Part shown: one piece after another, positions 1 through 36,268 of the stretch
How positions within the stretch are numbered: position 1 is the first letter of the stretch
Layout: each line of letters begins with the position of its first letter
Assembly: GCA_944325505.1 (NCBI GenBank)
Contig: CALVAJ010000024.1
Span: forward strand, 1 to 36,268
Length of the DNA: 36,268 nt
Source: an uncultured Bacteroidales bacterium
Lineage (GTDB): Bacteria > Bacteroidota > Bacteroidia > Bacteroidales > UBA932
Reading direction: 5' to 3'
Made by a program: the position numbers and the translations under genes
The notes under the pieces: model-generated
Told to the model about the DNA's origin: nothing
Database searches by the model: none
What the model saw: only the letters and a program-made list of their open reading frames with translations

Positions 1-530
1 ACCTGCATCATGCTGCGCCTGTAAGGCTTCTGTTCATAGCTGATTTTGACTTGGTAGACAGCGGCTTCCAGTCCGAAAAGCCTGGCTGCGTAGGAAAGCG
101 CCGTTCCCCATTGCCCGGCTCCGGTCTCTGTGGTGACATTCGTTACCCCTTCCTTTTTACAATAGTATGCCTGGGCCAGAGCCGAATTCAGTTTGTGCGA
201 CCCCACAGGGCTTACGCTTTCGTTCTTGAAATAGATATGAGCCGGAGTGTCCAGGGCTTTTTCAAGACCATAGGCGCGGACAAGGGGAGTCGACCTGTAA
301 TATGTATATTGTTCGCGGACTTCATCCGGGATGTCGAACCATCTGTGAGTCGTGTCGAGCTCCTGCCTGCAAAGTTCTTGTGCAAAGACAGGATAGAGGT
401 CTTCTTCTTTTACCGGCTGCCCGGTCGCCGGGTTCAGCATCGGCTGCGGTTTTACGGGCATGTCCGCCTGGATGTTGTACCACCGGGAAGGAATCTGGTC
501 TTCCTTCAGGAAAAATCTCTTTTGTTTCAT
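1..530 (-). CDS. trpB: Tryptophan synthase beta chain, TrpB2 type (partial, C-terminus beyond window)
   Basis: This is the N-terminal 176 residues of a PLP-dependent tryptophan synthase beta-like protein; the rest lies left of the window. Translation from the ATG at 530-528 begins MKQKRFFLKEDQIPSRWYNI and carries the PLP-lysine motif SHKLN (residues 111-115, Lys113) and the TETGAGQWG motif (134-142). The N-terminal stretch with YPVFAQELCRQEL and the RSTPLVRAYGLE segment fit the TrpB2 (TrpB-related) subfamily rather than the TrpA-coupled TrpB1. TrpB enzymes join indole and serine to make tryptophan; TrpB2 forms usually act without tight TrpA coupling, as an indole-scavenging activity (family knowledge). 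The gene follows sdhC on the same strand but is separated from it by an intrinsic terminator, so it probably has its own promoter; I could not find a convincing one. Confidence 0.9.
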   Translation of the reverse strand, partial: MKQKRFFLKEDQIPSRWYNIQADMPVKPQPMLNPATGQPVKEEDLYPVFAQELCRQELDTTHRWFDIPDEVREQYTYYRSTPLVRAYGLEKALDTPAHIYFKNESVSPVGSHKLNSALAQAYYCKKEGVTNVTTETGAGQWGTALSYAARLFGLEAAVYQVKISYEQKPYRRSMMQ

Positions 531-560
531 TGGAAATCAGTTTTGTGTAAAGTAATGTAT

Positions 561-592
561 AAAAAAACGGGCCGCCGTTTTCGGCAGCCCGT
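561..592 (-). terminator. Intrinsic terminator of sdhC
   Basis: Read on the minus strand, ACGGGCTGCC pairs with GGCGGCCCGT around the loop GAAAAC. This is a 10-bp stem with one G-U pair, followed directly by a run of seven T. It lies 25 nt past the sdhC stop codon and separates sdhC from the trpB-like gene. Confidence 0.85.
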
Positions 593-616
593 AAGTCGTT
601 GTTATCTGAATCCCGG

Positions 617-1303
617 TTAGCAGCAGGCCTCGAGGCAAGAATTTACTGCTACTATAGCGAATCCCAGGAAAATGATAGTCGCGAAGACGTATGCAATGAC
701 TTTCAGTCTGCCGAGCCATATCCTGTTGTCCCAGCCGATGGTCTGGAATGCGCTCCAGAAACCGTGGGTGAGGTGGAACCAGAGGGCTCCGAACCAGATG
801 ATGTAGATGACTACATTATACCAGTGACCGAAAGTGGCGGTAAGCAGGAGATAAGGATCTTCAGCGTGACTGCCTGTCCACTCCTGCAGCTGCATGTCAG
901 CCCAGAAATGAGTAAGGTGGAAAGCGAGTATACCCAGAACGATGATACCCAAAACGATCATGTTCCTGGATGCCCATGAATCGGTTTTTGCCTTGCTGGC
1001 TACTTCGTAACGTCTATATCCTCCGCGTGCTTTCAGGTTGCTGAAAGTAAGGATAAGCGCATAGATGATGTGGATGATGAATCCGAAAGCAAGGACAGGA
1101 ACCATTACTGTCACTATTGGCAGGGACATGAATTCGCATCCGGCTGCAAAAAGCCCGTCCGGTGAACCGAAAGTGCCGTTGAGGGAGTCGATCACCGAGA
1201 AAAGATTGATCGTCATGTGCAGAAGGAGGAAGATGATGAGGAATAGTCCGCTGATGCTCATTATGAGCTTCTTGCCGATTGAAGATGTGAAAATGTTCGC
1301 CAT
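617..1303 (-). CDS. sdhC: Succinate dehydrogenase / fumarate reductase cytochrome b subunit (b558 type)
   Basis: This 228-residue membrane protein is the haem b anchor subunit of complex II (succinate:quinone oxidoreductase or quinol:fumarate reductase) in the cytoplasmic membrane. It begins MANIFTSSIGKKLIMSISGL and has about five hydrophobic helices with conserved histidines in FLLLHMTINLF (His29), ILAFHLTHFW and LWFHLTHGFWSAF, the pattern of the Bacteroidota/epsilonproteobacterial b558 family. Length is normal. In this phylum sdhC is usually the first gene of an sdhCAB operon. Here no sdhA or sdhB follows: a strong terminator stands 25 nt after the stop and the next gene is trpB-like, so the flavoprotein and iron-sulfur subunits must be encoded elsewhere. 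The TAGC/TGC-rich tail (NSCLEACC) is unusual but in frame. Confidence 0.94.
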   Translation of the reverse strand: MANIFTSSIGKKLIMSISGLFLIIFLLLHMTINLFSVIDSLNGTFGSPDGLFAAGCEFMSLPIVTVMVPVLAFGFIIHIIYALILTFSNLKARGGYRRYEVASKAKTDSWASRNMIVLGIIVLGILAFHLTHFWADMQLQEWTGSHAEDPYLLLTATFGHWYNVVIYIIWFGALWFHLTHGFWSAFQTIGWDNRIWLGRLKVIAYVFATIIFLGFAIVAVNSCLEACC

Positions 1304-1345
1304 ATCTTTTATCTGTAATTTATTATCATTACGCTAAACACCGTG

Positions 1346-1353
1346 CAAATATA
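1346..1353 (-). promoter_or_regulatory. Putative -7 box of the sdhC promoter
   Basis: The minus strand reads TATATTTG here, an exact match to the Bacteroidota -7 pattern TAnnTTTG. It would give a 5' UTR of about 35 nt for sdhC. No clear TTG -33 element is seen at the expected 19-20 nt spacing, so the call rests on the -7 box and position. Confidence 0.45.
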
Positions 1354-1362
1354 TACTCTTTC

Positions 1363-1393
1363 TTGCAAGTTTCATAATAATTCGATACTTTTG
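1363..1393 (+). promoter_or_regulatory. Bacteroidota-type promoter for pyrH-frr
   Basis: TTG (1363-1365), a 20-nt spacer, then TACTTTTG (1386-1393) match the Bacteroidota sigma-ABfr pattern TTG-N19/20-TAnnTTTG. Transcription would start about 45 nt before the pyrH ATG. Confidence 0.65.
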
Positions 1394-1444
1394 TTTCGAT
1401 AAAATCATCAGGAATTTATAAGTTTCAGCCTGAAATATCTGACA

Positions 1445-2155
1445 ATGGGACAGTACAGAAGAGTTTTGCTCAAGCTCAGCGGAGAGAGTCTCGGCGGGCC
1501 GTCAGGCAGGGGAATCAGCGAGGATGTCCTTTCTGCCTATGCTCAGGAAATAGCCGGTGCCGTCAAAGGCGGTCTGCAGGTTTCCATAGTTATCGGAGGA
1601 GGAAATATTTTCAGGGGCCTTTCCGGAGTCGGGAAGGGCTTTGACCGTGTCGTAGGCGACCGCATGGGCATGCTTGCGACAGTAATAAATTCTCTTGGAC
1701 TTTCGTCGGCGATTAAATCAGCCGGAGTGGATGCCGAGGTATTTACTGCTACACCCATGATGCCTGTCGCCAGATATTATATGAGGGACGAGGCAGTTGC
1801 CGTGATGGAAAGGGGCGGCGTAGCCCTGCTGGCCGGAGGAACCGGAAACCCGTTTTTCACCACGGATTCGGGAGCGGCCCTGCGTGCCCTTGAGATCGGG
1901 GCCGACGCCTTGCTGAAAGGGACCCGTGTGGATGGAGTCTACACGGCTGACCCTGAAAAGGATCCTTCTGCCGTAAAATATGACGAGCTGACATTTGACA
2001 AGGCGATGGAAGACCATCTTAAAGTGATGGACCAGACCGCGTTCGCCCTGTGCAGGGAAGGCAACATGCCGATTGTCGTTTTCGACATGAACTGTCCGGG
2101 CAACCTCCTTCGTCTGCTCGGCGGGGAGAAAGTCGGGACCCTCGTGCATCTTTAG
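1445..2155 (+). CDS. pyrH: UMP kinase
   Basis: This 236-residue cytosolic enzyme phosphorylates UMP to UDP with ATP in de novo pyrimidine nucleotide synthesis. It belongs to the amino-acid kinase fold family rather than the eukaryotic UMP/CMP kinase family. The start MGQYRRVLLKLSGESL is diagnostic; further motifs are VIGGGNIFRG (phosphate binding), DRMGMLATVINSL (allosteric and UMP-binding helix), GGTGNPFFTTDSGAALRALEIGADALLKGTRVDGVYTADP, and the C-terminal VFDMNCPGNLLRLLGGEKVGTLV. Length is normal. It heads the pyrH-frr pair, a very common bacterial arrangement, with a 75-nt gap to frr and a phylum-typical promoter upstream. Confidence 0.97.
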   Translation: MGQYRRVLLKLSGESLGGPSGRGISEDVLSAYAQEIAGAVKGGLQVSIVIGGGNIFRGLSGVGKGFDRVVGDRMGMLATVINSLGLSSAIKSAGVDAEVFTATPMMPVARYYMRDEAVAVMERGGVALLAGGTGNPFFTTDSGAALRALEIGADALLKGTRVDGVYTADPEKDPSAVKYDELTFDKAMEDHLKVMDQTAFALCREGNMPIVVFDMNCPGNLLRLLGGEKVGTLVHL

Positions 2156-2230
2156 GGTTTCCCTGCCGGCCCGGAGCCGGGAATCCGCATGATGGAAATA
2201 CAGTATTGACAAACATTAATCCAATATACT

Positions 2231-2794
2231 ATGTTAGACAAAGCTAAAGAAATCCTTGACGGGGCGAAATCCAAGATGAGCGACGCCGTGAGGTTCCTTG
2301 AAGAGGATCTGAAGACATACCGTGCCGGAAAGGCCAATCCTCTTGTCTTCAACAACATAATGGTAGATTACTACGGCTCCGAGACCCCAGTTCCGCAGGT
2401 GGCTTCGGTGACTGTTCCGGATGCCAAGACCATCCTTATCCAGCCATGGGAAAAGAAGATGATTCCTGTCATCGAGAAGGCGATCATGGATGCCAACATC
2501 GGGCTGACTCCTCAGAATAATGGCGAACATATCCGCTGTTCCGTTCCGCCTCTTACCGAGGAAAGGAGAAAAGAGCTGATAAAGAAGGTCAAGACAGCAG
2601 GGGAGAACTCGAAGATCGTGATAAGAAATGCTCGCAGGGATGCCATCGATGCTTTGAAGAAAGCCCAGAAGGACGGCCTTCCTGAAGATGTGCAGAAAGA
2701 TTACGAGCAGAACGTGCAGAAAGAGACCGATGCGTATGTGAAAAAGGTCGATGACCTCTGCGCTGCAAAGGAAAAGGATATCCTTACAGTCTGA
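2231..2794 (+). CDS. frr: Ribosome recycling factor
   Basis: At 187 residues this is a full-length RRF, which together with EF-G splits post-termination ribosomes. It has the family's central signature: RAGKANPLVFNNIMVDYYGSETPVPQ near residues 31-57, the IQPWEKKMIPVIEKAI segment, and the long coiled domain with RKELIKKVKTAGENSKIVIRNARRDAIDALKKAQK. Compared with the textbook RTGRASP motif this protein reads RAGKANP, a conservative variant. It follows pyrH on the same strand and ends just before an intrinsic terminator, so the two probably form one transcript. Confidence 0.97.
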   Translation: MLDKAKEILDGAKSKMSDAVRFLEEDLKTYRAGKANPLVFNNIMVDYYGSETPVPQVASVTVPDAKTILIQPWEKKMIPVIEKAIMDANIGLTPQNNGEHIRCSVPPLTEERRKELIKKVKTAGENSKIVIRNARRDAIDALKKAQKDGLPEDVQKDYEQNVQKETDAYVKKVDDLCAAKEKDILTV

Positions 2795-2823
2795 CAGCAT
2801 TTCGGACAAACCGGGAAAATCGG

Positions 2824-2870
2824 ATATTCCATTCTTTACGGCAAAGCCGGGAGGATGGAATATTTTTTTT
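2824..2870 (+). terminator. Intrinsic terminator of pyrH-frr
   Basis: ATATTCCAT (2824-2832) pairs perfectly with ATGGAATAT (2855-2863), and the T at the end of the right arm runs into a tract of eight T (2863-2870). The loop is long (22 nt). It lies 29 nt past the frr stop. Confidence 0.7.
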
Positions 2871-2976
2871 GCGGGGAATGGCGCCGGGTTAAAAATCGAT
2901 AGCAGAATGCCTTCAGAGTGCGATATTCTTTAATTCTTTACAAATTGTCAGGAGGGTGGAAAACCCGGATTTTTAT

Positions 2977-3007
2977 TTTGAAGTTGGAAGATTATTACAT
3001 ACCTTTG
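2977..3007 (+). promoter_or_regulatory. Canonical Bacteroidota promoter for the SusCD operon
   Basis: TTTG (2977-2980), a 19-nt spacer and TACCTTTG (3000-3007) are an exact match to the Bacteroidota housekeeping promoter. Transcription would begin around 3014, leaving a leader of about 300 nt before the SusC start codon. A consensus promoter with no adjacent ECF sigma/anti-sigma pair or hybrid two-component gene in the window suggests control acts on the leader or by a distant regulator. Confidence 0.75.
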
Positions 3008-3317
3008 GCGCTTGTCTTTTTGCGTAAAGTAGATTCAATGGCAGTTTATATGGACCATATGGCAGTATCGCCCGATCTTCTCTTCCTGTTTATGAGTCAG
3101 GGGGGGGGTAGACCTTACGTATACAGGGAAAGACTATCGGAACGGCAGTAGGAGCAGACAGGCTCTTGGAAGCATAGGCAGGTCCGGCATTACTTCAGGT
3201 GATGCCAGACCTGTCCGTATATATGGCGCAGTTGCGGCCTGAGAAGGCCGGGAACTGCGCCATTACTGTTTCTATGGGTCTGCGAGGTGAATATTTATGT
3301 CTAATCTTTAAAGTTAA
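3008..3317 (+). promoter_or_regulatory. Long structured 5' leader of the SusCD operon
   Basis: This gene-free stretch between promoter and SusC holds several structures. There are direct repeats ATGGCAGT at 3038-3045 and 3059-3066, exactly 21 bp apart, overlapping a perfect 13-bp palindrome ATATGGACCATAT (3048-3060). A run of nine G occupies 3100-3108. Hairpin 1 pairs CAGGTCCGGCAT (3179-3190) with ATGCCAGACCTG (3202-3213) with one mismatch. Hairpin 2 pairs ATGGCGCAGTT (3223-3233) with AACTGCGCCAT (3253-3263), with further inner pairing CGGCCT/AGGCCG. Hairpin 2 has no T run, so it is not an ordinary terminator. A 77-codon ORF (2918-3151) begins upstream of the predicted transcription start and has no recognisable content; I do not count it as a gene. 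Confidence 0.6.
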
Positions 3318-6300
3318 ATGAACAAAATCAGATTTTTAGTCACAGCGTTGGCTTCTCTGGTACTGTGTGCGGCAGTCTATGCGCAGGACGTGTCGGTATC
3401 CGGAGTCGTCACGGACGCATCCAGCGGAGAGCCGGTGCCATTTGCTACAATCCAGATCAAAGGAACCCTGTCGGGAGGAAGCACCGATGCTGAAGGCAAT
3501 TATTCTATTTTAGTGGAACCCGACGCCGTCCTCATCTTTTCATCTATAGGTTATGTGAGCCAGGAAGTCGGGGTGGACGGCCGCGCCCGTCTGGATATCA
3601 GGCTTGCTCCCGATGCACAGATGCTGGAAGAAACGATAGTGGTGGCATTCGGTACGGCTACAAAGGAATCCTTTACCGGATCCGCTACGGTCGTAGAGTC
3701 TTCGGACATATCCAAAGTCCAGTCTTCCAACCCGACCAGAGCTCTCGAGGGCCTGGTGGCCGGAGTCCAGATGACAACCTCCTCCGGAGCGCTCGGCAGC
3801 AGCCCTTCCATAAGGATCAGGGGAGCAAGTTCCATCAATGCGGGGACGGAGCCTCTTTATATAGTGGACGGTGTCCCGTACTCGGGAGACCTTAACAACC
3901 TCAACTCAAATGATATCGAGTCCATGACAGTCCTGAAGGACGCCGCCTCCAACGCCCTTTACGGCGCAAGGGGAGCCAACGGAGTCATCATGATTACCAC
4001 CAAGAAGGCAAAGGCGGGCAGGATGACTGTAAATCTCGATGCGAAGTGGGGCTGGAACAGCAAGGCTCTGAAGAATTATGACTATATAACCGATCCGGCC
4101 AAATATTATGAGACCCATTATGCGGCCCTCTATAACTATTACGTGAACGAAGAAGGGATGACCCGGAGCCAGGCCCATCTCGCCGCATCTGAAAATGTTA
4201 CCGGACCGTCGGCAAACGGAGGTCTCGGATATCAGGTATATACCGTTCCGGAGGGACAGACGTTCATCGGTCCGGACGGCAAGATAAACCCGGCCGCGAC
4301 TCTCGGAAAGATAGTGAACTACAACGGGAACCGCTACCTTCTCTATCCGGACAACTGGATGGATGAGACCTACCACTCCTCCCTGAGGCAGGAGTACAAT
4401 GTAAGCCTTTCCGGCAGTACCGGGGATGCCCAGATATTCGCATCGTTCGGCTATCTCAACAACAAGGGTATCATCGACGGGTCGGACATGTACCGTTATT
4501 CGGCCAGGCTGAGGATTGACTACCAGGTGACCAAATGGCTGAAATTCGGAGCGAATACGGCATATACCAATTTCAACTGGGACAACGGCAACTCCGGCGA
4601 AGGCGGCGCCTCGACCGGAAATGTCTTCAGTTTTGCCGCCTCGATGGCCCCTGTCTACCCTCTTTATATAAGGGATGCGTCAGGGAATATCATGATAGAC
4701 CAGTACGGACTGAAGATGTATGACTACGGTGACGGAGGGAATGCCGGAATGTCGAGGCCGAACGCGGCCAATTCCAACGCCCTGCAGTCCCTGACCCTCG
4801 ATGTCAACAATTCGGAAGGGAACGCCATCAACGGTTCTGCCTATGTAACGGCCGATTTCCTTAAAGATTTCTCTTTTACGTTCAATATAGGCCTGGGGCT
4901 CGACGAAACCCGTTCCACATCCGTACAGAACAGTTATTACGGGCAGTTCGCCCCGGGAGGCGGAGCCGTGTCGAAAAGCCATTCCCGTTCTTTCTATCTC
5001 AACATGCAGCAGCTGCTTTCGTATGACAAGACCATAAAGAACGACCACCACATAAATGTGATGCTCGGGCATGAAAACTATGTGGACAGGAGCTATGGTC
5101 TGGGAGCGAGCAAGACTCTGCTTTTCTCGATGTCGAATACTGAGCTTGACGGTGCCGTGCTTGACGGGCAGTCTGCGTCTTCATCCAAGTCGGTATACAA
5201 CAATGAAGGTTATTTCGCAAGGGCCCAGTACGACTACAGGGGAAAGGTCTATGCGAGCGTTTCATACCGCCGCGACGCTTCTTCCAGATTCCATCCCGAT
5301 CACAGATGGGGAAACTTCTGGTCGCTCGGTGCCGGGTGGCTGATCAATGAGGAGCCATGGTTCAGGGCCCCGTGGGTGGACATGCTCAAACTCAAGGCAT
5401 CCATAGGTTCACAGGGAAATGACAACATCGGAGACTATCTTTATGTGGATGTCTACGAGGTGTCCAACAGCAACGGCGAACTCGGTATCCCGTTCGTCAG
5501 AAAAGGAAATCCGGACATCACGTGGGAGACAAACACGAACTTCAACGCCGGAGTCGATTTCGATTTGTTCCGCGGACGCCTTTCCGGTTCGGCGGAATAT
5601 TTCTACAGACTTACCTCGGACATGCTCTTCTTCTTCCCTTTGCCTATGTCCAACGGATATGACGGGAAGTACGACAATATCGGCGACATGAGAAACTCCG
5701 GTATCGAAGTGGGACTCAACGGTACCCTCATAGACAACAGCTCTCTGAGATGGGACATGAACCTCAACTTCACCCACTATACCAACAAGGTGGTAATGAT
5801 TCCGGACGAGAACAAGAGCACCGTAATCAACGGCCACGGTGGATATGCCTCAGGCAACAAGTTCATCGGGGAAGGGCTGCCTCTGAATACGTTCTACATG
5901 AGGAAATATGCCGGGGTGAACCGCCAGACCGGAGAGTCCATGTGGTACAAGGATGTGACGGACAGCCAGGGTAACCCTACAGGACAGAGGACTGTCACCA
6001 CGAGCTATGACGAAGCTACCCAGTACCTGTGCGACGATCCTACACCGAAGCTGTACGGAGGATTCGGCACATCGCTTTCATTCTTCGGGTTTGACGTATC
6101 GGCACAGTTTACATACTCTATCGGAGGACTTACATACGATTCCGGCTATGCCACTCTTATGAATCCTCCGGGAGGATCCATCGGCAACAATTACCATAAG
6201 GATGTCCTCAAGGCCTGGACTCCGGAGAATCCCGATTCGGACATTCCGAGATGGCAGTACAATGACCAGAATGTCGACGGGACATCGGACAGGTTCCTTA

Positions 6301-6533
6301 TCGATGCCAGCTATCTCAATTTCCAGAATGCCCAGATCGGATATACCTTCCCTGAAAAGATCACCCGCAAGCTCTATGTCAGCAGGCTGAGGGTATATGT
6401 ATCCTGCGACAACATCGTATACTGGTCCAGAAGGTCCGGTCTCGATCCGCGCTATAGTTTCGACGGGTCTACCAACAATCTCGTGAACTCTCCGGTAAGG
6501 ACCCTTTCCGGAGGACTTAACATCACATTCTAA
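3318..6533 (+). CDS. SusC/RagA-family TonB-linked outer membrane transporter
   Basis: This 1071-residue protein is the outer-membrane TonB-dependent channel of a SusCD pair and imports oligomers across the outer membrane using TonB energy. In order it shows a signal peptide (1-22, ending VYAQ), a carboxypeptidase-regulatory-like beta-sandwich (about 25-97, VSGVVTDASSGEPVPFATI), a TonB box-like segment ETIVVAFG (105-112), a plug domain (about 115-230) with RALEGLVAGVQ, SIRIRGASSI, PLYIVDGVPY and TVLKDAASNALYGARGANG, and a beta-barrel ending LSGGLNITF with the terminal aromatic residue typical of BamA substrates. There is no N-terminal STN extension, so it is not of the type that signals to an anti-sigma factor. 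It is the first gene of a seven-gene operon and overlaps or abuts susD. Substrate cannot be read from sequence; the operon's protease hints at peptides or glycoproteins. Confidence 0.95.
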   Translation: MNKIRFLVTALASLVLCAAVYAQDVSVSGVVTDASSGEPVPFATIQIKGTLSGGSTDAEGNYSILVEPDAVLIFSSIGYVSQEVGVDGRARLDIRLAPDAQMLEETIVVAFGTATKESFTGSATVVESSDISKVQSSNPTRALEGLVAGVQMTTSSGALGSSPSIRIRGASSINAGTEPLYIVDGVPYSGDLNNLNSNDIESMTVLKDAASNALYGARGANGVIMITTKKAKAGRMTVNLDAKWGWNSKALKNYDYITDPAKYYETHYAALYNYYVNEEGMTRSQAHLAASENVTGPSANGGLGYQVYTVPEGQTFIGPDGKINPAATLGKIVNYNGNRYLLYPDNWMDETYHSSLRQEYNVSLSGSTGDAQIFASFGYLNNKGIIDGSDMYRYSARLRIDYQVTKWLKFGANTAYTNFNWDNGNSGEGGASTGNVFSFAASMAPVYPLYIRDASGNIMIDQYGLKMYDYGDGGNAGMSRPNAANSNALQSLTLDVNNSEGNAINGSAYVTADFLKDFSFTFNIGLGLDETRSTSVQNSYYGQFAPGGGAVSKSHSRSFYLNMQQLLSYDKTIKNDHHINVMLGHENYVDRSYGLGASKTLLFSMSNTELDGAVLDGQSASSSKSVYNNEGYFARAQYDYRGKVYASVSYRRDASSRFHPDHRWGNFWSLGAGWLINEEPWFRAPWVDMLKLKASIGSQGNDNIGDYLYVDVYEVSNSNGELGIPFVRKGNPDITWETNTNFNAGVDFDLFRGRLSGSAEYFYRLTSDMLFFFPLPMSNGYDGKYDNIGDMRNSGIEVGLNGTLIDNSSLRWDMNLNFTHYTNKVVMIPDENKSTVINGHGGYASGNKFIGEGLPLNTFYMRKYAGVNRQTGESMWYKDVTDSQGNPTGQRTVTTSYDEATQYLCDDPTPKLYGGFGTSLSFFGFDVSAQFTYSIGGLTYDSGYATLMNPPGGSIGNNYHKDVLKAWTPENPDSDIPRWQYNDQNVDGTSDRFLIDASYLNFQNAQIGYTFPEKITRKLYVSRLRVYVSCDNIVYWSRRSGLDPRYSFDGSTNNLVNSPVRTLSGGLNITF

Positions 6534-6544
6534 TGACAGCCGAT

Positions 6545-8188
6545 ATGAAAAGAATACTGACAAGAATTTTTGCTTCTGCAGCCGTATTGGCATTCTCTAC
6601 CGGCTGTATATTCGAGACATTCCCTGAAGGGGCTTCCCAGACGCAGGATCAGGTGTCGTCCAACAGCGCGGCGCTTGAAGCCATGGTCAATGCGATTCCG
6701 GCAGCCATGATGCGGGCCAATACGGCCGGTTATGCCACCCAGTACGGCGACCATCTGGATTTCGGTATACCGGCAGTGCACATCATGACGGAAAACATGC
6801 TGGAGGATCTGGCGACAATGGGGGACAACCCTTATTATAACCGTTTCGTCGGCTATGCTTCCAACAGCTATATGGGAGAGGATTATGTCCAGTGCGCCTA
6901 TTTCTGGGCATATTATTACAACTGGATAAAGCTTGCAAACGATGTCATCCGCCTGATCGGGCCGGAACCTTCTTCTGAAGAACAGGAAAGGTATCTCGGC
7001 ATCGCCTATGCGTACAGGGCGATGTTCTATCTGGACCTGGCGAGGCTGTATGAGCCGAAAGAGAACGGACTGACCGATGTCTCCGGCGTATTGGGGATGA
7101 CTGTCCCGTGGATGGACGAGAATACATCCGAAGATGCATCCAAGAACAATCCGAGGGCCGAGCGCACGGTCATGTACGGGCATATTCTCGATGATCTTTC
7201 AAAAGCGGAGACCTGTCTTGCAGGCACATCGTTTTCATATACATCCCCTTCTCTTGCCGCTGTTTACGGCATGTATGCCCGGGCCTATATAGAGATGGGT
7301 GCCGCCGGTGATGAAGGGGCGTATAAGGAAGCCGAGCGTTATGCCAGGCTTGCAATCGATGAAAGCGGGTGCACGCCTCTTACGCAGGAAGAGTGGGAAA
7401 ATCCTACGACCGGCTTCAACAGCGGGGCTGCCTGCAACGCGTGGATATGGGGACTGCCCCTGGCAAGCACCAATATAGGAAACCTGCTGACATTCACGGC
7501 GCATATGTCCACGGAAGCTACATGGGGCTACGGCCCTCTGGCCCATTTCGGAGCAAGCGCAAGCTTCTACAATGCAATCAGCGACAGCGATTTCAGAAAA
7601 CACTCCTGGCTCGATCCGGAAAGGCTGACATACTATAATTACCGCTTTGCCGGCTCTACGGAAGACAGGGACAAATTCCTCCGTTCCGCGAAAAATTACG
7701 AAGCGCTGAAGTTCAGGCCTGCACAGGGCGAGGTTTCCGACTATGCGGTAGGAAGCTGCGCCGACCATCCTCTGATGCGTGTCGAGGAAATGTATTTCCT
7801 TGAAATAGAAGCAGTCGCCCAGCAGGGAAGGCTTTCCGAAGCACAGAAACTGCTGAACGGATTCATGAAATACAGGATAAAGGACGGCAGCTATGACTGT
7901 ACGTACAGGACTGCGACTCCGGAGGCGTTCCTCACCGAGATGCTTTTCCAGAAGAGGGTGGAGTTCTGGGGAGAAGGAATCCTGATCTTCGACTACAAGA
8001 GGCTCGATGCCGGGATTACCAGAAGCTATGCCGGCTCCAACCATGCCGGAGTGTTCAAACTGAACACAACAAGACGTTCTCCGGAGTGGAACATAGTGAT
8101 TACCAGAGGAGAGACCCAGTCCAACCATGCCATAGGCACCAGGTTCAACAACCCTGACCCTTCAGGCAAGATTCCTCTGAACCAGTAG
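6545..8188 (+). CDS. SusD/RagB-family surface nutrient-binding lipoprotein
   Basis: SusD-type lipoproteins form the extracellular lid over the SusC barrel and bind the substrate. I take the start at 6545 (MKRILTRIFASAAVLAFSTG then Cys21) because it gives a normal lipoprotein signal peptide; a start at 6533 overlapping the SusC stop as TAATG would add four residues (MTAD) and is also possible. Family signatures are the helical segments around YFWAYYYNWIKLANDVI, ERYLGIAYAYRAMFYLDLARLYEP, and the C-terminal MYFLEIEAVAQQGRLSEAQKLLN plus LFQKRVEFWGEGILIFDYKRL. The length (547) is normal for the family. Position immediately after SusC confirms the pairing. Confidence 0.94.
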   Translation: MKRILTRIFASAAVLAFSTGCIFETFPEGASQTQDQVSSNSAALEAMVNAIPAAMMRANTAGYATQYGDHLDFGIPAVHIMTENMLEDLATMGDNPYYNRFVGYASNSYMGEDYVQCAYFWAYYYNWIKLANDVIRLIGPEPSSEEQERYLGIAYAYRAMFYLDLARLYEPKENGLTDVSGVLGMTVPWMDENTSEDASKNNPRAERTVMYGHILDDLSKAETCLAGTSFSYTSPSLAAVYGMYARAYIEMGAAGDEGAYKEAERYARLAIDESGCTPLTQEEWENPTTGFNSGAACNAWIWGLPLASTNIGNLLTFTAHMSTEATWGYGPLAHFGASASFYNAISDSDFRKHSWLDPERLTYYNYRFAGSTEDRDKFLRSAKNYEALKFRPAQGEVSDYAVGSCADHPLMRVEEMYFLEIEAVAQQGRLSEAQKLLNGFMKYRIKDGSYDCTYRTATPEAFLTEMLFQKRVEFWGEGILIFDYKRLDAGITRSYAGSNHAGVFKLNTTRRSPEWNIVITRGETQSNHAIGTRFNNPDPSGKIPLNQ

Positions 8189-8223
8189 CAGTTAAACCCA
8201 GAAAGACATAACAAGAAGTCAAT

Positions 8224-10749
8224 ATGAAAAACAACAGCAATATGACATTCAGACTTTCAGGATGGATCCTTGCGGCAGTGGCCCCTGTCCTGTTCTTCTC
8301 ATGTACCGGGGAGAATCTTCAGGAGCCGGAAACGCAGCTGCCCGACGACTGCTACGGGGTCTATTTCCTTGAAGAGACAGACAACGTAGGGGAGGTGGAA
8401 GTTTCCCCAACGGGAGACAAGACCTTGACCTTCACCCTGCTCAGGCAGAAAGACGATGAAAAGATAACGGTTCCTGTAAACATGACCTCGAACCATGAAG
8501 GGATATTTTCAGTGTCGGAGGCCGTTTTCGAGCAGGGCCAGACTGAAATCGAGCTGACCGTCTCTTTCCCGGATGTGGTCAAAGGCACGGAATACACATG
8601 CAGGCTGTCGATAGATGACCCGAAATACGCAATGAAGTACGGCAAATACCCTACTTCGGCAGAGTTTACCGTTACCGTTGTCCAGTGGAACCCTCTGCAG
8701 GGGAGCGGCAAATGGCGCGATGACCTGATATCATCGATGTACGCCAATGTTACCAACCCGTATGCGGAAAGGGATATAGTGATGTACGAAAGGGATGACC
8801 GTCCGGGATATTACAGGATAGAGCATGTCTATACCAAAGAGTACCTTGCGACGCTTTTCTATGGGGACGAGTCCTATGCTTCCGCCATACCTGCATGTAC
8901 GGAGACATATACTTATGTCGATGCCACGAATCCTGAAAAGGTGTGGCTCCCTTACCAGTCTACCGGTGTCCTGCTTTCACAGGCGGACGGAGAGCTGTCG
9001 ATAGCTTCGGATGTACCGGAGCTTTTCGGAGAGCAGTCGGCAGGCGTATACGGAAAGCTCGAAAACGGAGTCATTACGTTCCCGCAGTTCGCGGTCCTGG
9101 CCAATTTCAGCATGGAACCATCCAGCTGGTACAGTTCCAACGCTGCAGGCAACCTCCGCATCGTCCTGCCGGGATACAGGGTGTACGACTATTCCGTGAC
9201 TCTGGCGGCCGGACAGACAAACCAGTCTACGGGCCTTCTTCCTGTATATTTTGTATTCGGAAGGGATATCAGGAATGTCAAATACGATATTTATGAAGGA
9301 ACCCTTACGGAAACCTCGGTCGCATCGCTCTCCGAGACGATATACAGCGACCCTGACTGCCCGAGGATTGCCGAAAGCCAGCAGTTGGGCGTCGCTCCGG
9401 AGTCCGGCAAGACAGGGGAGTATACCCTCGTGACGGCAAATATAGACAGGACAGGAGCCTACAGGGGCTATTCATACGTATCGTTCTCGTACGAATCTCC
9501 GGATGATCCTGTCGAGGTCGTTCTCAATACCGGACTTATCGTTTCGGACAAGTATGCCCCGAAAGGCTATACGAAAGAGAATTCCGTGGAATTCTACATC
9601 TCCGGCAAGGGCATCGAGGAACTCCGCATGATTCTGGTCAAGACTTCAGATATTGAAGACATGACTCCGTCGGAAGTGGCAGAACAGATGCAGAGCAATA
9701 TAACTCCTGTCACTTCGGCCCAGCTCGATTCCATCAACACTACCGGCTATTCCGGCATCGTCGGCACTCTGGTCGCAGGTACCGAATACGGACTGTATGT
9801 GCTGGCCACCAACGGTTACAGGACAGTCATCATCCCGGCTACGGCCTTTACCGAGGGAACTCCGGACCCTATGGATGTGGAATATACCATGGCGGATATG
9901 CTGCCGCAGCAGCCGGAGTCGGTCAGCGAGTATTTCAAGGAGTGGGACTACTATGCGGTCAGCGGATTCGATGACCTGCTCGGATCGAACGCGAAGCGCT
10001 CCAGGGTCGGCACCGTGACCGTTTCCGACAGCGAAACACCGGACGCGGACGGATTCGATTATGTATTATTCAAGGGACTTTTCGGAGAGGCTTCGACCAA
10101 TTACGGTGTGCAGGAAAGCGTGGAGATGGTGTACTACGGAGGATATTTCTTCAACCTCGCACTGCTTCTGGATGAAGTCAACGTAAACGGCCAGATGGTC
10201 TATCCGATAATGGCTTCCGTCACCAAGAACGGCGGTATGTCGGTAGGAGACATGACTCTTATGGGCGGAATGGTAGAAGACGGCCTCCTGGCATTTGTGG
10301 ATGCCGGTTCGCTTCAGGGAGAAACGTTCGACGGAATATTCGTCATGGGATTCAAGGACCCGTCTCTTACTACCCCGATAGGCGGACTGGCCTACTATAA
10401 GGATATCCTGCTTGTAGACCCGCAGGTTTCAGAATCGGACGGCGAATCTTCCGGTACGGCCGTGACTTCAGGCGGAATGGTCCCTGCAGAAAGTCTCAGA
10501 TCCGTACTGAAAGGGTATTTCGGATCCGGAATGAATTGTGTCGAGACTCCTGAAGGCCGTATCAAGTCCATTGTAGACAGTCTGTCCGGTAGGAAGTTCC
10601 GCAACTACATGAATGTATCCATGACAGTACCGTATTCTCCGGAGCCGGTCAAGGTGAAGTTCAGGCAGGAACCTGTCCGGACTACTCAGAGCCTGCAGTC
10701 CCCGGAAAAGAAAGGAGGACTTCATTCAAGGGAAATGGTTATCGAATAG
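8224..10749 (+). CDS. Large SusCD-associated lipoprotein of unknown function
   Basis: I do not recognise a named family over the full length. The 841-residue product has a lipoprotein signal peptide ending LFFS with Cys27, then a predicted beta-rich body. Residues about 40-160 (VGEVEVSPTGDKTLTFTLLRQ, FPDVVKGTEYTCRLSIDD) resemble the beta-sandwich modules at the N-terminus of many Bacteroidota PUL lipoproteins. The remainder contains alternating aromatic and Gly/Ser-rich strands and repeated mentions of GYR/YGLYVLATNGYRT type fibronectin-like strands. It lies 35 nt after SusD, the position of SusE/SusF or other surface-glycan-binding proteins, so a surface-exposed substrate-binding role is a reasonable inference. 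No catalytic motif was seen. Confidence 0.75.
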   Translation: MKNNSNMTFRLSGWILAAVAPVLFFSCTGENLQEPETQLPDDCYGVYFLEETDNVGEVEVSPTGDKTLTFTLLRQKDDEKITVPVNMTSNHEGIFSVSEAVFEQGQTEIELTVSFPDVVKGTEYTCRLSIDDPKYAMKYGKYPTSAEFTVTVVQWNPLQGSGKWRDDLISSMYANVTNPYAERDIVMYERDDRPGYYRIEHVYTKEYLATLFYGDESYASAIPACTETYTYVDATNPEKVWLPYQSTGVLLSQADGELSIASDVPELFGEQSAGVYGKLENGVITFPQFAVLANFSMEPSSWYSSNAAGNLRIVLPGYRVYDYSVTLAAGQTNQSTGLLPVYFVFGRDIRNVKYDIYEGTLTETSVASLSETIYSDPDCPRIAESQQLGVAPESGKTGEYTLVTANIDRTGAYRGYSYVSFSYESPDDPVEVVLNTGLIVSDKYAPKGYTKENSVEFYISGKGIEELRMILVKTSDIEDMTPSEVAEQMQSNITPVTSAQLDSINTTGYSGIVGTLVAGTEYGLYVLATNGYRTVIIPATAFTEGTPDPMDVEYTMADMLPQQPESVSEYFKEWDYYAVSGFDDLLGSNAKRSRVGTVTVSDSETPDADGFDYVLFKGLFGEASTNYGVQESVEMVYYGGYFFNLALLLDEVNVNGQMVYPIMASVTKNGGMSVGDMTLMGGMVEDGLLAFVDAGSLQGETFDGIFVMGFKDPSLTTPIGGLAYYKDILLVDPQVSESDGESSGTAVTSGGMVPAESLRSVLKGYFGSGMNCVETPEGRIKSIVDSLSGRKFRNYMNVSMTVPYSPEPVKVKFRQEPVRTTQSLQSPEKKGGLHSREMVIE

Positions 10750-10764
10750 CAATGCATATAAAAC

Positions 10765-12732
10765 ATGAAAAGATATCATAGAATACTTGCAATAATTACC
10801 GGAGCAGCCATGCTTGCGGGCTGTTCTGCCGACGGACTTGCTCCGGATTCCGGAAAGGCCGGAGAAAGTTCTTCTTCCCTGCCGGTAATCACGAAGGCGG
10901 TGAATACCATGGCAGAGGCGGACAGGTCCACCCTGCTGCTGTTCCTTGATGATGCGGAGGCCTCCGCATCAGAGGGAATCTGCGAGGCTGTCAAGGCTAC
11001 AGGAGCCCTGTCTGTCAGACGGGCCATACCGTGTGCAAAAGGAAAAGAAGCGCAACACAGGAAGTACGGACTGGACAGGTGGTTCGTGGTTACGCTGCCT
11101 GAAGATGCCGACCTGGAGACCGCTGCGGAAAAATTCGCTTCTGTAGCGGAGGTGGAAAAGATTCAGTTCAACACAAGGATGCAGAAAAACTGGTCCGGCA
11201 CCGTGCGTGCCTATGTCCCGACAAGGGCTGTATCGCAGGACATGGTCTTCAATGACCCGATGCTTGCAGACCAGTGGCATTATGACAATATAGGGGATAC
11301 CTACGTCTCCCTGTATTCAAAGCCGGGGGCGGATATAGGAGTCAGTGATGCATGGCGTCTTTCCGGCGGGGACAGCAGGATAATCGTGGCAGTGGTAGAC
11401 GAGGGCGTAAAATACACCCATCCCGACCTTGCGGCCAACATGTGGGTGAATGCCAAGGAGATATCAGGAAATTCAACGGATGATGACGACAATGGCTATG
11501 CAGATGATATCCATGGCTATAATTTCGTCTCCGGCGGAGAAATCACCTGGGCCAAAGAGGATGATTCCGGACACGGGACACATGTCGCCGGCACCGTAGC
11601 CGCAGTCAATGACAACGGTACCGGTGTCTGCGGCGTAGCCGGCGGGACAGGAAAAGGAGACGGAGTCAGGATAATGAGCTGCCAGATATATGACGGGGAG
11701 GAAGGCGGAACAGTGGACTGCACAGCTGCGGCGTTCACTTATGCCGCCGATAACGGAGCTTCGATCCTGCAGTGCTCTTTCGGATATCCTGCTGGAGTCA
11801 ACATCACTTCGGACGAAATGTATGAAAGTGCCGCCCGGCTTGAAGTGGCTGCGCTGGAGTATTTCCTGGACAACGCGGAATGTCCTGTCTTTGAAGACGG
11901 CGGCGGGCTCGCCATCTTCGCCGCAGGAAACGACGGAGCCTCCACGTCAGCCTACCCTGCAGCCTACCGCAAATGCATATCCGTAACATCTGTAGGTCCG
12001 GACATGCTCCCGACAGTATATACCAACTATGGCCCGGGAAGCAATATCGCGGCCCCTGGCGGAGAGATAGCCATCGGCAATGAAAGCCGTGCCGGAGTCC
12101 TGTCCACTATCCCTTCCGAGGTGGAAGCGACAGGAAGCGACTACGGTTATCTCGAAGGGACTTCCATGGCATGCCCTCACGTATCGGGCGTAGCCGCCCT
12201 CGGTCTTTCCTATGCCCTGCAGCAGGGACTTTCCTTCACGAAGGAAGAATTCACTTCCATGCTCCTTACATCGGTAGATGACATAGAGTACTATCTCAAC
12301 GGGACAAAGGATTATTCCACTTCCCCTCTGGTGCTGAGCCGTTACAGGAAGCAGATGGGTACAGGCCTTATCGATACGTGGAAGCTGTTTATGCAGATAG
12401 AAGGGACGCCGTGCCTGACTGCGGAGATAGGAGAGAAGACCATGCTGGACCTTGACCTGTATTTCGGAGGCAGCGCAGGAAACCTGACGTATACAGGCTA
12501 TGAGATGTCTGAAGAAGACAGGGAGGCTCTCGGGCTTGCGGAGGATCCGGAGCTCAGATACGGGAAGCTTTTCCTTGTGTGCACGAAGCCTGGAGCGGCA
12601 AAGATTACCGTCAAGGCCATAGCGGGCGGCCCTGTTGAGGGAACCGGCCAGAATATCGGCGGCATCCCTGTTTCCAAGGAGATTTCCATAATCGCCAGAG
12701 GCGTCAGAAGTGAAAACGGAGGCTGGCTGTAG
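10765..12732 (+). CDS. Lipoprotein subtilisin-like (S8) serine protease
   Basis: This 655-residue S8-family protease is predicted to be lipid-anchored. The signal peptide ends AMLAG with Cys20. Residues about 50-135 look like an I9-type propeptide region (STLLLFLDDAEAS to SVAEVEKIQFNTR). The complete catalytic machinery is visible: Asp212 in AVVDEGVKYTHPDL, His270 in SGHGTHVAGTVAA, the oxyanion-hole Asn389 in FAAGNDG, and Ser467 in LEGTSMACPHVSG. Residues about 545-655 form a C-terminal beta domain. A lysine-to-protein-degrading function in the operon is inferred from context: it sits between SusCD-associated lipoproteins, 15 nt from the upstream gene and 22 nt from the downstream one, and could cut protein or glycoprotein substrate at the cell surface for SusCD uptake. 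Confidence 0.93.
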   Translation: MKRYHRILAIITGAAMLAGCSADGLAPDSGKAGESSSSLPVITKAVNTMAEADRSTLLLFLDDAEASASEGICEAVKATGALSVRRAIPCAKGKEAQHRKYGLDRWFVVTLPEDADLETAAEKFASVAEVEKIQFNTRMQKNWSGTVRAYVPTRAVSQDMVFNDPMLADQWHYDNIGDTYVSLYSKPGADIGVSDAWRLSGGDSRIIVAVVDEGVKYTHPDLAANMWVNAKEISGNSTDDDDNGYADDIHGYNFVSGGEITWAKEDDSGHGTHVAGTVAAVNDNGTGVCGVAGGTGKGDGVRIMSCQIYDGEEGGTVDCTAAAFTYAADNGASILQCSFGYPAGVNITSDEMYESAARLEVAALEYFLDNAECPVFEDGGGLAIFAAGNDGASTSAYPAAYRKCISVTSVGPDMLPTVYTNYGPGSNIAAPGGEIAIGNESRAGVLSTIPSEVEATGSDYGYLEGTSMACPHVSGVAALGLSYALQQGLSFTKEEFTSMLLTSVDDIEYYLNGTKDYSTSPLVLSRYRKQMGTGLIDTWKLFMQIEGTPCLTAEIGEKTMLDLDLYFGGSAGNLTYTGYEMSEEDREALGLAEDPELRYGKLFLVCTKPGAAKITVKAIAGGPVEGTGQNIGGIPVSKEISIIARGVRSENGGWL

Positions 12733-12754
12733 AGACTATAATCGAGAATTGAAT

Positions 12755-13219
12755 ATGAAACGACTGGTTTATTATACAATGTTACTGATTGCTGCAGTCT
12801 GCACGGTATCCGGCTGCAGCAAGAATGCCGGAGAGGAATCTTTTCCGGTAGCCGGAGAATGGCATCTCGCTTCGGTTACGGGTCTTGATATGGAAGACCT
12901 GGATGTGTATGCCGTATTCGGAAACGACGGCAGGTTCGAACTGTATCAGAAAGTCGGTGCCGGCAGGCACTGGCGTTTCGACGGCACATATTCTCTGGCC
13001 GGCACAGTCCTCAGCGGGACATACAGCGACGGCACCGAATGGGGGAGTACGTATGAATACTCTTTGGCCGGAGACGGACAGTCCCTTACCCTGAAAGCTC
13101 TCAACGGATCGGAGGAGGAAAGCCTTTATGACAGGCAGGACGTTCCGGATGAAATCAGGTCCGGTGCCGTGACCGTGAAGGCTGCAGGCGCAGAGAAAGC
13201 CCCGGAACCGTTCCTGTAA
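12755..13219 (+). CDS. Small lipocalin-like lipoprotein
   Basis: This 154-residue lipoprotein is started at 12755 (MKRLVYYTMLLIAAVCTVSG, Cys21) because that start gives a clean lipobox; an upstream in-frame ATG at 12710 lies inside the protease gene and would add 15 residues with no signal-peptide character. After the signal peptide, VAGEWHLASVTG, followed by FGNDGRFELYQ, WRFDGTYSLAGTVLSGTYSDG and SLAGDGQSLTLKAL, has the strand spacing of the lipocalin-like domain common in Bacteroidota lipoproteins, in which an initial GxW is followed by F..DG.F and a Y....L.G.Y pattern. Ligand unknown. It lies within the SusCD operon. Confidence 0.78.
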   Translation: MKRLVYYTMLLIAAVCTVSGCSKNAGEESFPVAGEWHLASVTGLDMEDLDVYAVFGNDGRFELYQKVGAGRHWRFDGTYSLAGTVLSGTYSDGTEWGSTYEYSLAGDGQSLTLKALNGSEEESLYDRQDVPDEIRSGAVTVKAAGAEKAPEPFL

Positions 13220-13254
13220 TCTGAAATCCACTATTTTTTAATATCTATGTATCT

Positions 13255-15498
13255 ATGAAAACCTTTAAGTATTTGACCATCATGTTTCTTGCCCTGTTGT
13301 GTATGGCAGGTTGCAAGAAAGAATCCCTGGATCCGGTCGTTTACCGGATAACTGCTCCCGAGTCGGATATCTATACGGTATCCTGCCTGGAGTATGCCGC
13401 TGCCGGAGAGACTGTCGAGGTCACGGTCACCGTAAGCGATAAAGCCGCAAAGGTGACATCCGTACTTTACAATGATTCCGCTTGCAAGGAAGTTTCTGCG
13501 GAAGGAGACAAATACGTTTATTCCTTTGAAATGCCTTCCCGCGATGTCGAGCTGAAGGTAAACACCAGCAGTGAAAGGTACGGCATCCGCTGCATCGAGG
13601 ATGACTACTGTATAGCGTATGACGTGCCTGAAGATGCCGTAGCCGGTTCTGAAGTCACTTTCCGCCTGCAGCTTCTGGAAGATACATATACCATCACATC
13701 GGTATCCTACGGAACCGCAGAGGACGAGGTCTGCGAGCTTGTCGGCTCTGACGAGATTGAATCTCCGAATGACCCTTCCCTTACATTTACCGTCTATACC
13801 TTCAGGTTCACCATGCCGGCCAGGGATGTCACCCTGAAGCCGGTATCCGAAAGGCCGATGTTCAGGGTGTACAGACCGGGTTACAAGGAATTCGGGGAAT
13901 ATAAGGACGCACATGTATATGTCAGGGTACAGAACCACTACCGCGTGGATTATGATGATCCTACTGCTGACGAATATGGTAATGTCAAAGATCCGGATGA
14001 TCCGTACTGGCCTGATGCACGTATCGTCGAGAGTGTCAAAGGCGACGTGGTCATGTTCCTCGTAGACTTCGACCTGGGATATGATTCCCCTGCATATCAT
14101 GACAACAATCCGCAGGAATTCATTACCGTTACGGGTATCGATTCAGGAGTAGAATGCCCGGTTTCATGGACACTTGACCAGAGGACCGGCCTTGAGGCCT
14201 GGGGCTTCACCATGCCGGAAGAGGATGTCCTTATAGAAGGCCACACTACGGAACTTACCACTTATGAAGGAGAAGAGTTCGTAGACACATACGACGGATA
14301 CTATATCCACTGGGGCAACGAGTTCGCAAGCACTGTGCAGACTGCTTCTGCTGCCGATATCGACCTGGAACTGAAAGCAAGCACGCTGTTCCTTGTAAAC
14401 TCTACCGATACGGACAGGACTCCTGGGTATGACTATGACAATGAAGGTCTGTATTCTTACAGCGAATCGGACAGTTACATTGCCTTTGACCATGACTCCT
14501 GCGCCGATGAGCAGGGCCGTGACAAGGACGGGTTCGGCATCCAGGGACAGTATGCTCCGGAGGCATGGGTCGTAGATGTCATCGACCTCGAGGACGGCGG
14601 CCTGTCAGAGAATATCAGGTATTTCTTCACCGTAAAGAAATCTGCCGGGGTAAAAGGGTTCATCGCAGCTTCCAATGGCAGCGGAAGCCGCTTCCTTATC
14701 CAGGTAGTGACGGCTTCCGGCACTGAATACTGGTATTACTATGCTCCTGCGGGTGCAAGAAGCCTGTTCAAGGTGACTGCGGATTTCAGCGGAAAGGACA
14801 TCAATGAAGAAGGTGCCGTTTCCGTAGTGCGCAGGGCGGATGACGATGCCATTGTCTGCAGGTATTCCTACACTGACGGCGCACCTGTATTCGAGAATCC
14901 TGGCAGCGAGGCCGGAACCTATACCGGAGAGTCGGGCGAGCTTGTCCTTGACGGACTCGGAAACGGTACACTGGACGGGAAAGAAGGGACGTATACTGTA
15001 GATGTCAATATCATTACATTCACATCAGGAGATACGGCTGTCTCATTGGTAATAGACAGGTCTGCTAAAACCTATACGATTACTACGGGAATTGCAGAAT
15101 GGACTGGCCCGCTCCATTATACTCTGACGACCGAAACCGGGAATGGAGGACCTGGCACTAAGGTGATTATGGATCTTGTCCTTAATTCAGGAGAGAAAGG
15201 TATGGCCAAAATTCAGGTGGCATTTGCCAGTCCTTATTCCGGCGATCTCGGTTATGGCTCAGAAGATATTATAAATGACGTACGGTCTTATGTCTATGAT
15301 TCAACATCAGGGACCATTACCATAAGCAACGTCCTGCAAGGGAAGGTCTCCGGCTGGGGACAGGAACGCAGGGACATTGTTCTGAAGGTTTCAGAAGACA
15401 AGAACAGTCTTGCATTTACTGTAGACAAACTGATATCGACTACGAACCCTAACAAGTATGTCACAGTCACCGGCCTGAGTATGACTGCAACAGAATAA
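13255..15498 (+). CDS. Repeat-containing lipoprotein of the SusCD operon
   Basis: No named family recognised over the full 747 residues. The signal peptide ends LLCMAG with Cys20. The N-terminal half carries three copies of a beta-module ending in the motif FxMPxxDV: FEMPSRDVEL (91-100), FTMPARDVTL (185-194) and FTMPEEDVLI (318-327). Each is preceded by a valine/threonine-rich strand pair such as GETVEVTVTVSDKAAKVTSV, the arrangement seen in bacterial surface beta-repeat domains. The region after about 335 is different, with aromatic and Gly-rich strands (SGSRFLIQVVTASGTEYWYYY). Probably surface-exposed and substrate-binding, by position 35 nt after the lipocalin-like gene. Confidence 0.75.
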   Translation: MKTFKYLTIMFLALLCMAGCKKESLDPVVYRITAPESDIYTVSCLEYAAAGETVEVTVTVSDKAAKVTSVLYNDSACKEVSAEGDKYVYSFEMPSRDVELKVNTSSERYGIRCIEDDYCIAYDVPEDAVAGSEVTFRLQLLEDTYTITSVSYGTAEDEVCELVGSDEIESPNDPSLTFTVYTFRFTMPARDVTLKPVSERPMFRVYRPGYKEFGEYKDAHVYVRVQNHYRVDYDDPTADEYGNVKDPDDPYWPDARIVESVKGDVVMFLVDFDLGYDSPAYHDNNPQEFITVTGIDSGVECPVSWTLDQRTGLEAWGFTMPEEDVLIEGHTTELTTYEGEEFVDTYDGYYIHWGNEFASTVQTASAADIDLELKASTLFLVNSTDTDRTPGYDYDNEGLYSYSESDSYIAFDHDSCADEQGRDKDGFGIQGQYAPEAWVVDVIDLEDGGLSENIRYFFTVKKSAGVKGFIAASNGSGSRFLIQVVTASGTEYWYYYAPAGARSLFKVTADFSGKDINEEGAVSVVRRADDDAIVCRYSYTDGAPVFENPGSEAGTYTGESGELVLDGLGNGTLDGKEGTYTVDVNIITFTSGDTAVSLVIDRSAKTYTITTGIAEWTGPLHYTLTTETGNGGPGTKVIMDLVLNSGEKGMAKIQVAFASPYSGDLGYGSEDIINDVRSYVYDSTSGTITISNVLQGKVSGWGQERRDIVLKVSEDKNSLAFTVDKLISTTNPNKYVTVTGLSMTATE

Positions 15499-15523
15499 AC
15501 CACATTTTTTAAATACCAGTATT

Positions 15524-16921
15524 ATGAAAAAACATCTTTATTTACCTGCGCTGGCGATGATGGTATCAGCCGCTGCGCTCAGCCTTACAGGCTGCGAAAA
15601 GACGAAGACGGAACCCGTTCCGGATCCTGTCCTTGAAATCACTACAGAGAACAATATGCCTGTAGCTGCTACTGCAGCTACGGCTTCCATCGAGTATTCG
15701 CTCTCCAATCCTGTCGAGGGCGGTAAGCTGATGGCTTCTTCCGATGCTTCATGGGTTAAGGACTGGGATACGGAGACTTTAGGAAAGGTTTCTTTCAGCG
15801 TGGAGGATAACACTGCCTATGGGTCCCGTTCCGCTGTCATCACTCTGACTTATGAATACGGGGCCGCCCAGCCTCTTACGGATCAGATTACAGTAGTGCA
15901 GAGCGCGTCATCCGTAGTCCCTGAACTTAAGGTGACCACTTCTGCTGAAGACCTGACAGCGGGAGCGGTAGGGGAATCCCTGACTGTAGGCTATACTCTC
16001 GATCCGGATGTAGAAGGGACGATGACGGCAACTTCAGAGGCTGTCTGGATAAAAGACTATACTTATTCAGACGGTGCCGTAACCTTTACCGTGGAGGCGA
16101 ATGACACGTACAGCCAGAGGTCAGCCGTTGTCAAACTGTTGTTTGATTATGGTACAGACACTCCGGTTACGGCTGATGTGACCGTAAACCAGGAGGCTGC
16201 ACTGCGTCCTGTCTTCACTCTTGCCGGCGATGCATTGGTTGAAGGGAAAATATCCGTTGCTGCAGAAGGCCAGACAGGAATCACCCTTACCGCTACGGTA
16301 ACCAATCCTGCCACAAACGGAGTCCTTTCAGCATCGGCGGATCAAGAGTGGATTTCTAATATCAAAACTGAAGGCAGTACCATAACATTCGATGTTCTTG
16401 CGAACGATGTAGAAGAATCAAGACCTGCCACCCTGACCGTCACTTACACCTACGGTTCAGAGACCCCGGTAACAAAGACAGTCCAGATCGAACAGGCTGC
16501 GGCCGAGCCGGCAAAACCGGATTATGAAATAGAGATAAGCTCTTGTTATTATATGCAGTGTGATTTCGATGACAATATAACTCTGTTGCTCAATTTTATG
16601 CAGAATCCAAACTATACGATCGTACTGAAACAAAACAGCGGGTGGTATATGGGGCTCTCGGTTGAGGAGAAATACGGATATTCAGTACCTGCATTTGCTG
16701 CCGGAACATATGAATATGTGAACGGTATGCCATCTGCCATGCAGTTCGGAACGACATCCAAGATATCCGTAGATTCTGAAACAGTCGGAATAACGTCCGG
16801 TACATGTGTTGTCGGAGAAAAGGCCGCAGACGGAACGATAAAGATCGAGATAAATGTTACTGATGCAAATAACAAGACGCATCATGTTACATTTAATTCG
16901 ACTATTCAGTCTATGAATTGA
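15524..16921 (+). CDS. Lipoprotein with three BACON domains
   Basis: This 465-residue lipoprotein (signal peptide ending ALSLTG, Cys24) consists of three tandem BACON-type beta-sandwiches at about 37-127, 134-225 and 230-326. The repeat pattern is clear: each has an ASxxxWxKD/xxIxN strand (SSDASWVKD, TSEAVWIKD, SADQEWISN), an FxVxxNxxYxxRSAxxxLxYxYG strand, and a terminal VxQxA (VVQSAS, VNQEAA, IEQAAA). A distinct C-terminal domain (about 334-465) follows. BACON domains in Bacteroidota usually accompany carbohydrate-active enzymes or proteases and have been proposed to bind mucin-type or other glycans. It is the last gene of the operon, with an intrinsic terminator about 95 nt past its stop. 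Confidence 0.85.
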   Translation: MKKHLYLPALAMMVSAAALSLTGCEKTKTEPVPDPVLEITTENNMPVAATAATASIEYSLSNPVEGGKLMASSDASWVKDWDTETLGKVSFSVEDNTAYGSRSAVITLTYEYGAAQPLTDQITVVQSASSVVPELKVTTSAEDLTAGAVGESLTVGYTLDPDVEGTMTATSEAVWIKDYTYSDGAVTFTVEANDTYSQRSAVVKLLFDYGTDTPVTADVTVNQEAALRPVFTLAGDALVEGKISVAAEGQTGITLTATVTNPATNGVLSASADQEWISNIKTEGSTITFDVLANDVEESRPATLTVTYTYGSETPVTKTVQIEQAAAEPAKPDYEIEISSCYYMQCDFDDNITLLLNFMQNPNYTIVLKQNSGWYMGLSVEEKYGYSVPAFAAGTYEYVNGMPSAMQFGTTSKISVDSETVGITSGTCVVGEKAADGTIKIEINVTDANNKTHHVTFNSTIQSMN

Positions 16922-17014
16922 TTGAACCGAAACGTAGTCCACTTAATATGCCATTCCGGACATAAACGAAACGGAATGATAGAGTCAGCAAAAACATTAT
17001 AACATTGCATACAG

Positions 17015-17050
17015 AAGCCGGTCGCAGAGCATATTGTGACCGGCTTTTAT
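17015..17050 (+). terminator. Intrinsic terminator of the SusCD operon
   Basis: AAGCCGGTC (17015-17023) pairs perfectly with GACCGGCTT (17038-17046), followed by TTAT. It closes the operon downstream of the BACON lipoprotein. A weaker inverted repeat, CATTCCG/CGGAATG, lies just upstream at about 16951-16978. Confidence 0.75.
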
Positions 17051-17055
17051 TGTCC

Positions 17056-17163
17056 ATTGTCCTGGCGGTTTCCTGTATTGTTCTGGCGGATTTGTAAATT
17101 GTTCTGGCGGATTTGCAATCCGCCAGCCCGCACCACCGGCAGATTACAAATCCGCCGGAACAA
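17056..17163. repeat. Tandem 21-bp repeat nested in an inverted repeat
   Basis: Three 21-bp units start with ATTGTYCTGGCGG at 17056, 17077 and 17098. Unit 3 runs into the perfect palindrome CTGGCGGATT-TGC-AATCCGCCAG (17104-17126). TTGTTCTGGCGGATTTGTAA (17078-17097) is also inverted at 17144-17163 with one mismatch. The block could extrude as a large nested hairpin. It has no coding sense; ORFs across it are by-products of the repeat. Confidence 0.8.
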
Positions 17164-17215
17164 AGCCCACTTAAAATGTCTTTCCGCCGGTGTCCCCAAC
17201 AAAAGAATCCTCAGA

Positions 17216-17272
17216 TGCTGAAACAAGTTCAGCATGACCTGCCCCACGGTCATTCCGGGCCTGACCCGGAAT
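17216..17272. repeat. Interspersed palindromic repeat elements
   Basis: Two short palindromes lie side by side: TGCTGAA/TTCAGCA (17216-17222 with 17228-17234) and ATTCCGGG/CCCGGAAT (17252-17259 with 17265-17272). The wording (GCTGAAACAAGTTCAGCATGA, then GTCATTCCGGGCCTGACCC) resembles short intergenic repeats that I recall as widespread in bacterial genomes and that generate spurious translated ORFs. No gene is present from 16922 to 17378. Confidence 0.6.
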
Positions 17273-17362
17273 CTGCGGAAAACCCCGTCCTGAAAAATTG
17301 CCGGGATGGCGGACCATACTGCAAATTTTCAGAAATAATGCGGATACAAAACATTTTTTTTG

Positions 17363-17370
17363 TAGCTTTG
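17363..17370 (+). promoter_or_regulatory. Putative -7 box of the Phe/Tyr operon promoter
   Basis: TAGCTTTG is an exact match to the Bacteroidota -7 pattern TAnnTTTG. No TTG is present at the usual -33 spacing. The implied start near 17376 would leave almost no untranslated sequence before the leader ORF at 17379/17382, so that short ORF would be leaderless or nearly so. Confidence 0.5.
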
Positions 17371-17381
17371 TTCCCGTTATG

Positions 17382-17438
17382 ATGGATTTTCGATTTAACG
17401 CTTTCGGTTTTTATTACTTCTATTACCATGTAAGGTGA
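17382..17438 (+). CDS. Phe/Tyr-rich attenuation leader peptide
   Basis: This short ORF encodes MDFRFNAFGFYYFYYHVR followed by TGA; an in-frame ATG at 17379 would add one Met. Of 18 codons, five are Phe and four are Tyr, with a run of FYYFYY at residues 10-15. It lies directly upstream of an intrinsic terminator (17480-17512) and then the operon for phenylalanine and tyrosine synthesis. That is the arrangement of ribosome-mediated attenuation leaders such as E. coli pheL: stalling at Phe or Tyr codons when charged tRNA is scarce would favour readthrough. The peptide itself probably has no function other than being translated. The call depends on composition, position and RNA pairing; no homology was tested. 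Confidence 0.8.
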   Translation: MDFRFNAFGFYYFYYHVR

Positions 17439-17441
17439 TGG

Positions 17442-17512
17442 ACCGGAAGTCGTGTATCGTAATATAATGAGGTTTTATGGGCTGTCCGGTTGCATTCCGG
17501 GCAGCCTTTTTT
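17442..17512 (+). terminator. Attenuator: intrinsic terminator with competing antiterminator pairing
   Basis: The terminator stem is GGCTGTCCGG (17480-17489) with CCGGGCAGCC (17497-17506), ten pairs with one G-U, a 7-nt loop and six T (17507-17512). ACCGGA at 17442-17447, four nucleotides past the leader-peptide stop, can pair with TCCGGT at 17485-17490, within the terminator's left arm, and would disrupt it. A ribosome that reaches the stop codon (17436-17438) would cover ACCGGA and allow termination. One stalled on the Phe/Tyr codons would leave it free. The pheA ATG is 47 nt beyond the T run. Confidence 0.75.
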
Positions 17513-17559
17513 CGCATCAGACGGTCTGCATAAAAAGAATATAAACTGGTTATAATAAA

Positions 17560-18435
17560 ATGGACAAAAGGAAAAGAGTAGCTATACAGGGTTTTTCCGG
17601 TTGCTTTCACGAGCAGGCGGCAAGGCTGTTCTACGGTATGTCCGGCGGTTCCCTTGCCGGGAATGGAAAGGAGTCCGATCTGGAGATAGTGGAATGCGGT
17701 ACATTCGACGGGCTGTATGACGCTATGGATACAGGAAAGGCCGATGCCGCTATCATGGCTATCGAAAATACGGTCTCCGGCGGACTGCTTCCGAACTTCG
17801 AACTGCTCCGAAGGCACGATGAAAAGATAAAGGGGGAGGTTTTCCTGCGTATCTGCCAGAACCTGATGGCGCTTCCAGGCCAGAAGATAGAGGATATCCG
17901 CGAAGTGAGGACGCATTATATGGCCATAAACCAGACCAGACAGTTCTTTTCAGGATATCCGCACATCAGGATAGTGGAGTCTGAGGATACGGCGGGAAGT
18001 GCAGCCGATATCGCCTCAGGGCGGATTTACGGGGTGGGAGCGGTCGCATCGTCGCTGGCCGCAGAACTTTACGGGCTGGAAATCATCGCCCCGGGTATCG
18101 AGACCTATAAACAGAATTTCACCAGATTCCTCATAATGGACGACGGGATAACGGTACCGGAAGAAGATATAGACAAGGTCTCGCTCTGCTTTACCCTTCC
18201 GCATAAGGCCGGCTCATTGGCACAGGTGCTTACCATCCTTTCTTTCTATGACATGAACCTGACCAGGATCCAGTCCCTTCCGATTCCGGGCCGCGAATGG
18301 CAGTATTTCTTCTATGTAGACATAAAATTCGATTCCTATAAGCGTTATACCCAGGCACTTTCCGCGGTCCGTCCGCTGATGGAGGACCTGAAGGTGCTGG
18401 GAGAATACAAGAGTTTCAATCCTTCTATATCATGA
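17560..18435 (+). CDS. pheA: Prephenate dehydratase with ACT domain
   Basis: This 291-residue enzyme converts prephenate to phenylpyruvate in Phe synthesis. It is a monofunctional dehydratase: there is no N-terminal chorismate mutase domain, which here is fused to DAHP synthase instead. The catalytic domain (about 1-195) starts RVAIQGFSGCFHEQAARLFYG and contains AIMAIENTVSGGLLPNFELL, HYMAINQTRQFF and the TRF motif in NFTRFLIM. The C-terminal ACT domain (about 200-285) reads HKAGSLAQVLTILSFYDMNLTRIQSLPIPGREWQYFF and normally gives feedback inhibition by Phe. It is the first structural gene after the attenuator, and its stop overlaps the aminotransferase start. Confidence 0.95.
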   Translation: MDKRKRVAIQGFSGCFHEQAARLFYGMSGGSLAGNGKESDLEIVECGTFDGLYDAMDTGKADAAIMAIENTVSGGLLPNFELLRRHDEKIKGEVFLRICQNLMALPGQKIEDIREVRTHYMAINQTRQFFSGYPHIRIVESEDTAGSAADIASGRIYGVGAVASSLAAELYGLEIIAPGIETYKQNFTRFLIMDDGITVPEEDIDKVSLCFTLPHKAGSLAQVLTILSFYDMNLTRIQSLPIPGREWQYFFYVDIKFDSYKRYTQALSAVRPLMEDLKVLGEYKSFNPSIS

Positions 18436-19712
18436 TAATAAGACCGGCTGTCAGGACAGAAAACATAAACGAATATTATTTTTCTGCCAAACTTAAAGAA
18501 ATAGACCGTCTGAACGCTGCCAGAGCGGCAGAGGGTCTGGACAGGATAATCAATCTTGGCATAGGGGCCCCGGACGGAATGCCGCCTGCTCCTGCCATAG
18601 ATGCCCTGATATCGTCTGCCGCAGAACCCGGAAACCATGCATACCAGAGCTATGTGGGAATTCCGGAACTCCGTCAGGCTTTTGCCGGATGGTATGAACG
18701 GTATTATGGCGTGGATCTCGATCCCGCTTCGGAGATACAGCCTTTGGTCGGGTCCAAGGAAGGGATTCTGCTGCTTTCGCTGGCTTTCCTGAATGCCGGA
18801 GACAAAGTGCTGGTCCCTGATCCTGGCTATCCTACATATTCTTCGGCCACGGCTCTGGTCCAGGCTGTTCCGGTGAAATATGATCTGGTGGAGGAAAACG
18901 GATGGCAGCCTGATTTTGACGCTTTGGAACGTATGGACCTTTCCGGCGTCAAGATGATGTGGACCAACTATCCGAACATGCCTACCGGAGCTCCTGCGAC
19001 GGCGGTCCTTTACAGAAGGCTGGTGGATTTCGGGCTCCGGCACGGGATAATGATATGCAATGACAACCCTTACAGCTTCATTCTGAATGACCGTCCTCTT
19101 TCTATTCTGGCGGCTCCGGGAGCGAAAGAATGCTGCGTGGAACTGAATTCCCTTAGCAAGGCGCATAACATGTCCGGCTGGCGCATCGGGATGGCGGCAG
19201 CGGCACCGGATGTGATTTCCCAGCTTCTGAAAGTCAAGAGCCAGATGGATTCGGGGATGTTCAGACCGTTGCAGCTGGCTGCGGTGCAGGCTTTGGGACA
19301 GGGTCCGGAGTGGTTCAGGACGTTGAATGAGGAATACGGAAGAAGAAAAGTCCTGGCTGGAAAGATATTCGACATTATAGGAGTCGGATACGATCCTGAC
19401 AGTACGGGCATGTTCCTCTGGGGAAAGATAGGAAAGGACAATCCTCTGGCCCAGGAAAACCCTCCGTCTGCATGCAGGGGCGGGCTTGCCGGTCATGGAG
19501 GTGAAGAAGTCTGTCAAATGGGAGCCGGGGCCAGCCGCTCGCTCGGGGAGAAAATATCGGACAGGATTCTGTACGGGGCAGGGGTATTCATTACACCCGG
19601 GTTCATTTTCGGGAAGAACGGAAGGGACCATATCCGTATTTCGCTGTGTGCCAGGCCTGAAGTCCTGGAAGCGGCTGCCGGGAAAATCAGCGGACTGCTG
19701 AGTGGACTCTGA
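18432..19712 (+). CDS. Class I/II PLP aminotransferase (aromatic amino acid step)
   Basis: This 426-residue fold-type I aminotransferase starts inside the pheA stop (ATGA overlap), implying coupled translation. PLP-binding motifs are visible: the Schiff-base Lys243 in NSLSKAHNMSGWRIGMA, the GSKEGILLLSLAFLNAGDKVLVPDPGYPTY segment, and the arginine-bearing HIRISLCAR near the end. Its position between pheA and tyrA suggests it makes Phe and Tyr from phenylpyruvate and hydroxyphenylpyruvate; the family also includes LL-diaminopimelate- and aspartate-type enzymes, so substrate is inferred. Residues about 337-372 (from PLAQENPPSACRGGLAGHGG to GAGASRSLG) look like an insertion compared with what I recall of homologs, which continue directly from the MFLWGKI strand to the SDRILYGAGVFITPG strand. 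Confidence 0.9.
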   Translation: MIIRPAVRTENINEYYFSAKLKEIDRLNAARAAEGLDRIINLGIGAPDGMPPAPAIDALISSAAEPGNHAYQSYVGIPELRQAFAGWYERYYGVDLDPASEIQPLVGSKEGILLLSLAFLNAGDKVLVPDPGYPTYSSATALVQAVPVKYDLVEENGWQPDFDALERMDLSGVKMMWTNYPNMPTGAPATAVLYRRLVDFGLRHGIMICNDNPYSFILNDRPLSILAAPGAKECCVELNSLSKAHNMSGWRIGMAAAAPDVISQLLKVKSQMDSGMFRPLQLAAVQALGQGPEWFRTLNEEYGRRKVLAGKIFDIIGVGYDPDSTGMFLWGKIGKDNPLAQENPPSACRGGLAGHGGEEVCQMGAGASRSLGEKISDRILYGAGVFITPGFIFGKNGRDHIRISLCARPEVLEAAAGKISGLLSGL

Positions 19713-19735
19713 AAATCCGCATAAAAGGGAAACGT

Positions 19736-20635
19736 ATGAAACATCAGTATACAGTAACAGTCATAGGACTGGGTCTTATAGGCGGCTCGATGGCCGTCGA
19801 TCTCAGGCGTCGCGGGTTCGCTTCCCGTGTCATGGGAGTGGAAGCCGACCCGGTCAATGCCGCTGCAGCACGGCAGATAGGTCTTGTGGACCAGGTTATT
19901 CCGTATGACAAATGTCTGGATGACAGCGATGTGGTAATTCTTGCCGTTCCGGTTGGGGAGGCGGTGAGGATGTTGCCTGAACTGTTGGACCGGATAGGGA
20001 AATGCGGGAAAGGAGAAGGTCCGGAGGAATATTGCCGGAACGGATACGGAAAAACAATCATTGATGTCTGTTCCACCAAATCCGCTTTGGTGAAGGCGGC
20101 CGAAGGCCATCCGATGCGTGGCCGGTACGTCTCTACCCATCCTATGGCGGGAACGGAATACTCGGGCCCCTGGGCTGCAATGTCCGGGATGTTCGACGGC
20201 AAGGCGTGCGTGATATGCGACAGCGGAGAGTCGGACCGGGATGCGTTGGAGACGGTTGAAAAACTGTATGATGTCCTGAATATGAGGACAATACGGATGG
20301 AGGCCGCTAATCACGACATGCATGCGGCCTATGTGTCTCATATTTCTCATGTGACATCTTTCGCCTTGGCTCTTACGGTGTTGAAGCAGGAGCGCAGCGA
20401 CAGGCATATCTTTGACCTTGCCTCGGGAGGATTTTCATCGACTGTCAGGCTTGCAAAGAGCAACGCCGACATGTGGGTGCCGATTCTTTCCCAGAACCGG
20501 AACAACATCCTGGATGTCATTGACACTTACATGGATGAGATGAAAGCCTTCCGGGATGCAATAGCGGCTGGGGACGAGGCCGGAATCCGGGAACTTATCG
20601 GAGAGGCGAACAGAATCAGAAGGATTATAAAATAA
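19736..20635 (+). CDS. tyrA: Prephenate dehydrogenase
   Basis: This 299-residue protein oxidatively decarboxylates prephenate to 4-hydroxyphenylpyruvate in tyrosine synthesis using NAD(P). It begins with a Rossmann dinucleotide-binding motif GLGLIGGS (11-18) preceded by the usual hydrophobic strand YTVTVI; DSDVVILAVPVGEAVRMLPEL, DVCSTKSALVKAA, STHPMAGTEYSGPWAA (substrate binding) and the helical C-terminal half (HDMHAAYVSHISHVTSFALAL) are typical of the TyrA family. There is no fused mutase and no obvious C-terminal ACT domain. It is the third structural gene of the attenuated operon, 23 nt after the aminotransferase. Confidence 0.94.
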   Translation: MKHQYTVTVIGLGLIGGSMAVDLRRRGFASRVMGVEADPVNAAAARQIGLVDQVIPYDKCLDDSDVVILAVPVGEAVRMLPELLDRIGKCGKGEGPEEYCRNGYGKTIIDVCSTKSALVKAAEGHPMRGRYVSTHPMAGTEYSGPWAAMSGMFDGKACVICDSGESDRDALETVEKLYDVLNMRTIRMEAANHDMHAAYVSHISHVTSFALALTVLKQERSDRHIFDLASGGFSSTVRLAKSNADMWVPILSQNRNNILDVIDTYMDEMKAFRDAIAAGDEAGIRELIGEANRIRRIIK

Positions 20636-20663
20636 AGAGGTTGAAAATCAAATCGGAAAAAAT

Positions 20664-21770
20664 ATGGAAAGAAGATTGGAAGTTGTACCGGCAGGTCAAT
20701 GGAACCTGTTCCCTGAAAGGCAGCCGCTGGTGATAGCCGGCCCCTGCAGTGCCGAGTCGGAAATCCAGGTAATGGAAACGGCGAGACGTATCAAGTCGCT
20801 GGGTGTCAATGTATTCCGTGCGGGGATTTGGAAACCTCGCACCCATCCCGGGACATTCGAGGGAGTCGGGACTCCCGGCCTGAAATGGCTGCAGAGGGTC
20901 AAGAACGAACTCGGCATGAAAGTATGTACTGAGGTTGCAAGCGAAAGGCATGTTTTCGACTGCCTGAAATACGGGGTGGACATGGTGTGGCTCGGCGCCA
21001 GGACTACGGCCAATCCGTTTCTTGTGCAGGAGATAGCCGAAGCCCTTAGGGATGTGGATATTCCGGTGCTTGTAAAGAACCCCGTCAGTCCTGACCTGGA
21101 TCTGTGGGTAGGTGCGTTGGAGCGGCTTAACCAGGCGGGCGTCAAGAAGATAGGAGTCATTCACCGGGGATTCTCTACCTCCGACAGGATTCCGTACAGG
21201 AATTCCCCGCATTGGCAGGTGGCCATAGAACTGAGGAGCCGCTGCCCCCAGCTTCCGTTTTTCTGCGATCCGAGCCATATGGCGGGATGTACGGAGTATA
21301 TAGAGGAGATTTCCCAGAGGTCTCTTGACCTGGGGCTTGACGGACTGATGATAGAGACGCACTGCGACCCGTCATGTGCCTTGAGCGATGCCAGGCAGCA
21401 GCTGACTCCGGAGCAGCTGGGAGAACTGCTCGGCAGGCTTGTTGTCCGCAACCAGGATTCGGACAATGTAGAGTATAAGGAGAATATCGACCAGCTCCGT
21501 GCCCAGATAGACGTCATCGATGACAATATCCTTTATATCCTGGCCTCCCGTATGAAGATCAGCCGCAAGATAGGGGAGTACAAGAAAAAGAACAATATTG
21601 CCATCCTGCAGACTTCCCGCTGGGACTCGGTGCTGGAAAAGGTCACGGGAAAAGGAGCCGAGTACGGACTGTCAGAGAAGTTTGTGACGACCCTTTTCAA
21701 TGCCATTCATGACGCTTCCGTGCAGGAACAGAACGCTATCCTCGGAGCTTCGAGTCAAGAAGGGAAATGA
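20664..21770 (+). CDS. Bifunctional DAHP synthase / chorismate mutase
   Basis: This 368-residue protein fuses the first shikimate-pathway enzyme (DAHP synthase, type I beta, residues about 10-262) to an AroQ-type chorismate mutase (about 270-357). DAHP synthase motifs include AGPCSAES (25-32), FRAGIWKPRTHPGTFEGVG, TEVASERHV, GARTTANPF, PVLVKNPVSPD, GVIHRGFST and CDPSHMAG. The mutase half reads ENIDQLRAQIDVIDDNILYILASRMKISRKIGEYKK, with the expected Arg and Lys residues. The mutase makes prephenate, the substrate of both PheA and TyrA upstream, so all the enzymes needed from chorismate to Phe and Tyr are in one operon, along with the flux-controlling first step. Its last 35 nt overlap the convergent lpxK. 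Confidence 0.95.
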   Translation: MERRLEVVPAGQWNLFPERQPLVIAGPCSAESEIQVMETARRIKSLGVNVFRAGIWKPRTHPGTFEGVGTPGLKWLQRVKNELGMKVCTEVASERHVFDCLKYGVDMVWLGARTTANPFLVQEIAEALRDVDIPVLVKNPVSPDLDLWVGALERLNQAGVKKIGVIHRGFSTSDRIPYRNSPHWQVAIELRSRCPQLPFFCDPSHMAGCTEYIEEISQRSLDLGLDGLMIETHCDPSCALSDARQQLTPEQLGELLGRLVVRNQDSDNVEYKENIDQLRAQIDVIDDNILYILASRMKISRKIGEYKKKNNIAILQTSRWDSVLEKVTGKGAEYGLSEKFVTTLFNAIHDASVQEQNAILGASSQEGK

Positions 21771-22872
21771 ATGCGGACCTTTCTTCATCCGAAAGGAAAT
21801 CTACGGTAATCGGCACCCGGAACATTCTCTGTCGGAGAGTTCCGGGTATTTTTTTGCAGTCGAGCAGCCGCTGGCTGTCTTTTTCCGTGGTTACCAGCAC
21901 GGCGGTGGGATGAGCGTCGGAGACTTTGCCGATCTTTTTTATATCGGCCGGCGTGAAGGCATGGTGGTCGGGGAAAGAAAGTTTCTCTATGACCTTATAG
22001 GTGTCGCTCAGATACATTGCCAGAGGTCTGTCGTTGGCTATCCCGGTGAAAAGGACGGCCTGTTTTGAATATGAATACCGGTGTTCCCCTTCAGGAAATA
22101 TGGTTTCGATGTCGGAGTAGCGGATTTTGGTGAAAAAAATATGGACATGTCTGCCCTCTGGCGTTTCCGCTTCGCAGGTCTGAGGGTTGAAGCCGCGGAC
22201 CATCAGCTCTCTGGAAACATATTCCTTTTTATCGGAGTCTTCCAGGTATGCAGGCGATTTGGTAATGATGATGATATCGGCCTTCAGCGCCCTTTCGGGG
22301 AGATCCCGAAGCCTGCCCAGCGGCATCAGGCGGTCTTTGAATACCGGCCTGTTATAGTCCATAAGCATTATGGATACGGTCGGCGTAAGGGCCCGGTACT
22401 GCAGAGCATCGTCGAGTATTATAAGGTCCTGGGCCTGCATGTCCTTGTCGATGCATTTCCTGGCTTTTTTGGATGTTTTCAGTTTCACGGGGTCTGCCAG
22501 AAAGCTGCATCCCTGAATACGGTCCCTGTCGACGGCTACGGTCGTGTGCGGAAACTTCCTTTTGATCTGAAGCGGCTCGTCCCCGTATGCGCTTGCAGGG
22601 CCGTCAGGGCTGACCTGCTGGAAACCTTTTGTCTTCCTTTTGTAGCCGCGGGAAAGGACTGCAATGTTTTTTCCGGCCCATGCCGGCTCCAAGGCCAGCA
22701 GGCGGAGCAGCATTTCCGTATGCGGGGTCTTGCCGGTACCTCCTACGGTGACATTGCCCACGGAAATGGTCGGGACTTCCGCCCTCCTGCTTTTCCTTAT
22801 CCCTCTGTCATACAGGAAATGCCTGAATTTCAGCGCCATGTAGTACGGTGCAAGTAATATGTTGTCTATCAT
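21736..22872 (-). CDS. lpxK: Tetraacyldisaccharide 4'-kinase (lipid A synthesis)
   Basis: LpxK phosphorylates the 4' position of tetraacyldisaccharide-1-phosphate to give lipid IVA at the inner membrane. The 378-residue product has the family's N-terminal membrane-associated segment (LLAPYYMALKFRHFLYDRGI) and then the P-loop in SVGNVTVGGTGKTPHTEML (38-54), followed by VLSRGYKRKTKGF, GDEPLQIKRKFPHTTVAVDRDRI and LDDALQYRALTPTVSIMLMDY. The 3' half has FTGIANDRPL and SFPDHHAFTPADI, also typical. Its ATG immediately follows the TAG of the RhuM-family gene (TAGATG), so it depends on transcription from further upstream or on a promoter inside that gene. Its tail overlaps the end of the DAHP synthase gene by 35 nt. 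Confidence 0.95.
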   Translation of the reverse strand: MIDNILLAPYYMALKFRHFLYDRGIRKSRRAEVPTISVGNVTVGGTGKTPHTEMLLRLLALEPAWAGKNIAVLSRGYKRKTKGFQQVSPDGPASAYGDEPLQIKRKFPHTTVAVDRDRIQGCSFLADPVKLKTSKKARKCIDKDMQAQDLIILDDALQYRALTPTVSIMLMDYNRPVFKDRLMPLGRLRDLPERALKADIIIITKSPAYLEDSDKKEYVSRELMVRGFNPQTCEAETPEGRHVHIFFTKIRYSDIETIFPEGEHRYSYSKQAVLFTGIANDRPLAMYLSDTYKVIEKLSFPDHHAFTPADIKKIGKVSDAHPTAVLVTTEKDSQRLLDCKKIPGTLRQRMFRVPITVDFLSDEERSAFISLLDSKLRG

Positions 22873-23856
22873 CTAATCTTTGTTTTTCAATTTTTTTATC
22901 TCTTTATCAAAATCACTTTCATACGACAACATTTCGCGTTTACGGTAGATTTCAAATTCTTTTTCAGCTTTTTCAATGGCCTGTTTATGCGAAATGTTTC
23001 CTTTGCCGGTCAAAACTTTCCGTTTACTGGCAATAATCTGACTGTCAAGAGCCTTGATCCAGTCTTTCATTGTCATGGGATTCATTTCCAGTGCCTGGAG
23101 CTCTGCAAAATCCAGAAATCCTGAAACCAGAAGATTCAAGCGCTGCAGTTCAATCTCAGATAAATAATTCTTGGCGATTTTCACATCGTCTTTAGTTACA
23201 TAGTTGCCTTTAAAATTGGTCATTCCTACAAAAGGTTTTTCGTTGTCTACACGATGGTAGATTATTTCTGCGGCGGTATTTTCATGGACGGCATAATGTA
23301 ACTTGTTTTGTACAGTGGCAAAGAAAGTTTTGGTCATCTCACTGCGAGGGTCATAATCCGTTGACGTGGCATAAATATCCGTAACCTGCTGATAGAAATT
23401 ACGCTCACTACTACGGATATCCCTGATTCGCTGCAACAACTCACGGAAATAACGGTTGCCTCCTTGCTTTAACCGTTCGTCATCCAGAGCAAACCCTTTC
23501 TGGATATACTCATGCAGCCGTTGTGTCGCCCATCTGCGGAAACGGGTTGCGACCTGAGACTGGATACGATACCCCAAAGCTATAATCATATCAAGATTAT
23601 AATGGTCTATGTTACGTTTTACCTGACGATTGCCTTCCTGTCGAACTGACAAGAATTTCTTGTTAGTTGCTTCTATGTTGAGTTCTCCATCTTTGTAGAT
23701 ATTGTCCACATGTCGGCTGATATTCTGCTGGGTAGTACAATATATTTCCGCCAGCTGATTCTGTGTCAGCCACAAATCCTCATCTGCAAACCGCACCGAT
23801 ACGCTGGTTATCTCGTCATCGTCCTGATAGATTATTATTTTGTTTTCGTTATTCAT
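22873..23856 (-). CDS. RhuM-family protein
   Basis: This 327-residue protein matches the RhuM family (first noted in a Salmonella pathogenicity island, common on mobile and phage-related DNA; molecular function unknown). Typical features are the N-terminal IIIYQDDDEITSVSVRFADEDLWLTQNQLAEIY, a phage-antirepressor-like helix-turn-helix region with TTQQNISRHVDNIYKDGEL, then KRNIDHYNLDMIIALGYRIQSQVATRFRRWATQRLHEYIQKGF and a C-terminal region rich in Lys and Glu (HKQAIEKAEKEFEIYRKREM). Codon use is distinctly more AT-rich than that of its neighbours, suggesting acquisition by transfer. It is inserted exactly in front of lpxK with no gap and has its own strong promoter. Confidence 0.88.
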   Translation of the reverse strand: MNNENKIIIYQDDDEITSVSVRFADEDLWLTQNQLAEIYCTTQQNISRHVDNIYKDGELNIEATNKKFLSVRQEGNRQVKRNIDHYNLDMIIALGYRIQSQVATRFRRWATQRLHEYIQKGFALDDERLKQGGNRYFRELLQRIRDIRSSERNFYQQVTDIYATSTDYDPRSEMTKTFFATVQNKLHYAVHENTAAEIIYHRVDNEKPFVGMTNFKGNYVTKDDVKIAKNYLSEIELQRLNLLVSGFLDFAELQALEMNPMTMKDWIKALDSQIIASKRKVLTGKGNISHKQAIEKAEKEFEIYRKREMLSYESDFDKEIKKLKNKD

Positions 23857-23885
23857 GATTCTATCATCTCTTCAGATTTTGGTCA

Positions 23886-23916
23886 CAAATATACGCAGAA
23901 GCCGAGCGCAATGCAA
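23886..23916 (-). promoter_or_regulatory. Bacteroidota-type promoter for the RhuM gene (and lpxK)
   Basis: On the minus strand TTG (23916-23914), a 20-nt spacer and TATATTTG (23893-23886) match the phylum promoter. The surrounding sequence has a GCAAGCTTGC-like palindrome and two copies of GCCGAG (near 23901 and 23931), resembling a promoter-bearing repeat that I recall from other Bacteroidales intergenic regions. It is the only evident promoter for lpxK. Confidence 0.65.
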
Positions 23917-24026
23917 GCTTGTTTGTATTGCCGAGGCGTAACATATAAATGGGCGCAGACCGTATATATTGCAGCAGGTCAGGACAAGACACGGAAGCGC
24001 TATGGGATTGAAGGACCTGACGGTAA

Positions 24027-25061
24027 TTACTGCCCGTAGATAGACGTCGCTGCCGGAGGATCGGCATCTCCCCACCGGTCTGCGATGTAGTCGAGGGTGG
24101 CGTAGAGTTCCTGCGGGTCGTTGAGGGTGACGAGTTTCAGTCTGGTCTCCTTGAAGTCGGGAAGCCCTTTGAAGTAGCAGGACAGGTGGCGGCGCATCTC
24201 CAGAATGCCTACGCGGTTTCCCTTGAATTCCAGAGACTTGGCCAGGTGCCGCTTGGCCAGCTCCACTCTGTCGCATACGCTCATCTGCGGGAGAAGCTCT
24301 CCGGTCTGCAGGTAGTGCTTTATTTCCTTGAATATCCACGGGTGCCCGTAAGTGGCACGCCCGATCATGATTCCGTCCACTCCATAACGGTCAAATGCTT
24401 CTGCTGCTTTCTGAGGCGAGTTTATGTCACCGTTGCCGATTATCGGGATGTGCATGCGCGGATTCTCTTTTACTTTCCCTATGAGTGTCCAGTCGGCTTC
24501 CCCGGAGTACATCTGGCAGCGGGTGCGCCCGTGGATGGTGAGGGTCTGGATCCCGACGTCCTGGAGCCGCTCGGCGAGTTCTACTATGATTTTCGAGTTC
24601 TCGTCCCAGCCCAGACGGGTCTTGACTGTCACGGGCAGTTTTACGGCATCGACCACCATCCTGGTGATTTCCACCATCTTGTCCGGTTCGCGCATCATTC
24701 CGGAGCCTGCTCCGCGGCGTGCTATCTTGCTGACCGGGCATCCGAAATTTATGTCGACAAGGTCAGCGCCGTGCCCTCCTGCTATTTCTGCAGCGTTTTC
24801 CGCCATCTTTGCGGCATCGACCATAGCCTCGGGGATATTCCCGTATATCTGTATTCCGATCGGGGTTTCGTAATCGTAGGTGACGAGCTTGGCCAGCGAT
24901 TTCTTCGCGTCCCGTATCAGGCCGTCGGAAGAAATGAATTCAGTATACATCATGTCCGCACCGAACTCCTTGCATACAAAACGGAAGGATGCGTCTGTCA
25001 CATCCTCCATCGGGGCCAGGAAAAGCGGCTTTTCCCCCAGATCCAGATTACCTATTTTCAT
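24027..25061 (-). CDS. dusB: tRNA-dihydrouridine synthase (DusB type)
   Basis: This 344-residue FMN enzyme reduces uridine to dihydrouridine in tRNA D-loops. The TIM-barrel signature is clear: PLFLAPMEDVTDASFRFVCKEFGADMMYTEF at the start, IQIYGN, DINFGCPVSKIARRGAGSGMM with the catalytic cysteine, PVTVKTRLGW, LTIHGRTRCQMYSGEADW, PIIGNGDI and DGIMIGRATYGHPWIF. The C-terminal helical domain (about 240-344) has the RRHLSCYFKGLPDFKETR pattern of the DusB subfamily. Length is normal. It is divergent from pfkA and followed by the RhuM promoter. Confidence 0.95.
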   Translation of the reverse strand: MKIGNLDLGEKPLFLAPMEDVTDASFRFVCKEFGADMMYTEFISSDGLIRDAKKSLAKLVTYDYETPIGIQIYGNIPEAMVDAAKMAENAAEIAGGHGADLVDINFGCPVSKIARRGAGSGMMREPDKMVEITRMVVDAVKLPVTVKTRLGWDENSKIIVELAERLQDVGIQTLTIHGRTRCQMYSGEADWTLIGKVKENPRMHIPIIGNGDINSPQKAAEAFDRYGVDGIMIGRATYGHPWIFKEIKHYLQTGELLPQMSVCDRVELAKRHLAKSLEFKGNRVGILEMRRHLSCYFKGLPDFKETRLKLVTLNDPQELYATLDYIADRWGDADPPAATSIYGQ

Positions 25062-25080
25062 CGGCTGATAAATTTCCGGA

Positions 25081-25088
25081 CAAAAATA
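25081..25088 (-). promoter_or_regulatory. Putative -7 box of the dusB promoter
   Basis: The minus strand reads TATTTTTG, matching TAnnTTTG, with an implied start about 13 nt before the dusB ATG. No good -33 element is seen. Confidence 0.4.
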
Positions 25089-25119
25089 CGGCTAATTTCA
25101 TGATTACGAAATAATCATT

Positions 25120-25127
25120 TATATTTG
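25120..25127 (+). promoter_or_regulatory. Putative -7 box of the pfkA promoter
   Basis: TATATTTG matches TAnnTTTG. An in-frame ATG upstream of the true pfkA start overlaps the last base of this box (25127), so it would not be transcribed; this supports the start at 25154. No -33 TTG at the right spacing. Confidence 0.5.
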
Positions 25128-25153
25128 TGCGGTTCAAAAAGAGACAGAAAGAT

Positions 25154-26131
25154 ATGGCAAGGAATATTTCAACTATCGGCGTCCTGACTTCAGGAGGGGA
25201 CGCACCGGGAATGAACGCGGCTATCAGGGCCGTCACAAGGGCATCGATCTTCAACGGCTGGAAGGTCATGGGTATCTACAGAGGCTATGAGGGCCTTATC
25301 AACGATGAGATACAGGAGATGACCTCGCAGAGCGTCAGCAGCACTATCCAGAGAGGAGGCACCATCCTCAAGACGGCAAGATCCCAGGAGTTCATGACTC
25401 CGGAAGGAAGGCAGAAGGCGTTCGACAATATGCAGAAACACGGAATCGATGCCCTTATAGTCATCGGCGGGAACGGTTCGCTCGCAGGGGCGCAGGTTCT
25501 TGCCCAGGAATATGATGTCCCATGCATAGGGATACCGGGAACTATTGACAATGACCTTTATGGTACGGACTCGACTATCGGCTACGACACGGCACTCAAT
25601 ACCATAATGGAGTGTGTCGACAAGATAAGGGACACCGCTACTTCCCACAACAGGATTTTCTTCATTGAGGTGATGGGGCGCGATGCCGGATTCCTTGCAC
25701 AGAACAGCGCCATCGCAGCCGGGGCCGAGGCAGCCATCATTCCGGAGGACAATACCGACATAGACCAGCTGGAGCAGTTCATCAGCCGCGGATTCCGCAA
25801 GAGCAAGAACAGCAGCATCGTCATCGTGGCGGAGAAGGACGGAGGTGCCATGCACTATGCCGAGCGTGTCCGTAAGGAGTATCCGCAGTATGACGTGCGT
25901 GTATCCATCCTCGGTCATCTCCAGAGGGGAGGGTCTCCGAGCGCATATGACCGTATTCTTGCAAGCCGTCTGGGAACAGCCAGCATCGAAGCCCTGAAAG
26001 AAGGGCAGCGCAATGTAATGGTCGGCATTTCCAACGACGAGATTGTCTACGTGCCGTTCAGCCGTGCCATCAAGAAGAACAAGCCTATCGACAAGGAACT
26101 TATCAATGTGCTGAATGTCCTGTCTATCTGA
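25154..26131 (+). CDS. pfkA: 6-phosphofructokinase
   Basis: This 325-residue enzyme phosphorylates fructose 6-phosphate in glycolysis. Translation from 25154 begins [20 protein letters not shown]; an ATG at 25127 overlaps the promoter -7 box and was rejected. Motifs: the nucleotide-binding [10 protein letters not shown] (14-23), the IYRGYEGL segment, GGNGSLAGA (105-113), the catalytic TIDND (130-134, Asp132), [19 protein letters not shown] and the C-terminal [15 protein letters not shown]. In E. coli PfkA the third motif reads GGDGS; here the Asp is Asn107. It is divergent from dusB and converges, with an 11-nt gap, on the DUF4369/thioredoxin-like gene. Confidence 0.95.
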
Positions 26132-26142
26132 CGCAGTGACGG

Positions 26143-27390
26143 TTATTGCTGATGGACAGGCCCGAATCTGTCATTCAGGATTGTACGTGCCTCATAGAAT
26201 GCCTCGTGGAAGTCTCTTGCGAGGATGGTCCCGTCAGGTCCGATCAGTATGAAGTACGGCCATCCTGTGATCATGAACGTTTCCGAGACAGCCTGGTTCC
26301 GGACACAGCCGGTTTTGAGCTCTGCCTCAGGCCATGGATGTGCAAGCATCCCGTCCATTCTGGCTTTCAGGTCGTCTATCCCTATTGACGGGGAGGATGT
26401 CCCTTCCGGAATCCCTTCTGCAAAGCCCCGGAATTCATCTATCGACTCGGTAATTCCTATGATGCAGAGGCCCTTGTCCTTGTATTTGCTGTACAGGGAC
26501 TGTACTTCGGGGTCTATCTGCATGGAGCCCGGACACATCCCCCAGTGGTAGATAAGGAGGTATTTTCCATTGAAGTCATCTTTCGAGACGGTTGTTCCGT
26601 CAGTCAGGGAAAGTGTGAAATCCGGGGCCTGGCTGCCGACGGCTATGGCTTCAAGCCTGCATAGCAACTCTGCCGATGCCTTGCCGAAGTAGCTTTCCTT
26701 TACTTCGGGAGAGTAGGAGTCATAGTCTTTCTTCGCCTTGTCTATAGGTGTGTACGACATTTTCTGGAGACGTTCGACAAGAATGTAGTTGTTCCCTTGC
26801 GGGTTGTCCTTGAAATATTCACTGATGAGCTCTTCGGATCTGGCGGCACCGGGGTTGTCATTATAGAAACTGTTGAATTCTTCGCTTATCTTGCGGGCTG
26901 TCTCGTAGTCTTCGGCGGCATTAGCTTCTTCAATCCGTCTCATGATGTCGCCCCTGGCAGCTCCCACAGAATCCTCGACTGCCAGGCATTCAGCCAGAGC
27001 AGGGTCATCGTACACGCCGCCTTCAAGCCTGCTGTAATAAATATAGTCTCTGGATCCGCTGAGTCTTATACGGTCATTTCCGGCGATTATCATCGTCTTT
27101 CCTGACCTGTCACACTCCGGAGCGCTCCCGTTTACCGGGTGGTATTCCATGATGTAATACATGTCATGCTCTTGAGCGCCTTTGTATTTGAACCTGCCGT
27201 CCTTTTTCAGGACAACATCGAAAGTGTCCCCGTCTTTCCACCCGGGAAGGATTATCTGCCTGAACCTTAGCGTGTCTCCTTTTTCAAGTCCGTCGATGTT
27301 TCCCGAGACAGTAAATTTCTGCTCCTGTGCCGGCAGTGCCATCGCTGCGGTAAAGGCCAGGAATATGGAAAGCAGTGTCTTTTTCATCAT
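26143..27390 (-). CDS. Exported DUF4369 / thioredoxin-like protein with a single active-site cysteine
   Basis: A signal peptide (1-21, ending ALPAQ) is followed by an N-terminal DUF4369-type beta domain (about 24-120; FTVSGNIDGLEKGDTLRFRQI), a helical linker (140-240) and a C-terminal AhpC/TSA-thioredoxin-like domain (about 252-405; SQAPDFTLSLTDGTTVSKDDFNGKYLLIYHWG). The 415-residue arrangement is common in Bacteroidota, where such periplasmic proteins are thought to act in thiol-disulfide exchange. Unlike TlpA/ResA relatives with WCxxC, the active-site loop reads WGMCPGSM: only Cys286 is present and the second cysteine is Ser, so it would be a one-cysteine or peroxiredoxin-like enzyme or not a dithiol reductase. 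The start could be 27390 or 27387 (MM). Confidence 0.85.
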   Translation of the reverse strand: MMKKTLLSIFLAFTAAMALPAQEQKFTVSGNIDGLEKGDTLRFRQIILPGWKDGDTFDVVLKKDGRFKYKGAQEHDMYYIMEYHPVNGSAPECDRSGKTMIIAGNDRIRLSGSRDYIYYSRLEGGVYDDPALAECLAVEDSVGAARGDIMRRIEEANAAEDYETARKISEEFNSFYNDNPGAARSEELISEYFKDNPQGNNYILVERLQKMSYTPIDKAKKDYDSYSPEVKESYFGKASAELLCRLEAIAVGSQAPDFTLSLTDGTTVSKDDFNGKYLLIYHWGMCPGSMQIDPEVQSLYSKYKDKGLCIIGITESIDEFRGFAEGIPEGTSSPSIGIDDLKARMDGMLAHPWPEAELKTGCVRNQAVSETFMITGWPYFILIGPDGTILARDFHEAFYEARTILNDRFGPVHQQ

Positions 27391-27440
27391 TTCATTTTGA
27401 GTTTAAGTTGATCGAATCAGTACAAATGGCGCGCAAGCGT

Positions 27441-27472
27441 CAAATATAATGAATCTATGCTGACTCTACAAA
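27441..27472 (-). promoter_or_regulatory. Bacteroidota-type promoter for the thioredoxin-like gene
   Basis: On the minus strand TTTG (27472-27469), a 20-nt spacer and TATATTTG (27448-27441) fit the phylum consensus, giving a 5' UTR of about 45 nt. Confidence 0.65.
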
Positions 27473-27590
27473 TCAACAACACTGCTCTAAAGCCGTTCTT
27501 TTCAAGTCCGGGGAGGATATTCCCGGGCAGGGGTAAAGATTTGGGCGATACATACAACTGCCTGAAAATGAGTGCGAAAATTGAGAAAAT

Positions 27591-27621
27591 TTTGTTTTGA
27601 TGAAAATAATTGCTACCTTTG
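27591..27621 (+). promoter_or_regulatory. Bacteroidota-type promoter of the rplM-rpsI operon
   Basis: TTTG (27591-27594), a 19-nt spacer and TACCTTTG (27614-27621) match the consensus exactly. The leader to the rplM start is about 55 nt. No internal promoter was found before rpsB, so this one may serve through tsf. Confidence 0.75.
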
Positions 27622-27683
27622 CGCCCCCTATGTAGTGTAGGGAACGCAGTTTTTATAGTATTAACCAATTAAAAATCAAGACA

Positions 27684-28136
27684 GTGGACACACAGAGTTA
27701 CAAGACTGTATCGCTCAAGGCGGGCGATATCAAGAAAGAGTGGGTCGTGATTGATGCTACCGACTTGGTGCTCGGCCGTCTTGCTTCCAGAATCGCGCTC
27801 GTTCTTCGCGGTAAGAACAAGCCGAGCTTCACTCCTCACATGGATTGCGGTGACAACGTCATCGTTCTCAATGCAGACAAGGTAAGGCTCACTGGAAAGA
27901 AGATGACCGACAGGGTGTATGTCCGTCACACCGGTTATCCTGGTGGACAGAGATTCACTACACCGAAGGAGGTTCTTCAGAAGAAACCTACCGAACTTCT
28001 CAGGATGGCTGTCAAAGGCATGCTTCCTAAGAACCGTCTTGGTGCAAAGCTCATCAACAACCTCTATCTTTATGAGGGCAGCGAGCATCCGCATCAGGCA
28101 CAGAATCCGAAAACAATCAAGTTAAACGAAATTTAA
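27684..28136 (+). CDS. rplM: 50S ribosomal protein L13
   Basis: This 150-residue protein is an early-assembly 50S subunit component. The start codon is GTG at 27684 ([20 protein letters not shown]). The family signature is present: [53 protein letters not shown], then [17 protein letters not shown], and [34 protein letters not shown] near the C-terminus. Length is normal. rplM-rpsI is a nearly universal bacterial pair, with only 7 nt between them here. Confidence 0.97.
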
Positions 28137-28143
28137 GCAGAGC

Positions 28144-28533
28144 ATGAAACAAGTAAACGCCCTTGGAAGACGTAAATCAGCAGTCGCTCGCGTTTATGTC
28201 GTGCCTGGAAAAGGTAACATCGTGATCAACGGCCGTGACATCAACGATTATTTCTGCGACGAGTCACTCCGTTATATCGTGAACCAGCCTTTTTCCGTAA
28301 CAGGAACGACAGCACAGTTTGACGTGAAGGTAAACGTTGACGGTGGCGGAATCAAAGGTCAGGCAGAAGCTATCAGACTCGGTATCTCACGCGCTCTTTG
28401 CGAGGTGGATAAAGAGGCTTACCGCTCAACCCTGAAATCAAACGGATTCCTTACCCGCGACGCTCGCGAAGTCGAGAGAAAGAAACCTGGTCAGCCTGGT
28501 GCACGTAGACGCTTCCAGTTCAGTAAACGTTAA
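28144..28533 (+). CDS. rpsI: 30S ribosomal protein S9
   Basis: This 129-residue protein is a 30S head component whose C-terminal tail reaches into the P site and contacts tRNA. Typical motifs are [52 protein letters not shown] and the basic tail with [27 protein letters not shown], including the conserved terminal SKR that contacts the P-site tRNA anticodon stem. It follows rplM by 7 nt. Confidence 0.97.
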
Positions 28534-28560
28534 TCGTTATCTGTTGATTTACAAAAAAGT

Positions 28561-28726
28561 GCAGTCCGTAAGAGAATTTCGGGACCATGGCTGCGGATGC
28601 GAATCCGCCCATGCTGCCTAAGAGATTGGCGAGGCTGCGTAAAACCGGCGGGACCGGCAAGGCCGCTACTCCCGGTTGATGAAAAGAGCCCGACAGGGAA
28701 AACGGCAAATACCTGAAGGGAAATTA
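28561..28726 (+). ncRNA. Structured RNA candidate, possible rpsB leader
   Basis: The 217 nt between rpsI and rpsB have no gene but show nested pairing. CATGG (28586-28590) with CCATG (28609-28613) encloses a 2-nt bulge and GCGGAT/ATCCGC (28593-28598 with 28603-28608) capped by a GNRA-type GCGA tetraloop. A second domain has ACCGG (28644-28648) with CCGGT (28672-28676), enclosing CGGC/GCCG (28655-28658 with 28662-28665). GTCCG/CGGGAC (about 28564-28585) may add a third stem. No T run follows, so it is not a terminator. Its place in front of rpsB suggests an autoregulatory leader bound by S2, but this is inference; I could not assign it to a named RNA family. Confidence 0.5.
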
Positions 28727-28750
28727 AAAAACAAGTAAAACTTTAAAACA

Positions 28751-29638
28751 ATGCCAAGAACAAATTTCCAGGAACTGCTTGATGCAGGTGTTCATTTCGG
28801 ACACTTGGCGAGGAAATGGAACCCGAAAATGGCCCCTTATATCTTTGACCAGAAGAACGGGATCCACATCATCGACCTGCATAAAAGTATAGTAAAAATC
28901 GATGAGGCTGCGAATGTAATGAAACAGCTTGCGCGTTCTGGCCGCAAGATCCTTTTCGTAGCCACAAAGAAACAGGCAAAGGAGATCGTAGCCGAGAAAG
29001 CGGCTGCAGTCAACATGCCGTTCGTGACAGAGAGATGGCCGGGCGGAATGCTTACCAACTTCCCGACTATCCGCAAGGCTGTCAAGAAGATGAATACCAT
29101 CGACAAGATGATCGAGGATGGTACTTTCGATACTCTTGCAAAACGTGAGCGTCTCCAGATCACCCGCCAGAGGGCAAAACTCGAGAAGAACCTCGGTTCT
29201 ATCAAGGATCTGAGCCGCCTTCCTTCAGCACTTTTCGTAGTGGATGTACAGAAAGAGATGAATGCCGTCAAAGAGGCAAACCGTCTTAACATACCGGTTA
29301 TCGCAATGGTTGATACTTGCTGCGATCCTACTCCGATTGATTATGTGATTCCGGCCAACGATGATGCTGCAAAGTCTATCGCCCTTATCATGGACGTAGT
29401 CTGCGGCGCTATCTCAGAGGGTCTGAACGAAAGGAAGCTGGAGAAAGACAAGGAAGCTCCTGAAGCAGGCGAGGAAAAGGCTCCTGCAGGAAAGAAGCTC
29501 CGTGCACGTAAAAGTGCAGTCAAGGAAGAGACTGCAGCAGAGGCTCCTGTAGAAGCTGTCCCGGCAGAAACTCCGGCAGAGGCAGAAGTCCCTGCAGAGG
29601 CACCTGCAGCTGAAGCTCCTGTAGAGAAAGCTGAGTAA
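28751..29638 (+). CDS. rpsB: 30S ribosomal protein S2 with Ala/Glu/Pro-rich C-terminal tail
   Basis: The 295-residue product has a complete S2 core (1-230): QELLDAGVHFGHLARKWNPKMAPYIF, LFVATKKQAKEIV, TERWPGGMLTNFPTIRKAV, DVQKEMNAVKEANRLNIPVIAMVDTCCDPTPIDYVIPANDDAAKSI. After this comes about 65 residues of low-complexity tail rich in Ala, Glu, Pro and Val, with repeats such as EAPVEA, AETPAE, AEVPAE. Such tails are commonly longer in Bacteroidota S2 and are likely disordered; their role is unknown. It is followed 33 nt later by tsf, the normal rpsB-tsf pair. Confidence 0.97.
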   Translation: MPRTNFQELLDAGVHFGHLARKWNPKMAPYIFDQKNGIHIIDLHKSIVKIDEAANVMKQLARSGRKILFVATKKQAKEIVAEKAAAVNMPFVTERWPGGMLTNFPTIRKAVKKMNTIDKMIEDGTFDTLAKRERLQITRQRAKLEKNLGSIKDLSRLPSALFVVDVQKEMNAVKEANRLNIPVIAMVDTCCDPTPIDYVIPANDDAAKSIALIMDVVCGAISEGLNERKLEKDKEAPEAGEEKAPAGKKLRARKSAVKEETAAEAPVEAVPAETPAEAEVPAEAPAAEAPVEKAE

Positions 29639-29671
29639 TCAGAGTATTAACATTAAAAATTCATCAGAACA

Positions 29672-30667
29672 ATGGATATCAAAGCAGCTGACGTAATGAA
29701 ATTGCGTCAAATGACCGGAGCCGGCATGATGGACTGCAAGAAAGCTCTCGTTGAAGCCAACGGCGACTATGAGAGGGCACAGGAGATCATCCGCGAGAAA
29801 GGCAAGCTCGTAGCAGCCAAGAGGGCTGACCGCGAGACTACAGAAGGTGCTGTAGTCGCACGTGTAAACGGTGACAAGGCCATTCTGGTATGCCTCGGAT
29901 GCGAGACCGACTTCGTTTCCAAAAATGCCGAGTTCCAGAAACTTGCAAACGACATCGCCGATGCCGCTATCAAGGATCTTCCTGCTGATGCAGAGGCTCT
30001 CAAGGCCTGCACCCTCGCTGACGGAAGGACAGTAGAGGCTGCCATTACCGAGCAGACAGGAAAGACCGGAGAGAAGCATGTGCTTGTAGGGTATGAGAAG
30101 GTGGAGGCACCTTTCATCGTTTCCTATATCCACGCTATCAACGGCAAGCTCGGCGCTCTCGTAGGATTCAACAAGGAAGTGGCTTCAGACCTCGCCAAAG
30201 GCGTGGCAATGCAGGTGGCTTCCATGAACCCTGTCGCCATCAACAAGGATAGCGTTCCTCAGAATGTCATCGACAACGAGCTTACAGTGGCTGTCGAGAA
30301 GACCAAAGAGGAGCTCGTGAAGAAAGCGGTGAATGCAGCTCTCGAGAAAGCAGGCATCAACCCTGCACATGTCGACAGTGAAGACCATATCGCTTCCAAC
30401 ACAGCCAAAGGCTGGCTCACTCCGGAGCAGGCAGACCAGGCACGCGAGATCATCAAGACCGTCTCAGCAGAGAAGGCTGCAAACCTTCCTGAGGCAATGA
30501 TCAACAACATCGCAAACGGCCGTCTGAACAAGTTCTTCAAGGAGAGCACCCTCGAGGAGCAGGAGTACCAGATGGGCGACGGCAAGACATCTGTCAAAGC
30601 AGCTATCGCTGCCGTTGACAAGGATGCCAAGGTGGTTGTGTTCAAGAGATTCTCTCTCAACGACTAA
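29672..30667 (+). CDS. tsf: Elongation factor Ts
   Basis: This 331-residue protein is the guanine-nucleotide exchange factor that recharges EF-Tu. The N-terminal UBA-like motif (VMKLRQMTGAGMMDCKKALVEANGDYERAQEIIREKG) is clear, followed by VARVNGDKAILVCLGCETDFVSKNAEFQKLANDIA and a C-terminal dimerisation-type region (GKLGALVGFNKE, GVAMQVASMNPVAINKDSVPQNVIDNEL). It is longer than the E. coli protein (about 283 residues) but this length is usual in Bacteroidota. A strong intrinsic terminator follows 22 nt after the stop. Confidence 0.97.
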   Translation: MDIKAADVMKLRQMTGAGMMDCKKALVEANGDYERAQEIIREKGKLVAAKRADRETTEGAVVARVNGDKAILVCLGCETDFVSKNAEFQKLANDIADAAIKDLPADAEALKACTLADGRTVEAAITEQTGKTGEKHVLVGYEKVEAPFIVSYIHAINGKLGALVGFNKEVASDLAKGVAMQVASMNPVAINKDSVPQNVIDNELTVAVEKTKEELVKKAVNAALEKAGINPAHVDSEDHIASNTAKGWLTPEQADQAREIIKTVSAEKAANLPEAMINNIANGRLNKFFKESTLEEQEYQMGDGKTSVKAAIAAVDKDAKVVVFKRFSLND

Positions 30668-30689
30668 TACAATAGAGTCCATATATGAT

Positions 30690-30725
30690 AAAAGCGGTCG
30701 GATTTCCGGCCGCTTTTATTTTTAA
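30690..30725 (+). terminator. Intrinsic terminator after tsf (bidirectional)
   Basis: AAAAGCGGTCGG (30690-30701) pairs with CCGGCCGCTTTT (30706-30717), one G-U, 4-nt loop, followed by T-rich sequence to 30725. The reverse strand also ends in T-rich sequence, so it may serve the convergent metallophosphoesterase operon. Confidence 0.85.
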
Positions 30726-30735
30726 AATTGAACCC

Positions 30736-31669
30736 CTATTTCCTTATGGCTTCCCATCCGTAGTCGATGTATTCCCATGTAAGAGTGTCGTCTGCACCGA
30801 CATGGACCAGGACATAGCCTTCCTGGGTGTCGGCAAGAGGTCCGTACCACCATGAAGAACATATGGCTCCGCCCGTGATGAACCTCTGGCCGCGCTCCAG
30901 GATTTCCTCATGGATGTGCTGGTGCCCCTGGAGGACCAGTTTTACATTATAGTTCCTGAGCAGGTCGATAACCTGACGCGTATCGCTTATCATGTCCGTT
31001 ATGGCTTTCGAGGCGGTAATGTCCCCTTCCACGACAGGATAGTACAGAGACAGGACCGGAATATGGAGGGATATTACGGTCGGGGTCCCGACTCCGGCGG
31101 AGTCCAGAGCGGACTTGAGCCACTGCATCTGTTCTTCTCCGATTGAACAATGGCCGCCTTTGTCGTGTACAAGGCTGTTCAAAGTGATGAAATGCACGCC
31201 TTTATGGATGAACGACCGTCGTACCGGACCGCAGAATTTTTTCGAAATATTCATAACCCGTAACAGCTTCCTTTCCCTCGAACCGGTCGAAGGTGTCGTG
31301 GTTGCCGATAGTGAAATGGCACGGGATGCCGGACTCATCGACAATCTTTCTGAAACGCGTGTACATGTCGATTACTTCATGCTCGTGCTCAGGGCCGGGA
31401 TAATAGTTGGCCTCCACATTGTCCCCTCCGAACAATATGAAATCGACGCCCCTCTTTTTCACATCGGCAAGGGCCGTGCGGAATCCTTCATCGCAGTTCC
31501 CTTCATTTCCACGGTTCAGATGTACGTCGGTAAAGAAGGCGAACGAGAACTTTTCTTTGGCGGCTTTTGCTTTCCCGGTCCTTTCAGAGGCATCCAGCCC
31601 TGCAGGAACTCCGAAAAGGGCAGCTGGTACGGCCATTCCGCATATCTGCAAAAATCGTTTCCTGTCCAT
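30736..31669 (-). pseudogene. Metallophosphoesterase with a frameshift
   Basis: Two overlapping reading frames together encode one calcineurin-like metallophosphoesterase of about 300 residues. The first (31669 down to about 31240) has a twin-arginine-like or Sec signal (MDRKRFLQICGMAVPAALFG) and metal-binding motifs FFTDVHLN (DxH), GGDNVE (GDxxE) and IGNHD. The second (to 30736) carries the remaining motifs SLHIP and GHQHIHEE (GHxH). The break lies in a run of six A on the coding strand (plus 31237-31242): with five A the frame would be continuous, giving YFEKFCGPVRRSFIHKGVHF, whose GP...SF....VHF pattern is normal for the family. So one extra base splits the active site. Either the gene is dead or the base is a sequence error. 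It is the last gene of the broken cluster. Confidence 0.8.
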
Positions 31670-31684
31670 AATTCCTATGTTTGT

Positions 31685-33300
31685 CTACAGTTTTTTCAGC
31701 CTGAAGCAGTCGATATCCGGGGCCCATGTGTAGGAACTGCCGATTGTGACCCTGTTGTATCCGGGTTCCAGTTCTATAGGGACGGTGATGCGGCACAGAC
31801 CTTTGGTCCGGTCCTTTTCTATCTCCTTGAGAACGGTCATATGTCCGTTGACTTCGACTTCCATGCGCTGGTCATCGACTGAAAAGTCTCCCGGAGGAGC
31901 AGGGATGTATGATATTTCTATTTCATACGCCCCTCCTTCACGGCTGTAGACCTCGTTCCACGCCATGTGGTTTTCCTTCCTGGTGCCGGCATTGCTGACT
32001 GTCATTCCTCCGGATGCGCCTTCGAAAGGCTTGAAACAGATCCCTTTCGGGTTGCGGCCCAGGTCATTGAACAGAGGGAGGTAGGCCCATTCTGCCTCAT
32101 ATAGGGAAGGTTCAAGCCTTTCTTCCCCTTCCAGAAGCAGGATTCCGGTCCCGTGCGCAGGGACATCCGTTTCGATCCGCTCCGACACTTCGCCCAGATC
32201 AGTGCGGAGCACCAGATCCCGTACCCGTGTCTTCCCGCCGAGCTCCAACAAGGAAAGCGGGACGGAGAAATGCATGAGTGTATCTGACGGGTTGTAGAGC
32301 GCCACGGCACGGACAAGGCCACGCTTCTCCCGGATGTCTTTTACCAGGACGTAACCTTCTCCCTGATGCTGGACGACATAGGCCTGCAGCCCGAGCGGAT
32401 CCTGGTTCAGGGCTATGAGCTCGGGGTTTTTCAGGAGTTCCAGCGAGGATTCGGGAATGGTCGTCAGGTCGCATCCGATGAGCAGGGAGAGCTCATTATG
32501 CACCATATTCCGAAATGTGTCCGTTCTTCATCGGGGGAGAGCCCGCGGCCTATTTCCAGCATGTCCATATCGTTGTAGTGACCGCCGCCTGCAAAGGCCG
32601 AGAGATACATGTTCTTGGCGATGATGCTCTTGACGGAAGCCCAGGAAGGGTTGATGTCCGGGCTGATTCTCCATGAACGCGCCAGGTCGCGTGCCCATGT
32701 GCCGGGGAATGCCCAGCGGCAGATGTTTATCGAGATATTCCTGTCGCAGACTTCACGGATAGCTGCGCAGATGGCGCTGTACCTTTCCTGTTCTTCAAGG
32801 TTCAGGTGCTGTCCCGCCCCGCAGTAGTCTATCTTTATGAAATCGAAGCCCCAACGGTTGAAGTACATGTCGGCATCCTGCCTTTCATGTCCGTAGAACC
32901 CCACTCCTACGCCCAGGGCATCGTTGTCCCACATAGAGCCGCACGTGTTGCATCCGGCATCGGAATATATCCCGGCCTTCATGCCCCTGGCGTGGATGTA
33001 GTCCACTATGCCGTACAAGCCGTCGGGGAATCTTTCCGGGTGGGTCACAAGATTTCCGTCGGAATCGCGCCCTCCGAAAAAGCCGTCATCGATGTTGATG
33101 TAGATGTAGCCTGCGTCCCTGAGTCCGAGCCGGACCGCCGCATCGGCCTGTTTCCGGATAAGTTCGTCGTTTATATTCACCCTGTAGGTGTTCCATGAAC
33201 TCCATCCCATTACAGGAGGGAGGAATTCCTGGCCGGAAGCGGCGGTGGCGCAGAGCAGCTGGAAGAGTGCCAGAGCTGTCGGGATAAAATATTTCTTCAT
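31685..33300 (-). pseudogene. GH27-type alpha-galactosidase with a frameshift
   Basis: Two frames cover one GH27 alpha-galactosidase. Frame one (33300 down to about 32480) has a signal peptide (ending TAASGQ), MGWSSWNTYRVNIND, YIYINIDDGFFGGRDSDGNLV, RGMKAGIYSDAGCNTCGS, the nucleophile Asp158 in FIKIDYCGAG and the likely acid/base Asp215 in RSWRISPDINP, then HYNDMDMLEIGRGLSPDEERTHFGIWCIMSSP. Frame two (about 32500-31685) continues with SLLIGCDLTTIPESSLELLKNPELIALNQDPLG and the C-terminal beta domain. Insertion of one C in the CCC run on the coding strand (plus GGG 32485-32487) would restore MSSPLLIGCDL. Both catalytic residues are upstream of the break, but the truncated product lacks part of the barrel. 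An extra C-terminal domain (about the last 120 residues) may be carbohydrate-binding. Confidence 0.85.
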
Positions 33301-33348
33301 TTGAAACCGGATATGAATGTGGGTTAGCGGCCCTCAAAGTTATAAAAT

Positions 33349-35493
33349 TTATTTTTCCGGAAACAGCATTCCGATAAGATCCGCCAGCTCGTCAGGGGCG
33401 TCCGTGGATATGTAATCGGTCTTTAAGTTCAGTGCTGTCATGAATTCCGACATGCTGTTGAGTGTCCAGACATTGACAATCATGCCCAGATCATGTGCCT
33501 CCGCTATCCAGCCCGGATTATTGACATAAGGAGCGAGAGAATAGTCGACTCCCTTGAGTCCTGCTTCATGGAGTTCTGTCGGAGCCTTGTCACCGTTCAG
33601 GTAAGCGACGATAGCATCGGGGTCATTGATCAGAACCCTCTTGCAAAGGTTGAAATCGAATGCTATATACTCGACATTATCCTCCAGTCCTTTCTCTTTG
33701 ACCAGCTTTACGGCCTCATCTGCAGCCCGGTTTCCCTGTTCGATGCTGCTGTGGCTTTTTATTTCTATGATAAGCTTTGTCCCCGGAACTGCTGCAATCT
33801 GGTCGAGCATTGCTTCCAGGGTAGGTACTTTTTCACCGTTTGCAAGCGTAAGGTCTTTGATTTCGCTGTAATTATGATCCTGGAAGGCAACTCCTCCGAT
33901 GTTGCCGTCATGGCCTACCACGACCTTGCCGTCTTTCGTACACCAGATGTCTATCTCCGCTCCGAATGCACCGAGATCCTGGGCGGCCTTGAGAGCCGCC
34001 ATTGAATTTTCAGGTGCGTTCTTATGGAAACATCTGTGTGCCACCACTTTCGGTGCCGGAACCTCTGCAGGGTCGCTTACTACGGTAAGGCTGGCCGTTC
34101 CGAGCAGATGTGTTTCTCCCCTTCTTTCAAGCAGAAGGTTATAGCTGCCGGAAACGATGTCTTCAGGAAGGTCTATGACAATGCCTTGCTCAACCAGTTC
34201 GGCCCGGCATTCCCAGCTGCCCGAAGAATTGCCGGAGGATTCGATCAGGACATAATCCCCTTCCTGATAGCCTGAGCCGAGGATGAGATATTTCGCTCCG
34301 GCGCAGACTTCCCTTCCTGTCATGAACTGGACATCCTGGGTATTTATGGTATTTTGCGGGTACTCTGCCCTGGCATCGTTGTAAAGGTTACGCACGTCTT
34401 TGTCTGTAAGGGCCTGGTCATAGACACGGGCGATCACGACATCTCCATTCCATGCGTTCTCTCCGGTCACTCCAGCATCGGCACCGATTCCGAACCATTT
34501 TTGCCCGCCGGGGAATACGAAGTCTCCGGTAGCATTTGCAGTCCCTTTCAGTTCACCGTCTATATAGATTTTGGCTTTGCCGGCTTCTTTATCCCAGACG
34601 CCTACGGCATGATAGTATTTCCCTTTTTCAGGATATACGTTACTGTACGGTTTTGCATAGCCGTTGTCAGTCGTATTTATACAGAAAATGATGTTGTTAT
34701 CACTGTAAATTACTCCTGTCCCTCCTGCGTCATGGCAGGAAATCATCTTGGCTTCCCAGATATCTTCAGGAGAATGCAGGTCCGTGTTGGCCATGAATAC
34801 GGTTTCGATGGAATGCCCGTCGGCAAGCTTGTCCTTGAAGTTTCCCTGATTGGCCGTAAAGTCCATCTTGTAGTACCCCGTATTCGTACTGATATTATAG
34901 CCTGCCCGGTGGTTGAACCTTGCTACGTAGTTGCCTGACATGCTGTTGTAATACGTGAGCAGTTCAGGTCCTTTTATGGTCTCTATCGTGTTTTTCAACG
35001 GCGAGATATCCTCCGCAGTCCCGTCTGCGTTGAATTTCACATCTAAGATCAGGCCCTGCATCAGGCCGGCTACAAGGTTCCCGGCCTGGCTGACTGTGAC
35101 CGTTACCGGCTCCTCCAGTCCTTCGACCGTGAATGTCAGGTCTGCCGTTCTGGTTTCTTCGGCCGTGTTTTCGCTGACTTCTACAGCGACCTGAGAATCT
35201 CCTTTGCCTTCCGCCGGGTCTACTGTGAGCCATCCGGTTCCGCTTTCGGAAATTTCCGCGGACCAGGCGGCATTGGACTTGAGGTCTATAAGCCGGAATT
35301 CCTCTTTCCTGCTGAATGTCATTGATGTCAGTGAGGATCCTTCATAAGTTATGGAGAATTCCGTTGCCATGGGAGTTTCCGTAGTGCCTTCAGGGTTTTC
35401 CGGATTACAGGATAAGGCACATATTGCAGCCATCGATATGGCTGCCGGCGCTAAAAAGCGTGATTTGATGTTGGATAGATTTGTTTTTTCCAT
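33349..35493 (-). CDS. BACON-LamG-GDPD lipoprotein (glycerophosphodiester phosphodiesterase)
   Basis: The start is taken at 35493 (MEKTNLSNIKSRFLAPAAIS, then SMAAICALS with Cys29 as lipid anchor); an upstream start at 35547 would bury the signal peptide. The 714 residues contain a BACON-like domain (about 46-137, NAAWSAEISESGTGWLTVDPAEG, TVSQAG), a LamG/concanavalin-like domain (about 140-380, YYHAVGVWDKEAGKAKIYIDGELKG), a beta domain (about 390-485), and a C-terminal GDPD catalytic domain with VVAHRCFHKNAPENSMAALKAA, GAEIDIWCTKDGKVVVGHDG, LIIEIKSH and the final YISTDAPDEL. GDPDs release glycerol 3-phosphate from glycerophosphodiesters. It is the only intact gene of the cluster, 48 nt upstream of the alpha-galactosidase. 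Confidence 0.88.
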   Translation of the reverse strand: MEKTNLSNIKSRFLAPAAISMAAICALSCNPENPEGTTETPMATEFSITYEGSSLTSMTFSRKEEFRLIDLKSNAAWSAEISESGTGWLTVDPAEGKGDSQVAVEVSENTAEETRTADLTFTVEGLEEPVTVTVSQAGNLVAGLMQGLILDVKFNADGTAEDISPLKNTIETIKGPELLTYYNSMSGNYVARFNHRAGYNISTNTGYYKMDFTANQGNFKDKLADGHSIETVFMANTDLHSPEDIWEAKMISCHDAGGTGVIYSDNNIIFCINTTDNGYAKPYSNVYPEKGKYYHAVGVWDKEAGKAKIYIDGELKGTANATGDFVFPGGQKWFGIGADAGVTGENAWNGDVVIARVYDQALTDKDVRNLYNDARAEYPQNTINTQDVQFMTGREVCAGAKYLILGSGYQEGDYVLIESSGNSSGSWECRAELVEQGIVIDLPEDIVSGSYNLLLERRGETHLLGTASLTVVSDPAEVPAPKVVAHRCFHKNAPENSMAALKAAQDLGAFGAEIDIWCTKDGKVVVGHDGNIGGVAFQDHNYSEIKDLTLANGEKVPTLEAMLDQIAAVPGTKLIIEIKSHSSIEQGNRAADEAVKLVKEKGLEDNVEYIAFDFNLCKRVLINDPDAIVAYLNGDKAPTELHEAGLKGVDYSLAPYVNNPGWIAEAHDLGMIVNVWTLNSMSEFMTALNLKTDYISTDAPDELADLIGMLFPEK

Positions 35494-35537
35494 TGTATCA
35501 GTTTTAAATGGTTGTGTTATTATCATCTGCTGCCGGA

Positions 35538-36206
35538 TTACCTGCATTCAATGGTAATTCCGGCAGATTCCAGACCGGGAGAAGCTGCCGAGAATGTGAT
35601 TTTTCCCGGTTCTCCGCTATTGCGTACTACTGCAAGGCATTTCCCGTAAAATGCGTTGCGTTCTGTGGCTTTGAATTTTTCCATTGAAGTCTGGCTTCCA
35701 TTGTCCACTCCTGCGATGGTTCCGCTGCCGGAGATGCTGAATGCGACCTTGTTGTCGGCCAGCGGACAGAGTGTCCCGTTTTTGTCGAGTATCTCTACGG
35801 TGATGAAGCAGAGGTCATCCCCGTCTGCTTGAATAATACTGCGGTCTGGCCTCAGGCGGATTCTGGCCGGAGCACCGGCCGTGGACCTTTCAGTTTCCTG
35901 TACGGTCTTTCCGTTTTTACGGGCTACCGCCTTTATGGTTCCGGGTTCGAAGACCACTCTCCAGCAGACATGGGAGCCGTCCTTTCCTTTGCTGCGTGTC
36001 CCCATGGACTTGCCGTTACAGAAAAGTTCGACTTCATCGGCATTGTTATAACAGGCCCATACGTCTACAGTCTGCCCGGGCGTCCAGTTCCAGTGGGGAA
36101 ACAGATGAAGTACCTGTTTTTCCGGACACCATTCGCTCTGGTACATGTAGTAGATATCTTTCGGGAAACCGGCAAGGTCTATGATGCCGAAATCATTAGT
36201 GTCCAC
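35538..36206 (-). pseudogene. GH2 beta-galactosidase, C-terminal fragment cut by an element end
   Basis: About 222 residues match the C-terminal part of a Bacteroidota GH2 beta-galactosidase: FGIIDLAGFPKDIYYMYQSEWCPEKQVLHLFPHWNW, then a DUF4982-like segment (TPGQTVDVWACYNNADEVELFCNGKSMGTRS) and a Big/GH2_C5-like tail (RIRLRPDRSIIQADGDDLCFITVEILDKNG). The sugar-binding and catalytic TIM-barrel regions are missing: upstream of FGIID the frame runs through AT-rich sequence with TTAGTGGACACTAA and reaches a TGA in the last 50 bases of the window. The GTG at 36206 that opens the frame is therefore probably not a real start. The gene appears truncated by a mobile-element end. Confidence 0.75.
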
Positions 36207-36268
36207 TAAAAAATCATAGAAGTTCTTTGAAATTATTGAAATTCAATTTGTTATAGGCAATTATAGAT
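36195..36268. mobile_element. Possible insertion-sequence end at the window edge
   Basis: The last 70 or so bases are abruptly AT-rich and begin ATTAGTGTCCACTAAAAAATC, a near-palindromic TTAGTG-GA-CACTAA type of end recalling terminal repeats of IS4-related elements in Bacteroidales. No transposase is in the window, so element identity and length are unknown. It interrupts the GH2 gene. Confidence 0.45.

Follow-up and report, generated by a model that had tools for sequence, protein, structure and literature searches.

A probable Phe/Tyr leader-peptide attenuator ahead of the pheA operon in an uncultured Bacteroidales bacterium and its relatives

We analyzed a 36,268-nucleotide stretch of DNA from an uncultured Bacteroidales bacterium (GCA_944325505.1, contig CALVAJ010000024.1; hereafter the window) that contains four aromatic amino acid genes on the forward strand. 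Pfam matches confirmed all four as they had been named in an earlier reading made without database searches (the sequence-only reading): pheA, for prephenate dehydratase (17560-18435; PF00800); a class I/II aminotransferase gene (18432-19712; PF00155); tyrA, for prephenate dehydrogenase (19736-20635; PF02153 and PF20463); and a gene for DAHP synthase with a C-terminal chorismate mutase (20664-21770; PF00793 and PF01817). Among the best 80 of 588 matches, the closest named PheA is that of Candidatus Cryptobacteroides avicola (85% identity; locus L032). Candidatus Cryptobacteroides is a genus of Bacteroidales, and the window comes from a relative. The window's own assembly (G000; 2.36 Mb, 92% completeness) had no match to the HisG, IlvD or chorismate-binding families. 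The organism is perhaps an auxotroph for His, the branched-chain amino acids and Trp that retains Phe and Tyr synthesis.

We found a putative promoter box, a short Phe/Tyr-rich open reading frame and a predicted intrinsic terminator upstream of pheA, all on the forward strand. The box, TAGCTTTG (17363-17370), matches the Bacteroidota -7 consensus TAnnTTTG given in the available text of PMC7366714. It ends 8 nt before the first ATG (17379) of a 19-codon leader ORF, MMDFRFNAFGFYYFYYHVR (17379-17438; stop TGA at 17436-17438), that encodes five Phe and four Tyr from a near-leaderless start. A second ATG lies at 17382. The sequence-only reading had started there and counted 18 codons; its residue counts hold, and the start is probably 17379. 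The codons Phe-Tyr-Tyr-Phe-Tyr-Tyr (17409-17426) are the candidate regulatory codons, judged from the sequence and from ribosome masking. An ORF with at least 7 Phe/Tyr codons in 10 arose in 1 of 2000 shuffles of positions 17300-17559. The predicted terminator (17479-17512) stands between the leader ORF and the first gene, pheA, and consists of a hairpin (17479-17507) followed by six T (17507-17512); the pheA ATG at 17560 begins 47 nt farther on. The earlier reading had already noted both the box and the terminator.

Four segments of this leader allow 1:2, 2:3 and 3:4 pairing, the full classical set. Segment 1 (17391-17408), within the leader ORF, pairs with segment 2 (17442-17459) in the predicted fold and in the pair counts on 24 leaders given below. 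Segment 2 is predicted to pair with segment 3 (17479-17490) when a ribosome stalls. Segment 3 would serve both as the right arm of this antiterminator and as the left arm of the terminator, which segment 4 and its T-run (17497-17512) complete in the predicted fold. The sequence-only reading had recognized the terminator and had proposed an antiterminator formed by ACCGGA (17442-17447) and TCCGGT (17485-17490); both sequences are present, and the 1:2 helix with segment 1 was missed. The region 17375-17520 folded better than 200 of 200 dinucleotide shuffles (-49.9 vs. a mean of -32.6 kcal/mol; z = -4.9).

We consider it very probable that the leader acts as a ribosome-mediated transcription attenuator with joint sensing of Phe and Tyr. 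We infer the following course of events, from the transcript start and stalling to kinetic trapping of the 2:3 pairing, termination and regulation by Phe and Tyr. RNA polymerase would start a few nucleotides before, or at, the first leader ATG, and a ribosome would load on the near-leaderless start and trail the polymerase. If charged tRNA-Phe or tRNA-Tyr were short, the ribosome would stall at 17409-17426 and cover segment 1. At a point where the polymerase has yet to make segment 4, the free segment 2 would pair with segment 3. This would forestall the terminator, and the genes for PheA, the aminotransferase, TyrA and DAHP synthase/chorismate mutase would be transcribed. If both charged tRNAs were plentiful, the ribosome would reach the stop codon and cover segment 2, and the 3:4 hairpin would end transcription at 17507-17512. 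A leader that is not translated would form the 1:2 helix, and transcription would terminate too.

Folding predictions with a masked ribosome agree with part of this course. With segment 4 absent, 2:3 folded when the ribosome was placed on each of the seven Phe/Tyr codons (7/7), and did not fold when it was placed at the leader stop. The free leader RNA folded as 1:2 plus 3:4. With segment 4 included, 3:4 was the minimum-energy fold at every ribosome position tried, stalled ones too, so a working switch would depend on kinetics, with 2:3 forming first. The classical model of attenuation likewise relies on 2:3 forming first. For the antiterminator of the sequence-only reading, which would break the terminator, the energies favor 2:3 under a stalled ribosome in RNA that still lacks segment 4, and the terminator in every state of the full leader.

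We found that the box lies unusually close to the leader ATG in the window's group, which comprises 24 leaders from the leadered loci of same-genus genomes and from named contigs L032-L046. In 16 of the 24 the ATG is 8-11 nt past a TAnnTTTG box, with 8-9 nt to the first ATG; the window and L032 count as 11 nt by their second ATG and have another at 8. The other eight had spacings of 18-23 nt (seven leaders) or no box (one). As a comparison, we took the distance from box to first ATG for ORFs of at least 100 codons in the window and L032-L053 (n = 54), these pairs being pattern matches and not mapped promoters. None of the 54 fell at 8-11 nt and two at 5-7 nt, with a peak at 24-29 nt (16/24 vs. 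0/54 at the short spacing; Fisher, 4e-11). Among box-ORF pairs from the other named loci, 2 of 100 fell at 8-11 nt and 8 of 100 below. The comparison peak agrees with the mode of 23 nt that the available text of PMC7366714 gives for 5' UTRs of B. thetaiotaomicron; by that offset, the predicted 5' UTR here is approximately 0-5 nt. Scattered short spacings were also seen in L097 (4 nt), L107 (6), L160 and L162 (8), L179 (7), L181 (10) and L184 (5).

Our results might also indicate that leader translation attenuates a transcript with an ordinary leadered start, in which case transcription would begin farther upstream, from a promoter other than the box at 17363. We saw no TTTG near -33 of the box when the sequence was read directly. 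Outside the group, 54 of 73 leaders (L053 left out) have the box 18-33 nt from the ATG, the rest having no box in range (16) or spacings of 4, 15 and 35 nt (3), and few 5' UTRs of B. thetaiotaomicron are shorter than 10 nt (~3.7%; PMC7366714, available text). These points favor a leadered start. However, they do not account for the 8-9 nt between box and first ATG in two thirds of the group, a spacing range that was empty among the 54 comparison pairs. Further, among the 16 short-spaced leaders, only those of the window and L032 have an additional in-frame ATG, the doubled one; an in-frame GTG or TTG lies farther upstream in 8 of the 16. We regard a leadered start as rather unlikely.

Comparison with other loci indicates that the attenuator is not peculiar to this genome. 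We pooled pheA loci from 61 genomes (the window's own and relatives; 30 loci plus L001), from named contigs (the best 80 of 588) and from 197 genomes of the class, 58 of which had a PheA match and from which at least 30 loci entered the pool. After removal of duplicates and of loci with less than 200 nt upstream, 132 loci were left. A leader was scored if a terminator accompanied an ORF in which 6 or more of 10 codons were for Phe or Tyr, and pheA was called first if no ORF of at least 90 codons ended within 100 nt upstream on the same strand. Phe/Tyr-rich leaders with terminators were present at 98 of the 132 distinct loci, a rate that belongs to this sample, picked by PheA similarity, and is not a phylum-wide frequency. 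They preceded pheA at 94 of 106 pheA-first loci and at 4 of 26 other loci.

A second scan covered 58 further loci with the cut-off lowered to 5 Phe/Tyr in 10 codons. Leader and terminator were found in all 18 loci of one family, that of genome G053 (L142 repeats L031; L148 repeats L054), in 14 of 20 additional loci from the class, and in 7 of 20 loci from a search of the phylum, including three outside the class (L180, L185, L186). A class search with the PheA of locus L107 gave 30 loci, 12 of them new, and 8 of the 12 had a Phe/Tyr leader and terminator. No leader was recognized in L164, L165, L174, L176 and L199 of the second scan, nor in L093, though partner genes were present. L173, L177 and L187-L198 had neither a leader nor, by tblastn with the window's proteins, a partner gene in ~2.8 kb. 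In families f38 and f42, with pheA-aminotransferase-tyrA operons, the leader was unrecognized in L122, L124, L126, L128, L129, L131, L136, L228 and L246; these operons may have lost the leader or come under other control.

Two loci of the survey stand apart. At L055, which is 69.9% GC, a Tyr/Phe ORF, MTALRYYGTSYAFRFSG (5/10), and a hairpin precede pheA-tyrA-DAHP. The contig is labeled Lentisphaerae and its PheA is Bacteroidota-like (53%), from either a mislabel or a transfer. At L041, where no leader was seen, pheA is followed by a gene for an alpha/beta hydrolase, which we take to resemble homoserine acetyltransferase, and then by one for aspartokinase-homoserine dehydrogenase.

The Phe/Tyr bias that the sequence-only reading had noticed in the window is kept in the homologous leaders. 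Both residues occur in 97 of the 98, with at least two of each in 96 and means of 5.0 Phe and 4.0 Tyr; Trp codons lie near the Phe/Tyr codons in 13. Leader residues followed operon content in two rearranged genomes, and the evidence for residue swaps comes from these two. The first is G053. Its pheA leader (L031), MTRFFTHFFFFFTQQ, is the sole one without Tyr (7 Phe, 0 Tyr), and here pheA is alone, all three partner genes being absent from the 1.5 kb downstream. (Only one other leadered locus, L062, lacks partners, and its sequence ends there.) By Pfam, tyrA and the DAHP synthase-chorismate mutase gene of G053 sit together away from pheA, behind a leader of their own, MNNTFGYYAFYYYFFYNN, with 6 Tyr and 4 Phe. 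It has a terminator (-18.7) and a 2:3 pairing (-19.4) that none of 200 shuffles matched. The 17 other loci of the family, 10 of which are closely similar leaders from one genus, all have both residues (17/17), and TyrA is in reach in 16 of them.

The second rearranged genome is that of L107, in which pheA is followed by ilvD and then by genes for both acetolactate synthase subunits, large and small (all identified by Pfam; the names ilvB and ilvN were assigned in this analysis). Its leader, MIAEISYGSINFIFFFFGNPEKGP, has 5 Phe, 4 Ile and 1 Tyr, with a terminator and 2:3 pairing present, and at 5/10 it scored under the cut-off of the main scan. This is an odd mixed pheA-ilv operon behind a Phe/Ile-rich leader; no second one was noticed, in a survey that scanned downstream genes for the three partner families only. 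Stand-alone tyrA genes (L203-L208, L212) had no clear leader. Little DNA precedes the first gene in L203 and L204, a single doubtful candidate lies ~600 nt away in L205, and tyrA closely follows another gene in L207 and L208. The tyrA of genome G065 (L203) is maybe separated from pheA merely by a contig end and was not counted as split.

These residues bear on whether the leader might sense Phe only, with Tyr codons as passengers. Phe (TTT/TTC) and Tyr (TAT/TAC) codons are one base apart and swap between related leaders. In addition, the leader of a pheA-DAHP operon (L139) retains 3 Tyr with its tyrA on another contig, behind an aminotransferase gene, so Tyr codons need no neighboring tyrA; that operon does keep DAHP synthase, which feeds both Phe and Tyr. 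Nevertheless, passengers would not be expected nearly to equal Phe in number across the 98 leaders, to be gone where pheA is alone, and to outnumber Phe in the tyrA-DAHP leader of the same genome. We consider a Phe-only attenuator improbable, and joint sensing of Phe and Tyr the better account.

We found that the antiterminator pairing is kept in most leaders. The test region runs from after the last Phe/Tyr codon, in order to include ORFs that run through segment 2. It was redefined after the result of a first version had been seen, and the controls were computed on the new region; the first version, begun at the leader stop, gave -7.1 (matched) vs. -5.6 (mismatched) and fails where ORFs run through segment 2. 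In the 98 leaders, the mean 2:3 energy was -13.7 kcal/mol for a locus's own arms, -9.4 for arms exchanged between loci and -7.2 for shuffled sequence. Energies were -8 kcal/mol or better in 95 of 98. The pairing beat 95% of a locus's own shuffles in 73 of 98 loci and fewer in 25; the window's own energy beat only 94% of mononucleotide shuffles. Partner sequences of segments 2 and 3 co-vary, e.g., GAGCGGGA/TCCCGCT, AGGCAGGA/TCCTGCC, AACGGGAT/ATCCCGTA and AGCCGGGACT/AGTCCCGGC. As judged from these comparisons, the antiterminator pairing, which the earlier reading had proposed, is kept across families while its letters change, and the signal is weaker within the window's group.

Within the 24-leader alignment of that group, the three helices differ in how much they vary. 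For 1:2, 80.0% of cells were paired and 8 of 16 pairs had changed on both sides (reached by 1 of 500 shuffles), and the helix also exceeded slid versions. For 2:3, 91.0% of cells were paired; two pairs had changed on both sides, which 243 of 500 shuffles reach, and the covariation score was reached by 1 of 500 and also exceeded that of slid versions. The terminator helix, 3:4, was 94.0% paired and had no excess covariation in this alignment, where it hardly varies. Both alternative stems of the sequence-only reading are conserved, with compensatory change across families. That the hairpin merely ends upstream transcription or a small RNA, with the ORF a chance product, is very hard to credit: T-rich sequence favors Phe/Tyr codons and terminators are common, but 98 of 132 pheA loci have an ORF plus terminator, compared with only 2 of 3570 tiles cut from these loci and 1 of 2120 dinucleotide-shuffled sequences, the antiterminator covaries, and GC-rich L055 has a Tyr/Phe ORF (5/10) and hairpin too.

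The comparative evidence supports the pheL-like logic that the sequence-only reading had suggested. In E. coli pheL-pheA, a leader peptide with cognate codons, a 1:2, 2:3 and 3:4 alternation and a terminator lie before pheA, and the predicted attenuator is similar in all three respects. Unlike pheL, it would read Tyr codons too, heads a pheA-tyrA-DAHP synthase operon, has a near-leaderless start in the window's group and matches no Rfam family. E. coli thrL and ilvL are cases in which one leader reads codons for more than one end product of an operon. The leader described here likewise has two kinds of regulatory residue; it differs in that these are the aromatic pair Phe/Tyr, in another phylum, with content that varies with operon content in two rearranged genomes. 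At the gathering cut-off, Rfam gave no family in the window, including Bacteroid-trp RNA (RF01692), which is a Trp leader, the T-box and the Rfam family named Phe leader. The leaders of eight other loci had no family at this cut-off either. Relaxing E to 10 brought up just four weak matches in the window, all of them unrelated.

The nearest prior report that we found concerns Flavobacterium psychrophilum, in which a structured 5' element precedes pheA and is conserved in other genera of Flavobacteriaceae (PMC9723704, available text). The same paper describes hints of attenuation by leader peptides ahead of amino acid operons. The element resembles the leader here in gene, phylum and lack of an Rfam match; supplements aside, that text gives no peptide or residue specificity. 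Bacteroid-trp RNA is described as a candidate cis-regulatory RNA of Bacteroidetes (PMC2864571, available text); it concerns another amino acid and has no match to the window. In Sinorhizobium meliloti, the available text of PMC7298713 describes trpL as a leaderless leader peptide whose attenuator transcript has its 5' end at the leader ATG. A 5' end at or near the leader ATG is predicted here as well, in another phylum, whereas trpL senses Trp. pheA itself is listed among attenuated operons (PMC1183508, available text).

The attenuation mechanism is already known, and multi-residue leaders and leaderless leader peptides are known separately. What is apparently new is the Phe/Tyr specificity, the breadth and the near-leaderless form. 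A Phe/Tyr leader peptide in Bacteroidota was not found in the literature searched (subscription papers and supplements fell outside its scope), and that literature says little about amino acid control by leader peptides in this main gut phylum. We lean somewhat toward a broader view, in which dual Phe/Tyr attenuators form a class across Bacteroidota. The peptide would act as an either-or sensor, and its residues would be re-tuned by selection as operons split and re-join (only Phe where pheA is alone, many Tyr before tyrA-DAHP, and Phe/Ile before pheA-ilv). In Cryptobacteroides the class would be near-leaderless, with transcription and translation starting almost together. Operon splits with matching leader residues are natural experiments, and a near-leaderless attenuator would test how ribosomes without Shine-Dalgarno help match the pace of RNA polymerase.

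We noted two further features of the window. At 17056-17163, in the gap upstream of the leader, a 21-nt direct repeat occurs in three copies (ATTGTTCTGGCGGATTTG...) along with inverted arms 20-26 nt long; together these look like a small palindromic repeat element. On the minus strand, a gene of the RhuM family lies at 22873-23856 (PF13310; E = 1.7e-108).
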